Source: Caldimonas mangrovi
Lineage (GTDB): Bacteria; Pseudomonadota; Gammaproteobacteria; Burkholderiales; Burkholderiaceae_C
DNA length: 64,000 nt
Assembly: GCF_023721835.1 (NCBI RefSeq)
Contig: NZ_JAMKFE010000003.1
Span: 372,001 to 436,000 of the forward strand
Direction of reading: 5' to 3'
Shown here: in pieces, positions 1 to 64,000 of the stretch
How the letters are laid out: each line of letters starts with the position of its first letter
How positions within the stretch are numbered: the stretch's first letter is position 1
Position numbers and translations under genes: made by a program
Notes under the pieces: model-generated
Database searches by the model: none
Told to the model about the DNA's origin: nothing
What the model saw: the letters and a program-made list of their open reading frames with translations, nothing else

Positions 1-2
1 AC

Positions 3-173
3 CAGTTCGCGACGCTGCCGCTGGCCATGCAGACGTTCTTCGGGCAGTTTCCCAGGCAGTGGGGCGACGTGATGGCATTCGCAGCAATGACGACCTTGCC
101 GACGCTGCTGCTGTTCATCGTGTTTCAGCGCTGGTTCGTGCGCAGCGCGATCTCCAGCGCGATCAAGGGCTGA
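3..173 (+). CDS. carbohydrate ABC transporter permease, C-terminal fragment (cut by window start)
   Basis: The reading frame is open from the first bases and ends at a TGA at 171-173, giving the last 56 residues of a membrane protein. It holds one hydrophobic helix (around LPTLLLFIVFQRWF) and ends in a short basic/Gly tail (SAISSAIKG). MalG-type permeases of sugar ABC importers typically finish this way, with the tail ending in KG. It lies 22 bp upstream of a sugar-type ABC ATPase on the same strand, so the two are probably one operon. The substrate cannot be read from this fragment. The call rests on tail pattern and neighbour. Confidence 0.7.
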   Translation, partial: QFATLPLAMQTFFGQFPRQWGDVMAFAAMTTLPTLLLFIVFQRWFVRSAISSAIKG

Positions 174-195
174 CGGCCTGCAATCAATCACTCAC

Positions 196-1230
196 ATGGC
201 AAACGTTTCACTCAGCGGTATCCGCAAGCAGTACGAGTCCGGCCCCGAAATCATCCGCGGCGTGGATCTGGACATACGCGACGGCGAGTTCATGGTGTTT
301 GTCGGGCCCTCGGGATGCGGCAAGTCGACTCTGATGCGCATGATTGCCGGCCTCGAAGAGGTCACAGCCGGCGAGATCCACATCGGCGACCGTGTCGTCA
401 ACGACGTGCCGCCGGCCAAGCGAGGGGCGGCGATGGTGTTCCAGAGCTACGCGTTGTATCCGCACATGAGCGTGGCTGAGAACATGGGTTTTGCTCTCAA
501 GCTGGCCGGCCGGCCCAAGCGCGAAGTGGCCGAAAGCGTACACCGGGCGGCGGAGATCCTGCAGATCACCCATCTGCTCGATCGCAAGCCCAAGGCCTTG
601 TCGGGCGGGCAGCGCCAGCGGGTCGCCATCGGTCGCGCTATCGTGCGCAAGCCGGCGGTGTTCCTTTTCGACGAGCCCTTGTCCAACCTGGATGCTGCGT
701 TGCGAGTGCAGATGCGTGTCGAGCTGACGCGCCTGCACCGCGAGCTGGGCAGCACGATGATCTACGTCACGCACGACCAGACCGAGGCGATGACGATGGG
801 TGACCGCATCGCCGTCTTCAACCACGGAAGGGTGGAGCAGGTCGGCGAACCGATCGCGTTGTACCGCGAACCTGGCAACCGTTTCGTCGCCGGGTTTCTG
901 GGCTCGCCGGCCATGAACTTCCTGCAGGCCACGCTGGCGCTGCCCGATGCGCCTCGTCCGCCCGGTGTCGCGTCCTGGGGCGTACGGCCCGAGTCCTGGG
1001 AACTGGTGGGCGAGGGGCAGGGCCTGGCGGCGCGGGTCGAACTGGTCGAGCACCTGGGTGACGTGAGCGTGCTGTACGCGAGCGTTGCGGGCCAGGAGGC
1101 GCACTTGACCGTCAAGCTGCCGCAAGGAGCCTTGCGCCACGACACCGGCCAGCCGCTGTGGCTGCGAGCCCGGCCCGACGAGGTGCATGCTTTCGACGCG
1201 CAGGGCCGCAGCATCGATGGCGCCGCGTGA
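196..1230 (+). CDS. sugar ABC transporter ATP-binding protein (MalK/UgpC family)
   Basis: A 344-aa cytoplasmic ATPase that would power sugar or polyol import with the permease just upstream. Walker A (GPSGCGKST) is at residues 37-45, the ABC signature (LSGGQRQRV) begins near 135, Walker B (FLFDEP) is near 156-161 and the switch histidine of THD is H193. The region after about residue 235 fits the MalK-type regulatory/TOBE extension. The length is usual for the family (about 340-370), and the ATG start sits 22 bp after the permease stop. The following gene is a LacI-type regulator, which suggests sugar-responsive control of the operon. The substrate is unknown, so no symbol is given. Confidence 0.9.
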   Translation: MANVSLSGIRKQYESGPEIIRGVDLDIRDGEFMVFVGPSGCGKSTLMRMIAGLEEVTAGEIHIGDRVVNDVPPAKRGAAMVFQSYALYPHMSVAENMGFALKLAGRPKREVAESVHRAAEILQITHLLDRKPKALSGGQRQRVAIGRAIVRKPAVFLFDEPLSNLDAALRVQMRVELTRLHRELGSTMIYVTHDQTEAMTMGDRIAVFNHGRVEQVGEPIALYREPGNRFVAGFLGSPAMNFLQATLALPDAPRPPGVASWGVRPESWELVGEGQGLAARVELVEHLGDVSVLYASVAGQEAHLTVKLPQGALRHDTGQPLWLRARPDEVHAFDAQGRSIDGAA

Positions 1231-1294
1231 CGGTGCCTGCAGGCAAACCAGGGCGGGCTTTGCGACAATCGTGCGGGAGCCTTCCGCATCGCAC

Positions 1295-2317
1295 ATGGAT
1301 CTCAAGCAACTTTCTGCCCGCCTCGGCCTGTCTCCTACCACGGTCAGCCGGGCGCTGAACGGCTACTCGGACGTCAGCGAGCGCACGCGCCAGCGGGTGA
1401 TCGAGGCGGCACGCGAGGCTGGCTACCAGCCCAACCTCATGGCGCGTCGCCTCGCGCTCGGCAAGACCGATGCGATCGGCATCGTTCATCCCACGGGTGC
1501 TGGCCATCTCGGAGATCCGCGGTTCCTGGAAGTCGTCGATGGCCTCACTGAGCGCTTCGCGGCCGAGCAGATCGACCTCTTGATCGCCTCGGCGAGGCCG
1601 GCAGATGAAATCGCGACCTACGAGCGCCTGTCGCGCGGCCGTCGCGTCGACGGGTTCATCGTTCCCCACACACGATGCCGCGATCCGCGCATCGATTACC
1701 TGGGGCAGTGCGGCGCGCCCTTCGTGGCCTATGGGCGCACCGCGGACTCGAGCGGCTATGCGTGGTTCGACTTCGACAACGAGGCCGGCAGCCGCCTCGC
1801 GGTCGAGCGCCTGCACCGACTTGGCCATCGGCGCATCGGGTATGTCCATGCGCCGCTGGAACTGAACTTCGCATGGCAGCGTCACCAGGGTTTCGTCGCC
1901 GGCATGGAGCAAGCGGGTCTCAGCATAGAGTCTCGCTGGGTCGTGCCAGCGGGCTTCGGGCGGCGCGGCGGGTACGAGGCGATGCAGACCATGATGGCCG
2001 GCAGCGACACGCCGACCGCAGTGATCGTCGACAACAACTTGAGCGGCGTGGGCGTGGTGCGCTGCGTGCTCGATGCCGGGCAGGTGCTGGGGCGCGACAT
2101 CTCGGTGATCGTCTACGACGGCACGCCTGCCGATTCCACCGTGCTCGAACTCGAGGTGACCGCGATCGAGCAACCGACGCCTCACGGTGCCGGCGTCAAG
2201 CTTGCCGAGCTGATGCTGGGCGTGACGCAGGGCCAGCCTTTGCAGGAACTGCAGGTGCTGTGGGCGCCCCGGATCGCACCGGGCAACTCCGATGGCCCGG
2301 CGCCTGGGACTCGATGA
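1295..2317 (+). CDS. LacI family transcriptional regulator
   Basis: A 340-aa DNA-binding regulator. The N-terminal helix-turn-helix is typical of LacI/GalR proteins: MDLKQLSARLGLSPTTVSRA followed by the hinge-helix pattern YQPNLMARRL near residues 43-52. The rest resembles the periplasmic-binding-protein-like sugar-sensing domain. An in-frame upstream start at 1187 would add 36 residues and place the HTH away from the N-terminus, where LacI proteins carry it. The ATG at 1295 is therefore chosen. It lies 64 bp after the ABC ATPase gene on the same strand and probably controls that transporter in response to its sugar. No operator dyad was identified because the operon promoter lies outside the window. 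Confidence 0.9.
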   Translation: MDLKQLSARLGLSPTTVSRALNGYSDVSERTRQRVIEAAREAGYQPNLMARRLALGKTDAIGIVHPTGAGHLGDPRFLEVVDGLTERFAAEQIDLLIASARPADEIATYERLSRGRRVDGFIVPHTRCRDPRIDYLGQCGAPFVAYGRTADSSGYAWFDFDNEAGSRLAVERLHRLGHRRIGYVHAPLELNFAWQRHQGFVAGMEQAGLSIESRWVVPAGFGRRGGYEAMQTMMAGSDTPTAVIVDNNLSGVGVVRCVLDAGQVLGRDISVIVYDGTPADSTVLELEVTAIEQPTPHGAGVKLAELMLGVTQGQPLQELQVLWAPRIAPGNSDGPAPGTR

Positions 2318-2405
2318 CGGTTCGAGTTTCGGCTTACAGGCCCCAAGCCCCCTGCCGGCCTGGGTGGTTGGCACGCCACAGCCGTCGTCGCGGAAAGGGG
2401 CCGGC

Positions 2406-2411
2406 TAGACT
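2406..2411 (+). promoter_or_regulatory. possible -10 element (TAGACT) upstream of the SMR gene
   Basis: The hexamer TAGACT lies 33 bp before the ATG at 2445. The same hexamer precedes three other gene starts in this window (3451-3456 minus, 24329-24334 minus, 60871-60876 plus). No convincing -35 box is visible, so this is a weak call based on recurrence. Confidence 0.3.
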
Positions 2412-2444
2412 GCCGCGCTCTGACTTTTCTCGAGAAAGCGCTGC

Positions 2445-2759
2445 ATGCCCTGGACGCTCCTCTTCCTGGCCGGCCTGCTTGAAATTGGATGGGCCGTCGG
2501 CTTGAAGTACACGGAGGGGTTCAGCCGCCTCTGGCCCACGACGCTGACAGTCGCCGCGATGGTCGGCAGCGTCGTGTTGCTGGGCCTGGCCGTGAAACAG
2601 ATTCCGCTCGGGACCGCCTATGCGGTATGGACCGGCATCGGTGCGGTGGGCACGGCGGTGTTCGGCATCCTGTTGTTCGGCGACGCTGCCACGCCGGCAC
2701 GCCTGGCGTGTCTGGCGCTGGTGGCCTGCGGCATCATCGGGCTCAAGCTGGTGGGGTGA
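2445..2759 (+). CDS. sugE: small multidrug resistance (SMR) protein, SugE/Gdx-like
   Basis: A 104-aa inner-membrane protein of four hydrophobic helices, the exact size of SMR exporters, which work as dimers driven by proton exchange. The start has the family pattern with the essential membrane glutamate ([16 protein letters not shown], Glu13), and the third helix carries [11 protein letters not shown]. The [11 protein letters not shown] arrangement is that of the SugE/Gdx branch, which exports guanidinium and small quaternary ammonium compounds, rather than EmrE. The last 17 bp overlap the 3' end of the convergent glutathione transferase gene. No guanidine riboswitch was recognised upstream. 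Confidence 0.88.
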
Positions 2760-3420
2760 TGCCGGCCCGGGCCTTGGCGGCTTGCGCGGCGCGTTCCTCG
2801 TCGGCCTTGCGGTCGGCGCTGACCTGCAGGGCGGCGGGCCGCTGGCCGATGAAGCGGGTGTAGGTCTTCCAGTCGACCCCGTGCTCCAGCAGCAGGTCGC
2901 TGCCGTAGACGATCTTCGTGGCCAGGCCGACCAGCGGCAGGTGCACGAAGGCCGCGCAGTCGGCCTGCGTGAACTGCTCGCCGCCCACATGCGGCGCGAA
3001 CTTCGCGAGCCGTTTGAAGCCCGGGATGTGCTTGTCGAGCAGTTTGCGCACGCGGGCCTGATGGCTTGCGCTGACGCTGCCGCCGAAGAAGGCCTGCGGG
3101 TAGAGTTCGCGCGCGACCAGTTCGAGATGCAGTTCGATGAAGGTGATCAGCTCGCGCACCTTGGCGGCTTGCCACGGGTCGGCCGGCATCAAGGCCGGGA
3201 CGGGCCAACGTGCCTCGATGTAGTCCAGGGTGGCCTGGCTCTCGCACAGACCGCCGTGCTCGGTGCGTATGAAGGGCACCTTGCCGAGCGGCGAGTCGCC
3301 CAGGATCTCGGGCCGGCCGGTACCCACCCGCTCCTCGGTGAAGGGCACGCCTTTTTCCAGCAACGCGAGCTTGACCTTGTTGTAGTAATTGGACAGCGCG
3401 AACCCGCACAGCACCAGCAT
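2743..3420 (-). CDS. glutathione S-transferase family protein
   Basis: A 225-aa cytosolic protein of usual GST length. The N-terminal thioredoxin-like half has the pattern [17 protein letters not shown], then the cis-proline segment GKVPFI and the glutathione-binding acidic/serine pair in [11 protein letters not shown] near residues 60-70. The helical C-terminal domain follows. Detoxification or thiol-transfer roles are possible, but the substrate cannot be inferred. It is convergent with the SMR gene, and both ends overlap by 17 bp. The start is an ATG with an upstream AGGAGA-like ribosome site. Confidence 0.87.
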
Positions 3421-3450
3421 CGTCGTCTCCTGCGATCGGGGAATCGATGC

Positions 3451-3456
3451 AGTCTA
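3451..3456 (-). promoter_or_regulatory. possible -10 element (TAGACT) upstream of the GST gene
   Basis: On the minus strand TAGACT lies 30 bp before the GST start codon. It is part of a set of four identical hexamers at similar distances from gene starts in this window. There is no clear -35 partner. Confidence 0.3.
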
Positions 3457-3540
3457 GAAGCCGCATGACGCGGCCGGTGTAGCGAAGGTGACACCGGCGA
3501 TGCTGCCGATAATGGACGCATCCCCAGCCTGGAGCCCTGC

Positions 3541-3945
3541 ATGAAACCGAAACTCAGCCTGGTCACCCTCGGTGTCGCGGATTTCGCTCGCTCGGTGGCC
3601 TTCTATCGCGACGGCCTCGGATGGGCGTTGCACGAAGCGAGCAATGACAGCGTCGCCTTCTTCGTCGTCGGCGAGCGGGTGATGTTCGGCCTGTTCGGTC
3701 GCGATGCGCTGGCCGAGGATGCCGGCGTCGATGCCGCGGGCGAGGGCTTCCGTGGCGTCGCGCTGGCGCACAACGTCGGCTCGCCGGCCGAGGTGGACGC
3801 CACGCTGGCCGAGGCGGTGCGCGCAGGCGCCACACTGGTCAAGGCCGGCGAGCCGGTCTTCTGGGGCGGCTACCGTGGCTATTTCGCGGACCCCGAAGGC
3901 CTGCTCTGGGAAGTGGCGCACAACCCCTACATGGATCTCACCTGA
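3541..3945 (+). CDS. VOC (glyoxalase/bleomycin-resistance fold) family protein
   Basis: A 134-aa protein with the paired beta-alpha-beta-beta-beta modules of vicinal oxygen chelate proteins. It starts with LVTLGVADFARSVAFYRDGLGW and ends with the second-module signature YFADPEGLLWEVAHNP. These are the usual hallmarks of glyoxalase-like proteins, but the exact metal ligands and substrate are not evident. The TGA overlaps the ATG of the next gene (TGATG at 3943-3947), so the two are translationally coupled. The functional link to heptose biosynthesis is unclear. Confidence 0.82.
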   Translation: MKPKLSLVTLGVADFARSVAFYRDGLGWALHEASNDSVAFFVVGERVMFGLFGRDALAEDAGVDAAGEGFRGVALAHNVGSPAEVDATLAEAVRAGATLVKAGEPVFWGGYRGYFADPEGLLWEVAHNPYMDLT

Positions 3946-4430
3946 TGTCTGCCGCTGCGCTCACGTTCCTCGACAAGCTGTGCCCGCCCGAGGAACTGGT
4001 GCAGGCCCTGGCGCGCCTGCCCCGACCGCTGGTCTTCACGAACGGCGTGTTCGACATCCTGCACCGTGGGCACGTGACCTACCTCGCGCAGGCGCGTGGA
4101 CTGGGCGGCAGCCTGGTGCTCGGCCTGAACAGCGACGCCTCGGCCCGAGGGCTGGGCAAGGGGCCCGACCGGCCGCTGAACCCCGAAGCCGACCGAGCCT
4201 GCGTACTCGCCGCGCTCGAAAGCGTGAACCTCGTGACGCTGTTCGACGAGCCGACACCGCTCGGGCTGCTGCGGCGGGTGCGACCCGACGTGTATGTGAA
4301 GGGCGGCGACTATGACATCGAGTCGCTGGCCGAAACGGCGTTGGTGCGCTCGTGGGGGGGGCAAGCCTGCGCCATCCCGTTTGTCGACGGCTATTCGACC
4401 ACGGCGCTGGTCAAGCGGATCCGCGGTTGA
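3945..4430 (+). CDS. rfaE2: D-glycero-beta-D-manno-heptose 1-phosphate adenylyltransferase
   Basis: A 161-aa cytidylyltransferase-fold enzyme that makes ADP-heptose for the lipopolysaccharide inner core. The HxGH nucleotide-binding motif appears in TNGVFDILHRGHVTYL near residues 31-46, and the lysine/glycine stretch VYVKGGDYD and the GYSTTALVKRI tail match the RfaE/HldE C-terminal domain. Only the adenylyltransferase half is encoded here, so the heptose kinase must be a separate gene elsewhere. This split is usual in Burkholderiales. The last 20 bp overlap the end of the convergent rhombosortase gene. Confidence 0.9.
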   Translation: MSAAALTFLDKLCPPEELVQALARLPRPLVFTNGVFDILHRGHVTYLAQARGLGGSLVLGLNSDASARGLGKGPDRPLNPEADRACVLAALESVNLVTLFDEPTPLGLLRRVRPDVYVKGGDYDIESLAETALVRSWGGQACAIPFVDGYSTTALVKRIRG

Positions 4431-4986
4431 CTCCGAGCGCGATGACCGCGCAGGCCAGGCCGGTCAGCGCACCGGTGGCATGCGCGATCACCGCGACCGG
4501 AAACCCCCATGCGGCGTCGGCCTGCAGCGGCACCTGCCACGGCGCTTCGAGCCACAGCTTCAATGCCACGCCGGCAAGCACGCCGAGGCCGATGCAGCGA
4601 GGCGCGCCGCGACTGCGACAGAGCATGTACGTTGCGGCGATCACGGCGCCGGCATGCAGCACGCCGGAGAGCCCGCCGTAGGCGCGGAGCTCGCCCACGA
4701 GCATCAGCGGCGCTTGCGTGAGCGGCCACGCGGCGCACCACGCCCAGGCGGCACCGGACGGCAACCGCGCCGATGCGCCCAGCCATGCGAGCAACGCCAG
4801 ACCCGCCAGGTTCGCACCCAGGTGCAACGCCGTCCAGTGAACCGCCACCGCTGTGAACCATCGCCAGACCGACCATGGCGCGTCCGCCCGCCATGCCAGC
4901 GCGCCGCTCGGCAGCCCGTAGCCGGCCAGTGCCGCCACCGCGAGACCGGCTGAGAGCCCCAGCCAGGCGCGGGCCGGCGGCGTCAC
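4411..4986 (-). CDS. rrtA: rhombosortase (rhomboid-family GlyGly-CTERM protease)
   Basis: A 191-aa inner-membrane serine protease of the small rhomboid type. From the GTG start, visible motifs are H50 and HLGAN (55-59) in an early helix, the catalytic serine in GLSGVLHAG (S107) and the partner histidine in AHATGALTG (H169). The GLSGVLH form and small size mark the rhombosortase branch, which cleaves GlyGly-CTERM tails of exported proteins. A matching substrate is encoded at 35829-37595. The GTG at 4986 overlaps the glnE TGA (GTGA), so translation is coupled. An in-frame ATG at 5007 would add seven residues. Family assignment is by motif reading. Confidence 0.82.
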   Translation of the reverse strand: MTPPARAWLGLSAGLAVAALAGYGLPSGALAWRADAPWSVWRWFTAVAVHWTALHLGANLAGLALLAWLGASARLPSGAAWAWCAAWPLTQAPLMLVGELRAYGGLSGVLHAGAVIAATYMLCRSRGAPRCIGLGVLAGVALKLWLEAPWQVPLQADAAWGFPVAVIAHATGALTGLACAVIALGVNRGSA

Positions 4987-7733
4987 CCTTCGAAGACGCA
5001 ACGCCACAGCGCGAGCACCGCATCACGCTGCGACGCCAGCGCCTCAGGCGCGAAATGCGTGTCCTGTTCGTCGAGTCGCGCCTTGTGCTGGGCGCGACGC
5101 AACTCGCGGTAGGCATCGGCGGCAGCGACACCGAGGCCGCCCGGCAGCAGCCCGGCGGCTTCGGCGCGTTGCAGCAGCGCGATGTTGCCGACGTTGTCGC
5201 GCAGCTCGGGATGGGCCGCGCCATGCGCAAGCACGAGGTACTGCACCGCGAACTCCACGTCCATCATCGCGCCGGGGCTGTGCTTGACGTCGAACCGCCC
5301 TCCCTTCACCGTGTGGGCTTCGCGCACCTTGTGGCGCATCGAGGTGATCTCGGCCTTCAGGGCAGTGTGGTCGCGGGGCGCAGCGATCACCGTGCGTCGC
5401 ACGGCCTCGAAGCGCGGGCCGATGCTGGCATCGCCGGCGCAAAAGCGCGCCCGCGTGATGGCCTGGTGCTCCCAGGTCCATGCGGTGTTGCTGCCGCGGC
5501 CCGCCTGGTAGGCCTCGAAGGCCTTCAGCGACGTGACCAGCAGGCCCGAGTTGCCGTTGGGTCGCAGCGCGGTATCGATCTCGAACAGTTCGCCTGCGCT
5601 GGTGCGCAGGGTCAGCCAGGTGATCAGCTTGCGGGCGAAGGCGGCGTACGCCTCCGGCGCGCGCTCGTCGTCGTCGTCGAACAGGAACACCACGTCGAGG
5701 TCGCTGCCGTAGCCGAGCTCCTTGCCACCCAGCTTGCCGTAGGCGATCACCGCGAAGCGCGGCTGGTCGATATGACGCTGCTTCAGGTGCTGCCAGGCCC
5801 AGCGCATCGTGCATTCCACGGTGGCGTCGGCCAGCAAGGAAAGGTCGTCGGCCACCTGCTCGACGGTGATGTGGCCTTCGACGTCACGCACCAGCGTGCG
5901 AAACACTTCGGCATGGTGGGCGCGGCGCAGCGTGTCGAGCAGCGCTTCCTCGTCGGCCTGGCCGGAGCGTGCCCAGGCGTCGTGGCGCTGCTCCAGGTCG
6001 CGCACGAAGCCTTCCGGCTCGAAGCGCGTATAGATCAGCCGCGGGTCTGCCAACTCGTCGATGACGCCCGGGTGACGCATCAGGTAGCGCATCGGCCAGC
6101 GCGCCAGCCCCAGCAGGCGCAGCAGGCGCTGGTGCACTTCCTGCCGCTCGACCAGCAGCGCGACATAGCTGTCGCGCCGCAGCAGCGGCTCGATCCAGTC
6201 GACGAAGCGCACCGCGGCATCCATCGGGCAGTCGCCCTGCTGCACGGCATGGGCCGAGCGCAGGATCAGCTTGCCCAGGCGCTGCTTGGTCTCGTCGCGC
6301 AGCGCCCGCACGCGCGGCTGCTCGATCCAGGGACGTACGCGAGCGGCCAGTTCGGACGGCAGGCGCTCGAGGAAACTCTCGCTGTCCAGCGGCGGGGGGG
6401 GCACGCCGCAGCTGCCCTTGCAGCCGCCGTTCTTCGGCGCCTGGCCGTCGTGCAGCAGCGCATCGAATTCCATGGCGACGAACTCGCGCGTCTCGCACAA
6501 CGTGTCGAGCAGCTCGCAGGTCTCCGCGTTGCAGATGAAACCCATGCTGCGCGCGATCCACGAGAGGTCGCCGTCGCCGGTGGGCAGCACGTGGGTCTGC
6601 TGGTCATCGAGGTACTGGATGCGGTGCTCGACACGACGCAGGAAGACATAGCCCGCGGCGAGCCGCTGCGCAGTCTCGGCCTTCATCACGCCGACGGCCG
6701 TCAGCCGCTCGAGCGCCTTGACGGTCGAGCGGGTGCGGATCTCCGGGAACTGCCCGCCGCGCACGACCTGCAGCAGCTGCACGATGAACTCGATCTCGCG
6801 GATGCCGCCGCGCGACAGCTTGACGTCGTTGGCACGCTCGGGGCGGCCGGCGGCGCGGCGCTGCGCCTCGTCACGGATCTTGCGATGCAGGCCGCGCAGG
6901 CCCTCGAACACGCCGTAGTCGAGGTAGCGGCGGAACACGAAGGGCACGACCACGTCGCGCAGCTGCGTCGCCCGCCCGGAGGCGACCGACTCGCGCGGCG
7001 CGACGACGCGGCTCTTCAGCCACGCAAAGCGCTCCCATTCACGGCCCTGGACAAGGAAGTACTCCTCCAGCATCGCCAGGCTGACGACCGGTGGGCCGGA
7101 GTTGCCGTTCGGCCGCAGCGCGAGGTCGACGCGGAACACGAAGCCGTCGTCGGTGGTGTCGCCGATCAGCGCGTACAGGCTGCGGGCGACCTGGGAGAAA
7201 TACTCGTGGGCGCTGACCTTACCGCCGCCGTCCGGGCGGCCGGTGGTGTGGCCCTCTTCCTCATAGACGTAGACGAGGTCGATGTCCGACGACACGTTGA
7301 GCTCGCGCCCGCCGAGCTTGCCCATGCCGACGACCCAGAAGTCGATGCGTTCGCCTGCTTCGTTGACGGGCTGGCCGTAGCGCTCGTCCTGCTCGGCGCG
7401 GGCGGCGGCCAGGGCGCGGTCGAGCGTCACCTCGGCCAGCTCGGTCATCGAGCGGGCGATGTCGGCCATTTCGGCCGATTGCTCGACGTCGAGCACCGCC
7501 AGGCGCTCGAGCGTCAGCTGGCGCGCGACCCGCAGAGCCGACGGTAGCGGGCGGCCCTGCGTCAGCAGCGTGTCGATCAGCGCCTCCAGCGTCTCGCGCA
7601 GGGGCAGCCCGGGCGGCAGCAAGGGCTGCTCGGCCGCGTAGCGGCGGCGGATGCGCTGGACGAAGCGCGAGTGCTCGGCGGCGGTGGTCGGCCCGGGCGG
7701 GACCGCCGCGCTCGGTTGTTCGTTGAAACCCAT
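4983..7733 (-). CDS. glnE: bifunctional glutamine synthetase adenylyltransferase/deadenylase
   Basis: A 916-aa cytoplasmic regulator that adds AMP to, or removes it from, glutamine synthetase according to nitrogen status, with PII as its partner. Two nucleotidyltransferase domains are visible. The N-terminal one (deadenylylase) has GKLGGRELN at 138-146 followed by SSDIDL. The C-terminal one (adenylylase) has GKLGGKELGYGSDLDVVF near residue 665. Length and two-domain order match the family. The ATG start is divergent from yhdP, with 86 bp between. Its stop overlaps the rhombosortase start, an unexpected operon partner for a nitrogen-control gene. Confidence 0.96.
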   Translation of the reverse strand: MGFNEQPSAAVPPGPTTAAEHSRFVQRIRRRYAAEQPLLPPGLPLRETLEALIDTLLTQGRPLPSALRVARQLTLERLAVLDVEQSAEMADIARSMTELAEVTLDRALAAARAEQDERYGQPVNEAGERIDFWVVGMGKLGGRELNVSSDIDLVYVYEEEGHTTGRPDGGGKVSAHEYFSQVARSLYALIGDTTDDGFVFRVDLALRPNGNSGPPVVSLAMLEEYFLVQGREWERFAWLKSRVVAPRESVASGRATQLRDVVVPFVFRRYLDYGVFEGLRGLHRKIRDEAQRRAAGRPERANDVKLSRGGIREIEFIVQLLQVVRGGQFPEIRTRSTVKALERLTAVGVMKAETAQRLAAGYVFLRRVEHRIQYLDDQQTHVLPTGDGDLSWIARSMGFICNAETCELLDTLCETREFVAMEFDALLHDGQAPKNGGCKGSCGVPPPPLDSESFLERLPSELAARVRPWIEQPRVRALRDETKQRLGKLILRSAHAVQQGDCPMDAAVRFVDWIEPLLRRDSYVALLVERQEVHQRLLRLLGLARWPMRYLMRHPGVIDELADPRLIYTRFEPEGFVRDLEQRHDAWARSGQADEEALLDTLRRAHHAEVFRTLVRDVEGHITVEQVADDLSLLADATVECTMRWAWQHLKQRHIDQPRFAVIAYGKLGGKELGYGSDLDVVFLFDDDDERAPEAYAAFARKLITWLTLRTSAGELFEIDTALRPNGNSGLLVTSLKAFEAYQAGRGSNTAWTWEHQAITRARFCAGDASIGPRFEAVRRTVIAAPRDHTALKAEITSMRHKVREAHTVKGGRFDVKHSPGAMMDVEFAVQYLVLAHGAAHPELRDNVGNIALLQRAEAAGLLPGGLGVAAADAYRELRRAQHKARLDEQDTHFAPEALASQRDAVLALWRCVFEG

Positions 7734-7819
7734 CGGTGCTGCTCCGGGTCTATGCTAGATTGGCCGCGCCTCGTCCACGGGTACGCGGCGAGCAACACCC
7801 TTGCCGTTGCCGAGTCTTC

Positions 7820-10800
7820 ATGTCCCTGTTTCCCTCACCGGCCCTGTTGGCGCCCACATGGCGCATTCTGCGCATCGTTCTACGGGTGGCCGGAAGTCTT
7901 GTGCTGTTGGCGTGGACGCTCATCCTGGTCGCATGGTTGACGCTCCACTGGGCGATTCTGCCGCGAATCGACCATTGGCGCCCGAGCATCGAGCGCGCCG
8001 CCACGCGGGCCGTGGGGCAGACGGTACAGATCGGCGCCATCCGTGTCGAATCTCACGGCTGGGTGCCCACGCTGGAGATGCTCGACGTGGTCGTGCACGA
8101 TTCCGCCGGGCGCGAGGCGCTGCGGCTGGCGCGCGTGCGTGCCGCGGTGTCGGCGGCGTCGGTGCTGCACCTCGAACCGCGCTTTCGCCAGTTGCTGATC
8201 GACGCGCCCACGCTGGAAGCTCGTCGCGATGCGCAGGGCCGGGTGTTCGTCGCGGGCATCGAGCTGCGCGGCGAAGCCGGCCGTGCAAGCAGCCCGGCCG
8301 CCGACTGGTTCTTCAGCCAGGAAGAATTCGCGATCCGCAACGGCGTGGTGCGCTGGCTCGACGAGCAGCGCGAAGCCCCGGTGCTGGAGTTGCGTGCGGT
8401 CGACTTCGTGCTGCGCAACGGCTCCCGCATCGGATCGCGTCGTCACGACTGGCGGCTCGACGCGACGCCGCCCGAAGACTGGGGGGCCCGCTTCTCGTTG
8501 CGCGGCCGCTTCACGCAGCCGCTGCTGGCGCGGCCCGGCGAGATGCAGCGTTGGAGCGGCAGCGGCTACGCCGACCTGGCCCGTGCCGACGTGCAGAAGC
8601 TGCGCCGGTATGTCGACCTGCCGTTCGAGCTGAGCGAAGGCGACGGCGGGCTCCGCGTCTGGGCCGATGTGCGTGATGGTGCGCTGGTCGGCGCTACCGC
8701 CGACCTGGCGCTGCGTGCGGTCAACGTGCGCCTCGCGCCGGACGTCGAGCCGCTGGTGCTGGAGCAACTGCGCGGGCGTGTCCGGGGCGACGTTGACGGC
8801 GACACCTATACCGTGACGGCCAGCCACCTGGCCTTCCGCACCGGCGAAGGGCTGGACTGGCCCGCCGGCGATTGGCGCCTGCGCTGGCGCCGCCCGGGCG
8901 AAGGCAGCGCCGGCGACGGAGAATTCCAGGCCGAACGACTCGACCTGGCCATCCTGGCCCAGCTGGCCGGGCGGCTTCCGCTCGGTACCGCACTGCGTGA
9001 CGAGCTGGCCGAGTTGCGGCCCCAGGGGCAGGTGCAGCGCCTGCAGGCGCGCTGGCAGGGGCCGCTCGACCGGCCCACCGGCTACCGTCTGCAGGCGCGG
9101 GTGCAAGGCTTGCATCTGGCCGCGCAGCAGCGGCCCGGGAATGCGCCGGAGCGCTGGGTGGGCCGGCCCGGCGTGGCCGGGGCCGACATCGAGTTCACCG
9201 CGAGCGATAGCGGCGGCGAGGCGGCGCTGCAACTGCACGACGGCGCGCTGGAGTTTCCCGGGGTGTTCGACGAGGCGCTCATTCCCCTCGACCGCTTGGA
9301 AGCGCGTCTGACGTGGGGCGTGCAGCGCGAGGGCCGTGCGGTGGGCGACCGCGGCTTGATGCCGAACGTCCAGCTCCAGGTGCGCGACGCCCGCTTTGCC
9401 AATGACGACGTCGAGGGCACGCTCACGGCCGGCTGGCAGACCGGCCAGGAACCGGGCATCGGCCCGAATGCGCGCCTGCCCGGCGTGCTCGACCTGCAGG
9501 GACGGCTCAGCCGGGCGGACGCGACACGCACCTGGCGCTACCTGCCGTCGGGCATCCCGGCGCATGTGCGCGATTACGTGCGGCGTGCGGTGATCGAAGG
9601 CACGTCGCGTCACGTCGACTTCGCGGTGCGCGGCGACCTGTCGCATTTTCCGTTCGCCGATCGCAAGCAGGGCACGTTCCGCATCGCATCGCAGATCGAG
9701 AACGCGCGCTTCGCCTACGCACCGGCGGCCGACGGTGCCAGCGCGGATTGGCCGGCCTTCGCAGGGGTGCACGGCCAACTGGTGTTCGAGGGCACGTCGA
9801 TGCAGATCCGCGATGCCCGGGCCCAGCTGTTCGGATTCCAGTTGCAGCAGGTGCAGGGCGGCATCGCGGATCTGGCGCATGCCGCCGAGCTGGTGCTCGA
9901 CGGCCACGGTCGCGGGCCGCTGGGCGACGCGCTGCGCTTCGTGCGCGAAACGCCGGTCAACGGCTGGACCCAGCGCGCGCTGGAACAGGCCAGCGGCAGC
10001 GGCGACGCCCAGCTCAAGCTGGGTGTGCGCATCCCGCTCGACGACGTCCGCCGCGCCCGCGTCAGCGGAGAACTCGGCTTGCTGGGCAACGAGGTGCAGG
10101 TGACGCCGGCCACGCCGCGCATGAGCCAGGCACGAGGCATGGTGCAGTTCTCGGACAGCGGCTTCTCCGTCAAGGGGGCGTCGGCGCGGGTGCTGGGCGG
10201 CGGCGCGAGCTTCGAAGGCGGCACCCAGAAGGACGGCGTGCTGCGATTCACCGGCCGCGGCGTCGCGAGTGCCGAAGGGCTGCGCCAGGCGCGCGAGCTG
10301 GGCGTGCTGCCTTATCTCGGCGAACACCTGAACGGCCAGGCGGCCTACCGGATCGGGCTCGCCGTCGTGCATGGGTATCCCGAGCTGTCGATCACGAGCG
10401 ATCTGGTGGGTTTGGGCACGACGCTGCCGGCGCCGCTGGCCAAGCCCGCCGAGGCCGCCTGGCCCCTGGCGATACGCACGACGGTGGACGGCACGTCGCT
10501 TGCGGCGGGCCAGCCGGGGCGCGACCGCGTCGCGATGCTGCTGGGCGACGTGCTGGAGCTGCGCTACGAGCGCGAGTTGCGCGACGGCGCGGCGCAGGTG
10601 GTGGCCGGCAGCATCGGCGTCAACCGGCCGGCACCCGAGCCGGTTGCCGGCACCGCGGCGGCGGTGCGTCAGTCGCGGCTCGATCTCGACGCCTGGCGTG
10701 CGGTGGCGCAGTCGTTCGAAGGCAGTGGCGCGGCGGCCGGTGGCGACGGCGGCGATGCGGGCGGCTCGGGCTACGTGCCGTCGACGATCGCCCTGCAGGC

Positions 10801-11959
10801 CGACGAACTGACGGTCGACCAGCGCCGGCTCACCCGTGTGGTGGCCGGGCTGTCGCAGCAGGCCGGGCTGTGGCGCGTCAACCTCGACGCCGACCAGCTG
10901 AACGGTTATGTCGAATACCGTCCGCCGGGCGGCTCACGTTCGAGCGAGGGGGGGCGCGTGTACGCGCGGCTGTCTCGGCTGTCGCTGCCGGAAAGCGCAA
11001 TACAAGGCATCGAGTCGCTGCTCGACAAGGAGCCGCAGGCGGTGCCTGCGCTCGACATCGTGGTCGACGACTTCCAGCTGCGCGGCATGAAGCTCGGGCG
11101 TATCGAGGCCGAGGCCAGCAACTGGCGCACCGCCGAGATCCGCGAATGGCGGCTCGACAAGTTCCGGCTGACCAACGCGGATGCGCGGCTGGAGGCCACC
11201 GGCCACTGGCGCGGCGTGGCCGGTGGCAGCACGGCCCGGCGTGCGGTGATGGACTTCGAACTCGACGTGGCCGACAGCGGGCAGTTGCTCGAACGCCTGT
11301 CGTTGGGCCCTGTCGCACGGGCCGGCAAGGGCCGTCTGCAGGGACAGGTCAGCTGGCTGGGCTCGCCGCTGTCGCTCGACTTCCCCACCATGGACGGCAG
11401 CTTCAACGTCGACATCCACCAGGGCCAGTTCCTGAAGGCCGACCCCGGCATCGCGAAGCTCGCGGGCGTGCTGAGCCTGCAGTCGCTGCCGCGGCGCCTG
11501 ACGCTCGACTTCCGCGACGTCTTCCAGGAGGGCTTCGCGTTCGATGCCTTCACCGGCGACGTAAAGATCGAACGCGGGGTCGCCTACACCAACAACCTGC
11601 GGCTGCGCGGCGTGACGGCTGCGGTGCTGATGGAAGGGCGCGCCGATATCGCGCACGAGACACAGGACCTGCGGGTGGTCGTGGTGCCGGAAATCAATGC
11701 CGGCACCGCGTCGCTGGCGTATGCCGCCATCAACCCGGCGATCGGGCTCGGCACCTTTCTTGCGCAGTGGTTCCTGCGCAAGCCGCTGATGGAAGCCGGC
11801 ACCCGCGAGTTTCACGTCACGGGCCGCTGGGACGACCCCAAGATCGAGCAGGTGCCGCGGAAGCGGGCGCAAAGCGCCGTTCCCGAGCGCGAACCCGACG
11901 CGGTGGTCGTTGTCGTCGGCCGCCATCCGCCGCTGGCCGAAGGAAAAACGCCCCGATGA
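7820..11959 (+). CDS. yhdP: YhdP family AsmA-like phospholipid transport protein
   Basis: A 1379-aa envelope-spanning protein of the YhdP/TIGR02099 type. It has one N-terminal membrane helix (near residues 15-38) and then a very long beta-rich periplasmic region. The C-terminal part contains the AsmA-like segment (FNVDIHQGQFLKADPGIAKL) followed by the family-typical tail with TASLAYAAINPAIGLGTFLAQ. In enterobacteria YhdP acts in phospholipid movement between inner and outer membranes. That role is by family, not from the sequence. An upstream in-frame start at 7736 would add 28 residues that do not fit a membrane anchor, so the ATG at 7820 is chosen. The TGA overlaps the next ATG (ATGA). Confidence 0.9.
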   Translation: MSLFPSPALLAPTWRILRIVLRVAGSLVLLAWTLILVAWLTLHWAILPRIDHWRPSIERAATRAVGQTVQIGAIRVESHGWVPTLEMLDVVVHDSAGREALRLARVRAAVSAASVLHLEPRFRQLLIDAPTLEARRDAQGRVFVAGIELRGEAGRASSPAADWFFSQEEFAIRNGVVRWLDEQREAPVLELRAVDFVLRNGSRIGSRRHDWRLDATPPEDWGARFSLRGRFTQPLLARPGEMQRWSGSGYADLARADVQKLRRYVDLPFELSEGDGGLRVWADVRDGALVGATADLALRAVNVRLAPDVEPLVLEQLRGRVRGDVDGDTYTVTASHLAFRTGEGLDWPAGDWRLRWRRPGEGSAGDGEFQAERLDLAILAQLAGRLPLGTALRDELAELRPQGQVQRLQARWQGPLDRPTGYRLQARVQGLHLAAQQRPGNAPERWVGRPGVAGADIEFTASDSGGEAALQLHDGALEFPGVFDEALIPLDRLEARLTWGVQREGRAVGDRGLMPNVQLQVRDARFANDDVEGTLTAGWQTGQEPGIGPNARLPGVLDLQGRLSRADATRTWRYLPSGIPAHVRDYVRRAVIEGTSRHVDFAVRGDLSHFPFADRKQGTFRIASQIENARFAYAPAADGASADWPAFAGVHGQLVFEGTSMQIRDARAQLFGFQLQQVQGGIADLAHAAELVLDGHGRGPLGDALRFVRETPVNGWTQRALEQASGSGDAQLKLGVRIPLDDVRRARVSGELGLLGNEVQVTPATPRMSQARGMVQFSDSGFSVKGASARVLGGGASFEGGTQKDGVLRFTGRGVASAEGLRQARELGVLPYLGEHLNGQAAYRIGLAVVHGYPELSITSDLVGLGTTLPAPLAKPAEAAWPLAIRTTVDGTSLAAGQPGRDRVAMLLGDVLELRYERELRDGAAQVVAGSIGVNRPAPEPVAGTAAAVRQSRLDLDAWRAVAQSFEGSGAAAGGDGGDAGGSGYVPSTIALQADELTVDQRRLTRVVAGLSQQAGLWRVNLDADQLNGYVEYRPPGGSRSSEGGRVYARLSRLSLPESAIQGIESLLDKEPQAVPALDIVVDDFQLRGMKLGRIEAEASNWRTAEIREWRLDKFRLTNADARLEATGHWRGVAGGSTARRAVMDFELDVADSGQLLERLSLGPVARAGKGRLQGQVSWLGSPLSLDFPTMDGSFNVDIHQGQFLKADPGIAKLAGVLSLQSLPRRLTLDFRDVFQEGFAFDAFTGDVKIERGVAYTNNLRLRGVTAAVLMEGRADIAHETQDLRVVVVPEINAGTASLAYAAINPAIGLGTFLAQWFLRKPLMEAGTREFHVTGRWDDPKIEQVPRKRAQSAVPEREPDAVVVVVGRHPPLAEGKTPR

Positions 11960-12789
11960 AGATCGCCGCCGTGCAAATGGTCACCTCGTGTTCGGTACAG
12001 GGCAACCTGGAGCGCGCCCAGGAACTGATCGCCGAGGCGGCCGCTGCGGGCGCCGAGCTGGTGGCGCTGCCCGAGAACTTCGCTTTCATGGGCCGGGCCG
12101 ATCGCGACAAGCTGGCGCTGGCCGAGCCGCTCGACCAGGGGCCGATCCAGGGCATGCTGAGCGGTGCCGCACGGGCGCACCGGATATGGCTGATCGGCGG
12201 CTCTCTCCCGCTGGCGACGGACGACCCCGAGCGGGTCGGGAACACCACGATCGTGTACGGCCCGCGCGGCGAGCGCGTTGCGCGCTACGACAAGATCCAT
12301 CTGTTCCGCTATGACGAGCCGACCGTTGGTGGCGGCTCACGCGCCTACGACGAAGGTGTGGTGCTGCGCGCCGGGTCGCGGCCGGTGGCCTTCGCGGTAC
12401 CGCGCGACGAGCACGACTGGCGCGTGGGCTTGAGCATCTGCTACGACCTGCGGTTTCCCGAGCTGTACCGCGCGCTGATGCAGCCGCCCTGCGATCTGAT
12501 CGCGGTGCCTTCGGCCTTCACCTACACCACCGGACGGGCGCACTGGGAGCTGCTGTTGCGCGCCCGCGCCGTCGAAAACCAGTGCTACGTGATGGCGCCC
12601 GCGCAGGGCGGCGTGCACGAGAACGGCCGCCGCACCTGGGGTCACACGATGATCGTCGACCCCTGGGGCGAGGTCGTGGGGCTGCAGGACGAAGGCGAGG
12701 GGATCGTGCTGGCCGAGCTGGACACCGCGCGGCTGGCCGACGTGCGCGCCCGGCTGCCGGCGCTCGGGCACCGGTGCCTGGGCACCTGA
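11956..12789 (+). CDS. nitrilase-superfamily carbon-nitrogen hydrolase (Nit/deaminated glutathione amidase-like)
   Basis: A 277-aa cytosolic amidase with the Glu-Lys-Cys triad of the nitrilase superfamily. The glutamate is in ALPENFAF (near residue 42), the lysine in RYDKIHLF and the cysteine nucleophile in [14 protein letters not shown]. The pattern and length fit the Nit1/Nit2/YbeM branch, which includes omega-amidase and deaminated-glutathione amidase. The exact substrate is not settled by sequence reading. The ATG overlaps the yhdP stop codon (ATGA), and coupling to yhdP in one operon is common in betaproteobacteria. Confidence 0.88.
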
Positions 12790-12793
12790 CGCA

Positions 12794-13189
12794 TCAGCGC
12801 CGGCCGAGCATGTAGCCGACCGCGAGGCCGGCCAGTGCGGCCAGGCCGGCCACCTTCCACGGTTCTTCGTGGACGTAATCGTTGGTTGCGCTGGCGGTGT
12901 AGCGCACGCGCCGGCCGATGCCGTGGCTGGCCTCGGCCACCGCCTCGCTGGCTCGGTGCAGTGAGTCCTGCAGCCGGTCCTTCAGCGCCCGCAGCTCGGG
13001 CAGTTCGGCCATCGCCGGGTTGGCCACCAGCTCGGTGACATCGGCTTCGAGGTCGGCCCATTCACGTTGCAGCAGTGCAGCCGTGTCGTCGGCCGGAGGA
13101 CGCGGGTAGCGGCGGGTGGATCGCTGAGCAGTGCCTTCGGAACGCGGCAGCGGCTGGACGGTCGAGTCCTTGGAAGTGTCGGTGGGCAT
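12794..13189 (-). CDS. ElaB/YqjD/DUF883 family membrane-anchored protein
   Basis: A 131-aa protein with a low-complexity polar N-terminus, a helical charged middle (LQREWADLEADVTELVANPA) and a C-terminal membrane helix (WKVAGLAALAGLAVGYMLGRR-type end). This is the layout of the ElaB/YqjD/YgaM group, whose members are tail-anchored, ribosome-associated and induced in stationary phase in E. coli. The ATG at 13189 is used because the open frame upstream (to 13402) is unconserved-looking Arg/Pro-rich sequence. It is the last gene of a minus-strand stress-like cluster and is convergent with the amidohydrolase, 4 bp apart. Confidence 0.82.
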   Translation of the reverse strand: MPTDTSKDSTVQPLPRSEGTAQRSTRRYPRPPADDTAALLQREWADLEADVTELVANPAMAELPELRALKDRLQDSLHRASEAVAEASHGIGRRVRYTASATNDYVHEEPWKVAGLAALAGLAVGYMLGRR

Positions 13190-13299
13190 GGGTGGGGCTC
13201 CTCTCGTCTGGAATGGCAATGATGCGGGCTGGGCCCGGGCAAGATCAAGCGGGTGAATGCGCGAGGCTGCACCGGCAGGCGGCGTGCCCAAGCGGGCCG

Positions 13300-13746
13300 T
13301 CACGCCAGGCGCGAGGCCACACGCAGTGCGTCGAGCGCCTGCGCGACGCCGTCGAATTCGTTGGACTTGTCGAAGAAGTGGTGTGCGCCGAGCGACAGGC
13401 AACGCTCCCGGACCAGGCGGGTGCTGGTGTTGGTGAGCACCATCGTCAGCGGGCGCCGATCTTGCTTATGCAATGCGGACAGCACGCCGAAGCCGCTGCC
13501 CTCACGCAACTGCAGGTCGACCACGACGGCGTCGAACTGACGGCGCGAGAGTTCCGACAACGCGTCCGCTTCGGTCTCGGCCTGTGCGGTCACCTCGAAG
13601 CCGTCGCACGTGGAGATGAGGTCGAGCAGGCGTTCGCGGATCAGCCGCGAGTCCTCGATCACCATCACCCGCAGCGGTGGTTGCGCTACACGCGCGGTGT
13701 CGTGGAACGACAGCGGAGCATCGGCGGTGACGGCGTGCGGATTCAT
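13300..13746 (-). CDS. single-domain response regulator (receiver only)
   Basis: A 148-aa protein consisting of a CheY-like receiver domain after a roughly 25-residue tail. Receiver landmarks are present: the acidic pair in VMVIEDSRLI, the phospho-acceptor aspartate in VVVDLQL, a threonine in MVLTNTST and the conserved lysine in FFDKSNEF. There is no DNA-binding or enzymatic output domain, so it would act by protein contact or as a phosphate sink. It lies between a NarL-type regulator and an ElaB-type gene on the same strand, close to a NarX-like kinase at 15286, which may phosphorylate it. Confidence 0.85.
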   Translation of the reverse strand: MNPHAVTADAPLSFHDTARVAQPPLRVMVIEDSRLIRERLLDLISTCDGFEVTAQAETEADALSELSRRQFDAVVVDLQLREGSGFGVLSALHKQDRRPLTMVLTNTSTRLVRERCLSLGAHHFFDKSNEFDGVAQALDALRVASRLA

Positions 13747-13813
13747 CGGGACTCCCTCATTCGGCGGCCGGGGAGGCTGCCGTACAGCGGTCTGCGCAAA
13801 AGAACGGTAGATG

Positions 13814-13840
13814 CGAGACTACGCGGCCCGAAGGGTCTCG
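13814..13840 (-). other. intercistronic hairpin between two response regulator genes
   Basis: An inverted repeat CGAGAC/GTCTCG encloses an inner CCC-GAA-GGG pairing. It lies between the NarL-type gene and the receiver-only gene. In minus orientation a short T-rich stretch follows about 12 nt later, so it could be a weak terminator or processing site. Confidence 0.3.
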
Positions 13841-13876
13841 TCTGTAGGCCGGATGCCGACGCTTGCAGTTACGAGT

Positions 13877-14611
13877 TCATTGGATCAGGCCGTTCTTGAC
13901 GGCGTAGTACGTCAGTTCGGCATTGCTGCCGAGCTGCAGTTTTTCCAGCAGGCGGCTGCGATAGGTGCTGACGGTCTTCACGCTGATGAACAGCTCGTCC
14001 GCGATCTGCGTGACCGACATTCCGCTGGCCAGCTTGCACAGCACCTGGAACTCGCGTTCGGACAGGTCCTGGTGCGCCGGCCCCGCGCCGGGCTGGTCGA
14101 GCCGGCTCGCAACCAGGTCGGCCGCGGTGGCACTGAGATAGCGGCGGCCCTGCAGCACCACCCGGATCGCACGCAGGATCTCATCGACGTCGGAGTCCTT
14201 CTTCAGGTAGCCGTTGGCCCCGGCGCGCAGCAGGTTGATCGCATACTGCTCCTCGGGGAAGGCGCTGACGATCAGCACCGGAATGTCTCCCAGGTGGTTG
14301 CGGATCAGGCGCAGCGTGTCGACGCCGGTGCGGTCGGGCAGCGAGATGTCCAGCAGCACCAGGTCCCACTCGCCTTCGCGCAGCAGCGTCAGCGTTTCGG
14401 CGCTGGTGGCGGCCTCGCCGGCGACGCAGAGGTCGGGCTCGGCGTCTATCAGTTGCTTGAGCCCGGCGCGAACGATCTGATGATCGTCCGCCAGCAGAAT
14501 GCGTTTGCGGTCCACGGCGAGGCTGGGGGTGTGACGTGAGGCAGTCTGGCACAGCGCCTCGGACGGCGTCAAAGCCGTGCCGTCGGAGCTGCCTTTGATC
14601 GGGTGTTGCAT
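13877..14611 (-). CDS. NarL/FixJ family two-component response regulator
   Basis: A 244-aa transcription regulator. An N-terminal extension of about 35 residues precedes a receiver domain (RILLADDHQIVRAGL with the aspartate pair, phospho-acceptor in LVLLDISLPD, lysine in GYLKKDSD). A LuxR-type HTH follows near the C-terminus (LSEREFQVLCKLASGMSVTQ, then SVKTVSTYRSRLLEKL). The 35-residue extension is unusual, and a GTG within it (giving VDRKRILLADDHQ) could be the true start. The likely partner is the NarX-like kinase divergently encoded at 15286-16794. The gene group around it encodes small envelope proteins, which suggests an envelope stress target. Confidence 0.9.
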   Translation of the reverse strand: MQHPIKGSSDGTALTPSEALCQTASRHTPSLAVDRKRILLADDHQIVRAGLKQLIDAEPDLCVAGEAATSAETLTLLREGEWDLVLLDISLPDRTGVDTLRLIRNHLGDIPVLIVSAFPEEQYAINLLRAGANGYLKKDSDVDEILRAIRVVLQGRRYLSATAADLVASRLDQPGAGPAHQDLSEREFQVLCKLASGMSVTQIADELFISVKTVSTYRSRLLEKLQLGSNAELTYYAVKNGLIQ

Positions 14612-14638
14612 GGAGCGTGTCGCAGTGGGTTGAACGAC

Positions 14639-14668
14639 AAAAAGGAAGGCTGCGCGAGCGAGCCTTCC
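14639..14668 (-). terminator. rho-independent terminator after the entericidin-like gene
   Basis: On the minus strand an 8-bp stem (GGAAGGCT/AGCCTTCC) with a GC-rich loop is followed by five T residues. It lies just after the stop of the 50-aa lipoprotein gene at 14693 and before the NarL-type gene. Confidence 0.7.
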
Positions 14669-14692
14669 CCGAGTGGCGGCCGCACGGCCGGC

Positions 14693-14845
14693 TTACATCT
14701 TCTTCTTGGTGCTCTCGGCAGCGTCCTGCACCTTCTCGCCGCCGCGTTCCACGTCCTTGCCCATGCCCTCCACGGTGTTGCAGGCACTGAGCGCGAACAT
14801 TGACGCCATCATGGCGGACACCAAGACAAACAAGCGATTCTTCAC
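14693..14845 (-). CDS. entericidin A/B family small lipoprotein
   Basis: A 50-aa lipoprotein that begins with a GTG codon. AGGAGG lies 6 nt upstream, and the nearest ATG (14850) is out of frame and stops at once, so GTG is the start. A short positive N-terminus and hydrophobic stretch end in a lipobox (FALSAC, Cys21). The mature part is NTVEGMGKDVERGGEKVQDA with a Lys-rich end, the typical entericidin pattern. Entericidin B of E. coli is a stress-induced membrane lipoprotein of a toxin/antidote-like pair, but only one such gene is seen here. A terminator follows. This gene is easily missed because of its size and start codon. Confidence 0.85.
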   Translation of the reverse strand: MKNRLFVLVSAMMASMFALSACNTVEGMGKDVERGGEKVQDAAESTKKKM

Positions 14846-14970
14846 GGCATTTCCTCCTTCAAGGTGCGGCAACGGAAAGGGGCGGGCTGCGCCGCCCCGT
14901 GATATCCGGCAAACGGCGTGCCCGCTTCCTGGGAGCGCCGATTGCTTCAGCGAAGACCCGTCCGGCAAGG

Positions 14971-15138
14971 CTAGCCGCCCCGCTTGAACAGCCCGATCAG
15001 GAACGAGATCACCGTCAGCGCGACGAAGACGAAAAACAGGATCTTCGCGATGCCGGCGGCACCGGCGGCAATGCCGCCGAAGCCGAACAGGGCGGCGACG
15101 AGCGCGATCACGAAGAACACGGCGGCGTAATAAAGCAT
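14971..15138 (-). CDS. DUF1328 family (YtjA-like) small membrane protein
   Basis: A 55-aa protein with two membrane helices joined by a Gly/Ala-rich turn ([15 protein letters not shown]), the standard DUF1328/YtjA form. Start choice: an ATG at 15144 directly abuts AGGAG with no spacing, whereas the ATG at 15138 is 6 nt from it, so 15138 is preferred. It lies upstream of the entericidin-like gene on the same strand. Such genes often cluster with entericidin and two-component genes in Burkholderiales. The molecular function is unknown. Confidence 0.85.
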
Positions 15139-15285
15139 GGACATCTCCTGGGTGGCTCCGGCTGGCAGGAGCGCCGGCCCGCCGGGAAAACACAAGATTG
15201 ATGGCTGAATCGTAGGAAGGGAAGACCCTGCGCGCTGTAGGTTTGCTTTGTCTCGAACTGTCGGAAGCCTCTTACACCTGCACCG

Positions 15286-16794
15286 ATGTCCACCACACCA
15301 CAACGATCAGCCCCCGCTGCACCGACACGGTGGCAAACCATCGCGGCGCATCTGAAGGCTGCTCGACACGAGGTCGAGGCGGCTGCCGCTCGCTCGGGCC
15401 AGGTGCCCGTCACGCTGCTGCGCCGCCTGGCGGTGCTGCGGCTGGCCGTGCCGATCACGCTGCTGCTGGGCGGTTCCATGTTGTGGGTCAACGAGCAAGG
15501 CTACCAGCGGCTGGAGGACATGTATGGCGACCTGAAGCGTGCGCGCAGCGTGGCGCAGGAACTGAACAACCTGTCTTTCCTGGCCGCGCGCGTCGACGCG
15601 ACGCAGGCGGGCTACCTGCTGGCGCGCTCATCCGACAGCTTGGAGCGCCACCGCGCCACGTTGCGCGAGATCGTCTCGGCGCGTGAACGGCTGACCGGTG
15701 CCGATGGCGACGGACCGGTGCAGCCCGAGATGGAGGTCGTGCTGCGCTATATCGACGCCGAGCGGGCCGAGTTGCAGCGGCTGGACGCCTTGCCGCCGGT
15801 GACCGGCCTGACCGACGTGGACGCACGGATCCAGCCCAACCCGGTGTCGGACGGCACGCTGCGCGAGGCGCTCGGACGTCTGGTGCAGCAGGAGCGCGAA
15901 CGGCTCGAGCAGGCCGAGACCGCCGCGGCCGCCGAGGTGCAACGCCAGCGCTGGTGGTCGCTGATCTCGATCGCCTTCGGTGTGTTGCTGCTGATCCTGC
16001 TGTTCCAGACCTATCGCACCGAACTCGACGAAGAGCAGCGCATGGCGCAAAGGCTGCAGCACGAGCGCGACCGGCTCGAGCGCGCGGTGCGGCAGCGCAC
16101 GCGCGAGCTGTCGGAGCTGGCGACGCACCTGCAGCATGTGGCCGAGCAGGAGAAGATGCACCTGGCCCGGGAGCTGCATGACGAACTGGGCGCCATCCTG
16201 ACTGCGAGCAAGATGGACGTCGGCATGCTGCTGCGCCGGCGGCTGGAGCCAAAAGAGACCGCCCTGCAGACGTTGATCCGGCTGCAGGAGACGCTGGAGC
16301 GGGGCGTACAGATCAAGCGCCGCGTGATCGAGGGGCTGGTGCCGACCACGCTGCGCAACCTCGGGCTCGCTGCGGCACTGGACGTCTTGGCCGAAGAGGT
16401 CGAGGCGAGCAGCGGGCTGGTGATCCAGCGTCGCCTGCCCGACGAACTGGCGCTGGACAGCGAGCGCAGCATCGCGGTTTACCGACTCGTGCAGGAAGCC
16501 TTGACCAACGTGCAGAAACACGCGAAGGCCTCCAGGGTCGAGCTGTCGATCGAATTGGACGACGACCTGCTGTCCCTGCGGCTGCGTGACGATGGCATCG
16601 GCATCGGCAGCGCGCGCGCGCAGAAAGTTAAGCTGAAGAGCCACGGGCTGCGCGGCATGAAACACCGCGTCGACGCCTTCCACGGCCGCTTCGAACTGGT
16701 GCCGGCTGCGGGAGGCGGCACCGAACTGCGCGTCGAACTGCCGCTGCAGGACGTGAACGAGGACGACCCGGACGTCACCGAGGAGGCCGCGTGA
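15286..16794 (+). CDS. NarX-like sensor histidine kinase (HisKA_3 type)
   Basis: A 502-aa inner-membrane kinase. The first membrane helix lies near residues 52-68 and the second near 222-242. Between them is a periplasmic helical sensor of about 150 residues. A coiled linker rich in Glu/Arg precedes the dimerisation box with the phospho-histidine in [13 protein letters not shown]. The ATPase domain has RDDGIGIG and the GLRGMKHRV motif typical of NarX/DegS-type kinases. It diverges from the NarL-type regulator group, its probable partner. The signal sensed is unknown, and there is no PAS, GAF or nitrate P-box that I can recognise. Confidence 0.9.
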
Positions 16795-16886
16795 GACAGG
16801 ATGCTTGTCTCGGCGCCGCATGAACCGAGTGATGCCGCTGAACCGGTTTCGCCCCGTGAGAGGCGGCCGGAGGCCGTGGGGGAGGC

Positions 16887-18104
16887 CTATCGCTTGCCGA
16901 ACATCATCTGGCGTGCGAGCAGGGACTTGGCCGGCCCGAGCCGTTGCAGCGCTGCCAACCCCAGGCCGCGTGCCGTGCCGAACCCCGGCAACTGCCACGT
17001 GAAGCTGCGAGCGAGGAAGTCGGTCGCAGCGATCGTTCCCCAGCGGTCCGGCGCGCGGCGCAGCTCGAGGTTGCGCAATGCGGCGTCGATGCCCGCTTCG
17101 CGCCCCAGCAGTCTCACCAGCTCGAAGGCGTCGCGCAGGCCGAGATTCAGGCCCTGGCCGGCGACCGGGTGCAGGGTCTGCGCGGCGTTGCCGATGCGCA
17201 CGGTGCGTCCCTGCACCAGCGTGCGCTCGGCATTGAGACCGAGCGCGAACTGCTTCAGCGGCGTGATGCCGGTGATGCGGCCGACGCGAGGGTGGAACAC
17301 GTGGTTCAGTACCGCGACACGCTGGCTGTCGTCCAACTCTCGCACCGGGTCGTCGTCGCGGGGAACACACCACACCAGTGCAGCGCGGGGACCACCAGCG
17401 CCTGCGGGCAGCGGCAGCAGCGCCGCCGGCCCATGGGCCGTGAAGCGCTCGAAGGCCATGCCGGGCGGCGGGCCGTCGACGTTCACCTGCCCGACCCAGG
17501 CGGTCTGGCGATAGTCGTGCGTCAGCGACTTGCGCGCCTGGTCGGCGAACACGCCGCCTTCCGCCACCACCACGAGGTCGAAGCGTTCGGCGATGCCGGC
17601 ATCGACCTCGACGCCGCCGTCGACGGCCTTCAGGTCGGCGACCTTGACACCGAAGCGTGTCGTCAGCCGGGCGGGCTGCAGGGCTGACGCGTCCAGCCAG
17701 GCCTGCTGCATCGGTGCCACCAGACTGCCATAGGTCAAAACGGCGCCCAGCATCGGCACGCCCTCGCGAGCGGCTTCGATCGTCACTTCCGGTTCGCCCC
17801 AGCGCGCCAGCAGCGGCGCCGGTTGCTGCTGCGAGACGTGCACGGCGAGGATAGGCTGGGCGTCGGCGGCCGGCCAGCAGCCGAGCCGCCGAAGTAGCTG
17901 CACACTGCCAAGCGACAGCGCCAGCGTGCGGGGGTCGCGGCCGATGTCGACCTCATGCGTACGCGCGTCGAAGAGAGTGATGCAAGCCTCGGGCAGTTCG
18001 CGGCTGGCAATCAGAGCGAGCGCCAGGCCGGCGGGGCCGGCGCCGACGACGGCGATGCGCGGCCCGTTGACGGCTGAAGAGGGAGGCAGGTCAAGTGTGG
18101 CCAT
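16887..18104 (-). CDS. FAD-dependent UbiH/UbiF/COQ6-type hydroxylase
   Basis: A 405-aa aromatic-ring monooxygenase of the ubiquinone-biosynthesis family. The N-terminal dinucleotide motif VVGAGPAGLALALIA is near residues 20-34, GRDPRTLALS follows, and the second FAD motif appears as IGNAAQTLHPVAGQGLNLGLRD, where most relatives have GDAAH. These match UbiH/UbiF/VisC proteins, which hydroxylate the benzoquinone ring. Which ring carbon is modified cannot be told. The start is ATG 18104, and an in-frame ATG at 18116 would add four residues. It is divergent from the PEP-CTERM gene and convergent with the sensor kinase gene. Confidence 0.85.
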   Translation of the reverse strand: MATLDLPPSSAVNGPRIAVVGAGPAGLALALIASRELPEACITLFDARTHEVDIGRDPRTLALSLGSVQLLRRLGCWPAADAQPILAVHVSQQQPAPLLARWGEPEVTIEAAREGVPMLGAVLTYGSLVAPMQQAWLDASALQPARLTTRFGVKVADLKAVDGGVEVDAGIAERFDLVVVAEGGVFADQARKSLTHDYRQTAWVGQVNVDGPPPGMAFERFTAHGPAALLPLPAGAGGPRAALVWCVPRDDDPVRELDDSQRVAVLNHVFHPRVGRITGITPLKQFALGLNAERTLVQGRTVRIGNAAQTLHPVAGQGLNLGLRDAFELVRLLGREAGIDAALRNLELRRAPDRWGTIAATDFLARSFTWQLPGFGTARGLGLAALQRLGPAKSLLARQMMFGKR

Positions 18105-18177
18105 GCCTGTGAGCATAGCGCCGCCGTACTTGCAGGCCGAGCGCTCGCAGATCGCACGGGGCCGCTGGAGGGGGGAT

Positions 18178-18202
18178 GCGCCCCCCTTAACCCGGGGGGC
18201 GC
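18178..18202. repeat. perfect 9-bp inverted repeat upstream of the PEP-CTERM gene
   Basis: GCGCCCCCC and GGGGGGCGC flank a 7-nt spacer (TTAACCC), 74 bp before the PEP-CTERM start and 74 bp before the ubi-type start on the other strand. No T-run follows on either strand. It could be a regulatory dyad, an RNA hairpin or a degenerate copy of a C/G-rich intergenic repeat like that at 62869-62942. Confidence 0.5.
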
Positions 18203-18275
18203 TACGAAAGGGGAAGGCATTTACTATCCGTTGCACATTCACCGCCCTCGTTCGTTCCTCAAAGGGAGAGGCTTC

Positions 18276-18776
18276 ATGAAGTTCAAATCGATCGTTGCGT
18301 CCACCGTGGTCGCGTTTGCGGGCGTCGGTCTCGCGCCTGCGGCGCATGCCGACGACCTCGGCCTGATTGGCTCGGCCTGGACCTGGTTCGGCAACTCGTT
18401 CGGCCGCACCCTGGCGAGCTTTACCGACTACTACACCTTCGAGGTAGATGGGACGTCGGGAGTCGTGGGCGGCACGCTCGAGCTCGATTTGGGCAAGCTC
18501 TACAACGTCAACGTGGCCTCGGTCAGCCTGAGCGGTGAAAGCCTGTCCGGCGATCTGGTCGACTTCGACCCGTCCAACGGCTTCACTTTCAGCAATCTGC
18601 TGGCCGGGTCCTACACCATGACCGTGAGCGGGAGCGCGCCCGGCGCCTTCGGCGGCTCCTATGTGGGTGCACTGCACGCCATCGCTTCGCCCGCACCCGA
18701 GCCAGAGGTCTACGCCATGGCCGCACTCGGCCTGCTCGGTGTCGGCTTCGCCGCCCGGCGTCGCAAGTCGCGCTGA
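18276..18776 (+). CDS. FxDxF-type PEP-CTERM sorting-domain protein
   Basis: A 166-aa exported protein. It has a signal peptide (ending near ...APAAHADD), a beta-rich body starting with SFTDYYTFEVDG (the FxDxxxF motif of one PEP-CTERM subfamily) and a C-terminal sorting tail: PAPEPEVYAM, a hydrophobic helix and the basic end AARRRKSR. PEP-CTERM tails are recognised by exosortases, and an exosortase gene (xrtB) lies about 1 kb downstream. The ATG at 18276 follows a purine-rich site (AAAGGGAGAGG), and an in-frame start at 18231 adds 15 residues that spoil the signal peptide. Its role outside the cell is unknown. Confidence 0.88.
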   Translation: MKFKSIVASTVVAFAGVGLAPAAHADDLGLIGSAWTWFGNSFGRTLASFTDYYTFEVDGTSGVVGGTLELDLGKLYNVNVASVSLSGESLSGDLVDFDPSNGFTFSNLLAGSYTMTVSGSAPGAFGGSYVGALHAIASPAPEPEVYAMAALGLLGVGFAARRRKSR

Positions 18777-18866
18777 TCCTCGGTTTCGCGCCACTTCGTT
18801 CCACGCGGCCGCGACTGGGCACTGCGCTCAGTCCCGGCCGTTCGTCTTTCCACGGATCCGCTGCCC

Positions 18867-19736
18867 ATGCCTGCCATCGCACGCGTCGTTTCCCGCCCGG
18901 TATTGACGGGCCTGATGTTGCTGAGCCTGGCCCTGCTCGCCGCCTGCGGCGGCGGCACCAAGCCCGCTCAGCCGACGCAGGTCGCGGCCAAGGTGAACGA
19001 CGGCGAGATCTCGGTGCACCAGGTGCAACTGGTGCTCAGGCGCAACCCGCGGCTGGTGGCCGAGCACCGCGAAGCGGCCGGGCGCAAGGCGCTGGACAAC
19101 CTCGTCGAGCAGGAACTCGCGGCGCAGGCGGCCCGTGAGGCGGGGCTGGAAACGGCGCCCGACGTGATCCAGTCCATCGAGGCGGCCAAGCGCGAGGCGC
19201 TTGCCCGTGCCTGGCAGGACCGGCTGGCCGAACGGGCCACGGCGGCCAGCACGGACGAGGTCGAGCGCTACTACGACGAGCATCCCGCACTGTTCGCGAA
19301 GCGGCAGATCTACAGCGTGCAGGAGTACGCCGTGCAAGTGGCCGGCGAGCAGCAGGCCGCAGTGGTCGCCGCGATCGATGCGACCCGCAGCCCACAGGAA
19401 CTGCGTGACGTGCTGAACGCACGCGGACTGCGCTTCAACGCCCGCCCGCTGGTGCTGCCGGCAGAAGGCGTGCCGCTGCCGGTGCTCGACAAGTTGGCGG
19501 CAGCGTCGCCCGGCCTGTCGGTGGTCGATGTTCGGCCCGCGGCTCTGCAGATCCTGCATCTGGTCGCAGCGCAACCAGCGCCGCTCGAGCGTGCGCAGGC
19601 ACGCAGCGCGATCGAGGCCTTTCTGCTCAACGAGCGCCGGCGCCAGCAGGTCGAACAGGGCATGACCCGTCTGCGCCAGGCCGCGCGCGTCGAATACGTC
19701 GGCAGCTTTGCGGCTGCCGCGTCTGCGGCGCAGTGA
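18867..19736 (+). CDS. epsD: EpsD family peptidyl-prolyl cis-trans isomerase lipoprotein
   Basis: A 289-aa exported lipoprotein with lipobox LLAAC (Cys near residue 28), followed by SurA-type N-terminal helices (VAAKVNDGEISVHQVQLVLR) and a PpiC-like segment from about residue 145. In exosortase/exopolysaccharide loci this family is called EpsD. It is the first gene of a three-gene coupled unit with xrtB and epsI. Its TGA overlaps the likely GTG start of xrtB. It may help fold exported proteins or the sorting machinery, which is inferred from gene order. No polysaccharide biosynthesis genes are adjacent, unlike classic eps clusters. Confidence 0.84.
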   Translation: MPAIARVVSRPVLTGLMLLSLALLAACGGGTKPAQPTQVAAKVNDGEISVHQVQLVLRRNPRLVAEHREAAGRKALDNLVEQELAAQAAREAGLETAPDVIQSIEAAKREALARAWQDRLAERATAASTDEVERYYDEHPALFAKRQIYSVQEYAVQVAGEQQAAVVAAIDATRSPQELRDVLNARGLRFNARPLVLPAEGVPLPVLDKLAAASPGLSVVDVRPAALQILHLVAAQPAPLERAQARSAIEAFLLNERRRQQVEQGMTRLRQAARVEYVGSFAAAASAAQ

Positions 19737-20656
19737 GGCCGGGGCGAGAGCCCGAAATGCAACCGGCTGCCGACTCCACCCTCGAACACCGTGCGGCCTT
19801 GCGGCCGTCTCGGCTGGCGGGCGGCATGGACGCGCCCTCGCTGTGGCTCGTCGTCGCCGGGCTGGGCGCGCTGTTCGGGCCCACGTACTGGGACCTGGCC
19901 TACGGCCGCTATGCCGGCTACAGCCAGGGCTACGAATTCCTCGCGCTGATCGTCAGCGGCTGGCTGCTGTTTCGCCGCCGTGAAGATGTCGCCGCGTTGC
20001 CCACCGTCGGCTCGCGCGGCGCGGCGGTGGCCCTCGGCATCGCGCTCGTGGTCTACGCATTTGCTCGCAGCCAGCAACTGCTGCGCATCGAAATGGCGGC
20101 GCTCGTGTTCGCGTTCGCGAGCCTGCTCGTGTGCGTCAAGGGCTGGGCGGCGCTGCGCCGGCTGTGGTTTCCGGTGTTCTTCCTGCTGTTCACGATCCCG
20201 CTGCCGTACTCGCTGGTGCTGCAGCTGACCGGCCCGATGAAAACGGCCGTTTCGGTGATCGCGACCTGGCTGTTGCAGGCGGCCGGTTACCCGGTGGGTC
20301 GCTCGGGCGTGGTCATCACCGCCGGGCAATACCAGTTGCTGGTGGCGGAAGCCTGCGCCGGCCTGCAGACGATGTTCACGCTCGAAGCGATGGGCTTGCT
20401 CTACGCGAACCTGATGGGCTACGGCGCCTGGCTGCGCAACGTGCTGTTGAGCGTTGCGGTGGTGCCGATGGCCTTTTTCGCGAATGTCGTGCGGGTGCTG
20501 CTGATCGTGCTGATCACCTACCACTTCGGCGACGAGGCCGGGCAGGGCTTCATCCACGGCTTCGCCGGGCTGGCGCTGTTCGCGGCGGCGCTGGCGGCGA
20601 TCGTCGGCGTCGACGCGTTGTTCGGCCGCGTGTTGCCGGATCGGCAGGTGCGATGA
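19733..20656 (+). CDS. xrtB: exosortase B (XrtB)
   Basis: A 307-aa polytopic membrane protein with about eight hydrophobic helices. The exosortase catalytic residues are all visible: cysteine in VAEACAGLQTMF (Cys208 from the GTG start), arginine in FFANVVRVLLIV (Arg254) and histidine in GFIHGFAGL (His275). Exosortases cut PEP-CTERM tails in the inner membrane and pass the protein outward. The short GTG start overlaps the epsD stop (GTGA), and an ATG at 19757 is an alternative. The epsI gene overlaps its end (ATGA). The XrtB assignment, rather than XrtA, rests on the epsD/epsI neighbourhood and should be tested. Confidence 0.87.
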   Translation: MRPGREPEMQPAADSTLEHRAALRPSRLAGGMDAPSLWLVVAGLGALFGPTYWDLAYGRYAGYSQGYEFLALIVSGWLLFRRREDVAALPTVGSRGAAVALGIALVVYAFARSQQLLRIEMAALVFAFASLLVCVKGWAALRRLWFPVFFLLFTIPLPYSLVLQLTGPMKTAVSVIATWLLQAAGYPVGRSGVVITAGQYQLLVAEACAGLQTMFTLEAMGLLYANLMGYGAWLRNVLLSVAVVPMAFFANVVRVLLIVLITYHFGDEAGQGFIHGFAGLALFAAALAAIVGVDALFGRVLPDRQVR

Positions 20657-21345
20657 GCCGGTCGCGCCGCCTGGCCCTGGGACTGGCCGCCGCCATGGCA
20701 GGCGCAGCGCTGCTGGCGGCAGTTGCACGGCCCACCGCGCGCATCGACGAGGCCCGCGCGTCGCAGCGGCTCGAAGACCTGTTTCCGCGCACCGTCGGCG
20801 CGTGGCGTGTCGACGAGCTTCATCGTGCGCTGGTGCGACCGGCCGAAGGCGGCGACAAGGCGTACGGCGTGTACGACCAGGTGCTCGAGCGAACGTATGT
20901 CGACCCCGCAGGACAGCGTGTGATGCTGTCGGCTGCCTATGGGGGAGAACAGTCGGTCGGCCTCGAGATACACCGGCCCGACGCCTGCTATCCGTCCAAT
21001 GGATTTCATATCGACGGCCGGCACGTCGTCGAGCTGGCGGTGGCCGGTCAGGTCATTCCGGTCACCCGGTTGCACGCGCACAAGGTCGGTCGCTCGGAAC
21101 CTCTGACCTATTGGGTCGTGCTCGGCGACGCCGTCGTGGCCGACGGCTGGGAGTTCAGGCTGCGGCAGCTGCAAACCGGTCTGCGAGGCCGTTTGCTCGA
21201 CGGCATGCTGGTGCGGCTGTCGTCGATCGACACCGATGTCGAGCGTGCGTACGAATTGCAGGCACGCTTTGCCGCGGAACTGGCTGCCGCATTGCCGGCA
21301 CCCGCGCGGCAGCGTGTCGTCGGCGACGCCTCGCCGCAGCGTTGA
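20653..21345 (+). CDS. epsI: EpsI family exosortase-associated protein
   Basis: A 230-aa protein with one N-terminal membrane helix or uncleaved signal (residues about 6-24), then a periplasmic domain. The motif RPDACYPSNGFHI near residue 115 holds the conserved Cys-Tyr-Pro of EpsI proteins, often fused to exosortases in other bacteria. Its exact task in protein sorting is not known. It starts with an ATG overlapping the xrtB TGA and ends the coupled epsD-xrtB-epsI unit. No terminator is apparent before the convergent GGDEF gene. Confidence 0.85.
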   Translation: MSRSRRLALGLAAAMAGAALLAAVARPTARIDEARASQRLEDLFPRTVGAWRVDELHRALVRPAEGGDKAYGVYDQVLERTYVDPAGQRVMLSAAYGGEQSVGLEIHRPDACYPSNGFHIDGRHVVELAVAGQVIPVTRLHAHKVGRSEPLTYWVVLGDAVVADGWEFRLRQLQTGLRGRLLDGMLVRLSSIDTDVERAYELQARFAAELAAALPAPARQRVVGDASPQR

Positions 21346-21433
21346 ATCCCGTCAACACGAGGCTTCGGCCCTGTTCAGCGCCCGGAACGTCAGCGGCGCG
21401 GCCGCCTTGATTCAAGGTCTGCGGTGAGGTCTG

Positions 21434-22894
21434 TCAGCGCCTTTTGCGGCGGTCCTGCCCGGTGGAAAGGTAGTAGGCGCGCTTGGCCTCGTACATGCGT
21501 GCGTCGGCCAGCGCCACGGCACTTTCGAGCCGGTCGCCGCTTTCGCAGGTGGCCGTCCCGATCGAGAAGCTGAGTGGGGCGCCGGGGTAGAACTGGTTGT
21601 TCAACTCGACCAGCTTGAGCACGTTGTCGATCGCGTGCTGCGCGGCGCGCTCGTCGGTGCCGGGCAGCAGCATCGCGAACTCGTCGCCGCCGATGCGCGC
21701 CGCGCAGACGGGGCGGTCGGCCGCCTTTGCCAGGACCTCGCCGGCCCGGCGCAACAACGCGTCCCCGGCGCCATGACCGAGCTGGTCGTTGACGGGCTTC
21801 AGGCCGTTGAGGTCGAGGATGACCACCGTGACCGGGAAGGGCCCCTTGCGTTCCAGCCGGTTCAGCTCGTCGCTGTAGTAAGAGCGGTTGCGCAGCTTGG
21901 TCAGCACGTCGTGCTTGCCGAGGAACTCGAGATAGGCCTCGGCCTTCTTGCGTGCGGTGATGTCGGTCAGCGACACCAGCGCCAGCTCCCAGGTGGCCTC
22001 ATGGCCCGGCAGCACCGAGAACTGCATGTACACGTTGACCGTCTCGCCGGCCAGCGTGTAGTTGACCGTCTCGCGCTGCTGGAACAGTTTGCCGTTCCAC
22101 AGGTCGATCAGCTGTTCGGCGAAGTGTGCCTGCATGTCGTCCCGGAAGACCTCGTCGAGCCGCTTCAGGAGCGTCGGCTTGTCGGCGACAGCGAACATCG
22201 AGAGCGTCTGCTGGTTGACGTCGACGACACGGATCTCCTGCATGCAGCGCGTGACGAACTCGGGATGCACGTCGATGAAGGTGCGGAAGTCGGTGATGCC
22301 CTGGCGGCGCACGTCGTCCAGCAGGTGTTTCACGCTGCTGAAGTCCTCGACCCACAAGGACACCGGCGAATGCTCGAACAGCCCCCGCGCGTACTGTTCG
22401 CTGTGCAGCAACTCGCGCTGCGCCTGCATGCGGCTGGTGATGTCCTCGATCGACAGCAGCACGCGGTCCCAGGTGTGTTCGTGCCCGGGCAGCAGGGTCG
22501 CATTGAGCAGGATGTCGAGCCGCTGGCCCGACAGCGTGTAGTTGACCGTCTGGCTGCGAAAGCGCGTGGCGCCGTCCCATAGCGCTGCGAGCTCCTCGAC
22601 GTGCTGCTCGAACATGTCGTCACGGAACACGCTGTCGAGCTGCGACACCAGGTGATCGACGTCGTCGGCGCCGAACAGCTCGAGCGTGCGGCGGTTGACC
22701 TTCAGCACGCGCAGGCAGCGCGAACATTCGGCGACCTTGTCGCGGTGGGTGTACAGATGCTCGCGCAGGTCGGTCACGCCGTCGGCGCGCCAGCGCTCGA
22801 ACAGTCGCTTCAGCTCGCTGTAGTCCTCGAGCCACAGCGAAACGGGCGCCAGCTCGAACATGTCGGCGAATTCGCCGCCGGCCATTGCAGTCAT
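21434..22894 (-). CDS. PAS-PAS-GGDEF diguanylate cyclase
   Basis: A 486-aa cytosolic signalling protein without membrane helices. Two PAS-type modules in tandem share the pattern (S/A)PVSLW(L/V)ED and end in SIEDIT and SLTDIT; they span about residues 10-150 and 170-305. The GGDEF domain follows, with an intact active site (RIGGDEFAMLL), so it probably makes cyclic di-GMP. I see no RxxD inhibitory site five residues before GGDEF. Start: the ATG at 22894 has GGAGG 6 nt upstream, and the in-frame GTG codons at 22897 and 22900 are less likely. The ligand of the PAS modules is unknown. Confidence 0.9.
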   Translation of the reverse strand: MTAMAGGEFADMFELAPVSLWLEDYSELKRLFERWRADGVTDLREHLYTHRDKVAECSRCLRVLKVNRRTLELFGADDVDHLVSQLDSVFRDDMFEQHVEELAALWDGATRFRSQTVNYTLSGQRLDILLNATLLPGHEHTWDRVLLSIEDITSRMQAQRELLHSEQYARGLFEHSPVSLWVEDFSSVKHLLDDVRRQGITDFRTFIDVHPEFVTRCMQEIRVVDVNQQTLSMFAVADKPTLLKRLDEVFRDDMQAHFAEQLIDLWNGKLFQQRETVNYTLAGETVNVYMQFSVLPGHEATWELALVSLTDITARKKAEAYLEFLGKHDVLTKLRNRSYYSDELNRLERKGPFPVTVVILDLNGLKPVNDQLGHGAGDALLRRAGEVLAKAADRPVCAARIGGDEFAMLLPGTDERAAQHAIDNVLKLVELNNQFYPGAPLSFSIGTATCESGDRLESAVALADARMYEAKRAYYLSTGQDRRKRR

Positions 22895-22910
22895 CACCAC
22901 CCTCCCTGCG

Positions 22911-24302
22911 TCAGGCCGCGCGCATCAGCGCCTCGATCTCGTCGGCATGCACCGGCACGCCCCGTGTGATCAGCTCGCAGCCCCCGGGCGTCACGACCGC
23001 GTCGTCCTCGATGCGGATGCCGATGTGCCAGTAGCGTTCCGGCACGTCCTCGGCCGGGCGCACATACAGGCCGGGCTCGAGCGTCACGACCATGCCCGGC
23101 TGCAGCACGCGCGACGGTTTCTTGACGACACGCCCGCCCAGGCCGTCGGGCTGCTCGACGGGCGCTTCGTCTTCCTGCACGTAGCTGCCCACGTCGTGCA
23201 CGTCCATGCCGAGCCAGTGGCCGGTGCCATGCATGTAGAACTGGCGGTAGGCGGCCTGTTCGATCACGTCGTCGACGCTGCCGTGCTTGTCGGCGTCGAG
23301 CAGCCCGGTGTCGAGCATCCCCTGCGACAGCACGCGCACGGCCGCATGGTGGGCATCGCGCTGGCGCGCGCCGGGCCGCGTCGCGGCGACGGCGGCCTGC
23401 TGCGCGGCGAGCACGATGTCGTAGAGCTCGCGCTGCGGCGCGGTGTAGCGGCCGTCGAGCGGGAAGGTGCGCGTGATGTCGCTGGCGTAGCCGTCGAACT
23501 CGCAGCCGGCGTCGATCAGGCACAGCTGGCCGGAGCGCAGCTCGGCGTTGCCGGCGGGGTAGTGCAGGATGCACGCGTTGGCGCCGGCCGCGACGATGCT
23601 CGGATAGGCCGGCGACTGGGCGCCGCGGCGGCGGAATTCATGCAGCAGTTCCGCCTCGAGGTGGTACTCGTACCAGCGGCCGTCGAAGGCACTGCGCAGC
23701 CAGCGCGCGCTCTGCTGCATGGCCCGCACGTGCGCGGCAGCCGAGATGCCCGCCGCATGGCGCATCGTCGCCAGCTCGCCGGCGTCCTTGATCACGCGCA
23801 TCTCGTCGAGCACGTGGCACAGGTCGAGCAGTGCGCGCGGCGGCTCCTGCCCCTGGCGCTCGCGCGAGCGCACGGTGGCGATCCAGTGCTCGATGCGGGT
23901 GTCCAGGCCCTCATGGACCCCGAACGGGAACCACACGGCGCCCTGGTTGGCCAGCAGCTGGGGCATCTGATCGTCCAGCGCTTCGACGGCGAAAGCCTGG
24001 TCGACGCCGAGCACCGCCGGGGCGGCGCCTGGCCCCAGGCGCACGCCGTCCCAGATCTCGCGTTCGGTGTCCTTCGCGCGGCAGAACAGCGTGGTGCGCC
24101 CGTGCTCGTCGATCACCAGCCAGCTTTCGGGCTCGCCGAAGCCGCTCAGGTAATGGAAATGGCTGTCGTACCGGTACGGGTAGTGAGAGTCGCGGTTGCG
24201 CGTGCGTTCGGCCGCGGTGGGCAGCACCGCGATGCCGCCGCCGTGCTGGCGCATCGTGTCGGCCACTCGCTGGCGGCGTGCAATGTAGGTTGTGCGGTCC
24301 AT
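22911..24302 (-). CDS. pepP: Xaa-Pro aminopeptidase (aminopeptidase P)
   Basis: A 463-aa cytosolic metallopeptidase that removes N-terminal residues preceding proline. The N-terminal creatinase-like domain starts at RRQRVADTM. The metal-binding residues of the pita-bread catalytic domain are visible: Asp in IDAGCEFDGYASDITR (two Asp), His in MHGTGHWLGMDVHDVG, Glu in TLEPGLYV and Glu in IGIRIEDDAVV. Length fits PepP. It has an ATG start, with a TAGACT hexamer 27 bp upstream that may be its -10 element. The GGDEF gene follows closely on the same strand and may be co-transcribed. Confidence 0.95.
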   Translation of the reverse strand: MDRTTYIARRQRVADTMRQHGGGIAVLPTAAERTRNRDSHYPYRYDSHFHYLSGFGEPESWLVIDEHGRTTLFCRAKDTEREIWDGVRLGPGAAPAVLGVDQAFAVEALDDQMPQLLANQGAVWFPFGVHEGLDTRIEHWIATVRSRERQGQEPPRALLDLCHVLDEMRVIKDAGELATMRHAAGISAAAHVRAMQQSARWLRSAFDGRWYEYHLEAELLHEFRRRGAQSPAYPSIVAAGANACILHYPAGNAELRSGQLCLIDAGCEFDGYASDITRTFPLDGRYTAPQRELYDIVLAAQQAAVAATRPGARQRDAHHAAVRVLSQGMLDTGLLDADKHGSVDDVIEQAAYRQFYMHGTGHWLGMDVHDVGSYVQEDEAPVEQPDGLGGRVVKKPSRVLQPGMVVTLEPGLYVRPAEDVPERYWHIGIRIEDDAVVTPGGCELITRGVPVHADEIEALMRAA

Positions 24303-24328
24303 GGGATGTGCAGAGCCGATGTAGCGTC

Positions 24329-24334
24329 AGTCTA
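24329..24334 (-). promoter_or_regulatory. possible -10 element (TAGACT) upstream of pepP
   Basis: TAGACT on the minus strand, 26 bp before the pepP ATG. It is one of four such hexamers at gene starts in the window. An AT-rich patch (TTTTTTGCAA) lies upstream, but no clear -35 at standard spacing. Confidence 0.3.
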
Positions 24335-24438
24335 GTGTGCTGCCTTGCAAAAAAGCTGCGCAGCAGACGTCATTTTCTTTGGCGGCTTTTCTCCTGCAGG
24401 CGGCACCCGCTCGGGAAGCGTCTTTTCAGCAAAAGAAA

Positions 24439-24460
24439 AGCGGAGCCCGCAGGCTCCGCT
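24439..24460 (-). terminator. rho-independent terminator of the first DUF2135-like lipoprotein gene
   Basis: On the minus strand a 9-bp perfect stem (AGCGGAGCC/GGCTCCGCT) with a 4-nt loop is followed by TTTCTTTT. It lies 25 bp after the lipoprotein stop at 24486. Confidence 0.85.
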
Positions 24461-24485
24461 TCGTGGGCACGTCGCAGGAGGCGGA

Positions 24486-26033
24486 TCAGCCTGCCTCGCA
24501 ATACCGCGGTTCGGACGTGGCCGCAGGCGCCGGCGGCGTTGCGCTCCAGCTCTGAACCGGCGTCACCGTGATGTTGCAGCGCTCGTCGACGGTGAAGTCG
24601 AACGCGCTCCACCAGCCGGTGATGTTGGTTTCACCGGCCGCCGGCGTGAACACCTGGCGTTCGCCTGCCGCGTTCAACTCCACACGCACCGGCGAGCCGG
24701 TCATGCCGGGCGTGTGCGTGCCGTCGTAGTTGTGCACCAGGTAGCGATAGGTGCCGACCATCAGGCGGCGCACGGTCACCACCTCGGGCCCGTAGCTCGT
24801 GACGTCGTCCACGTCCAGGTTGGCCCAGGGCGCGGCCGTCAGCGACCCTTCGTTCTCGAAGTACACGTGAGCGCCGTTCGGCAGGTACAGGTGGGAGTCC
24901 ACGTCTTCCGGCTGCTGGCCCCAGGTCAGCTTCACGCTCACGTTGGACTCGGCGCTGCCGAGCACCAGGCAGTCTTCCAGGGTCACCGCCGCGGCGTGCG
25001 GGCCCACGGTCAGCGTGTTGCTCATGCGCGACTCCAGCGTCGAGGTCAGGATGGCGCGAGCGTTCGGCTTGATCGGGATCGTGAAGTTGCCTTGCGCATC
25101 GGTCAGCACGCTCGAGGTGCCGCTGTAGTCGATGCCCTCGGACGCCACGCGCGCGCCCTCGACCGGCTCGCCGCTTTCATTGCGCAGGCAGCCGGTCACC
25201 TCGATGGCGTCGTAGAGGCTGTCGGCGTTCCAGACGCTGAAGTGGCTCACGGTGCCTTCATAGTAGGTGCCGTCTCCCGACAGCACGGCAGTGCCTTCCT
25301 CGACCCAGTAGCCGGTGTCTTCGTCGAAGTGGAACAGCGGCACGGTGGCAGGGGGGGCCGGCGCGCGTGTCGCCACCGGGATGCGCACCGTGGCGGTCTG
25401 CCCCTCGGCCAGTTGCAGCTGGCGGCCCTCGGCATCGCGAATGTCGACCGACATCGCACCGAAGCTTTCCATCGGGCGCACGCCGTCATCGGTGCGGGCG
25501 GTGAAGTCGCCCGGCATCAACTCGACGTTGGCGGCCGGGTCGATCGGCGTCAAGCGCACCGTCGCCTGCCCGGTGGCAGCGCGCCCGGCTGGGTCGACCA
25601 GCGCGTTCGCCGCAAGCACCACCTGCGCCGGGCTGCCGGCCACGGTCGCCGTGCCGCCGGTGGCCACGGTGATCAGGCTCTCGCCGGCCACCGGCAGCAA
25701 CTCGGCGTCCACCGTGCTGGTCTCGCCGTCGTCGACCGCCGTGACGCGCATCGCTTCGGCAAAGCCTGCCGCCTCGACGTGCACGACGGCGCGCTCGGTT
25801 TCGTCCACGTCGGTGAGGCGGTAGCGCCCGTCGGCACCGGTGAAGGTGCGCTTGTCGCCGACGCTGACGCGTGCGTCGCTCACCGGCTGCCCGGTGCCGG
25901 CATGCGTCACGCGCCCGCTGACGGTGCCCTCGTCATCGCCGCCCCCGCCGCCGCAGCCCGCCAGTCCGGCGGACAGCACCAGCCATCCCGCCCACCGCGT
26001 CCACGGCGAGCGCGCGCTCGAAATTCGATTCAT
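24486..26033 (-). CDS. lipoprotein with carboxypeptidase-regulatory-like and DUF2135/YfaP-like domains
   Basis: A 515-aa lipoprotein. The signal sequence ends with a lipobox (SAGLAGC, Cys26) followed by a Gly5-Asp-Asp-Glu tether. Next is a carboxypeptidase-regulatory-like beta domain (VSGRVTHAGTGQPVSDARVS), then a middle region with SFGAMSVDIRDAEGRQLQL and FHFDEDTGYWVEEG. A second regulatory-like repeat (VTGCLRNESGEPVEGARVAS) follows. The C-terminal YfaP/DUF2135-like domain has EDVDSHLYLPNG and YGPEVVTVRRLMVGTYRY. A clear paralog is encoded at 27391-28980. Function is unknown. A surface or adhesive role would be a guess. It is divergent from the aldo/keto reductase (291 bp apart) and ends in a strong terminator. 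Confidence 0.75.
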   Translation of the reverse strand: MNRISSARSPWTRWAGWLVLSAGLAGCGGGGGDDEGTVSGRVTHAGTGQPVSDARVSVGDKRTFTGADGRYRLTDVDETERAVVHVEAAGFAEAMRVTAVDDGETSTVDAELLPVAGESLITVATGGTATVAGSPAQVVLAANALVDPAGRAATGQATVRLTPIDPAANVELMPGDFTARTDDGVRPMESFGAMSVDIRDAEGRQLQLAEGQTATVRIPVATRAPAPPATVPLFHFDEDTGYWVEEGTAVLSGDGTYYEGTVSHFSVWNADSLYDAIEVTGCLRNESGEPVEGARVASEGIDYSGTSSVLTDAQGNFTIPIKPNARAILTSTLESRMSNTLTVGPHAAAVTLEDCLVLGSAESNVSVKLTWGQQPEDVDSHLYLPNGAHVYFENEGSLTAAPWANLDVDDVTSYGPEVVTVRRLMVGTYRYLVHNYDGTHTPGMTGSPVRVELNAAGERQVFTPAAGETNITGWWSAFDFTVDERCNITVTPVQSWSATPPAPAATSEPRYCEAG

Positions 26034-26324
26034 GTGTTGACCCTGAGTTTTTTGGTTGATCCGGCCGGCAGATGCGCAGCCGCGCCATTGGCAAAGCTGC
26101 CATGGCGGACAAGAATATAAAAGAGATGAGCGAGTGCTTGCTCCCCCTCATGGGTACGTTGTGCGGGCATCTTGCACGTGCTACGCGCCCTGTGAGCGGG
26201 CGATCCAAGCCGAGACGACGATTGGGGGATTGGGCAGCCGTTAGCCTGTGCGAGGCGCCCGCTTCTGCCCAGCCGGCCGCACGGCTTGCGGGGAGCGGTT
26301 TTCCTTTGCACTGGAGATACACGC

Positions 26325-27296
26325 ATGCAATACCGACGATTGGGGCGCAGCGGCCTGCAGGTCAGCGAGCTGTCCTACGGTTCCTGGGTCACCTATGCCA
26401 ACCAGATCGACACGGCCGCTGCGCGCGAATGCATGGCCGCCGCGTACGACGCCGGCGTCAACTTCTTCGACAACGCCGAGGTCTATGCCGCCGGCCGCAG
26501 CGAGGTCGTGATGGGCGAAGCGCTCAAGGCGCTGGGTTGGCCGCGCATGAGCTATATCGTCTCGACCAAGTTCTACTGGGGCCTGGCCGAGGGGCCGAAC
26601 CAGAAGAACACGCTCAATCGCAAGTACCTGATGCAGGCCATCGACGGCTCGCTGCAGCGGCTGCAACTTGATCACGTCGACCTGGTGTTCTGTCACCGCC
26701 CGGACCCCGGCACGCCGGTCGAGGAGACAGTGTGGGCGATGAGCGACATGATTCGCCAGGGCAAGGCGCTGTACTGGGGCACCAGCGAATGGAGCGCCGA
26801 CGAGATCCGCGCCGCCTGGGAGATTGCCGAGCGTCATCACCTGCACAAGCCGGTGATGGAACAGCCGCAGTACCACTTGTTCCACCGCCTTCGCGTCGAA
26901 CAGGAGTACGCCCGGCTGTACGAGGACATCGGCCTGGGCCTGACCACCTGGAGCCCGCTCGCCTCGGGCCTGCTGACGGGCAAGTACCGCGGCGGCATCC
27001 CGGCCGACAGCCGCGGCGCGATGGAGCACATGGGCTTTCTGCGCGAGCAACTGACCGACCCGGCGAAGAACGAGGCGGTCGCCGGGCTTGACGCGCTGGC
27101 GCGCGAGATCGGCGGTACCGTGACGCAGCTCGCGATCGCCTGGTGCGCGAAGAACCCGCGCGTCAGCACCGTGATCACCGGCGCATCCCGGCTGACGCAG
27201 CTGCGCGACAACCTGAAGGCTGCCGAGCTGCTGCCGCGGTTGGCGCCGGAGGTGCTCGCCCGCATCGACGAGCTGACGCTGGCGCTGGCCCGGTGA
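26325..27296 (+). CDS. aldo/keto reductase (Kv-beta/YghZ-like)
   Basis: A 323-aa NADPH-dependent reductase with the TIM-barrel AKR signature residues: Asp/Tyr in [15 protein letters not shown], Lys in VSTKFYWG and His in VFCHRPDP. The opening [19 protein letters not shown] and GVTTWSPLA-type segment ([21 protein letters not shown]) follow the potassium-channel beta-subunit/YghZ branch. The substrate is unknown; YghZ relatives act on aldehydes such as methylglyoxal. The ATG at 26325 is chosen over an in-frame start 13 codons upstream because the conserved barrel begins directly after it. It sits between two paralogous lipoprotein genes on the opposite strand. Confidence 0.9.
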
Positions 27297-27310
27297 CGCC
27301 CGCGCCGGAC

Positions 27311-27338
27311 AAAAAAATGCGGGGCCGTGGGGCCCCGC
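27311..27338 (-). terminator. rho-independent terminator of the second DUF2135-like lipoprotein gene
   Basis: An 8-bp stem (GCGGGGCC/GGCCCCGC) with loop GTGG. In minus orientation it is followed by A-T and a run of seven T. It lies between the convergent aldo/keto reductase and lipoprotein genes and may stop both. Confidence 0.85.
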
Positions 27339-27390
27339 TTGTCTTGCCTGACCTTCGGCCAGGAGCCGGGTCAGAAGCGCACGCTCGAGA

Positions 27391-28980
27391 TCAGGGTGCC
27401 GTGCAGTAGGTCGGCGTCGACGAGCCCGACGGCGCGGGTGCCGAGGGGCTCCACGTGTTGACCGGCGTGATCGAGATGCGGCACTGGGCGTCGACCGTGA
27501 ACGAGAACACCGTCCACCAGTCGTTGCCGGCGGCCTCGCCGCTCGGCGGCGTGAACACGCGCCGGGTCCCGTTGGCATTGAACTCGACACGTACCGGCGA
27601 CTGCGTCATGCCCGGGTCGTAGGTCTCGGAGTAGTTGTTCACGGCGTAGCGGTAGGTGCCGACCATCAGGCGGCGCACCGTGACGACTTCCGGCCCGAAG
27701 CTGGTGGTGTCGTCGACGTCGAGGTTGGCCCACGGGGCAGCGGTCAGCGTGCCTTCGTCCTGGTACCAGATGTGCGAGCCGTCGGGCAGGTAGAGGTGCG
27801 AGTCGACGTCGTCGGGCTCGGCGCCCCAGGTCAGCTTGACGCTGACGGCCGAGGCGGTGCTGCTGAGGGTCAGGCAGGTGCCGAGCGTCGTGGCCGCCGT
27901 GTAGGGGCCGACCGACACCGTATTGGTCACACGTGTGCCGGCCAGCGAAGACAGTGTGGCGCGGCCGTTGTGCTTGATCGCGATCGTGAACTCGCCATTG
28001 GCGTTGGTGGTTGCGCTGGACGTGCCGCTGTAGTCGATGCCGTCGGAGACGATCCGGATGCCGGAGACCGGCTGGTTGTCCTCGTCGCGCACGCAGCCGG
28101 TCACGTTCACCGACGCATAGAGCCGGTCGGCGTTCCAGGTGCTGAAGTGCGACACGGTCCCCTCGTAATAGGTGCCGTTGCCGCCCAGCGTCGCGCTGCC
28201 TTCTTCTTCCCAGCGCCCGGTGCTCTCGTTGAAATGGAACAGCGGAATGGTGTTCGGCGACGTGGCCGAACGGGTGGCGACCGGGATGCGGATGGTCGCG
28301 GTCTGGCCCTGCGCCAGGTTCAGGCGGTCGCCGGCACTGGAGCGGATGTCCACCCGCATCGCGCCGAAGCTTTCCAGCGGCTGCACGCCGTTGGGCGTGC
28401 TGGCGGTGAAGTCGCCGGGCATCAGGTCGACGTTCACGGCCGGGTCGATCGGCGTCAGCTCGACGCTGGCTTGCCCGGTGGCCGGCGTGCCGTCGGCGGC
28501 CACCAGCGCGTTGGCCGGCAGCACCACCCGGGCCGGGGTGCCGGGCACCGTCGCCGTGCCGCCGGTGGACACCGTGATGACGCTCTCATGGGCGACGGGC
28601 AGCAGTTCGGCGGTGATCGAGCGCGATGCGCCGTCCACCACCGGCGTGATCCGGAAAGTGGCTGCGTAGCCCGGTGCTTCCACCTGAGCGACGGCACGAT
28701 CGGCAGCCGCCACCTCGGGCAGCGTGAAGCTGCCGTCGGCACCGGTCTGCGTGCTGTACTCGCCGATCGTGACCGAGGCATTGGCCAGCGGGTTGCCGGT
28801 GGCCGCGTTGATGACAGTGCCCGTCACCGTGCCAACCGAAGCCGGGGGGTCGACGGGATCGCCGCCGTCGTCATCGTCATTGCCGCCGCCACCGCCGCCG
28901 CAGGCGGCAAGGCCGATCGTCATGGCTGCCGCCAGGGCCCACAGCCGCCACGGCTTGTGTGTCTTCTGTGCTGTTCGCAT
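27391..28980 (-). CDS. lipoprotein with carboxypeptidase-regulatory-like and DUF2135/YfaP-like domains (paralog)
   Basis: A 529-aa lipoprotein with the same domain order as the gene at 24486-26033 and strong residue similarity along its whole length. Lipobox TIGLAAC is followed by a Gly6-Asn-Asp4 tether. Then come VTGTVINAATGNPLANASVT, the middle SFGAMRVDIRSSAGDRLNL and FHFNESTGRWEEEG, a second repeat (VTGCVRDEDNQPVSGIRIVS) and DDVDSHLYLPDG near the C-terminus. The ATG at 28980 begins a good signal peptide, and the open frame upstream to 29178 is not signal-like. The pair looks like an old tandem duplication now separated by an aldo/keto reductase gene. Function unknown. Confidence 0.75.
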   Translation of the reverse strand: MRTAQKTHKPWRLWALAAAMTIGLAACGGGGGGNDDDDGGDPVDPPASVGTVTGTVINAATGNPLANASVTIGEYSTQTGADGSFTLPEVAAADRAVAQVEAPGYAATFRITPVVDGASRSITAELLPVAHESVITVSTGGTATVPGTPARVVLPANALVAADGTPATGQASVELTPIDPAVNVDLMPGDFTASTPNGVQPLESFGAMRVDIRSSAGDRLNLAQGQTATIRIPVATRSATSPNTIPLFHFNESTGRWEEEGSATLGGNGTYYEGTVSHFSTWNADRLYASVNVTGCVRDEDNQPVSGIRIVSDGIDYSGTSSATTNANGEFTIAIKHNGRATLSSLAGTRVTNTVSVGPYTAATTLGTCLTLSSTASAVSVKLTWGAEPDDVDSHLYLPDGSHIWYQDEGTLTAAPWANLDVDDTTSFGPEVVTVRRLMVGTYRYAVNNYSETYDPGMTQSPVRVEFNANGTRRVFTPPSGEAAGNDWWTVFSFTVDAQCRISITPVNTWSPSAPAPSGSSTPTYCTAP

Positions 28981-29057
28981 TCGTTTGCCTTGCTGAATCC
29001 GGGTTGAAGCTGCCGCTGCGGTCGTCGCTGCCCGTCGAGCGGCCGGGAAGATAGGCA

Positions 29058-29074
29058 GGTAACTTATGGTTACC
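29058..29074. promoter_or_regulatory. GGTAAC-N5-GTTACC dyad in a divergent promoter region
   Basis: A perfect 6-bp inverted repeat with a 5-bp centre lies 78 bp upstream of the lipoprotein gene at 28980 (minus) and 204 bp upstream of the beta-propeller gene at 29278 (plus). Its size and spacing fit a small dimeric operator. The rest of the 297-bp region shows no other signal that I can support. Confidence 0.35.
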
Positions 29075-29277
29075 CGCCGCTCGCGGACGATAGCGAATTG
29101 CGTGTCCTGCGGCTTCGACCATTTGGCCGAAGCAACGGCGTAGCGGAACCGTGGTAGCTCACGGGGACGGCGCGCCACACGCTGCGCAGGTTCGACCCGG
29201 ACCCGCGCTCGGGTTCATCGCACTGTCACGAGGCCTTCCAACAATCGGGCGCTTTTGGGCCGGATACAGGAAGAAAC

Positions 29278-30876
29278 ATGAACACCACGTGGAAGCGCTG
29301 GGGCGCGGGTTGCCTGACGCTCGTGATGACCGCCGCCTTGCTCGCCTGCGGCGGTGGCGGCGATGATGATGACGACGCAGGCGAGGCGACACCCACCGCG
29401 CTGGCGCTCAGCGAGCTGGGGCGCTACACCTCGCCGCAAGGCGAAACAGCGGCTGAGATCCCCGCCTATGACGCCGCCAGCCGTCGCGTGTTCGTGGTCA
29501 ACGGTGCGCTCGGTTCGCTCGACGTCCTCGACCTGAGCGACCCGGCCGCGCCGGCCCTGGTCCAGACGCTCGGCGTCGACGCGGTCGGCGCGGGTCTGGG
29601 CGGCATCAACAGTGTGGCAGTGCGCGGCGGCATCGTCGCGGTGGCCATAGAAGCCGCCGACAAGCAGCAGCCTGGCACGGTCGCCTTCTTGCGCGCTTCC
29701 GATCTGGCGTTGCTCGGCCAGGTCCAGGTCGGCGCGCTGCCCGACATGGTCGTCTTCTCGGCAGACGGCAGGACGGCGCTGGTGGCCAACGAAGGCGAAC
29801 CCAATGCCGACTACAGCGTCGACCCGGAGGGCTCGATCAGCGTGATCGACGCCAGCGACCCGGCTGCCCCCGTTGCGCGCACGGCGGGTTTCGCGGCCTT
29901 CAACGGGCAGCTCGACGCGCTGCGTGCCGCCGGTGTGCGCATCTACGGCCCCGGTGCCACGGTGGCGCAGGACGTCGAGCCCGAGTACATCGCGGTGTCG
30001 TCCGACGGCAAGACCGCGTGGGTCACGCTGCAGGAGAACAACGCGCTGGCCATCGTCGACGTCGAGTCGGCCACGGTGCAGTCCATCGAGCCGCTGGGCT
30101 ACAAGGACCACCGCGTCGCCGGCAACGGCCTCGACCCGAGCGACCGCGACGCTGGCGTCGACATCCGGGCCTGGCCGCTGCTCGGCATGTACCAGCCGGA
30201 TGCGATCGCGGCTTTTCGCGTCGGCGGCCAGACCTACCTGGTCACGGCCAACGAAGGCGACGCGCGTGAATACGACACCTTCGCCGAAGAGACGCGCGTC
30301 AAGGACCTCACGCTCGACCCGGCCGTCTTCACCGATGCGCTGTGCGGCGGCCCGTGTGCCGACGACGACCGCCTCGGCCGCCTGAACGTGACAGCGGCGC
30401 TCGGTGCAGGCGCCGACGGCCACACCGCGCTGTATGCCTTCGGGGCTCGTTCGTTCTCGATCTGGGATGCGGCCGGCACGCTGGTGTACGACTCGGGCGA
30501 CGATCTCGAGCAGCGCACCCGGGCGCTGCCCAACGTGCTGTTCAACGCCGGCAACGACGAGAACGCGCTCGACAACCGCAGCGACAACAAGGGGCCGGAA
30601 CCCGAGGGCGTGGCAGTCGCGCGCTTCGGCGCGAAGACCTACGCCTTCATCGGGCTGGAGCGCGTCGGCGGCGTCGCGGTCTACGACATCAGCACGCCGG
30701 CGGCGCCGGTGTTCGCGACCTACCTCAACACGCGCGACGGCGACGCCGGCGACCTGGGCCCCGAGGGCCTGGTGGTGGTGCCGGCGGCGGACTCGCCCAA
30801 CGGCAAGCCGCTGCTGATCGTCGGGCACGAGGTGAGCGGCACGACGGCGGTCTATCAGATCGACTTGGCGTACTGA
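29278..30876 (+). CDS. choice-of-anchor I family beta-propeller lipoprotein
   Basis: A 532-aa lipoprotein: lipobox TAALLAC (Cys24), then a Gly4-Asp5 tether, then a YncE-like propeller with repeats such as LDVLDLSDPAAPALVQTLG, VFSADGRTALVANEGEPNAD and VAVYDISTPAAPVFATYL. The order and the closing segment (EGLVVVPAADSPNGKPLLIVGHEVSGTTAV) match the family named choice-of-anchor I, in which members use different surface anchors. Here the anchor is N-terminal lipid. Role unknown. Relatives are often annotated near alkaline phosphatases, but no Pho box was confirmed. It is the third Gly/Asp-tethered lipoprotein in a row, which suggests shared export or surface display. Confidence 0.82.
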   Translation: MNTTWKRWGAGCLTLVMTAALLACGGGGDDDDDAGEATPTALALSELGRYTSPQGETAAEIPAYDAASRRVFVVNGALGSLDVLDLSDPAAPALVQTLGVDAVGAGLGGINSVAVRGGIVAVAIEAADKQQPGTVAFLRASDLALLGQVQVGALPDMVVFSADGRTALVANEGEPNADYSVDPEGSISVIDASDPAAPVARTAGFAAFNGQLDALRAAGVRIYGPGATVAQDVEPEYIAVSSDGKTAWVTLQENNALAIVDVESATVQSIEPLGYKDHRVAGNGLDPSDRDAGVDIRAWPLLGMYQPDAIAAFRVGGQTYLVTANEGDAREYDTFAEETRVKDLTLDPAVFTDALCGGPCADDDRLGRLNVTAALGAGADGHTALYAFGARSFSIWDAAGTLVYDSGDDLEQRTRALPNVLFNAGNDENALDNRSDNKGPEPEGVAVARFGAKTYAFIGLERVGGVAVYDISTPAAPVFATYLNTRDGDAGDLGPEGLVVVPAADSPNGKPLLIVGHEVSGTTAVYQIDLAY

Positions 30877-30905
30877 AGGGGTGAAGGCCGGCGCACCGGC
30901 CGCGT

Positions 30906-31604
30906 TCAACGGGGCTCGGCGTCCGGCACGCGCGCCTGTCTGAGCGCCTTCAGGCGCTCGCGCAACTCGCGCTCGGACGGGTCGATCGGCGGCTTGCCGG
31001 CGCGCTTGCGTTCGTTGGCGACGCGATGGCGCAGGTCTTCGACTTGCTGCATCTGCAGCCGCACGAAGTTAGCGACGTTCTCGACCTTGCCCAAGCCGCC
31101 CGGCACGCCGGTGCGGGGCAGCTTGACGGCCTTGCCGTCGTCCGTTTCCAGTGCCAGATAGCAGGCGCCGAAGGGGCCGAACATGGCCTTTTCGTGGACG
31201 TGCACCTCCGCCAGGTGCGAAACCGGCACGCGGCGAGCCGACTGCTGCCAGCCACGCCGCCAGGTGACGAACTTGACGCTGGCGGCCACCCGCTCCCAGG
31301 TCCACAGGTCCCAGCCGATCGCCGCCAGCCAGGCCAGCGCCGCCAGCCCCGACAGCCACCCGAGGTCGAAGCTCCAGGCGGCCCAGGCCAGGCCGCCGGC
31401 CGCGGCCAGCGCAAGCCACAACGGAATCAGGTCCTTCTCGCCCGGCGTCCAGATCGAGCGCTCGTAGAGGAAGGAGTCGGTGTGCTCGCCCGACAGCGGC
31501 GTTGCCGCCAGCATCACCGCCTTGGCGATGCGCACGATCAGCTGCTCGAGCAGCGCCGCTGCAGCGACGTACGCCAGCAGGGCCCCCAGGGTCGCGAGGT
31601 TCAT
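30906..31604 (-). CDS. membrane protein of unknown function, coupled to murU
   Basis: A 232-aa protein I do not recognise. It has an N-terminal helix (about residues 5-30), two further hydrophobic helices near 68-115, and then a cytosolic-looking half. That half contains a PH-like stretch (VPVSHLAEVHVHEKAMFGPF, ALETDDGKAVKLP) and a strongly charged helical end rich in Arg/Glu. Its ATG overlaps the TGA of the MurU-like gene (ATGA), so it is made together with it. A role near the cell envelope is plausible from that link only. It converges with the beta-propeller gene, with a small GGCCGG/CCGGCC hairpin between. Confidence 0.6.
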   Translation of the reverse strand: MNLATLGALLAYVAAAALLEQLIVRIAKAVMLAATPLSGEHTDSFLYERSIWTPGEKDLIPLWLALAAAGGLAWAAWSFDLGWLSGLAALAWLAAIGWDLWTWERVAASVKFVTWRRGWQQSARRVPVSHLAEVHVHEKAMFGPFGACYLALETDDGKAVKLPRTGVPGGLGKVENVANFVRLQMQQVEDLRHRVANERKRAGKPPIDPSERELRERLKALRQARVPDAEPR

Positions 31605-32350
31605 GGCGCCTCCTTCGGTTCGGGCGGTGGCCGGGAGCCTTCGCCGGCAGCGGCGTTCAGCGCTTCCAGTTGTGCGGGCGTGCCGACGTTCTCCCAGCGG
31701 CCCGGGTAGGCCTCGACGCCGATGCGGCGCTGCCGCATGCCTTCGTAGAGCAAAGGCCCCAGTTGCGCACGCGCACCCGGCTCGATGCCCGCACACAATT
31801 CGGCGCGCAGCAGGGCCAGGTTGCTGTACGTCCAGCGTTTGCCGTCCAGGCCGGAACCATCGGCCATGCCCAGACCGCCAGCGCCGATGCCGAAGTCCCC
31901 GCGAGGATGGAACGGCGGGTTGGGCACCAGCCACAGATGCGCCAGCCGTTCGCTGGCGGCAAAGTGTTGCGCGACCTGTGCGTCGAAGCGGAAATCGGGT
32001 GCGTAAATGTCGCCCGAGATCACCCAGAAACAGTCGCCGAGCCACGGCAGGGCCTTCGCGATGCCGCCGGCGGTCTCCAGCGCGCCGCCGTGATCACGGC
32101 CTTCCATCGAGTAGTGCAGCTTCAGGCCCCAACGCGAGCCGTCGCCGAGGGTGGCGGGAATCTGCTCTTCGAGCCAGGCTGTGTTGATGACGACCTCCTC
32201 GACCCCGTCGCGCGCCAGGGCTTCTAGATGCCAGACGATCAAGGGCTTGCCGGCCACCGGCAGCAGCGGCTTGGGGGTGTGGTCGGTCAGGGGACGCATG
32301 CGTTCGCCGCGCCCGGCCGCCAGCACGATGGCCTTCAGGTTCTTGCTCAT
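31601..32350 (-). CDS. murU: N-acetylmuramate-1-phosphate uridylyltransferase-like nucleotidyltransferase
   Basis: A 249-aa sugar-phosphate nucleotidyltransferase. The N-terminal motif AIVLAAGRGERMRPLTDHTP with KPLLPVAGKPLI is the standard nucleotide/sugar binding signature, and VISGDIYAPDF holds the metal-binding aspartate. Length and overall pattern fit MurU of the peptidoglycan-recycling shortcut, which makes UDP-MurNAc from MurNAc-1-phosphate. The usual partner kinase AmgK is not adjacent. It is divergent from tkt. Alternative substrates (mannose- or glucose-1-phosphate) cannot be excluded by reading alone. Confidence 0.78.
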   Translation of the reverse strand: MSKNLKAIVLAAGRGERMRPLTDHTPKPLLPVAGKPLIVWHLEALARDGVEEVVINTAWLEEQIPATLGDGSRWGLKLHYSMEGRDHGGALETAGGIAKALPWLGDCFWVISGDIYAPDFRFDAQVAQHFAASERLAHLWLVPNPPFHPRGDFGIGAGGLGMADGSGLDGKRWTYSNLALLRAELCAGIEPGARAQLGPLLYEGMRQRRIGVEAYPGRWENVGTPAQLEALNAAAGEGSRPPPEPKEAP

Positions 32351-32436
32351 GGAGCTTTCATCAGGCGTCGCGGCCGTGCCGCCACGCCTCAGGTTTCAAT
32401 CGGGTTCCCATTCGCTGGCGATTATCGGGGCGCATT

Positions 32437-32442
32437 TACAAT
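32437..32442 (+). promoter_or_regulatory. possible -10 element (TACAAT) of the tkt-gap unit
   Basis: TACAAT, one mismatch from the sigma-70 consensus, lies 84 bp before the tkt ATG in the 175-bp divergent region. No good -35 hexamer is seen at 16-18 bp spacing, so confidence is limited. Confidence 0.4.
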
Positions 32443-32525
32443 CCGGGATTCCTCTCAACCCCTACGCACCCCCGTTCAACCGGCTCGAATGAGACTTTTT
32501 TGGGGGTGCTTCTGACAGGTTCCGC

Positions 32526-34541
32526 ATGGCCGACACGACCCTGATGGCCAACGCAATCCGTGCGTTGGCGATGGATGCAGTACAACAAGCCAACTCCGGA
32601 CACCCGGGCGCCCCGATGGGCATGGCCGACATCGCGGTGGCCCTGTGGAGCCGCCACCTGCGCCACAACCCGGCCAACCCGCACTGGATGGATCGCGACC
32701 GCTTCGTGCTGTCGAACGGTCATGGCTCCATGCTGATTTACGCCTTGTTGCATTTGACCGGCTATGCGCTGCCGATCGAGGAGATCAAGGCTTTCCGCCA
32801 GATGCACAGCAAGACGCCGGGCCACCCCGAAGTCGGCATCACGCCGGGCGTCGAGACCACCACCGGCCCGCTCGGGCAAGGTATCACCAACGGTGTCGGC
32901 ATGGCGCTGGCCGAGAAGCTGTTGGCGCAGGAATACAACCGCCCCGGCTACGAAGTGGTCAACCACCACACCTATGTCTTTCTCGGCGACGGCTGCCTGA
33001 TGGAAGGCATCAGCCACGAAGCCTGTGCGCTGGCCGGTGCCTGGAAGCTGAACAAGCTCATCGCGCTGTACGACGACAACGGCATCTCGATCGACGGCCA
33101 GGTCACGCCTTGGTTCATCGACGACACGCCCAAGCGCTTCGAAGCCTATGGCTGGAACGTGATCGGCCCCATCGACGGCCATGACGTGCAGGCGGTGGAC
33201 GATGCCATCGCCCGCGCCAAGCACAGCGCTGACAAGCCGACGCTGATCGTCTGCAAGACCATCATCGGCAAGGGCGCGCCGACGCGCGCCGGTACCGCGA
33301 AGGCGCATGGCGAGGCGCTGGGCTCGGAAGAGATCCGCGGCACGCGTGAAGCGCTGGGTTGGCCGCACGAGCCCTTCGTCGTGCCGCAGGCCGCCTATGA
33401 CGCCTGGGACGGCAAAGGCCGCGGTGCCACGCACGAGCAGGCCTGGAACACGCTGTTCGAAGGCTACCGGCGCGAGCACCCGGAGCTGGCCGCAGAGCTG
33501 GAGCGCCGCATGCAGGGCGATCTGCCGAAGCACTACGCGCAGGTCGCGGTCGACACGGCCGTCAGCGCACACACCAAGGCCGAAACCGTCGCCAGCCGCA
33601 AGGCCAGCCAGATGGCACTTGAGGCCTTCACCGCCGAGTTGCCCGAGCTGCTCGGCGGCTCGGCCGACCTGACCGGCTCCAACCTGACCAACACCAAGTC
33701 GACGCCGGCGCTGCGCTTCGACGAGGACGGCCAGTCCAACGGCGGCCGCCACATCAACTATGGTGTGCGCGAGTTCGGCATGGCCGCGATCATGAACGGC
33801 ATCGCGCTGCATGGCGGCTTCATCCCCTACGGCGGCACCTTCCTGACGTTCAGCGACTATTCGCGCAACGCCATCCGCATGGCCGCGCTGATGAAGCTGC
33901 GCGTCGTTCACGTCTTCACGCACGACTCCATCGGCCTCGGCGAAGACGGTCCGACACACCAGTCGATCGAGCATGCCTCGTCGCTGCGGCTGATTCCCAA
34001 CCTGGACGTCTGGCGCCCGGCCGACACCGCCGAGACCGCCGTGGCCTGGGCCTGCGCGATCGAGAGCCGCGACCGCCCGACCGCCCTGCTGCTCAGCCGG
34101 CAGAACCTGCCGTACGCGCCGAAGACGGGCCTCGAAGACATCGCCAAGGGGGCCTACGTGCTGGCCGAGCCGGCCGAAGTCGGCCTGAAGAAGAAGGCGC
34201 AGGCCGTGATCATTGCCACCGGCTCCGAAGTGCAGCTGGCGCTGCATGCCCAGGCGCAATTGGCGGTCGAGGGCATTGCGGTGCGGGTGGTGTCGATGCC
34301 GTCGACCACGGTGTTCGACCGCCAGGGTGCCGACTACAAGCGCTCGGTGCTGCCCGACGGCGTGCCGCGCGTCGTGGTCGAGGCGGGCGTCACCGGCTTC
34401 TGGTGGAAATACCGCGTCGAGGCCGTGGTCGGTATCGACACCTATGGCGAATCGGCCCCGGCGGGGGTGCTGTTCAAGCACTTCGGCTTCACCGCCGAGA
34501 ACGTCGCCGACACCGTCCGCGTGGTTCTGCGCCAGCGTTAA
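32526..34541 (+). CDS. tkt: transketolase
   Basis: A 671-aa thiamine-diphosphate enzyme of the pentose phosphate (or Calvin) pathway, of standard length. Visible are the N-terminal substrate histidine region ([17 protein letters not shown]), [15 protein letters not shown], the ThDP/metal motif [13 protein letters not shown]...DDNGISIDG, and the pyrimidine-domain segments [13 protein letters not shown] and [14 protein letters not shown]. It is followed by gap after 81 bp, an arrangement widespread in Burkholderiales, where both feed central carbon flow. A long GC hairpin lies between the two genes. No RuBisCO or phosphoribulokinase gene is nearby, so an autotrophic role is not supported. Confidence 0.96.
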
Positions 34542-34549
34542 GGGATTGC

Positions 34550-34592
34550 CGCTCGGCTTGCGGCCGGCGCCGCGAGCCGTGGCGGCCGAGCG
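34550..34592 (+). other. intercistronic GC-rich hairpin between tkt and gap
   Basis: An 8-bp stem (CGCTCGGC/GCCGAGCG) encloses a strongly self-complementary GC-rich loop containing GGCGCC. No T-run follows. It could reduce read-through or protect the upstream message, allowing different tkt and gap levels. Confidence 0.4.
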
Positions 34593-34622
34593 AGTTGACT
34601 GTCATCACAGGAGAAACGAGAC

Positions 34623-35633
34623 ATGACCATCAAAGTTGCCATCAACGGGTACGGTCGCATCGGCCGCAACGTGCTGCGCGCCCACTATGAAGGCGGCAAG
34701 AAGCACGACATTCAGATCGTCGCGATCAACGATCTCGGCGACCCGAAGACCAACGCGCACCTGACCAAGTACGACACCGCACACGGCCCCTTCCCCGGCG
34801 AGGTCAGCGTCGACGGCGACTACATGATCGTCAATGGCGACAAGATCCGCGTGCTGGCCAACCGCAACCCGGCTGAGCTGCCGTGGGGCGAACTCGGCGT
34901 CGACGTGGTGATGGAATGCACCGGATTCTTCACCACCAAGGAAAAGGCCGGCGCCCACCTGAAGGGTGGCGCGAAGAAGGTCATCATCTCTGCGCCGGGC
35001 GGCAAGGACGTCGACGCCACCATCGTCTACGGCGTCAACCACAACACGCTGAAGGGCAGCGACACCGTCATCTCCAATGCCAGCTGCACCACCAACTGCC
35101 TGGCCCCGCTGGTCAAGCCGCTGCACGACAAGATCGGCGTCGAGACCGGCCTGATGACGACCATCCACGCCTACACCAACGACCAGGTGCTGACGGACGT
35201 CTACCACGAGGACCTGCGCCGCGCCCGCAGTGCCACGCAGAGCATGATCCCGACCAAGACCGGCGCTGCCGCCGCGGTGGGCCTGGTGCTGCCGGAGCTG
35301 AACGGCAAGCTTGACGGCTTCGCGATCCGCGTGCCGACCATCAACGTGTCCATCGTCGACCTGAGCTTCATCGCCAAGCGCGACACCACGGTCGAAGAGG
35401 TCAACCAGATCCTGAAGGCGGCTGCCGAAGGTGAGCTGAAGGGCATCCTGGGCTACAACACGGCGCCGCTGGTCAGCGTCGACTTCAATCACAACCCGGC
35501 CTCGTCGACCTTCGACGCGACGCTGACCAAGGTCAGTGGCCGGCTGGTCAAGGTGTCGAGCTGGTACGACAACGAGTGGGGCTTCAGCAACCGCATGCTG
35601 GACACCACGATGGCCCTGATGGCGGCCAAGTAA
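34623..35633 (+). CDS. gap: glyceraldehyde-3-phosphate dehydrogenase, type I
   Basis: A 336-aa NAD(P)-dependent glycolytic enzyme. The Rossmann start [17 protein letters not shown] and the catalytic segment [14 protein letters not shown] (active cysteine) are present, followed by the histidine-bearing [10 protein letters not shown] and the C-terminal [13 protein letters not shown]. Residue 34, which sets NAD versus NADP preference, lies in IVAINDLGD. The Asp after Asn suggests NAD use, by family knowledge. A GGAG ribosome site (AGGAGAAACGAG) lies before the ATG, and a strong terminator follows 27 bp after the stop. Confidence 0.97.
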
Positions 35634-35659
35634 CGTATCGCTTGCGCCTCACGTCCATG

Positions 35660-35683
35660 AAAAAGGCCCGTTCGGGCCTTTTT
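35660..35683 (+). terminator. rho-independent terminator after gap
   Basis: Stem AAGGCCC/GGGCCTT with loop GTTC, extended by A-T pairs, followed by TTTTT and then CCCTTTT. It lies 27 bp after the gap stop codon. Confidence 0.9.
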
Positions 35684-35828
35684 CCCTTTTGGAGCAGGTC
35701 GAAGGCAAGCGGTTTGCTGCACAGTGACCGGTTGCCCTGCAGGCTTTTGTCGCGGGGTTGGTATCCGTGCGCAACAACCCCGGTGCACGCTCCCTTACTG
35801 GACGAACCTGCCGGTCGAGGTCCGGATA

Positions 35829-37595
35829 ATGCCGTTCATGTCTGCTGCTGCCCGCCGTTGTCTGGCCCTGGCCGTTCTGGCCCTGTCGGCCGCCCCCTGG
35901 ACCGCCCTTCAGGCCGCGCCGCCCGACGGCCCGTCGTTCGGCCTCATCGTCAAGCTGCGCGACGACCCGGCGCACGAGCAGGCCAAGGCGCTGGGCGCGC
36001 CGGCCGCGGCCGATGAGCCGGTACGGCGCGAACGCCTGAGCCGGGTGCTCGGTGCGCAGGCCGCCCAGCTTGCCCGTGCCGCCCCGGCCGGCGCGCGTAT
36101 CGAACGTCCGGTCGGACGGGCGCATCTGGTGGGCTGGGACCGGCCGTTGAGCCCGCAGCAGGCCGAACAGGCCGCCGAGGCGCTGACGGCGAGCGGCGAC
36201 GTCGAGTGGGTCGAGTACAACACCCTGGAGCGACGGCTGCTGGTTCCGAACGATCCTCGCTACAGCGAGCAATGGTGGTTGAGGGCCGTGGCGACCGGGC
36301 GCAACGGCGTGCCCGGCATGCCGACGGCATGGGATCGCAGCGTCGGCGACCCGGTGGGAGGCACGCCGTATGTGGCGGTCGCGGTGCTCGACACCGGCGC
36401 ATTGTTCGGTCATCCCGACCTCTCCAGCGTGTGGCTGGGCGGCTACGATTTCGTCTCCGAAGTCGGGTACTCGGGCGACGGCAACGGCCGGGATGCCGAT
36501 GCGTCGGACCCTGGTGACTACGTGACGCAGGCCGACCGCGATGGCAACCCGTCGCTCTTCAGCAACTGCGCGGTGGAAGAAAGCTCCTGGCACGGCAGCA
36601 AGATCGCCGGCCAGATCGCCGCTCAAACCAACAACCTGGTGGGCGTGGCCGGCCTCAACTGGCGCGGGCGCGTCGTGCCGGTACGCGTGGCCGGCAAGTG
36701 CGGCGCGACGGTCGCCGACATCGCGGACGCCATCCGCTGGGCGGCCGGCGCCACCGTCAGCGGCGTGCCGGCCAACCCGAATCCGGTCAAGGTGATCAAC
36801 CTGAGCTTCGGCGGCACCGGCTCGTGCAGCGCCACCTACCAGGACGCGATCGACGCGGCACGCGCACGCGGCGCAGTGCTGGTGGCCGCTGCCGGCAACG
36901 AAAGCGGTGCCGTCACACGCCCTGCGAACTGCCGGGGCGTGGTTGCCGTGGCGGCGTTGAACCAGGACGGCTTCAAGACCAACTACTCGAACTTCGGGTC
37001 CGCGGTCACCGTGTCGACCGTCGGCGGCGATCCGCGCGATCTCGGAATCTGCGGCCCCTATCTTGGCGACGACGGACTGCTGACGACGTCGAACGCCGGA
37101 GCGCGCAGTCCGTCCACGCACGACTACGACGCCGTGGCCGGCACCAGCTTTTCGGCGCCGGTGGTGGCGGGTGTGATCTCCTTGATGCAGGCCGAGGCCT
37201 CCACCGCACTGACGCCCGATCAGGTCATCGACGGGCTCGAGCGCTCGGCGCGCCCGCACGTGCTCGCGCCCGATCTGGGCACCTGCGCGTCGGGCAATGC
37301 GGGCCGTTGCCAATGCACGACCAGCACCTGCGGGGCCGGCATCCTCGATGCCGAGCAGGCGCTGGTGTTTGCCGCCGACCCGACCAACTACACCGCGCCG
37401 AGCCGGCAGGCGGTGACGGTCGACAACGAGGACACCCAGGCTTGCGCCGATGCCGTCGACGACAACGGCGGCGGCGATCCGCCGGACGACGATGACGACG
37501 GAGGCGGTGGTGCCTTGGGCTGGGAATGGCTGGCGGCCCTGGGCTTGGCTGCCGCCTTGACCGCACGCAGCCGGCGCCGCGAAGCAGCTCGCTGA
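35829..37595 (+). CDS. S8 family serine protease (subtilase) with GlyGly-CTERM tail
   Basis: A 588-aa exported subtilisin-like protease. Order: signal peptide (to about residue 31), an inhibitor-like propeptide, then the catalytic domain. Asp188 is in VAVLDTGALFGHPDL, His255 in SSWHGSKIAGQ and the nucleophile Ser440 in GTSFSAPVVAG. An acidic linker leads to GGGG at 558-561, a hydrophobic helix and the basic end SRRREAAR, which is a GlyGly-CTERM signal. Rhombosortase, encoded at 4411-4986, is the expected processing enzyme. Start: ATG 35829, with ATG 35838 also possible. The substrate and final location (surface or secreted) are not shown by sequence. Confidence 0.9.
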   Translation: MPFMSAAARRCLALAVLALSAAPWTALQAAPPDGPSFGLIVKLRDDPAHEQAKALGAPAAADEPVRRERLSRVLGAQAAQLARAAPAGARIERPVGRAHLVGWDRPLSPQQAEQAAEALTASGDVEWVEYNTLERRLLVPNDPRYSEQWWLRAVATGRNGVPGMPTAWDRSVGDPVGGTPYVAVAVLDTGALFGHPDLSSVWLGGYDFVSEVGYSGDGNGRDADASDPGDYVTQADRDGNPSLFSNCAVEESSWHGSKIAGQIAAQTNNLVGVAGLNWRGRVVPVRVAGKCGATVADIADAIRWAAGATVSGVPANPNPVKVINLSFGGTGSCSATYQDAIDAARARGAVLVAAAGNESGAVTRPANCRGVVAVAALNQDGFKTNYSNFGSAVTVSTVGGDPRDLGICGPYLGDDGLLTTSNAGARSPSTHDYDAVAGTSFSAPVVAGVISLMQAEASTALTPDQVIDGLERSARPHVLAPDLGTCASGNAGRCQCTTSTCGAGILDAEQALVFAADPTNYTAPSRQAVTVDNEDTQACADAVDDNGGGDPPDDDDDGGGGALGWEWLAALGLAAALTARSRRREAAR

Positions 37596-37620
37596 GAGCC
37601 CGGACCGATCGTCCCGGGCG

Positions 37621-37836
37621 TCAGGGAGGGGTGGTCGTCGTGCCGGTGGGGCGCTGCACCCGCTGCGAGGCGCTGGGAGGGCCGAGTTGTATCGCTTCCG
37701 GCCTGACCTGCTGCAGCAGCCGCTCGGGCTCGCGCTGGTGCGGCGGCGCCGAGACGATGCCGGTCAGCTGGCCTTGCGTCCACGCGTAGTAGCCGACGTT
37801 GGCCAGCAGCAGCACCAGCACCAGGAGCCTCAGCAT
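37621..37836 (-). CDS. short SPOR-type membrane protein lacking its SPOR domain
   Basis: A 71-aa protein: one N-terminal membrane helix (LRLLVLVLLLANVGYYAW), then a polar stretch with PHQREPERLLQQVRPEAI and a Thr/Pro-rich end. From memory of Burkholderiales genomes, this is the beginning of the SPOR-domain proteins found after birA and coaX. Here the chain stops before any SPOR domain and coaX is missing. It may be a shortened functional protein or a remnant. Its ATG overlaps the birA stop by 7 bp, indicating coupling. The comparison is recollection and should be checked. Confidence 0.6.
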   Translation of the reverse strand: MLRLLVLVLLLANVGYYAWTQGQLTGIVSAPPHQREPERLLQQVRPEAIQLGPPSASQRVQRPTGTTTTPP

Positions 37837-38618
37837 GGCCTCACGCTCACTTCCCCGCTTTCGATCCGGCGTATCCCGGCGGCAGTATGCACGAGCAATG
37901 CACCATGAGGGTCGACGCCTGCCGCGATGCCGTCCGGCACGTCGACCTGCGTGGTGTGCACGGCACGACCGCACAACAGGTCGCGGGCTGCGTAGCGTTG
38001 AACGAACGGTCCGAAACCATCGATTTCAAACGCTTGCAGGGCTTGCCACAGAGGCAACGCCAGGCGTGCCAGTGCCGTCGGTGCGGTGAGCTGCCCGTCG
38101 AGTTCGCACAGCGCCGCTGTCCGATTGCGGCCATCGTCGGGCGAGGCCGGCTGGCCGACGTTCAGCCCGATGCCGATCACCGCATAGCGGTCCGGCGCGC
38201 CGGAAGGCAGCGCCAGCGTCTCGATCAGGATGCCACCCAGCTTGCGCCCGTTGCCGTGGTCGTCGACCAGCCACAGGTCGTTGGGCCACTTCAACTTCAC
38301 CTGCTCGTGCAGCGCTTCTGCCACCGCGACGCCGACCGCCAGCGACAGGCCCGACCATTCTCGCGGCGCATAGGGCCGCCCGAGCGAGAGCGTCAGCGAG
38401 TCGCCGGGGGCCGACTGCCAGCCGCGCCCTTGCCGGCCACGGCCAGCCGTCTGGTGCTCGGCCACCAGCAGGCAAGGCGCCGTATCACCGCGCCGGGCGC
38501 GCTCCAGCAGATCGGTGTTGGTCGAGCCCGTCCGAGCGACCACCTCGACACTGATCGTCGGGGCCAAGGGCGACAGTTGCTCCCACAGGCGCTCTGCGGG
38601 CCAATGCGGCTGGGTCAT
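37830..38618 (-). CDS. birA: biotin--[acetyl-CoA-carboxylase] ligase
   Basis: A 262-aa cytosolic enzyme that activates biotin and attaches it to carboxylase subunits. The biotin/AMP-binding motif AGRGRQGRGWQSAPGDSLTLS and KLKWPNDLWL (substrate lysine region) are present, followed by KLGGILIE. There is no N-terminal helix-turn-helix repressor domain, so it is the monofunctional type and cannot control biotin operons as E. coli BirA does. The ATG at 38618 is used because the upstream open frame (to 38759) is low-complexity. The stop overlaps the start of the next small gene. Confidence 0.93.
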   Translation of the reverse strand: MTQPHWPAERLWEQLSPLAPTISVEVVARTGSTNTDLLERARRGDTAPCLLVAEHQTAGRGRQGRGWQSAPGDSLTLSLGRPYAPREWSGLSLAVGVAVAEALHEQVKLKWPNDLWLVDDHGNGRKLGGILIETLALPSGAPDRYAVIGIGLNVGQPASPDDGRNRTAALCELDGQLTAPTALARLALPLWQALQAFEIDGFGPFVQRYAARDLLCGRAVHTTQVDVPDGIAAGVDPHGALLVHTAAGIRRIESGEVSVRPC

Positions 38619-38700
38619 GGGTGTTCGATGAGGGCTTGACCGCGGGGTGGCCGGCCTGCCGCCGCCGTGCTCCAGCGGTGGCCGAAGGCGGCCGGGGGCG

Positions 38701-39252
38701 TCAGCGCTTCGGGGCGAGCATGGTGCGGCGGCACTTCGGGCTGCCGCAGCGGCATTCATACTCCTTCTTCAGCTTGGGCGTGTAGCGCTCGTCGATGATC
38801 AGCCCGTAGTCGTAGAAGAGTTCCTCGCCCGGGGCGATCGCGCGCAGCGCCTTGATGAAGACGCGCCCCTCGACCTCGTCGGCTTCGCAGTTCGGGTCGC
38901 AGGCGTGGTTGATCCATCGCGCTGCATTGCCGCCGTACTTCGCGTCGATGACATGCTTGTCGTCGATGTGGAAGTAGAAGGTGTGGTGCGGGTCGGACGG
39001 GTCGTGCGGGTGGCGCCGCAGGGCTTCGGGCCAGGTGATCACCTCGCCCTTGTACTCGATGATCGTCTCGCCCTCGGCGATCGGCATGACTGCGAACACG
39101 CCCTTGCCGTGCACGCCGGAGCGCCGCACCTGGATGCGCCGGCCGGCGCTGTCGGTGCCATTCGCCTGGTCGGTTTTCGCCGCAGCGGGTGTGGCGGACT
39201 TGCGGCGTGTTGGAGCAGGAGACGACCGTGCTTGCGTCCGGGCTTGCGTCAT
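38701..39252 (-). CDS. SET domain protein-lysine methyltransferase
   Basis: A 183-aa protein. An Ala/Lys/Thr/Arg-rich N-terminus of about 40 residues precedes a SET domain: RRSGVHGKGVFAVMPIAEGE, then ARWINHACDPNCEAD (SAM/pseudoknot NHxCxPN motif) and the catalytic-tyrosine segment GEELFYDYG. It ends in a post-SET cysteine cluster (YECRCGSPKCRRTM) that would bind zinc with the NHACDPNC cysteine. SET enzymes methylate lysines of proteins; bacterial targets are poorly known. An upstream in-frame ATG at 39270 would add six residues. It is divergent from the TlpA-topB pair. Confidence 0.86.
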   Translation of the reverse strand: MTQARTQARSSPAPTRRKSATPAAAKTDQANGTDSAGRRIQVRRSGVHGKGVFAVMPIAEGETIIEYKGEVITWPEALRRHPHDPSDPHHTFYFHIDDKHVIDAKYGGNAARWINHACDPNCEADEVEGRVFIKALRAIAPGEELFYDYGLIIDERYTPKLKKEYECRCGSPKCRRTMLAPKR

Positions 39253-39352
39253 AAGGGACTTTGGGTACATTGAAATTGAGCGCGCACGTGCGTGCGTGCG
39301 CGTGCGCGAGAGCCGGCATTGTAGGCGGGCCTCGCGACAACGGAAGCCAGCC

Positions 39353-39901
39353 ATGAAGATCGACGCGTCCTCCACCGAACCGCTACCATGCGCGACGCCG
39401 CCCGACCCGATGCGGCGCGCGTGGCTGGGCAGCGGGTTGGCGTGTCTCGGCTTGCTGGCGGCGGGCCGGGCGGTGGCACAGCCCATGCCTGGTGTGGGCG
39501 CAACGCTGCGGTTGCCCGACCTGCATCTGGTCGGCGGCGGGCAATACGGCGAGGCGCAGGCGGCAGGCAAGGTGCTGGTGGTGTACTGGTGGGCGACGTG
39601 GTGCCCGTTCTGCGCGGTGCAGACGCCACGCATCGATGCACTGTGGCGCCGGCACCGCGAGCGTGGGCTGGAATTGCTGACGCTGTCGGTCGACAAGCAG
39701 GAGTCCACGGTGCGGGAGTACCTGGCGGCCAGGGGTTACCGCTTCCCGGTCGCCATGCTGGCGCCGGCCCTGGCATCCTCCTTGCCGAAGCCGAAAGGGT
39801 TGCCGGTCACGCTGGTGCGCGGCCGGAATGGAAAGATCGTGTTTGCCGAAGCCGGAGAGCTGTTTCCGGAAGACATCGAAGGCTTCGAGAAATTTCTTTG
39901 A
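39353..39901 (+). CDS. TlpA/ResA-like thioredoxin-fold thiol-disulfide protein
   Basis: A 182-aa exported redox protein. An arginine-containing signal (MRRAWLGSGLACLGLLAAGRAVA) follows about 19 extra N-terminal residues, and an internal ATG at that point could be the true start. The active site WWATWCPFCAVQTP has the CxxC pair; the cis-proline is in KGLPVTLV. It belongs to the TlpA/ResA type that reduces or isomerises disulfides in the periplasm, often for cytochrome c maturation. It is 6 bp upstream of topB on the same strand, though a functional tie is unlikely. Confidence 0.87.
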   Translation: MKIDASSTEPLPCATPPDPMRRAWLGSGLACLGLLAAGRAVAQPMPGVGATLRLPDLHLVGGGQYGEAQAAGKVLVVYWWATWCPFCAVQTPRIDALWRRHRERGLELLTLSVDKQESTVREYLAARGYRFPVAMLAPALASSLPKPKGLPVTLVRGRNGKIVFAEAGELFPEDIEGFEKFL

Positions 39902-39907
39902 GAGACG

Positions 39908-42496
<2,589 letters not shown>

Positions 42497-42521
42497 GCCG
42501 TCGGTGAGCCACTGAGCCGGT

Positions 42522-42545
42522 CGGTTTGATGCTGCATGCAAACCG
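42522..42545. repeat. 7-bp inverted repeat between topB and the AEC transporter gene
   Basis: CGGTTTG and CAAACCG flank a 10-nt centre that contains GCATGC-like symmetry. It lies 25 bp after the topB stop. It is not followed by a T-run, so a terminator role is uncertain. Confidence 0.4.
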
Positions 42546-42616
42546 GCTGGGCAGCGCAAGCTTGCAGCGGGCTGAGCGCCTGCTGCGGCAGGAGGGCTCA
42601 TGCATACTGCGCCGCC

Positions 42617-43591
42617 ATGACCCCGGCCGTCTTCCTCAAGCTGCTCGCCATCTTCGTCGTGATCGCGATCGGCTGGACCGCCGGGCGGGCGAAGTTCTTC
42701 GGCGGCGGCGAGGCGGCGCGGGCACTGTCGAACACCGCTTTCTATCTGTTCGCGCCGGCGCTGCTGTTTCGCACGACGGCGCGCATCGACTTCGGCACCA
42801 TGCCGTGGTCGGCGCTGGCCGCCTTTTTCGTGCCAGCGGTCGGTTGGATGCTGGCGATCTACGCGTGGCGCAAGTGGCGACAGCGTCGCGGCAGCGGCAT
42901 GGTGGCGGCCGAGCCGAGCGTGCGCGCGATCAGCTCGACCTTCGGCAACACTGCCCAGCTCGGCATACCGCTGGCGGCGGCGTTGTTCGGCGAGCACGGG
43001 CTGTCGATCCACCTGGCGATCGTCAGCGTGCACGCCCTGACGCTGCTGAGTGTGCTGACCCTGCTGGTCGAACTGGATGTCGCGCGTTCGGGCGCGGCGC
43101 CCGCCAGCCTGTGGCGCACGCTGTTCAACACGGCGCGCAACACGGTGATCCATCCCATCGTGCTGCCGGTGATGGTCGGCATCGCCTGGAATCTGCTCGA
43201 CGTGCCGATCCCTGCCGCGATGGACGAGATCCTGGTGATGCTGGGCCAGGCCGTGGTGCCGGTGTGCCTGATCGCGATCGGCATGTCGCTGGCCCACTAC
43301 GGCATCCGCGGTTCCGCGCAGGCAGCGGTCTGGATATCGGCCGCGAAGCTGCTCGCGATGCCGGCGTGGGTGCTGCTGGCCGGCTACTTCGTGTTCGGGC
43401 TGCGCGGCCTGCCGCTGACGGTGATCGTCACCGCCGCGGCTTTGCCGACCGGCGCCAATGCACTGATGTTCTCGCAGCGCTATGCGGCGCAGGAAGCCGA
43501 GACGACCGCGGTGCTGGTGATCTCGACGGTGGTGTTCGTCGCAACGGCGCCGCTGTGGCTGTCGCTGCTGCACCTGATTCCCGGCGGGTGA
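42617..43591 (+). CDS. AEC (auxin efflux carrier) family transporter
   Basis: A 324-aa inner-membrane carrier with about ten hydrophobic helices in two halves. Typical segments are NTAFYLFAPALLFRTTARID in the first half and AVVPVCLIAIGMSLAHYGI in the second, where AEC proteins have a broken helix. Bacterial members export or exchange organic acids such as malate or malonate. The substrate is not determined here. The ATG at 42617 is chosen over an in-frame start 27 codons upstream because the first helix begins directly after it. It ends 13 bp before a convergent GNAT gene. Confidence 0.86.
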   Translation: MTPAVFLKLLAIFVVIAIGWTAGRAKFFGGGEAARALSNTAFYLFAPALLFRTTARIDFGTMPWSALAAFFVPAVGWMLAIYAWRKWRQRRGSGMVAAEPSVRAISSTFGNTAQLGIPLAAALFGEHGLSIHLAIVSVHALTLLSVLTLLVELDVARSGAAPASLWRTLFNTARNTVIHPIVLPVMVGIAWNLLDVPIPAAMDEILVMLGQAVVPVCLIAIGMSLAHYGIRGSAQAAVWISAAKLLAMPAWVLLAGYFVFGLRGLPLTVIVTAAALPTGANALMFSQRYAAQEAETTAVLVISTVVFVATAPLWLSLLHLIPGG

Positions 43592-43604
43592 ATTCGCCCG
43601 ATGG

Positions 43605-44081
43605 TCATGGTGGGCCGGGGCGGCTGAGCATGTCGATGTGCGCGATGCCATCCTCCTCGTACGGGCCGCTTACCGTCTCGAACCCCAGGCTGCGGTAGAA
43701 GCTCTGCAGGTGCGCCTGCGCCGAGATGCGGATCGCCGCACCGGGATAGGCATGCCGCGTCGCTGCGATCGCCTCGCGCATCAGCACACCGCCGAGCGAG
43801 CGTCCCCGCCATGCCGGCGCGACGATCACGCGGCCGATGGCCGGTTCGTCGAATTTCAGCCCTGGCGGCACCACGCGTGCATAGGCGGCCAGCATGCCGT
43901 CGGCCGACTGCCCCAGCCCGTGCAGGCACTGCGGGTCCAGCCCGTCGATGTCGGCATACAGGCAGGCCTGCTCGACGACGAACACGTCTTGTCGCAGGCG
44001 CAGCAGCGCGTGCAGGTCGTGGACCGACAGCTGATCGAAGCGCAGCCAGCGCCAGTTCGGGGAATCGGAGGAAAAAGACAT
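43605..44081 (-). CDS. elaA: GNAT family N-acetyltransferase, ElaA-like
   Basis: A 158-aa acetyl-CoA-dependent transferase. The N-terminal part (WRWLRFDQLSVHDLHALLRL, then RQDVFVVEQACLYADIDGLD) is characteristic of ElaA proteins, and the acetyl-CoA binding loop appears as IGRVIVAPAWRGRSLGGVLM. The acceptor is unknown. The ATG at 44081 fits the ElaA start, and upstream in-frame codons to 44204 are not homologous-looking. It is between a convergent AEC gene and the end of the TonB receptor gene on the same strand. Confidence 0.88.
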   Translation of the reverse strand: MSFSSDSPNWRWLRFDQLSVHDLHALLRLRQDVFVVEQACLYADIDGLDPQCLHGLGQSADGMLAAYARVVPPGLKFDEPAIGRVIVAPAWRGRSLGGVLMREAIAATRHAYPGAAIRISAQAHLQSFYRSLGFETVSGPYEEDGIAHIDMLSRPGPP

Positions 44082-44160
44082 GAGGCGCAATGTCGCGGGA
44101 CGCGGGACCTCCATTCTCCCTCGCTCCTGTGGAGCTCCCTTCCCGTTCCGCCTCTGACGC

Positions 44161-46335
44161 TCAGTACTTCCAGTTGAGCGAAAGCGTTGCGTGACGCGGT
44201 GCACCGTAGAAGTTCTGCGCCCAGTACAGGCTGGAGATGTACTTCTTGTTGGTGACGTTGTTGACCTTCAGCACCGCGCTGAGATTGCGCGTGAAGTCGT
44301 AGCGCGCCATCACGTCGAGCAGCGCGTACGCCGACTGCTCGGCTTCGGCGCGCTCGGTGCGGCTTTGCCAGTTCACACTCATGCCAAACTTCAACGCGTC
44401 GAGGGTGGGCACTCGGTAGGTGGTGGACACACGCAGCGTACGGCGCGGGACGAAGGTGCGCGCGTTGTCGCCGGTGTCGTCGTCCTTCAAGCGCAGCTGC
44501 GTGTAGCCTGCGCTGATGTCCCAGCCCGGCGTGACCCGGCCCGCCATGTCGAGTTCGAACCCCGTCGAGGTGGCATCGACGGTCGGGTAGTAGAAATAGC
44601 CCCCGGTATCCGGGTCGTCGTTGAACAACGAGTCACCCACGGTGTTCTGCTGCTTCACCTGGAAGACCGACAACGAACCCGTCAGGCGCTGGTCGAACCA
44701 TTCGCCCTTGATGCCCACTTCGGCGTTGCTGCCCTCGACCGGCGGTACCACCTGGCGATCGAAGTCGGTCTTGGACTGCGGATTGAAGATCTTGGTGTAG
44801 CTGGCATAGAGCGAGTGCTGAGCGTCGAGGTCATAGACGACGCCCAGGTAAGGCGTGAGCTTGGTCTTGCGGTAGTTGTGCGGTTCGCCGTACTGCATGC
44901 CGCTGCTGGTCACGCGGGTGAGGTTGGCCCCCGTGAAGAGCTTCCACTGATCGGTCAAGTTGAAGCGCATGACACCGTAGAGACTGCGCCGGTAGTCCGT
45001 GAAGTCCGCGCTGCCGTCGACATCGTCGCCGAAGTCGGGCTTTGGAAAGTTGCCATCCAGCACGTCTTCATCGGAGATCGGCAGACCCACGTCAGCATAG
45101 GTCGAGCGCAACCTGTTGGCGCTGCGCGACCAGTTCACGCCCACCACCGCCTGGTGCTCGCGCCCGGCCAGCGAGAACGGACCGGTCAGATGCAGGTCCG
45201 CGAGCCACTGACGTTCGTTGTGTTCGTACTTCGAAGGGTAGGTGAACAGGGCGCCGGAACTGCCATAGATGTAGAGCATCTCCGCATCCGAACTCAGCTC
45301 ACGGTGGGTGACAGTTCCTTTCACCTGCCAGCCGCTGTTCAGCGCGTGCGACAGCTCGGCGAAGGCGATGCTGTCGTTGGTGTTCCAGTAGGCCCAGTCC
45401 GCGCCGGTGCTGGATGAGCGGGGCAGCCCGTCCGCCACCATGTCGAGCGGGACGGCGCCCCACATCACCCCGTCCGGCCGGTTGCGTTGCTGTGTCACGC
45501 CAGCCGTGAGCACCGTGTCGGTGCCGAGGTCGGCTTCGATCACGCCGTGCAGCACCGTCTTGTCGATCGAGTAGCGGTCGAGGTAGGAGTCGCGCTGCTG
45601 GCCGGCGAGCACCAGCCGGCCGCGCACGGTGCCGGCTTTGTTCAACGCGCCGGAAACGTCGCCGTCCAGCCGGCGGTTGTCCCACGAGCCGACGGTGAGC
45701 CCGGCCGAGGCCTGGAACGTTGCCGTCGGGCGCTTGCGCACGAAATTCACGGTCGCCGACGGGTTGCCGGTCGACGACAGCAAGCCGTTCGCTCCCCGCA
45801 GCACCTCCACGCGGTCATAGGCCGCCGTGTCCACGTCACCCATCTGATCGCCCGTCGCGAACGGCAGACCCAGCCCGTCGACCTGGAAGTTGGAGATGTC
45901 GAAGCCGCGGGCGCTGAAATAGGTGCGGTCGGTCTCGACCCGCTCCACGCGCACGCCGGTCGTGTTCGAGAGCACGTCGTTGGCGCTGTGCAGCGAGAAG
46001 TCTTCGATCTGCGCTCGCGTGATCACGCTGATCGATTGCGGCGTCTCGCGGTTCGACAAGTCCAGCTTCGTCGCCGTGGTGCTGGCGCGTGTCTTGTACT
46101 CGCCTGTGCCTTCGCTCGGTGCAGCGATCGGTGCGCTGCCCTTGACCGTCAGTGTGGGCAGCACGCCGCCTTCCGCAGGGGCAGCCGGTGCCGGCGCGTC
46201 CTGCGCGTAGGCCGCAGACCCGGCAAGCAGGGCCAGCAGCATCCGGGCGGCCCGCGACAGCGGGGTGTGCGCAAGCGATGAGCGGGCAAGAGGGCGCGTC
46301 GACGGACGGGCGCGATGGTTGGCGCGTGCAGACAA
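44161..46335 (-). CDS. TonB-dependent siderophore receptor
   Basis: A 724-aa outer-membrane beta-barrel receptor for a ferric chelate. A long basic leader precedes a signal helix ending AYAQDAP. The plug domain has ETPQSISVITRAQIED and YFSARGFDISNFQVDG with VEVLRGANGLLSSTGNPSATVNF; the barrel ends in aromatic TLSLNWKY. There is no N-terminal signalling domain, so FecI-type control is unlikely. Start: a TTG at 46335 has AAGGAG 5 nt upstream and is preferred; the ATG at 46353 lacks a ribosome site. It is the last gene after tonB-exbB-exbD-PepSY, separated from them by 173 bp with two hairpins. The ligand is unknown. Confidence 0.9.
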   Translation of the reverse strand: MSARANHRARPSTRPLARSSLAHTPLSRAARMLLALLAGSAAYAQDAPAPAAPAEGGVLPTLTVKGSAPIAAPSEGTGEYKTRASTTATKLDLSNRETPQSISVITRAQIEDFSLHSANDVLSNTTGVRVERVETDRTYFSARGFDISNFQVDGLGLPFATGDQMGDVDTAAYDRVEVLRGANGLLSSTGNPSATVNFVRKRPTATFQASAGLTVGSWDNRRLDGDVSGALNKAGTVRGRLVLAGQQRDSYLDRYSIDKTVLHGVIEADLGTDTVLTAGVTQQRNRPDGVMWGAVPLDMVADGLPRSSSTGADWAYWNTNDSIAFAELSHALNSGWQVKGTVTHRELSSDAEMLYIYGSSGALFTYPSKYEHNERQWLADLHLTGPFSLAGREHQAVVGVNWSRSANRLRSTYADVGLPISDEDVLDGNFPKPDFGDDVDGSADFTDYRRSLYGVMRFNLTDQWKLFTGANLTRVTSSGMQYGEPHNYRKTKLTPYLGVVYDLDAQHSLYASYTKIFNPQSKTDFDRQVVPPVEGSNAEVGIKGEWFDQRLTGSLSVFQVKQQNTVGDSLFNDDPDTGGYFYYPTVDATSTGFELDMAGRVTPGWDISAGYTQLRLKDDDTGDNARTFVPRRTLRVSTTYRVPTLDALKFGMSVNWQSRTERAEAEQSAYALLDVMARYDFTRNLSAVLKVNNVTNKKYISSLYWAQNFYGAPRHATLSLNWKY

Positions 46336-46391
46336 GACAACTCCTTCAAACATCAAGAAAAGCGTCGAGAAAAACAAGGGCGGGCGCGAAC

Positions 46392-46415
46392 ACGCCGCGC
46401 GGTGCCGCGCGGCGT
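46392..46415. repeat. perfect 11-bp inverted repeat in the leader of the TonB receptor gene
   Basis: ACGCCGCGCGG and CCGCGCGGCGT are separated by only TG, giving a strong hairpin 57 bp upstream of the receptor start. In minus orientation a TTTTT run follows about 22 nt later. It may act as a terminator or attenuator between the PepSY and receptor genes. Confidence 0.55.
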
Positions 46416-46464
46416 TCGGCATGGCTGGCAGGGACGCCCCTCGCGGGTTCCTGGCTGGCCTGAG

Positions 46465-46488
46465 TGCAGGCGCCGTGCGGCGTCTGCA
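46465..46488. repeat. 10-bp near-perfect inverted repeat just after the PepSY gene
   Basis: TGCAGGCGCC and GGCGTCTGCA with a 4-nt loop, one G-T mismatch. It lies 20 bp after the PepSY stop on the minus strand, 49 bp from a second hairpin. No direct T-run. Confidence 0.45.
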
Positions 46489-46508
46489 TGGATGGTGCGG
46501 GAACCCCC

Positions 46509-47768
46509 TCAGGCCACGTCTTCGGCGACCACGTTGCGCGACGATGGCCGGTCTTGCGCGGTGGTGCGTTCGGCACTGACCAAGCGCCGGCCCTGGCGCT
46601 TGCGCAGCCAGATCACGACCCCGGTGACGCACAGCAGTGCGGTGACCACGCCGAGCACGACGACCAGCAGCCGGTACGGCAACCCGAACACCTTGCCGGT
46701 GTGCAGTGCGGCCAGCCAACTGGTGAAGGTGTTGCCGGGGGCGATCGTCGGGTGCTCGAAGACGATCTCCTCGCCGTGTGCGTCTTGTGCCGAGAAGTAC
46801 ACCGAGGTGGCACCGTGATCGGACGAGAAGTCATGCGAGCTGCGCACCGCGTAGCGCCAGGCGCCGTGATCGCGCTCGAAAAACAGCGAGTCCTCGTGCT
46901 CGATCGTGAACCCGTCGCGATGCGCGTGTGCGGCCATCAGCTCGCGGCCACGCGCGCGCGCCTGCTCCCACGGCATGTTGGCCTGCATCACCGGATTGGC
47001 GGCCAGGTCGGGCAGCTTGTCGTGCGCATCCACCGTCGGCACCAGGCGCTTGAGCACCGGCATGTACAGCTCATGGCCCAGGTTCAGACTCACGCTGGAA
47101 ACCGCGTACATCAGCAGCATGCCCCACAGCCACAGGCTGGCCGCGCGGTGCAGATCGAAGTTGATCCGATAGGCACTGCCGGACCATTTCACCAGCCAGG
47201 CCGGCTTCCAGCCTTTGAAGAAGCCCTGGCGCCGCCGCGGGAAGGTCAGGTAAGCGCCGACGAAGCAGTCGAACATCCACACGAACGAGACCACGCCGAA
47301 CAGCCACATGCCCCAGGGGTAGGGAATCGTCAACGCGTAATGCAGCTGATAGACCAGCGGCATGAAGTGGACGCGGTCGAACACCCAGGCGCCGCGGTTG
47401 CGCATGCCAAGCACTGCGCCGGTGTAGGGGTCGGCGAAGATTTCGTACCAGACCGGCGCCTGGCTCGTGGCCGGGCCTTCCATGCGCCACGCATACAGCG
47501 CGGCGGTACGCCCCTCGTCACGGTGCAGCGGGTGGTAGTCGAAATGTGCACCGGGGACCTGCTGGCCGACGCGTTCGCGCAGCACCAGCGCGTCCAGCGG
47601 CGTCTCGTTCGGGCGCTCGTCGATCAACCGCAGGCCCGGGTTGAGGGCCGTGTCGATTTCGTCGTTGAAGGCCAGCAGCGCGCCGGTCAACCCGGCGATC
47701 AGCAGAAAGAAGGCGATTGCCAGCCCTGCATAGCGGTGCGCAAGCACCCAGAACGAGCGCTGGTTCAT
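46509..47768 (-). CDS. PepSY-associated membrane protein (iron-regulated type)
   Basis: A 419-aa inner-membrane protein with four main hydrophobic helices: one at the N-terminus (FWVLAHRYAGLAIAFFLLIA), two in the middle (WMLFG... and SLWLWGMLLMYAVSS-type regions) and one near the C-terminus (LLVVVLGVVTALLCVTGVVI). Between them are periplasmic PepSY-like segments. Conserved histidines in AHRYAGL and DLHRAASLW may bind heme, as in ferric-reductase-like PepSY/PiuB proteins encoded beside siderophore receptors. It lies 4 bp after exbD in a coupled operon. A reductase role at the inner membrane is an inference from family and context. Confidence 0.86.
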   Translation of the reverse strand: MNQRSFWVLAHRYAGLAIAFFLLIAGLTGALLAFNDEIDTALNPGLRLIDERPNETPLDALVLRERVGQQVPGAHFDYHPLHRDEGRTAALYAWRMEGPATSQAPVWYEIFADPYTGAVLGMRNRGAWVFDRVHFMPLVYQLHYALTIPYPWGMWLFGVVSFVWMFDCFVGAYLTFPRRRQGFFKGWKPAWLVKWSGSAYRINFDLHRAASLWLWGMLLMYAVSSVSLNLGHELYMPVLKRLVPTVDAHDKLPDLAANPVMQANMPWEQARARGRELMAAHAHRDGFTIEHEDSLFFERDHGAWRYAVRSSHDFSSDHGATSVYFSAQDAHGEEIVFEHPTIAPGNTFTSWLAALHTGKVFGLPYRLLVVVLGVVTALLCVTGVVIWLRKRQGRRLVSAERTTAQDRPSSRNVVAEDVA

Positions 47769-47772
47769 CGCC

Positions 47773-48195
47773 TTACTTTTCCGTTTCGGGTTCGCTGACG
47801 AAGCCCACCTTGGTGAGTCCGGCCTTGGAGGCGTCGGCCAGCGTTTCCGCGACGAAGCGGTAGGCCACCTCCTGATCGGCCTTCAGGTGCAGCTCGGGCT
47901 GTACCGGCTTGGCGCTTTCGGCAGCGAAGCGCGTGGCGGCTTCTTCGCGGGTGACGGGCTCCCCGTTCCAGTAGCGCGTGCCGGCCGCGTCGATCGCGAA
48001 CTCCACCTTCTCGGGTTGCGGCGGGTTGACCTGCGCGCTGGCCTTGGGCAGCTCCAGCTTCACCGAGTGGGTGAGCAGCGGCGCGGTGACGATGAAGATC
48101 ACCAGCAGCACCAGCATCACGTCGATCAGCGGGACCATGTTGATCTCCGCCATCGGCGCGCTGGCGGACTTGTTGTCGAAGCTTGCGAATGCCAT
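47773..48195 (-). CDS. exbD: biopolymer transport protein ExbD
   Basis: A 140-aa inner-membrane protein of the TonB energising complex. The N-terminal AEINMVPLIDVMLVLLVIFIV contains the proton-path aspartate (Asp25) in its single helix, and the periplasmic domain follows with VTREEAATRF and LKADQEVAYRFVAE. Standard length. The ATG follows exbB by 13 bp, and the PepSY gene follows by 4 bp. Expression is probably iron-controlled through the Fur-like site at 49707-49725. Confidence 0.95.
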   Translation of the reverse strand: MAFASFDNKSASAPMAEINMVPLIDVMLVLLVIFIVTAPLLTHSVKLELPKASAQVNPPQPEKVEFAIDAAGTRYWNGEPVTREEAATRFAAESAKPVQPELHLKADQEVAYRFVAETLADASKAGLTKVGFVSEPETEK

Positions 48196-48208
48196 GGCCG
48201 CTTCCTCG

Positions 48209-48964
48209 TCAGGCCGCGGCGGGGCGGTTGCGTTGTGCGCCGCCGGTGCTCAGCGGGCGCACGTTGTCACCCTGCAGCGACTGGCCCAGCGACAGGAAGG
48301 TGAACAGCTCGAAGGCGAACGCGTCGAGCTTGGCGGTGAGCACGCGGTTGCTGCGCGTGAGCCAGTTGTAGCCCATCACCGCCGGAATCGCGACGGCCAG
48401 ACCGATGCCGGTCATGATCAGCGCTTCGCCCACCGGCCCGGCCACCTTGTCGAGCGTGCCGGCGCCGCTCATGCCGATCGCGATCAGCGCGTGGTACACG
48501 CCCCACACCGTGCCGAACAGCCCGACGAAGGGCGCGGTCGCGCCGATGGTGGCCAGCACGGTCAAGCCGTTCTCGAGCCGGGTGGTCTCTTCGTCCAGCA
48601 CCTTCTTGATGGTGCGTGTCAGGAAGTCCTGGGCACCGCCGGCCTCTTCGAGCTTGGCCGCGCCGTACTTCGCATGGTGGGCCTGCGCATGCATCGCGTG
48701 CGAGGTCAGGTGGGCGAACGGGTCGTGCACGCCGTGCGTCGAGATCTCGTCGCGCACCGCATCGAGCGAGCTGGCGTTCCAGAAGAAGGTGAGGAACTGC
48801 TCGCTGCGCCGCTTGCGCACGTACTGGGTGATGCCCTTCAGGACGATCAGGTACCAGGACACGGCCGACATCAGCACCAGAATGGCCAGCAAGGTCTTGC
48901 CGACGACATCGGACTGCGCGATGAAGTGGGCGAAGCCCATCGGTTCGTTCGGGGTCACGTTCAA
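48209..48964 (-). CDS. exbB: biopolymer transport protein ExbB (MotA/TolQ/ExbB family)
   Basis: A 251-aa inner-membrane proton channel subunit with three hydrophobic helices (near residues 20-40, 140-160 and 185-205). Family motifs are LATIGATAPFVGLFGTVWGV and GEALIMTGIGLAVAIPAVMGYN. The TTG at 48964 overlaps the tonB stop (TTGA). A GTG at 48958 has better ribosome-site spacing and may be the true start. Together with TonB and ExbD it transfers proton-motive force to outer-membrane receptors. Confidence 0.94.
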   Translation of the reverse strand: MNVTPNEPMGFAHFIAQSDVVGKTLLAILVLMSAVSWYLIVLKGITQYVRKRRSEQFLTFFWNASSLDAVRDEISTHGVHDPFAHLTSHAMHAQAHHAKYGAAKLEEAGGAQDFLTRTIKKVLDEETTRLENGLTVLATIGATAPFVGLFGTVWGVYHALIAIGMSGAGTLDKVAGPVGEALIMTGIGLAVAIPAVMGYNWLTRSNRVLTAKLDAFAFELFTFLSLGQSLQGDNVRPLSTGGAQRNRPAAA

Positions 48965-49695
48965 TTCTCCAGGTCAAATCGAATGGGGGTCTGCACCCAC
49001 ACGGCCATGGCCTGGCCGTTTTCCTTGTAGGGCTTGAAGCGGGCGGTGCGCATTGCCGAGACGGCGGCGTCGTCGAGCCGCCTGAATCCGGACGAGGCGT
49101 GCACGTTGATCTGGGACGGTCGGCCGTCCGCCTCGATCAGGACGTTCAACGTCACCTGCCCGGACTCGCGCAGCCGCTTGGACTGCAACGGATAGTTCAA
49201 CACCGGCTGGGTCAGATATTGCACGGCGCTGGCCGACACCGTCTTGGGCACCGCTGGGGGGGGCGGTACCGGAACGGGGGCAGGCACGGGCGCCGGCGGG
49301 GCCGCTTCCACCGGCGGAGCAGGCGGCTCGGGTAAGGGCGGCGGCGGCGGCACGACGAAGGGGGCCGGCGCAGGCGACGGCGGCGCGGCGACGACGGCCG
49401 GCGGCGGTTTCTTGGGCTGCACCTTGGGAGCGGGTGCCGGCGGGGGCGGCACTGGAGCCGGCGGCGGGGGCACCGGCGCCGCAGGGATGATGTCGACGAA
49501 CAGCGGCACCGCGGCACCCAGCGCCTGGCGCACGGGCTCGAGTTGCAGCAGCGCCCAGCCGGCGGCCAGATGGGCCGCGACGATCACGCCGGCAGCAGCG
49601 GCCCTGGCGGCCGGTGGCAACTCGCTGCTCCCCGATGCCTCGCGTCGCGGCATGCCGCTGCCCGGCAGCGGGGGGGACGACAAGCTGGCTGGCAT
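48961..49695 (-). CDS. tonB: TonB energy transducer
   Basis: A 244-aa inner-membrane-anchored protein. A helix near residues 32-52 (AAGVIVAAHLAAGWALL) follows a polar N-terminus; then a very Pro/Ala/Val-rich periplasmic spacer (about residues 70-160, PPPPAPVPPPPAPAP type) leads to the C-terminal domain with LNYPLQSKRLRESGQVTLNV and AMRTARFKPYKENG. The ATG at 49695 is chosen; no good ribosome site is visible, and a TTG 12 bp upstream lies inside the Fur-like box. It is the first gene of the minus-strand iron operon and divergent from an imelysin gene. Confidence 0.93.
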   Translation of the reverse strand: MPASLSSPPLPGSGMPRREASGSSELPPAARAAAAGVIVAAHLAAGWALLQLEPVRQALGAAVPLFVDIIPAAPVPPPPAPVPPPPAPAPKVQPKKPPPAVVAAPPSPAPAPFVVPPPPPLPEPPAPPVEAAPPAPVPAPVPVPPPPAVPKTVSASAVQYLTQPVLNYPLQSKRLRESGQVTLNVLIEADGRPSQINVHASSGFRRLDDAAVSAMRTARFKPYKENGQAMAVWVQTPIRFDLEN

Positions 49696-49706
49696 ATGTG
49701 TATACA

Positions 49707-49725
49707 AATGAGAACGATTCTTATT
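49707..49725. promoter_or_regulatory. Fur-box-like operator between tonB and the imelysin operon
   Basis: AATGAGAA-CGA-TTCTTATT is a near-perfect dyad (7 of 8 positions match when the arms are compared) in an AT-rich island that stands out from the surrounding GC-rich sequence. It resembles the known Fur consensus of GATAAT/ATTATC type. It sits in the 66-bp region between the divergent start codons, so one site could control both operons. Factor identity is inferred. Confidence 0.8.
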
Positions 49726-49761
49726 ATATTATCTTGTTTTTTGCGATCCAAGGGAAGCCCA

Positions 49762-50958
49762 ATGACACTCCGCCTGTTGCACGTATTCGCATGGGCAGCT
49801 GCTGCCGTGGCAGCACCTGCCATGGCCCAGCACGCGGCGCCGGCCGGCACGCAGCAGTCGGTGCGCGCCGTCGACGCGCAAGCCGTCGTTCGTCATCACG
49901 CCCAGCTCGTGCACGCGGGCTACGAAGACAGCCTGAACGGCGCCGTCGCACTGCAGCGTGCGCTGCGCAGCTTCACCTCGGCACCGTCGTCGGCCACGCT
50001 GGAGGCCGCGCGCAAGGCCTGGCTCCAGGCTCGTGAGGTCTATGGCCAGACCGAGGCCTTCCGCTTCTACGGCGGCCCGATCGACGATGAGAACGGCCCC
50101 GAGGGCCGCATCAACGCCTGGCCGATGGACGAGTCCTTCGTCGACAGCGTGAAAGACCGGCTGGATGCCGGGCTGATCAACGACCGCAAGCAGCCGATCA
50201 CCAAGAAGAACCTGGCAGCGCACAACGAGCGTGGCGGCGAAGAGAACATTGCGACCGGTTGGCACGCGATCGAATTCCTGCTGTGGGGTCAGGACTTCAA
50301 CGACGACGGCCCCGGTCAGCGCACCCACGAGGATTTCGTCGACGGCAAGGCGCCGAACGCCGACCGCCGGCGGCAGTACCTGACGGTTGCGGCCGATCTG
50401 CTGGTCGACGATCTGCGCTCCGTCCTGCAGGCCTGGAAGCCGGGTGCCAAGAACAACTACCGGGCGGCTTTCGAGCGTGGCGGCAACGAGTCGCTGCGCA
50501 AGGTCTTCGTCGGCATCGGTACGCTGTCGCGTGGCGAGCTGGCCGGTGAGCGGCTCGAGGTGGCGCTCGCCAGCCAGGACCAGGAGGACGAGCACTCCTG
50601 CTTCTCCGACAACACGCATCGCGACGTGGTGGCCAATGCGCTCGGCATCCAGAACGTCTGGCTCGGCCACTACAAGCGGACCGACGGCACGGTCGTCTCC
50701 GGCCCCGGGCTGCGCGAGCTGGTCGCGGCGAGCGATGCGACGCTGGCCGAGCGCACCACGCGGCAGATCGCCGCCTCGCTCGCCGCGGCTGAAGCGATCC
50801 GGGCGCCGTTCGACCGTGAGATCGTCGGCGGCAAGGACGCGCCCGGCCGCGCGCGCGTACAGAAGACCGTCGACAGCCTGACGCAGCAGAGCAAGGACCT
50901 GGTGGAAGCCGCCAACGCGGTGGGCATCGCCCGCCTGACCGTGACGCTGCCGGAGTGA
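49762..50958 (+). CDS. imelysin-like (M75 family) iron-associated periplasmic protein
   Basis: A 398-aa exported protein. Signal peptide ends near PAMAQHAAP. The imelysin signature GxHxxE is present as TGWHAIEFLLWGQD near residue 170. The family includes IrpA, EfeO/EfeM and the insulin-cleaving protein ICMP; most are believed to bind iron or heme-related ligands at the cell envelope rather than act as proteases. Start: ATG 49762 with AAGGGAAG upstream. It is the first gene of a four-gene plus-strand operon under the Fur-like box. No lipobox is evident. Confidence 0.88.
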   Translation: MTLRLLHVFAWAAAAVAAPAMAQHAAPAGTQQSVRAVDAQAVVRHHAQLVHAGYEDSLNGAVALQRALRSFTSAPSSATLEAARKAWLQAREVYGQTEAFRFYGGPIDDENGPEGRINAWPMDESFVDSVKDRLDAGLINDRKQPITKKNLAAHNERGGEENIATGWHAIEFLLWGQDFNDDGPGQRTHEDFVDGKAPNADRRRQYLTVAADLLVDDLRSVLQAWKPGAKNNYRAAFERGGNESLRKVFVGIGTLSRGELAGERLEVALASQDQEDEHSCFSDNTHRDVVANALGIQNVWLGHYKRTDGTVVSGPGLRELVAASDATLAERTTRQIAASLAAAEAIRAPFDREIVGGKDAPGRARVQKTVDSLTQQSKDLVEAANAVGIARLTVTLPE

Positions 50959-50963
50959 GCGCG

Positions 50964-52388
50964 ATGATCCTGAGGCGCCTGGGACTCGGCGCGGCTTTCG
51001 CCAGCGCGGCAGCGGTGCTGGTGGTATCGCAGGCTGCGCCCGACGACGATCCGCTCGGCGAACGCACCGGCGGCGCGACCACCGTGTTCGCCGACGGGCG
51101 CAACGCCTTCTCGTTTCCGGCTGCCAACCTGCCGGACGACGAGCGCACGCGTTTCGTGATCGGCAATTCGTTCTTCCGCCGCAACTGGGTCGAGGCACCA
51201 TCGTCGACCTCGGCGCGTGACGGGCTGGGGCCGCATTTCATCGCGCGCTCATGCGGCGGCTGCCATGTGCAGGACGGCCGCGGCGCCCCGCCCGACTTTC
51301 GCAACGGCCTGAGCGAGCCGCCGGTGGCGCTGCTGATGCGCCTGTCGGTGCCCGGCGTCAACGAGCATGGCGGGCCGGTGCCCGAGCCGGTCTACGGCGA
51401 CCAGCTGAACAACGCCGCCGTGCAGGGCGTGAGGCCCGAGGCGCAGATCGACATGCGCTACACGCCGGTGCATGGCCGCTTTGCCGACGGCGCCCCCTAC
51501 ACGCTGCAGAAACCGGCCTACATCCTGCGCGATCACGCCTATGGTCCGATGCGCAAGGACATGATGATGAGCCCGCGCATCGCGCCGCAAGTCATCGGCG
51601 TCGGGCTGCTCGAAGCGATCCCCGAGCGCGAGATCCTGGCCAATGCCGAGCGGCAGGCGCGCGACGGCGGGCCGATCCGCGGCGTACCCAATCGGGTCTG
51701 GGATGCGCCGTCGCAACGCACGATGCTCGGCCGCTTCGGCTGGAAGGCGAACGTCGCCACGTTGGCACATCAGACGGCCGGCGCCTTTGCGGGCGACATC
51801 GGCATCACGTCGTCGCACTTTCCCGACGAGGCCTGCACGCAGTCGCAGACCGACTGCCGCGACGCGCCGCGCGGTGCCAAGGGCGAGGGGCCCGAGATCG
51901 ACGACGAGACCTTCGCCAACGTGGTCTTCTACCAGGCCGTGCTCGCGCCGCCGGCGCGCCGAAAGCCGAACGACGCGCAGGTGCTGCGCGGTCAGAAGAT
52001 CTTCCAGGACGCGCAGTGCGCAGTGTGTCACCGTCCGAGCTACACCACGGCGGAAGGCCCCTTCCCGCGGTTGACCAGTTCGGTCCTGAGCGGCCAGCGC
52101 ATCTGGCCCTACACCGACCTGCTGCTGCACGACATGGGCGAGGGCCTGGCGGACGGTCGGCCGGATTTCCTGGCGAACGGCCGGCAGTGGAAGACCCCGC
52201 CGCTGTGGGGCGTCGGCCTGATCCGCGATGTCAACGGCCACCAGCGCCTGCTGCACGATGGCCGCGCGCGCGGGGTGCTGGAGGCCATTCTGTGGCACGG
52301 CGGCGAGGCGCAGGCCAGCCGCGACCGGGTGCTGAAGCTGTCGCGTGAAGACCGTGAAGCGCTCGTCAAGTTCGTGGAGTCGCTGTGA
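50964..52388 (+). CDS. DUF1111 diheme cytochrome-type protein (putative thiol oxidoreductase)
   Basis: A 474-aa exported protein with two c-type heme motifs: SCGGCH near residue 98 and CAVCH near 353. The sequence between fits the DUF1111/di-heme peroxidase-like family, often labelled 'thiol oxidoreductase' without biochemical proof. A weak N-terminal signal (LRRLGLGAAFASAAAVLVVS) precedes a region with FVIGNSFFRRNWV. Start ATG 50964 has GGAG 8 nt upstream; a GTG overlapping the previous stop at 50955 is an alternative. It lies between two imelysin genes. A redox step on iron during uptake is a reasonable inference. Confidence 0.88.
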   Translation: MILRRLGLGAAFASAAAVLVVSQAAPDDDPLGERTGGATTVFADGRNAFSFPAANLPDDERTRFVIGNSFFRRNWVEAPSSTSARDGLGPHFIARSCGGCHVQDGRGAPPDFRNGLSEPPVALLMRLSVPGVNEHGGPVPEPVYGDQLNNAAVQGVRPEAQIDMRYTPVHGRFADGAPYTLQKPAYILRDHAYGPMRKDMMMSPRIAPQVIGVGLLEAIPEREILANAERQARDGGPIRGVPNRVWDAPSQRTMLGRFGWKANVATLAHQTAGAFAGDIGITSSHFPDEACTQSQTDCRDAPRGAKGEGPEIDDETFANVVFYQAVLAPPARRKPNDAQVLRGQKIFQDAQCAVCHRPSYTTAEGPFPRLTSSVLSGQRIWPYTDLLLHDMGEGLADGRPDFLANGRQWKTPPLWGVGLIRDVNGHQRLLHDGRARGVLEAILWHGGEAQASRDRVLKLSREDREALVKFVESL

Positions 52389-53437
52389 TGCACGATGCGT
52401 ATTCGTGGCGCACGATGATGGCTGCCTGCGCGATGTGGGCCGCCGGAGCGGTTCAAGCGGTGACCGCGGTGCCGTACTACACGCCGGCGCATTTTGCCGA
52501 AGGCCTGTACGCGCACTGGTACGTGCCGCGCTCGGCTGAACTGGCCCAGCGCAGCGGGGAGATGCAGCGGGCCGTGCAGCAGTGGTGCGAAGCGGCGCCT
52601 GCCACCGAGCGCCCGGCACGTGCCGCCGCGCGCACCGCCTGGCAGGCGGCGGCGCAGGCCTGGGACCGCTTGTCGGCCGTGGCCGTCGGCCCGCTCGTGC
52701 AGCGTCGCTCCGCGCGGCAGATCGACTTCCACCCGACGCGGCCCAAGCTCATCGAGCGCGGCATTGCCGCCGCACCGGCGGACGCGAAGGACATGGAGCG
52801 CGTCGGCACGCCGGGCAAAGGCTTTCCGGCACTGGAGTGGCTGCTGTGGCGCGAGCAGGTGGCCGCTCGCACGCCAGCTTGCCGCTACGCCGTGCAGGTC
52901 GCTGCCGAGATCGACCGCGAAGCGGTGGCGCTGCGCGATGCCTTCGCCGAAGCGGCGCAGCGCGGCTGGGAAGACGAGCAGGCGTCGCAGGTCATGGCGG
53001 AGGCCGTGAATCAGTGGGTGGGCGCCGTTGAACGGCTGCGCTGGGCCGACATCGGCCGCCCAGCCGCGAGCGCACACGGCCATGCGCCGGAATTTCCCCG
53101 GGCTGCGAGCGGCAGCAGCGGTGCGGCGTGGACCGCACGCTGGGCCGGCATCGAGGCGTTGACGGTGCAGGGCACCGAGGCGCCGCCCGCGCCCGGCAAA
53201 GGGCTGGTGCCGGTCGAGACCTATCTGCGCGGCCGGGGTCTCAACCCGCTGGCCGACCGGCTGCGTGCCTCGGTGCAGGGTGTGAAGGCCCCGTTGCAGG
53301 CGTTGGTGCAGTCGGCGGCGCCCGCTCAGGTGCCGGCGGCGACAGCCGCGCTCGGCGAGCTCAAGCGGGTGGCCGAAGGCGACGTGGCGGCCGCATTGAA
53401 CGTGAACATCGGCTTTTCGGATGCGGACGGCGATTGA
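52388..53437 (+). CDS. second imelysin-like (M75 family) protein
   Basis: A 349-aa exported protein more divergent than the first imelysin. Signal: MHDAYSWRTMMAACAMWAAGAVQA. The central part (LQRRSARQIDFHPTRPKLIE) and GFPALEWLLWRE, in the place where the first copy has GWHAIEFLLWG, show the same fold, but the GxHxxE histidine is replaced here (G-F-P-A-L-E). The ATG overlaps the previous stop (TGATG), so it is coupled to the diheme gene. Its 3' end overlaps the DUF1513 gene by 17 bp. It could form a pair with the first imelysin. Confidence 0.84.
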   Translation: MHDAYSWRTMMAACAMWAAGAVQAVTAVPYYTPAHFAEGLYAHWYVPRSAELAQRSGEMQRAVQQWCEAAPATERPARAAARTAWQAAAQAWDRLSAVAVGPLVQRRSARQIDFHPTRPKLIERGIAAAPADAKDMERVGTPGKGFPALEWLLWREQVAARTPACRYAVQVAAEIDREAVALRDAFAEAAQRGWEDEQASQVMAEAVNQWVGAVERLRWADIGRPAASAHGHAPEFPRAASGSSGAAWTARWAGIEALTVQGTEAPPAPGKGLVPVETYLRGRGLNPLADRLRASVQGVKAPLQALVQSAAPAQVPAATAALGELKRVAEGDVAAALNVNIGFSDADGD

Positions 53438-54500
53438 TCTGCATTGGAATCGTCGCCACTGGCTGGCGGCCGTGGCCGCTGCCGCGCTCGGCGCGCGTGC
53501 GCCGCTGCTGGCAGCCAGGCCGAGCGGCGGCCGCTTTGCCGCTGCCTGGCAGGCCGCAGCCGGCTACCAGGTCGGCGTGCTCGAAGCGAACGAGCGGGCG
53601 TTGTCGATCCGGTCGGCGGTCGACGTCCCGACCCGCGCACACGCGCTGGCCGCCGAACCCGACGGCACGCTGCTCACGGTCGCACGCCGGCCGGGCGACT
53701 GGTTGCTGCGCTGGCGTCCCGACGGCAGCCTGCTGCAGTGGGCATGGATCGAGCCGGACCGCGCCTTCAACGGCCACGCGTTGGTCAGCGCCGACGGCAA
53801 ACGGCTCTACACCACCGAAGCCGACCTGGACAGCGGCGACGGCCTGGTCGGCGTGCGCGACCGCGCCACGCTGCGCAAGCTGGCCGAGTGGCCGACCCAC
53901 GGTGCCGACCCGCATGCGCTGCTGCTCGACGCCAGCGGCGACCTGATGGTCGCCAACGGCGGCATCCGCACCCGGCCCGAAACCGGACGCGCCAAGCTCG
54001 ACCTCGATCGCATGGATGCATCGGTGGTCCGGCTCGACGCCGGCGACGGCCGGCTGCGCGGACAGTGGCGCATCGACGACGCGCGGCTGAGCCTGCGGCA
54101 TCTCGCCTGGTCGGGCCGCACCTTGGCCATCGCGATGCAGGCGGAGCATTCCGATCCGGCTGCCAAGGCCGCTGCGCCGGTCCTCGCGCTGTGGGATGGG
54201 CGCTCGATACGCGCGGCGCAAGCGGCGGATGTCCCGCTGCTCGGCTATGGCGGCGACGTCGCGTGCGCCGGGCGTGCGGTGGCCGTCAGTTGCCCGCGCG
54301 CCGATGGCGTCGCCGTCTGGCACGCCGACGGCCGCTGGCACCGGCGCGTCCCGCTCGACGAGGCCTGTGCCTTGGCAGCCGACGTCGCCGGCGGCTGGTG
54401 GGCCGGCGGCGCGTCGTTGGCCATGGACGCGCCGAACGGCGTGCAGCGCGCCACGCCTGCCGGCATTCGGCTCGACAACCACTGGTTGCGGCTGGGTTGA
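53421..54500 (+). CDS. DUF1513 domain beta-propeller-like exported protein
   Basis: A 359-aa protein. The N-terminus RRHWLAAVAAAALGARAPLLA has a twin-arginine-like pair before a hydrophobic stretch, so Tat export is possible. The body has short WD/YncE-like strands (LYTTEADLDSGDGLVGVRDR, HALLLDASGDLMVANGG). It matches the DUF1513 family, which is found as the last gene of imelysin/diheme/imelysin operons. Role unknown; a scaffold or iron-handling partner is an inference from gene order. It overlaps the preceding gene by 17 bp. Confidence 0.83.
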   Translation: MRTAIDLHWNRRHWLAAVAAAALGARAPLLAARPSGGRFAAAWQAAAGYQVGVLEANERALSIRSAVDVPTRAHALAAEPDGTLLTVARRPGDWLLRWRPDGSLLQWAWIEPDRAFNGHALVSADGKRLYTTEADLDSGDGLVGVRDRATLRKLAEWPTHGADPHALLLDASGDLMVANGGIRTRPETGRAKLDLDRMDASVVRLDAGDGRLRGQWRIDDARLSLRHLAWSGRTLAIAMQAEHSDPAAKAAAPVLALWDGRSIRAAQAADVPLLGYGGDVACAGRAVAVSCPRADGVAVWHADGRWHRRVPLDEACALAADVAGGWWAGGASLAMDAPNGVQRATPAGIRLDNHWLRLG

Positions 54501-54542
54501 GCCAGCGAGCGCGGGACGGCGCTGTTTGAGACAATCCGACCC

Positions 54543-55823
54543 ATGACTGCCACCGACATCCAGGCCTACATGGCTCACGTGGGCACTGCGGCGCGCGCCG
54601 CGGCCAGCCGCATGGCCGCCGCCTCCACCGCCTCGAAGAACGACACGCTGCTGCGCCTGGCGGCGCTGATCCGGGCGCAGGCCGAGCCGCTGCAGGCCGA
54701 GAACGCCAAGGACGTCGCCGCGGCCGAGCGCAACGGCCTCGCCGCGCCGATGGTCGACCGGCTGCGCATCACGCCCAAGGTCGTCGAGCAGATGGCTCAG
54801 AACTGCGAGCAGGTCGCGGCGCTGCCCGACCCGGTCGGCGAGATGACCCACCTGCGCCGCCGGCCGACCGGCATCACGGTGGGCCAGATGCGCGTGCCGA
54901 TCGGCGTGTTCGGCATGATCTACGAGAGCCGGCCGAACGTGACCGTCGAAGCGTCGGCGCTGGGCATCAAGAGCGGCAACGCCTGCGTGCTACGCGGCGG
55001 CTCCGAGGCGATCCACTCCAACCTCGCGCTCGCGAGGCTGGTGCAGCAGGCGCTGCGATCCACCGGGCTGCCGTCCGAAGGCGTACAACTGGTCGAGACC
55101 ACCGACCGCGAAGCCGTCGGCCGGCTGATCGCGATGCCCGAATACGTCGACGTGATCATCCCGCGCGGCGGCAAGTCGCTGATCGAGCGCATCAGCCGCG
55201 AGGCCACCGTGCCGGTCATCAAGCACCTGGACGGCAACTGCCACGTCTATGTCGACGAAACGGTCGATCTCGACCTCGCCGTCAGCGTGACCGACAACGC
55301 CAAGACGCAGAAGTACAGCCCGTGCAACGCGGCCGAGTCGCTGCTGGTGCATCGCGGCGCCGCGGCCGCCTTCCTGCCGCGCATCGGCGCGATCTTCGCT
55401 GCCAAGGGCGTCGAGATGCGCTGCGATGCGGCCTCGAAGACGTTGCTGCAGGCGGTCGACAGCGCGAAGATCGTCGACGCGGCCGAGCAGGACTGGTACG
55501 AGGAATACCTGGCACCCGTCATCAGCATCAAGCTCGTGGACAGCCTCGACGAAGCCATCGAGCACATCAACCGCTACGGCTCGCACCACACCGACGCGAT
55601 CCTGACCAACCACCACCCGAACGCGATGCGCTTCCTGCGCGAGGTCGATTCGGCCAGTGTGATGGTCAATGCGTCGACGCGTTTCGCCGACGGCTTCGAA
55701 TACGGCCTGGGCGCCGAGATCGGCATCTCCACCGACAAGTTCCACGCTCGCGGCCCGGTCGGCCTCGAAGGCCTCACGTCGATGAAATACGTCGTGCTGG
55801 GCCAGGGCGAAATCCGGACGTGA
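54543..55823 (+). CDS. proA: gamma-glutamyl phosphate reductase
   Basis: A 426-aa cytosolic aldehyde-dehydrogenase-fold enzyme of proline synthesis that reduces glutamate-5-phosphate to the semialdehyde. Landmarks are [27 protein letters not shown] and the catalytic cysteine in [14 protein letters not shown] near residue 261. Standard length. Upstream, GACAAT at 54530-54535 sits only 8 bp before the ATG, so a promoter there would give an almost leaderless message. The queC gene follows after 2 bp. The proB partner is not in the window. Confidence 0.96.
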
Positions 55824-55825
55824 CC

Positions 55826-56527
55826 ATGCACGATCCGCGCACCGCGCTCGTGCTGTTCTCGGGCGGGCAGGATTCGACCGTTTGCCTCGCCTGGGCGCTG
55901 GACCGCTATGCGCGCGTCGAGACCATCGGCTTCGACTACGGCCAGCGCCATCGTGTCGAGCTGGAATGTCGCCCCCGGGTCCTGGCCGAGGTGCGGCATG
56001 CCTTTCCGGCGTGGGCCGAGAAACTCGGCGCCGACCACCTGCTCGACCTTGCCTTGCTCGGCCAGATCTCCGACACCGCCCTCACGTCGGCACGCGCGAT
56101 CGAGATGGCCGGCAACGGTCTGCCCACCACCTTCGTGCCGGGGCGCAACCTGCTGTTCCTGAGCTTCGCCGCGACGGTGGCCTACCGCCGCAGCGCCGGC
56201 GTGCTGGTGGGCGGCATGTGCGAGACCGACTACTCCGGCTACCCCGACTGTCGCGACAACACGCTGAAGGCGCTGCAGGTCGCGTTGAGCCTGGGGCTGG
56301 ACCAGCCGCTCGTCATCGAGACGCCGTTGATGTGGCGCGACAAGGCGCAGACCTGGGCGCTGTCGAACGAACTGGGCGGCGGCACGCTGAACGACCTGAT
56401 CGTCGAGCACACCCACACCTGCTATCTCGGCGACCGGTCGCAACGCCACCCCTGGGGCTATGGCTGCGGCCAGTGCCCGGCGTGCGACTTGCGGCGGCGC
56501 GGCTACGAAATCTACAACGCGGGCTGA
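55826..56527 (+). CDS. queC: 7-cyano-7-deazaguanine synthase
   Basis: A 233-aa cytosolic enzyme of queuosine and 7-deazaguanine synthesis that makes preQ0 from CDG with ATP and ammonia. The PP-loop [14 protein letters not shown] is at residues 12-25, GRNLLFLS follows, and the C-terminal zinc cysteines are in CYLGD...[11 protein letters not shown]. The ATG at 55826 is 2 bp after the proA stop. No preQ1 riboswitch was seen, and other queuosine genes are not nearby. Confidence 0.95.
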
Positions 56528-56613
56528 GCCGCCCGATGGGGCGGCTTTGATCCCGGCTGCGGCTGTCGTAGAGTCGCGGGATAACGTCCATGCTGAGGAA
56601 GGAGAGCGGGTTC

Positions 56614-57207
56614 ATGAGCACCACACAGATCGTCACCCTGGCCGTCATCGCCGTGCTGCTGTTCTGGGCGGTCGGCGCCTACAACCGACTGGTGCGGCTG
56701 CGCAATACCATCGGCAATGCCTTCGCGCAGATCGACGTGCAGCTGAAGCGGCGCTACGACCTGATCCCCAACCTGGTCGAGACAGCCAAGAAATACGTCA
56801 CGCACGAGCGCGAGACGCTCGAAGCGGTGATCGCCGCACGTAACCAGGCCAGCACGGCGGCCGACCACGTGCGGGCCAGGCCGACCGACGCCGGTGCCAT
56901 CGGCGCGCTGGCGATGGCCGAGCAGGCGCTCGGCGGCACGCTGGGACGGCTGATGGCCGTGGTCGAGAACTACCCCGAGCTGAAAGCCGACGAGACCCTG
57001 CGCGAGCTGTCCGAAGAGCTGACCAGCACCGAGAACAAGGTGGCCTTCGCGCGGCAGGCCTTCAACGACTCCGCGCTCGACTACAACAACGCGGCGCAGC
57101 AGTTCCCCACCAGCATCGTTGCCAGTGTGTTCGGCTTCAAGGAGGCGGGCATGCTGCAGTCGACCACGCAGGACGTCGAACGCCAGGCCGTGCGCGTGCA
57201 GTTTTGA
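56614..57207 (+). CDS. LemA family protein
   Basis: A 197-aa protein with one N-terminal membrane helix (IVTLAVIAVLLFWAVGAYN) and a helical domain with the LemA signature: QIDVQLKRRYDLIPNLVETA, later LSEELTSTENKVAFARQAFNDS and YN. Function is not established; it is often next to a membrane metalloprotease, as here. AAGGAG lies 9 nt before the ATG at 56614, while an earlier in-frame ATG at 56590 lacks this. It is 29 bp before the M48 gene, in the same operon. Confidence 0.92.
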   Translation: MSTTQIVTLAVIAVLLFWAVGAYNRLVRLRNTIGNAFAQIDVQLKRRYDLIPNLVETAKKYVTHERETLEAVIAARNQASTAADHVRARPTDAGAIGALAMAEQALGGTLGRLMAVVENYPELKADETLRELSEELTSTENKVAFARQAFNDSALDYNNAAQQFPTSIVASVFGFKEAGMLQSTTQDVERQAVRVQF

Positions 57208-57236
57208 CGCCCGGGCCGGCCGTCCGCTGACCCGCC

Positions 57237-59159
57237 ATGGCGATGCGCTTTCGCGATCATCAGGACGCCGCACGCACGGCCACGCGGCGCCTGCTGCTGC
57301 TGTTCGTCGGCGTGCTGTTGCTGCTGGTGCTGGCGGTCAACGGCGTGCTGGCGCTGATCTACCGGCTCAGCTTCCCCTGGACGATCGACTACCCGAATCT
57401 CTTCTTCGAGACCAACACCGCGCTGGTGCTGCTGTTCGTGCTTGGCGGCAGCTGGTTCGAGATGCTGCGGCTGCGCGAAGGCGGCGTGCACGTGGCCCGG
57501 CTCGCGGGCGGGCGCGGCATTTGCGAGCCGCACGGCAAGCCGCAGGACCTGTACGAGAAGCGGCTGGTCAATATCGTCGACGAGGTCGCCATTGCCTGCA
57601 ACGTGAAGCCGCCGCAGGTGTTCGTGCTGCCGCGCGAGGACGCCATCAATGCCTTCGCGGCCGGGTGGGATCTCGACGATGCGGTGGTGGCGGTCACGCG
57701 TGGCGCATTGGAAAAACTCACGCGCGATGAACTGCAAGGGGTCGTGGCGCACGAGTTCAGCCACTTGGTGCACGGTGACACCCGCCTCAACATGCGGTTG
57801 ATCGGCCTGGTGTGGGGCCTGCAGATGCTCTACAACTTCGGCCACTCGCTCGTCGAGCCCGACGAGGATGGCCGCCACCACCCCGGCTTCCTGTTCGGTC
57901 TCGGGCTGATGGCGGTGGGCTCGCTCGGCTGGATCGCCGGGCGGCTGCTGAAGGCGGCGGTGTCGCGCCAGCGCGAGTTCCTCGCCGACGCGTCGGCCGT
58001 CAAGTTCACCCGCAGCATGACGGGCATCGGCGGCGCCCTGCGCAAGATCGCCGACCAGGCGTGGCGGCGGCAGGACGCCTGGCACAACGCGCATGCCGAA
58101 AGCCTGTCGCACCTGTTTTTCGTCTCGCGACTGCGCTGGGCCCGGTTTGCGACACACCCTCCGCTGGGCGAGCGCATTCAGCGCATCTACGGCCATACGA
58201 TGGGGCCGCTGCCGGCACGTGCGCTGCCGGCCGAAGACGACGACTCGCCCGATACCGAGCCGATGGGTGGCGCGATGGCCTTCGCCTCCGGCGTGCCGGG
58301 CGGGCCGAGCGCGGCGATGACGCCCGACGCCGAAGCTTTGCGCCACGACGCGCTGCAGCAGCCGGCGCTCGACGGGCCGGCTGCCCGCGAGCGCGAAGCC
58401 ATCGCACGCATCCGGCGCTGGCAGGGCCCGGGCGAGCGCAAGGCGGCGGTGCTGGCGCTGCTGATGTCCCCCGCCAACCCGCGCGAGCAGAAGGCCTGGG
58501 AAACGGAAACCGACGGCATCGTCGTGGCCAACGCGGTGCGGGCGGACGTGGCCGACCTGACGCACGCGGCGCGCTTGCCGGTGCTCGAACTGCTGTGGCG
58601 GCGCACGGCCCGCACGCCCATGCCGGAGCGCCGATCGATGGTCGAAGCCGCTCGCCGCATGATGGGCGCCGATGGTCACGTCAGCCCGCTCGACCGGCTG
58701 CTGTGGCTGGCGATGCGCCATGTGCTCAGCGGCACGAAGACCGACCAGCCGGCGGCGACCGGCCGCAACGACATCGGGTCGCTGTCGCAAGAGGTTGCAG
58801 CGCTGACGGCGTTTCTCGCGAGAATCGTCGAGGCCCGCTCCACCGAAGGCCCGCGAGCGGACCAGGAACCGCTGTGGTACCGCGCCGTGATGCGTGCGCT
58901 GCTCGGTGATCGCGCCGTGCCGGCATGGCGCGCGCCCGATGCCAACGCACTGGTCGCGGCGCTGCGAGGGGTGGCGGCGCTGTCGTCGATGCAGCGGCCG
59001 GTGCTGCTGCGCACGTGGGTGGAAGCGGCGCTGCAACTGGCGCCGGACGGGCAACTGGGCCATGGCGCTGCCGATGCGTTCCGGCTCGTCGCGCTGTTGC
59101 TGGATACCCCTAGCCCCAAGGCGCTGGCCGACCAATACATTGAAATCGGCGAACCGTGA
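57237..59159 (+). CDS. M48 family membrane metalloprotease
   Basis: A 640-aa inner-membrane zinc protease. Two N-terminal helices (near residues 19-43 and 60-80) precede the catalytic domain with HEFSH at 172-176, the HExxH zinc motif, followed by another helix near 215-240 and the downstream glutamate in QREFLADASAVK. A long C-terminal domain of more than 300 residues, mostly helical and Arg/Ala-rich, is extra relative to HtpX (about 290 aa). It is paired with lemA, as in many proteobacteria. Substrates unknown; a quality-control role is by analogy to HtpX. Confidence 0.9.
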   Translation: MAMRFRDHQDAARTATRRLLLLFVGVLLLLVLAVNGVLALIYRLSFPWTIDYPNLFFETNTALVLLFVLGGSWFEMLRLREGGVHVARLAGGRGICEPHGKPQDLYEKRLVNIVDEVAIACNVKPPQVFVLPREDAINAFAAGWDLDDAVVAVTRGALEKLTRDELQGVVAHEFSHLVHGDTRLNMRLIGLVWGLQMLYNFGHSLVEPDEDGRHHPGFLFGLGLMAVGSLGWIAGRLLKAAVSRQREFLADASAVKFTRSMTGIGGALRKIADQAWRRQDAWHNAHAESLSHLFFVSRLRWARFATHPPLGERIQRIYGHTMGPLPARALPAEDDDSPDTEPMGGAMAFASGVPGGPSAAMTPDAEALRHDALQQPALDGPAAREREAIARIRRWQGPGERKAAVLALLMSPANPREQKAWETETDGIVVANAVRADVADLTHAARLPVLELLWRRTARTPMPERRSMVEAARRMMGADGHVSPLDRLLWLAMRHVLSGTKTDQPAATGRNDIGSLSQEVAALTAFLARIVEARSTEGPRADQEPLWYRAVMRALLGDRAVPAWRAPDANALVAALRGVAALSSMQRPVLLRTWVEAALQLAPDGQLGHGAADAFRLVALLLDTPSPKALADQYIEIGEP

Positions 59160-59200
59160 CCTGCGTTTCTGGCGGGGCGCGAGAACAAGGAGAACCCACG

Positions 59201-59509
59201 ATGAAAGCTCTACCCGTCATGGCTGCCATGACCATGGCCTGCGGCGCGGTGCACGCCGCCGACGCCCAGGCGCTGTACGTGCGCAGCCTGGCCGCTACCT
59301 GCGCCAACTGCCACGGCACCGACGGCCGCACGGTCGACGGCTCGGCAGTGCCTGCGCTGGCCGGCATGCCGGCGACATATCTCGTCGAGCAGATGAAAGC
59401 GTTCAAGGCAGGCACCCGCCAGGCAACGGTGATGCACCAGATCGCCAAGGGTTACGACGACCGGCAGATCGACCAGATCGCGGCGTACTTCGCCGCCCAG
59501 AAGAAGTGA
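59201..59509 (+). CDS. fccA: cytochrome c subunit of flavocytochrome c sulfide dehydrogenase
   Basis: A 102-aa periplasmic monoheme cytochrome. A signal peptide (about 20 residues, ending VHAAD) is followed by the heme site CANCH (Cys34, Cys37, His38) and a methionine likely to be the sixth ligand in ATVMHQIA. The small size fits a c553/FccA-type subunit. It is 11 bp before the flavoprotein gene, which confirms its role as electron acceptor in sulfide oxidation. A good ribosome site (AAGGAG) precedes the ATG at 59201; an upstream in-frame codon at 59156 would spoil the signal. Confidence 0.85.
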   Translation: MKALPVMAAMTMACGAVHAADAQALYVRSLAATCANCHGTDGRTVDGSAVPALAGMPATYLVEQMKAFKAGTRQATVMHQIAKGYDDRQIDQIAAYFAAQKK

Positions 59510-59520
59510 GGAGGCACCCC

Positions 59521-60792
59521 ATGCAACGACGTTCCCTCCTGCAAGGCGCGGCTGCGCTCGGCGTGCTCGGGCTCGGCGCCTGCGCCACCTCGTCCGCACC
59601 GTCGAAAGCCAAGGTGCTGGTCATCGGCGGCGGCTATGGCGGCGCCACCGCTGCGAAATACGTGCGCCTGCTGTCCGACTACAAGATCGACGTGGTGCTG
59701 GTCGAGCCGCAAAGCGCCTTCGTCTCGTGCCCGGTCTCCAACCTGGTGCTCGGCGGCAGCAAGACCCTGGCCGACATCACGACGCCCTACGACCATCTGC
59801 GCAGGCGCCACGGCATCACCATCGTCAAGGACAGCGTCGCGCGCATCGACCCGGCAAAGAAGGTCGCGGTGCTCGCGTCCGGCGCCAGCATCGGTTACGA
59901 CAAGCTGGTGCTCTCGCCCGGCATCGAGCTGATGTTCGACAGCATCCAGGGCCTGAAGGCAGCCAACGAGTCGGGCCGTATCCTGCAAGCCTGGAAGGCC
60001 GGTCCCGAGACCGTCGCATTGCGCAGGCAACTTGAGGCCATGCCCGACGGCGGCGTCTATGCGCTGACCATCCCCGAGGCACCCTACCGCTGCCCGCCCG
60101 GGCCTTACGAGCGCGCCTGCCAGGTCGCCAGCTACTTCAAGGCCGCCAAGCCGCGCTCCAAGGTGCTGGTGCTCGACGCCAACCAGGACGTCACCTCCAA
60201 GGGGCCGCTGTTCAAGAAGATCTGGGCCGAGCAATACAAGGGCATCGTCGAATACCGTCCGCAGCACAAGGCGGTGGCGGTCGACGAGCAGGCCGGCCTT
60301 GTCAAGTTCGAAATCAACGACGACGTCAAGGCCGACGTGCTCAACGTGCTGCCGACCATGCGTGCCGGCGCCATCGCGGTGCAGACCGGCCTCGCCAACG
60401 CCAACGCGCGCTGGTGCCACGTGAATTACCTGAACTTCGAGTCCACCGCGGCGAAGGACATCCATGTGCTCGGCGACTCGATCCAGATCGCGCCCGGCAT
60501 GCCGAAGTCCGGCCACATGGCGAACTCGCACGCGAAGGTCGCGGCTGCCGCCATCGTTGCCGAGCTGAGCGGCTGGCCCGTGAACCCGGCACCGATGCTG
60601 ACCAACACCTGCTACAGCTTCACCGATGCCAGGAACGTGATCCACGTCGCCAGCGTGCACGAGTACGTTGCGGCCGAAAAAACCTTCAAGGCGGTGGCCG
60701 GCTCGGGCGGCGTCTCGCCGGGGCCGACCGAACTCGAAGGCGTCTACGGCTGGAACTGGGCACAGAACATCTGGGCCGACAGCCTGGGCTGA
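59521..60792 (+). CDS. fccB: flavocytochrome c sulfide dehydrogenase flavoprotein subunit
   Basis: A 423-aa exported FAD protein that oxidises sulfide and passes electrons to the cytochrome subunit. It begins MQRRSLLQGAAALG, a twin-arginine (Tat) signal; the next residues LGLGAC could form a lipobox. The FAD motif VLVIGGGYGGATAAKYV follows. The redox cysteines of the family are in FVSCPVSN and in CPPGPYERAC. Length fits FccB/SoxF. With fccA it forms a short operon closed by a terminator. No other sulfur-oxidation genes are in the window. Confidence 0.9.
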   Translation: MQRRSLLQGAAALGVLGLGACATSSAPSKAKVLVIGGGYGGATAAKYVRLLSDYKIDVVLVEPQSAFVSCPVSNLVLGGSKTLADITTPYDHLRRRHGITIVKDSVARIDPAKKVAVLASGASIGYDKLVLSPGIELMFDSIQGLKAANESGRILQAWKAGPETVALRRQLEAMPDGGVYALTIPEAPYRCPPGPYERACQVASYFKAAKPRSKVLVLDANQDVTSKGPLFKKIWAEQYKGIVEYRPQHKAVAVDEQAGLVKFEINDDVKADVLNVLPTMRAGAIAVQTGLANANARWCHVNYLNFESTAAKDIHVLGDSIQIAPGMPKSGHMANSHAKVAAAAIVAELSGWPVNPAPMLTNTCYSFTDARNVIHVASVHEYVAAEKTFKAVAGSGGVSPGPTELEGVYGWNWAQNIWADSLG

Positions 60793-60812
60793 CGTCCTTC
60801 TCGCCCGTTTGC

Positions 60813-60838
60813 AAGGCCGCTGTCCGCAGCGGCCTTTT
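60813..60838 (+). terminator. rho-independent terminator after fccB
   Basis: A 10-bp perfect stem (AAGGCCGCTG/CAGCGGCCTT) with loop TCCG, followed by TT and CC. It lies 20 bp after the fccB stop codon. Confidence 0.85.
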
Positions 60839-60870
60839 CCGTTTGAAATGGGGCCGTTGCCAAGGTCGCC

Positions 60871-60876
60871 TAGACT
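60871..60876 (+). promoter_or_regulatory. possible -10 element (TAGACT) upstream of rsmB
   Basis: TAGACT ends 8 bp before the GTG start of rsmB. If it is the -10, transcription would start near the start codon and the message would be almost leaderless. Weak call; part of the recurring TAGACT set. Confidence 0.3.
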
Positions 60877-60884
60877 GCCGGCCT

Positions 60885-62228
60885 GTGAATCGACCTTCCC
60901 CTCCTTCCGCGCCGGCCGCGTTGCCGCTGTCGCGCCTGCTGGCCCACACCGCCGACGCCGTGCAGGCCGTACGGGCCGGGCAGTCGCTCAATGACGCGCT
61001 GGCGGCCTGTCCTGCCGAGGCGCGCCCCGGCACGCAGGCTCTGAGCTTCCAGGTGTTGCGCTCGCTGGGCCGCGCACAGGCCTTGCGGGAGCGCCTTGCC
61101 AAGCGGGCGCCCGCGGCGTGGGTCGATGCCTTGCTGCTGTCCGCGCTGGGGCTGGCCTGGGACGCCGAGGCAGCGCCGTATGCCGAACACACCTTGGTCG
61201 ACCAGGCTGTCGAAGCCGTCAAGCAGCGCGAACGCGCCCAGGCACCGTTCGTCAATGCGGTGCTGCGGCGCTTTCTGCGCGAGCGGGACGATCTGGTGCG
61301 TGCAACGGACGGCGATGCGGTGGCGCGCTGGAATCATCCCGGCTGGTGGATCAAGCGCCTCCGGCGAGACTGGCCGCCGCACTGGCAGACGCTGCTGGCC
61401 GTCAACAACGAGCGTCCGCCGATGACCCTGCGCGTGCACGCCCGGCGCGGCACACCTCAGGGCTACCAGCACCGGCTGCAGGAGGCCGGGTTGGGGGGCC
61501 GCATCGTCGGCCCGCACGCGATCCGGCTCGACGCACCGGTGGCCGTGAACCGGCTGCCGGGTTTTGCCGACGGCGACGTGTCGGTGCAGGATCTCGCCGC
61601 GCAGTGGGCGGCACCGCTGCTGGTCGGTTCGGGGGCGCAGGCCCTGCCTGCGGGTGCGCGCGTGCTCGATGCCTGCGCCGCGCCCGGGGGCAAGACGGCC
61701 CACCTGCTCGAACTGGCGGACCTCGACGTGCTGGCGCTCGACAGCGATGCGGCCCGTCTGGCCCGGGTCGGCGAAACGCTTGCACGCATCGGGCTGCAGG
61801 CCGAACTCAAGACAGCAGACGCGCGCGACCCTGCGAGCTTCTGGGACGGGCGGCTGTTCGACGCGATCCTGATGGATGCGCCCTGCAGCGCCTCCGGCAT
61901 CGTGCGCCGCCATCCCGACGTGCGCTGGCTGCGGCGCGACAGCGACATCGAGGCCCTCGCGACCATCCAGCGTGACATGCTTCACGCGCTGTGGCCGTTG
62001 CTCAAGCCGGGAGGGCGCCTGCTGTACTGCACCTGTTCGGTGTTCCGGGCTGAAGGTGAGCAACAGATCGACGCTTTTTTGCAACGAGCATCCGACGCGC
62101 ACGGCCTGCCGTCGCCCGGCCATGCGCTGCCCGTGCCCCACAATGGAACGGCGGCCGTCGTTTCGGGGACAGAGACGGCTGCGCACGACGGCTTCTTCTA
62201 CGCCGTGCTGCACAAGCGCCCCGCCTAG
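60885..62228 (+). CDS. rsmB: 16S rRNA (cytosine-C5)-methyltransferase, RsmB family
   Basis: A 447-aa SAM-dependent RNA methyltransferase. An N-terminal NusB-like helical domain (about residues 10-145) precedes the catalytic domain: SAM motif DACAAPGGKTAHLLEL, motif IV DAPCSASGIVRRHPD and the catalytic cysteine segment LYCTCSV. RsmB modifies C967 (E. coli numbering) of 16S rRNA. The start is taken as the GTG at 60885; no ATG fits. It begins the order rsmB-DUF4390-ntrY, often conserved in betaproteobacteria. Confidence 0.93.
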   Translation: MNRPSPPSAPAALPLSRLLAHTADAVQAVRAGQSLNDALAACPAEARPGTQALSFQVLRSLGRAQALRERLAKRAPAAWVDALLLSALGLAWDAEAAPYAEHTLVDQAVEAVKQRERAQAPFVNAVLRRFLRERDDLVRATDGDAVARWNHPGWWIKRLRRDWPPHWQTLLAVNNERPPMTLRVHARRGTPQGYQHRLQEAGLGGRIVGPHAIRLDAPVAVNRLPGFADGDVSVQDLAAQWAAPLLVGSGAQALPAGARVLDACAAPGGKTAHLLELADLDVLALDSDAARLARVGETLARIGLQAELKTADARDPASFWDGRLFDAILMDAPCSASGIVRRHPDVRWLRRDSDIEALATIQRDMLHALWPLLKPGGRLLYCTCSVFRAEGEQQIDAFLQRASDAHGLPSPGHALPVPHNGTAAVVSGTETAAHDGFFYAVLHKRPA

Positions 62229-62245
62229 AAAACGACTTCTCCATC

Positions 62246-62866
62246 GTGCATCGCGCTCACCGGGTCACCCACCAAGACAGCCTCGCTGCCGGCCCGGCAG
62301 CAGTTGCAGGGGTGCCACGCGTCCGGTGCTGGGTGGTGGCGGCGCTGTTCGCCCTGCTGTGGTGCGGATGGGCGTCGGCGGCCGGCATCAATCTGCGCGA
62401 CGTCGAGCTGGGCCGCAGCGACGATGGCGTGCTGCTCAGCTTCACGGCCGGATTCGAGCTGCCCAAAACCGTCGAGGAGGCGCTGCTCAAGGGGGTGCCG
62501 CTGCATTTCGAGGCCGAGGCGCAGATCTACCGTTCGCGCTGGTACTGGCGCGACCAGCGGGTGGCCCGCGCCGGCCGCACCTGGAGGCTCGCCTACCAGC
62601 CGCTGACACGGCGCTACCGCGTCACCTTCGGCAGCCTGAATCAGAACTACGACACGCTGGACGAGGCGCTCGCTGCGATCCAGCGCACGACACGTTGGCG
62701 CATCGCCGACCTGTCCCGTTTCGAGCCCGGTGAACGGCACTACATCGAGCTCGATTTCCGGCTCGACACCTCGCAGCTGCCGCGTCCGTTCCAGATCGGC
62801 ATCGGCGGTGAGGACGAATGGGACCTGTCGGCCGAGAGCACGCTGGTGATGGACGACCCGAATTGA
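62246..62866 (+). CDS. DUF4390 domain protein
   Basis: A 206-aa exported protein with a hydrophobic signal (WVVAALFALLWCGWASAAG) and a beta-rich domain: INLRDVELGRSDDGVLLSF, then LKGVPLHFEAEAQIYR and TRRYRVTFG. It is the DUF4390 family found between rsmB and ntrY in betaproteobacteria; role unknown, possibly periplasmic. The GTG at 62246 gives about 25 extra N-terminal residues. A GTG at 62312 gives a cleaner signal peptide and may be the real start. Confidence 0.85.
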   Translation: MHRAHRVTHQDSLAAGPAAVAGVPRVRCWVVAALFALLWCGWASAAGINLRDVELGRSDDGVLLSFTAGFELPKTVEEALLKGVPLHFEAEAQIYRSRWYWRDQRVARAGRTWRLAYQPLTRRYRVTFGSLNQNYDTLDEALAAIQRTTRWRIADLSRFEPGERHYIELDFRLDTSQLPRPFQIGIGGEDEWDLSAESTLVMDDPN

Positions 62867-62868
62867 TG

Positions 62869-62942
62869 GCCCACCCCCTACGCGCTTCGCGCGCCCCCTC
62901 CAGGGGGCGACGCTGGCGGACCGGCGGAGCCGGATCCGCGGC
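62869..62942. repeat. C/G-rich palindromic intergenic repeat (REP-like)
   Basis: Between the DUF4390 and ntrY genes lies a structured block: CGCG-CTT-CGCG, then CGCCCCCT-CC-AGGGGGCG, then CCGG-CGGAG-CCGG and CGGATCCG. Such C/G-rich palindromic blocks recur between genes in related Burkholderiales, from recollection. It may be a REP-like element or a transcription/processing signal. No second full copy was found in this window. Confidence 0.6.
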
Positions 62943-63013
62943 GTCACTCGGCCGCACATGCGGGGTGCCGAGACAGCGCGCCTGGTTGTTCGTACGTTTT
63001 CGATGATGACGCT

Positions 63014-64000
63014 GTGACCAAAGCGACCCGCTGGGCCTGGATCATCTCGCTTGTCGCCATCTCCGGCGCAGGCCTGGTGCTGGTGTTCCTGCTCGCGCTG
63101 TCGACCAACAACCGGCGGCTGTACGAGCAGCACTTCGAATGGCTGCTGTGGCTCAACGTCGCGGTGGCTACCGTACTGGCGCTGGTCATCATGATTGCCG
63201 GCGTGCGGCTGACGCTGCGCATGCGGCGACGCAAGTTCGGCAGCCGGCTGCTGTTCAAGCTGGCCGGGATCTTCGCGCTCGTGGGCGTGATCCCGGGGCT
63301 GGTGATCTACACCGTGTCCTACCAGTTCGTCACGCGCAGCATCGAGAGCTGGTTCGATGTCGAAGTGGAGGCGGCGCTCGATGCCGGCCTCAACCTCGGG
63401 CGCGTCACGCTCGACACGCTGGTCGAGGACCTCGCCAGCAAGACGCGAGCGGCCGCCGACCGCCTCTCGAGCGAAGGTCGGGAGGCGGCGCTGGCGCTGG
63501 CGATCGAGCGTGTGCGCGATCAGCTGTCGGCACAGGATGCGGCACTGATCGGCGCCAGCGGCCAGCCCATCGTCAGTGCCGGCATCCAGCGCGACGTGCT
63601 TGCGTTGGCGCCCGACCGGCCGTCCGTCGCGCGGCTGCGGCAGGTTCGCAGCCAGCGCGTGATCGCCCAGCTCGAGGGCCTGGACGACGACACCGGCCCG
63701 CCACGCATCCGCGCACTGGCGCATGTGCCGTCGAGCAGCTTCAACCTGTCCGACGGCGACCGCTACCTGCTCGTCACGCAGCTGATTCCCGAGACCTTGG
63801 CGGCCAACGCGCAAGCGGTGCAGTCGGCCTACCGCGAATACCAACAGCGCGCTCTCGCTCGCGAAGGCCTGCGGCGCATGTACATCGGCACGCTGACGCT
63901 GTCGCTGTTCCTTGCGGTGTTCGGCGCCGTGCTGCTGGCCGTCACGCTCGGCAACCAGCTGGCTCGGCCGCTGCTGCTGCTGGCCGAAGGCGTGCGCCAG
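63014..64000 (+). CDS. ntrY: NtrY-like sensor histidine kinase, N-terminal part (cut by window end)
   Basis: The first 329 codons of a sensor kinase running off the window. Two N-terminal membrane helices (AWIISLVAISGAGLVLVFLL and LNVAVATVLALVIMIAGVRL) and a third after FKLAGIFALVGVIPGLVIY frame a periplasmic/extracytoplasmic domain of about 180 residues; another helix (TLTLSLFLAVFGAVLLAVTL) is followed by the start of a HAMP domain (ARPLLLLAEGV). This topology and the rsmB-DUF4390 context fit NtrY of the NtrYX nitrogen/redox system. The GTG at 63014 is the likely start. The kinase domain and ntrX lie outside the window. Confidence 0.85.
   Translation, partial: MTKATRWAWIISLVAISGAGLVLVFLLALSTNNRRLYEQHFEWLLWLNVAVATVLALVIMIAGVRLTLRMRRRKFGSRLLFKLAGIFALVGVIPGLVIYTVSYQFVTRSIESWFDVEVEAALDAGLNLGRVTLDTLVEDLASKTRAAADRLSSEGREAALALAIERVRDQLSAQDAALIGASGQPIVSAGIQRDVLALAPDRPSVARLRQVRSQRVIAQLEGLDDDTGPPRIRALAHVPSSSFNLSDGDRYLLVTQLIPETLAANAQAVQSAYREYQQRALAREGLRRMYIGTLTLSLFLAVFGAVLLAVTLGNQLARPLLLLAEGVRQ

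What the first reader, a model, noticed from the sequence alone, without database searches (positions are those of the whole stretch)
18276..21345. Minimal exosortase unit (PEP-CTERM protein, EpsD, XrtB, EpsI) without polysaccharide genes
All catalytic residues of an exosortase are present (Cys208, Arg254, His275), with EpsD and EpsI coupled to it by overlapping codons and one FxDxF-type PEP-CTERM protein just upstream. No glycosyltransferase, Wzx/Wzy or chain-length gene lies on either side, in contrast to typical eps loci. It may be a stand-alone sorting unit, perhaps serving PEP-CTERM proteins elsewhere in the genome.
Basis: partly seen in the sequence, partly recalled or inferred. Interest (0 to 1): 0.6.

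Follow-up and report, generated by a model that had tools for sequence, protein, structure and literature searches.

The report
Self-contained exosortase unit with dedicated cargo
Four neighbouring genes form a small, conserved protein-sorting kit with its own cargo protein, separate from the usual sugar-coat genes, and a few relatives offer an unusually simple setting for finding out what this enzyme family does.

Summary
Window 18276-21345 encodes an FxDxF PEP-CTERM protein, EpsD, exosortase B (XrtB) and type-B EpsI, each over a curated cut-off, with no polysaccharide-cluster gene found beside them. Thirty-eight distinct loci, in several Burkholderiales genera, carry the same order (cargo, EpsD, XrtB, EpsI or an XrtB-EpsI frame) with no hit to my EPS panel. 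Their XrtBs form one clade against 69 other XrtBs (support 100), and close pairs show purifying selection. Two relatives have only two exosortases and two PEP-CTERM proteins over cut-off, one with each enzyme. Best reading: a dedicated, EPS-independent XrtB unit that processes mainly its neighbouring, probably PPC-like secreted protein and a few look-alikes, while the EPS-linked XrtB handles most others. The cargo's sorting signal tends to differ from other signals, clearly in some lineages and only slightly in others. Dedicated sorting pairs are a known idea, so this is a new variant of a known kind. Chemistry, acceptor and surface function are inferred.

The parts
18276..18776 (+). Cargo: FxDxF-family PEP-CTERM protein (166 aa): signal peptide (by eye), beta-sandwich domain resembling PPC, C-terminal sorting signal PAPEPEVYAMAALGLLGVGFAARRRKSR
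   Evidence: NF038126 90 bits; PF07589 23.4 bits; AlphaFold model mean pLDDT 82; nearest solved folds PPC/collagen-binding domains, E 1.4e-3
18867..19736 (+). EpsD-family peptidyl-prolyl isomerase/chaperone, probable lipoprotein (LLAAC lipobox read by eye)
   Evidence: TIGR02925 184 bits, cut-off 109; PF13145 Rotamase_2 32.1 bits, cut-off 27
19733..20656 (+). Exosortase B (XrtB), unit clade; Cys208, Arg254, His275 conserved
   Evidence: TIGR03113 282 bits, cut-off 275; PF09721 209.5 bits; 38 unit XrtBs on one side of a branch, support 100
20653..21345 (+). EpsI type B (DUF3485) exosortase-associated protein
   Evidence: NF045609 233 bits, cut-off 220; fused to XrtB in part of the Aquabacterium lineage
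16887..18104 (-). Flank, not part of the unit: FAD monooxygenase, UbiH type by eye; one side of the slot
   Evidence: in genus mates G002 and G005 it abuts pepP with no unit between
22911..24302 (-). Flank, not part of the unit: Xaa-Pro aminopeptidase (PepP, by eye), beyond a GGDEF gene on the other side of the unit

Best explanation
The four genes are a dedicated, self-contained XrtB sorting unit independent of an EPS cluster. The FxDxF cargo is exported through Sec by its signal peptide and held in the inner membrane by its C-terminal helix and basic tail; lipoprotein EpsD helps it stay or become export-competent in the periplasm; XrtB (Cys208/Arg254/His275), helped by EpsI, cuts at the PEP motif and hands the cargo to an acceptor or releases it, so that a small PPC-like beta-sandwich protein reaches the cell surface or the medium. 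The unit works chiefly on its own neighbour, plus a few proteins with a similar signal; the EPS-linked XrtB on contig C3 handles most of the other PEP-CTERM proteins. Shown by sequence: gene content, recurrence, clade, positions, enzyme and signal counts. Inferred: cleavage, acceptor, roles of EpsD and EpsI, final location, division of labour.
For: (1) Same architecture in 38 distinct loci. Among the 155 XrtB loci annotated (82 and 73, with repeats) every locus with EpsD and XrtB but no panel EPS gene has a PEP-CTERM gene upstream (14 of 14, 34 of 34); 65 of 68 and 38 of 39 others carry panel EPS genes, and none has a real PEP-CTERM gene at that position (five loose-pattern hits were inspected and rejected). 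(2) Unit XrtBs lie on one side of a branch: support 99, 13 against 64 rows; 100, 38 against 69. (3) The window cargo and the 33 others scanned match the FxDxF model at E <= 0.001 (34 of 34; L220 not scanned). (4) G099 and G335: two exosortases each, unit XrtB and XrtQ, and two PEP-CTERM proteins over cut-off, one with each enzyme. (5) G392 has the same two enzymes; besides the XrtQ partner its three PEP-CTERM proteins all carry PAPEP..AM signals, one of them on a protein not over the FxDxF cut-off. (6) dN/dS 0.04-0.15 for XrtB and 0.08-0.27 for cargo in 10 close pairs. (7) Pooled signal counts differ: A before PEP 30 of 38 against 7 of 118; T/S at the second residue after PEP 6 of 38 against 98 of 118; M at the fifth 23 of 38 against 18 of 118.
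Against: No biochemical test. In its own genome the unit is not the only XrtB and the cargo is one of 32 PEP-CTERM proteins. The pooled signal difference leans on related loci: all 23 cargos of the pgm-waaA position have A before PEP, but only 7 of the other 15; in four of the six complete-list genomes with both XrtB kinds the cargo has the usual V there (G074, G082, G116, G204), and PEA also occurs in bulk signals (2 of 11 in G082, 3 of 38 in G247). Shared signals may simply reflect descent. G392 has two extra PEP-CTERM proteins, so pairing is not always one-to-one. Three genus mates with only an EPS-linked XrtB have just 2 to 4 PEP-CTERM proteins, so few clients is not special to the unit. 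The Pfam model misses divergent signals (unit cargos of G116 and G247 are absent from the listing), so 'two PEP-CTERM proteins' in G099/G335 is a count by model.
Confidence: 0.72

Rival explanations
1. General backup enzyme: the unit XrtB processes any PEP-CTERM protein in the cell, the neighbouring cargo being only one of about 31.
For: Both XrtBs belong to one NCBIfam model; all signals share the PEP-helix-basic layout; in four of six genomes with both XrtB kinds the cargo has V before PEP, a residue common in the bulk signals.
Against: Genomes with only unit XrtB plus XrtQ have 2 to 4 PEP-CTERM proteins over cut-off (G099, G335, G392), against 7 to 52 in nine relatives with unit and EPS-linked XrtB, and 4 in G273. 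All 8 genus mates lack the unit; three of these still have 49 to 56 PEP-CTERM proteins, three have 2 to 4 and the two without any exosortase have none.
Confidence: 0.18
2. Degenerate or inactive copy of an EPS-linked XrtB set, left after loss of the polysaccharide genes.
For: A complete epsDEFG-xrtB-epsI cluster exists on contig C3; the window XrtB scores only just over the XrtB cut-off; the unit is missing from 8 of 9 genomes of the genus.
Against: Catalytic residues invariant in 14 of 14; low dN/dS in close pairs; one clade with the same order in 38 loci.
Confidence: 0.04
3. The unit still depends on a polysaccharide or glycolipid made elsewhere in the genome as acceptor, so it is stand-alone in gene order only.
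For: 12 of the 14 unit genomes searched have an EpsF match at E <= 1e-20, 10 of them over cut-off; in 23 of 38 loci the unit follows pgm and waaA, genes of sugar and lipid A-core metabolism.
Against: G335 and G392 have no EpsF match and G099 only one below the cut-off; other polysaccharide pathways were not searched there.
Confidence: 0.3

Closest known systems
PEP-CTERM/EpsH (exosortase) system of Haft et al. 2006 (PMC1569441, passages seen), and the EPS-linked XrtB cluster on contig C3 of this genome
   Same: Same XrtB, EpsI and EpsD families as the C3 cluster, and PEP-CTERM signals
   Different: No panel EPS genes; a cargo gene inside the unit; separate XrtB clade
Dedicated sorting systems as defined by Haft & Varghese 2011 (PMC3237569, passages seen)
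   Same: Enzyme and target encoded together; in G099 and G335 one target per enzyme by model count
   Different: That paper describes rhombosortase/GlyGly-CTERM; here an XrtB with EpsD and EpsI, often in a cell that also has an EPS-linked XrtB
Exosortase Q with its marine_srt_targ-like PEP-CTERM protein (contig C5 here)
   Same: Enzyme and one target adjacent
   Different: Different exosortase family, larger target, no EpsD or EpsI seen beside it in the ORF list
FxDxF PEP-CTERM family (NF038126)
   Same: 34 of 34 unit cargos scanned match at E <= 0.001
   Different: The family is wider than the unit: 5 members over cut-off in this genome, one of them in the unit

Membership tests
Exosortase B (TIGR03113) | Score over curated cut-off | tested here: met
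   282 bits against 275, a narrow pass
Exosortase B (TIGR03113) | Cys/Arg/His catalytic residues | tested here: met
   C208, R254, H275 invariant in 14 of 14; that these three are catalytic is recalled
Exosortase B (TIGR03113) | Cleaves or transfers PEP-CTERM proteins | not testable with these tools
   No experiment
EPS-associated PEP-CTERM/EpsH locus (Haft 2006) | Exosortase gene among exopolysaccharide genes | tested here: not met
   No panel hit in the window outside the unit or in the fetched stretches of unit loci; met by the second XrtB on C3
Dedicated sorting system (Haft & Varghese 2011) | Target encoded next to the enzyme (at most about one gene apart) | tested here: met
   Cargo lies one gene (EpsD) upstream of XrtB in the window; a PEP-CTERM gene lies at that position in 14 of 14 and 34 of 34 unit loci
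Dedicated sorting system (Haft & Varghese 2011) | Single target in the genome | tested here: inconclusive
   By model count met in G099 and G335 once the XrtQ target is set aside; not met by plain count in the window's genome (32 signals)
FxDxF PEP-CTERM protein (NF038126) | Score over curated cut-off | tested here: met
   90 bits against 50
PEP-CTERM domain (TIGR02595) | Score over curated cut-off | tested here: not met
   13.1 against 16; the Pfam model PF07589 is met, 23.4 against 20.7
PPC domain (PF04151) | Sequence and fold match of the cargo | tested here: inconclusive
   13 of 34 cargos match at E <= 1, best 2.9e-5, the window's own not among them; best fold matches E 1.4e-3, target TM 0.74 and 0.64, nothing at E <= 0.001

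The most novel reading that the evidence does not exclude
The unit is a private sorting channel: its XrtB clade reads a distinct signal (in the clearest lineages A-P-E-P/A, no T/S at the next-but-one position, often ..A-M), so that one cell runs two XrtB systems with little cross-talk, one tied to EPS and one not. Odds lowered from 0.40 to 0.33 after a per-lineage recount showed the signal shift to be strong in the pgm-waaA group and patchy elsewhere.
Probability: 0.33. Interest if true: 0.65.

Novelty: new variant of a known kind. Interest (0 to 1): 0.55.

Why it matters
I know of no bacterial exosortase whose chemistry and acceptor are established (recalled), and a sequence search of solved structures gave only short matches to two entries named SAKe6AE and SAKe6AR. 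Many systems have dozens of clients beside an EPS pathway. Genomes such as G099 and G335, with one XrtB, one adjacent cargo and no over-cut-off EpsF, make the question directly testable. Cells with both XrtB kinds allow signal-swap tests of what an exosortase recognises.

Tried and rejected
Degenerate-copy reading: rejected on conservation and dN/dS. EpsI dN/dS in the two Piscinibacter pairs (0.55, 0.74) was set aside because the ORFs used (457 and 510 aa) run far out of the gene; the four clean EpsI pairs give 0.11-0.16. A loose PE[PA] pattern gave five hits at the unit position among the 107 other XrtB loci; all five were rejected on inspection (three overlap EpsE/F/G genes in another frame, one is EpsF itself, one has no hydrophobic helix). 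An RpoN promoter upstream of the cargo was looked for by eye only; none was seen. Solved structures: no useful match to XrtB. Literature: no held paper has XrtB together with exosortase and PEP-CTERM; FxDxF gave 22 papers, none of the 20 listed titles being about PEP-CTERM; 39 papers hold exosortase and PEP-CTERM, 69 hold two of exosortase, EpsI and EpsD (20 listed) and 32 exosortase and archaeosortase (20 listed); I searched passages in three papers and read none whole. The 2012 archaeosortase/exosortase paper by Haft et al. is not held, so 'not described' is only as good as these searches. The single genome-contig scan used A1; no viral or metagenome scan was made.

Limits and rows dropped: units were first recognised by having the cargo and no EPS hit, so the cargo count was restated as 'every EPS-free locus with EpsD and XrtB'; four EPS-free loci without that set are not units (L139, L141, L159, L253). 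The 68 other loci of the first set include the window genome's own C3 locus, from which the panel was taken. Several unit loci are cut by contig ends (for example L086, L221, L225, L239). 80 of 123 other matches were fetched; the 43 not fetched all score below the weakest unit found (L122, E 4.0e-76). In the signal count six rows near or under cut-off were left out, five XrtQ-target signals were excluded, one bulk signal could not be parsed, and the second PEP-CTERM gene of L246 was not counted. The first tree left out five loci by a coordinate filter (L086, L130, L161, L162, C3own). The second left out L139, L141, L154, L157, L159, eleven repeats and L258, and then thinned 138 rows to 107. 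L220 was left out of A3 because its start is not ATG. On checking, odds were changed: best explanation 0.75 to 0.72, backup rival 0.15 to 0.18, novel case 0.40 to 0.33, all because and the low counts in three genus mates.
Full report
What is there. The window carries, on the plus strand, an FxDxF PEP-CTERM protein (18276-18776), EpsD (18867-19736), XrtB (19733-20656) and type-B EpsI (20653-21345), each over a curated cut-off, XrtB only narrowly. The PEP-CTERM motif passes the Pfam model but not TIGR02595. A phmmer panel of 19 EPS-related and unit proteins, without Wzy, found nothing else in the window. By eye the window also holds a sugar nucleotidyltransferase-like gene (31601-32350) and an RfaE-like gene (3945-4430); these are single genes, not an EPS cluster.

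The rest of the genome. Three exosortases exist. Contig C3 has an XrtB (377 bits) inside epsD-epsE-epsF-epsG-xrtB-epsI, followed by sugar-nucleotide and glycosyltransferase genes (the EpsG gene scores 294, under its own cut-off of 314). Contig C5 has XrtQ (342 bits, cut-off 270) next to a marine_srt_targ-like PEP-CTERM protein that scores 440, under its cut-off of 552. Thirty-two PEP-CTERM signals pass the Pfam cut-off and five FxDxF proteins pass theirs.

It does not look like a leftover. Of 399 genomes of the family, 105 match the window XrtB at E <= 1e-60. I fetched 80 of the 123 matches outside the window's genome. Thirteen of these loci, and the window, show the same unit. A scan of named genomes gave 73 relatives, 34 with the unit. 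In nine of the 34 named loci XrtB is read as one frame of 532-574 aa with no separate EpsI hit; three of the same records (L096, L106, L107) were read in full, and by eye XrtB runs on into EpsI. EpsI-exosortase fusions were already noted by Haft 2006 (passage seen). No unit locus has a panel EPS gene in the stretch held, up to 8 or 6 kb on each side and often less; 65 of 68 and 38 of 39 other XrtB loci do.

One clade. Unit XrtBs fall on one side of a branch: 13 against 64 rows, support 99, and 38 against 69, support 100. Both trees are quick searches without bootstrap, and the root is not established. Close pairs show dN/dS of 0.04-0.15 for XrtB and 0.08-0.27 for the cargo.

Position. Of 38 loci, 11 have a UbiH-type gene beside the cargo (window, Piscinibacter, Methylibium, Rhizobacter), 23 have pgm-waaA there (mostly Aquabacterium records), Rivibacter has phoH, and three (L086, L089, L220) match none of these flanks (counted by hand, repeats of one record taken once). 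In the window and in L094 the unit lies between the ubiH-type gene and pepP, which point the other way (in the window a GGDEF gene also lies between). In genus mates G002 and G005 these two genes abut with nothing between; in G001, G007 and G008 pepP is near and the unit absent; in G003, G004 and G006 pepP is not in the stretch fetched. The other eight genomes of the genus hold one exosortase (six, each beside an EpsF gene) or none (two). Shared position across genera suggests an old unit with repeated loss, but transfer with flanks is not excluded.

One enzyme, one cargo. G099 and G335 have exactly two exosortases each, the unit XrtB and an XrtQ (322 and 324 bits, cut-off 270), and two PEP-CTERM proteins over cut-off, one in the unit and one beside XrtQ. 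G335 and G392 have no EpsF match at E <= 1e-20 and G099 one below cut-off. G392, also with unit XrtB and XrtQ only, has two further PEP-CTERM proteins, both with PAPEP..AM signals; one is an FxDxF protein (82 bits), the other is not (23 bits, cut-off 50). G273, which also has an EPS-linked XrtB, has in addition a conventional IPEPQTYALM signal, on an FxDxF protein (65 bits). This is a small but telling series; note that three genus mates with only an EPS-linked XrtB also have just 2 to 4 PEP-CTERM proteins.

Signals. Pooled, 38 unit signals against 118 others from eight genomes more often have A before PEP (30 against 7), less often T/S at the second residue after PEP (6 against 98) and more often M at the fifth (23 against 18). 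The rows are related, so p-values from that call are not to be taken at face value. Split by position, all 23 pgm-waaA cargos have A and none has T/S, 11 have M and 6 have PEA; of the other 15, seven have A, six have T/S and 12 have M. In the six genomes with complete lists (less six rows near cut-off) and both XrtB kinds, the cargo has A before PEP in two (window genome, G247) and V in four; it lacks T/S in four; it has M in five. PEA also occurs in bulk signals of G082 and G247. The shift is therefore clear in some lineages and slight in others. In G116 and G247 the unit cargo is not among the Pfam hits at E <= 0.01, so standard annotation can miss these partners. In the window's genome the closest other signal belongs to another FxDxF protein on contig C10 (score 101, next best 88), a candidate second client.

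The cargo. AlphaFold with 34 sequences gives a mostly confident beta sandwich followed by the C-terminal helix (pLDDT 82, pTM 0.69). The best solved matches are PPC/collagen-binding domains at E 1.4e-3, with none at E <= 0.001 and other beta-sandwich folds close behind; PF04151 matches 13 of 34 cargos weakly. Its role is unknown; PPC-like and jelly-roll domains often bind matrix or sugars (recalled).

How it probably works. Sec export, membrane retention by the PEP-CTERM helix, EpsD as periplasmic helper, XrtB and EpsI cutting at PEP and passing the protein on. Archaeosortase substrates are reported as lipid-anchored (title seen, PMC7157517), but for XrtB neither cut nor acceptor is known to me. 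A PEP-CTERM gene, pepA, is involved in floc formation of Aquincola (title and passages seen, PMC9850573), so such proteins can shape aggregates. Known kind: the idea of a dedicated sorting system is in print (passages seen); the EPS-free XrtB unit with FxDxF cargo was not found in my searches, which cover only the held open-licence papers and mostly their listings.

Noticed in passing
G000 contig C5, L026:9156-14543: Exosortase Q beside a large PEP-CTERM protein, with CreBC two-component genes next door; the signal STPEPAAW recurs beside XrtQ in G099, G335, G273 and G392.
   Followed up: partly
L139 (G066) and L141 (G377): Another XrtB-EpsI pair with no panel EPS hit within 8 kb and no EpsD hit; these fall in the EPS-type part of the tree, so EPS-free XrtB loci may have arisen more than once.
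   Followed up: no
window 24486-26033 and 27391-29178: Two similar large secreted-protein genes on either side of an aldo-keto reductase gene, apparently a duplication (by eye).
   Followed up: no
L230, L235, L236, L238, L245, L285: The unit cargo's motif is PEA instead of PEP; for G247 (same record as L238) the genome scan with the Pfam model did not list it.
   Followed up: partly
G001:C1:757907-758818 (L161) and G146:C1:1936627-1937490 (L162): XrtB matches with one TGA inside the aligned stretch; in G001 the Pfam domain part is open.
   Followed up: no
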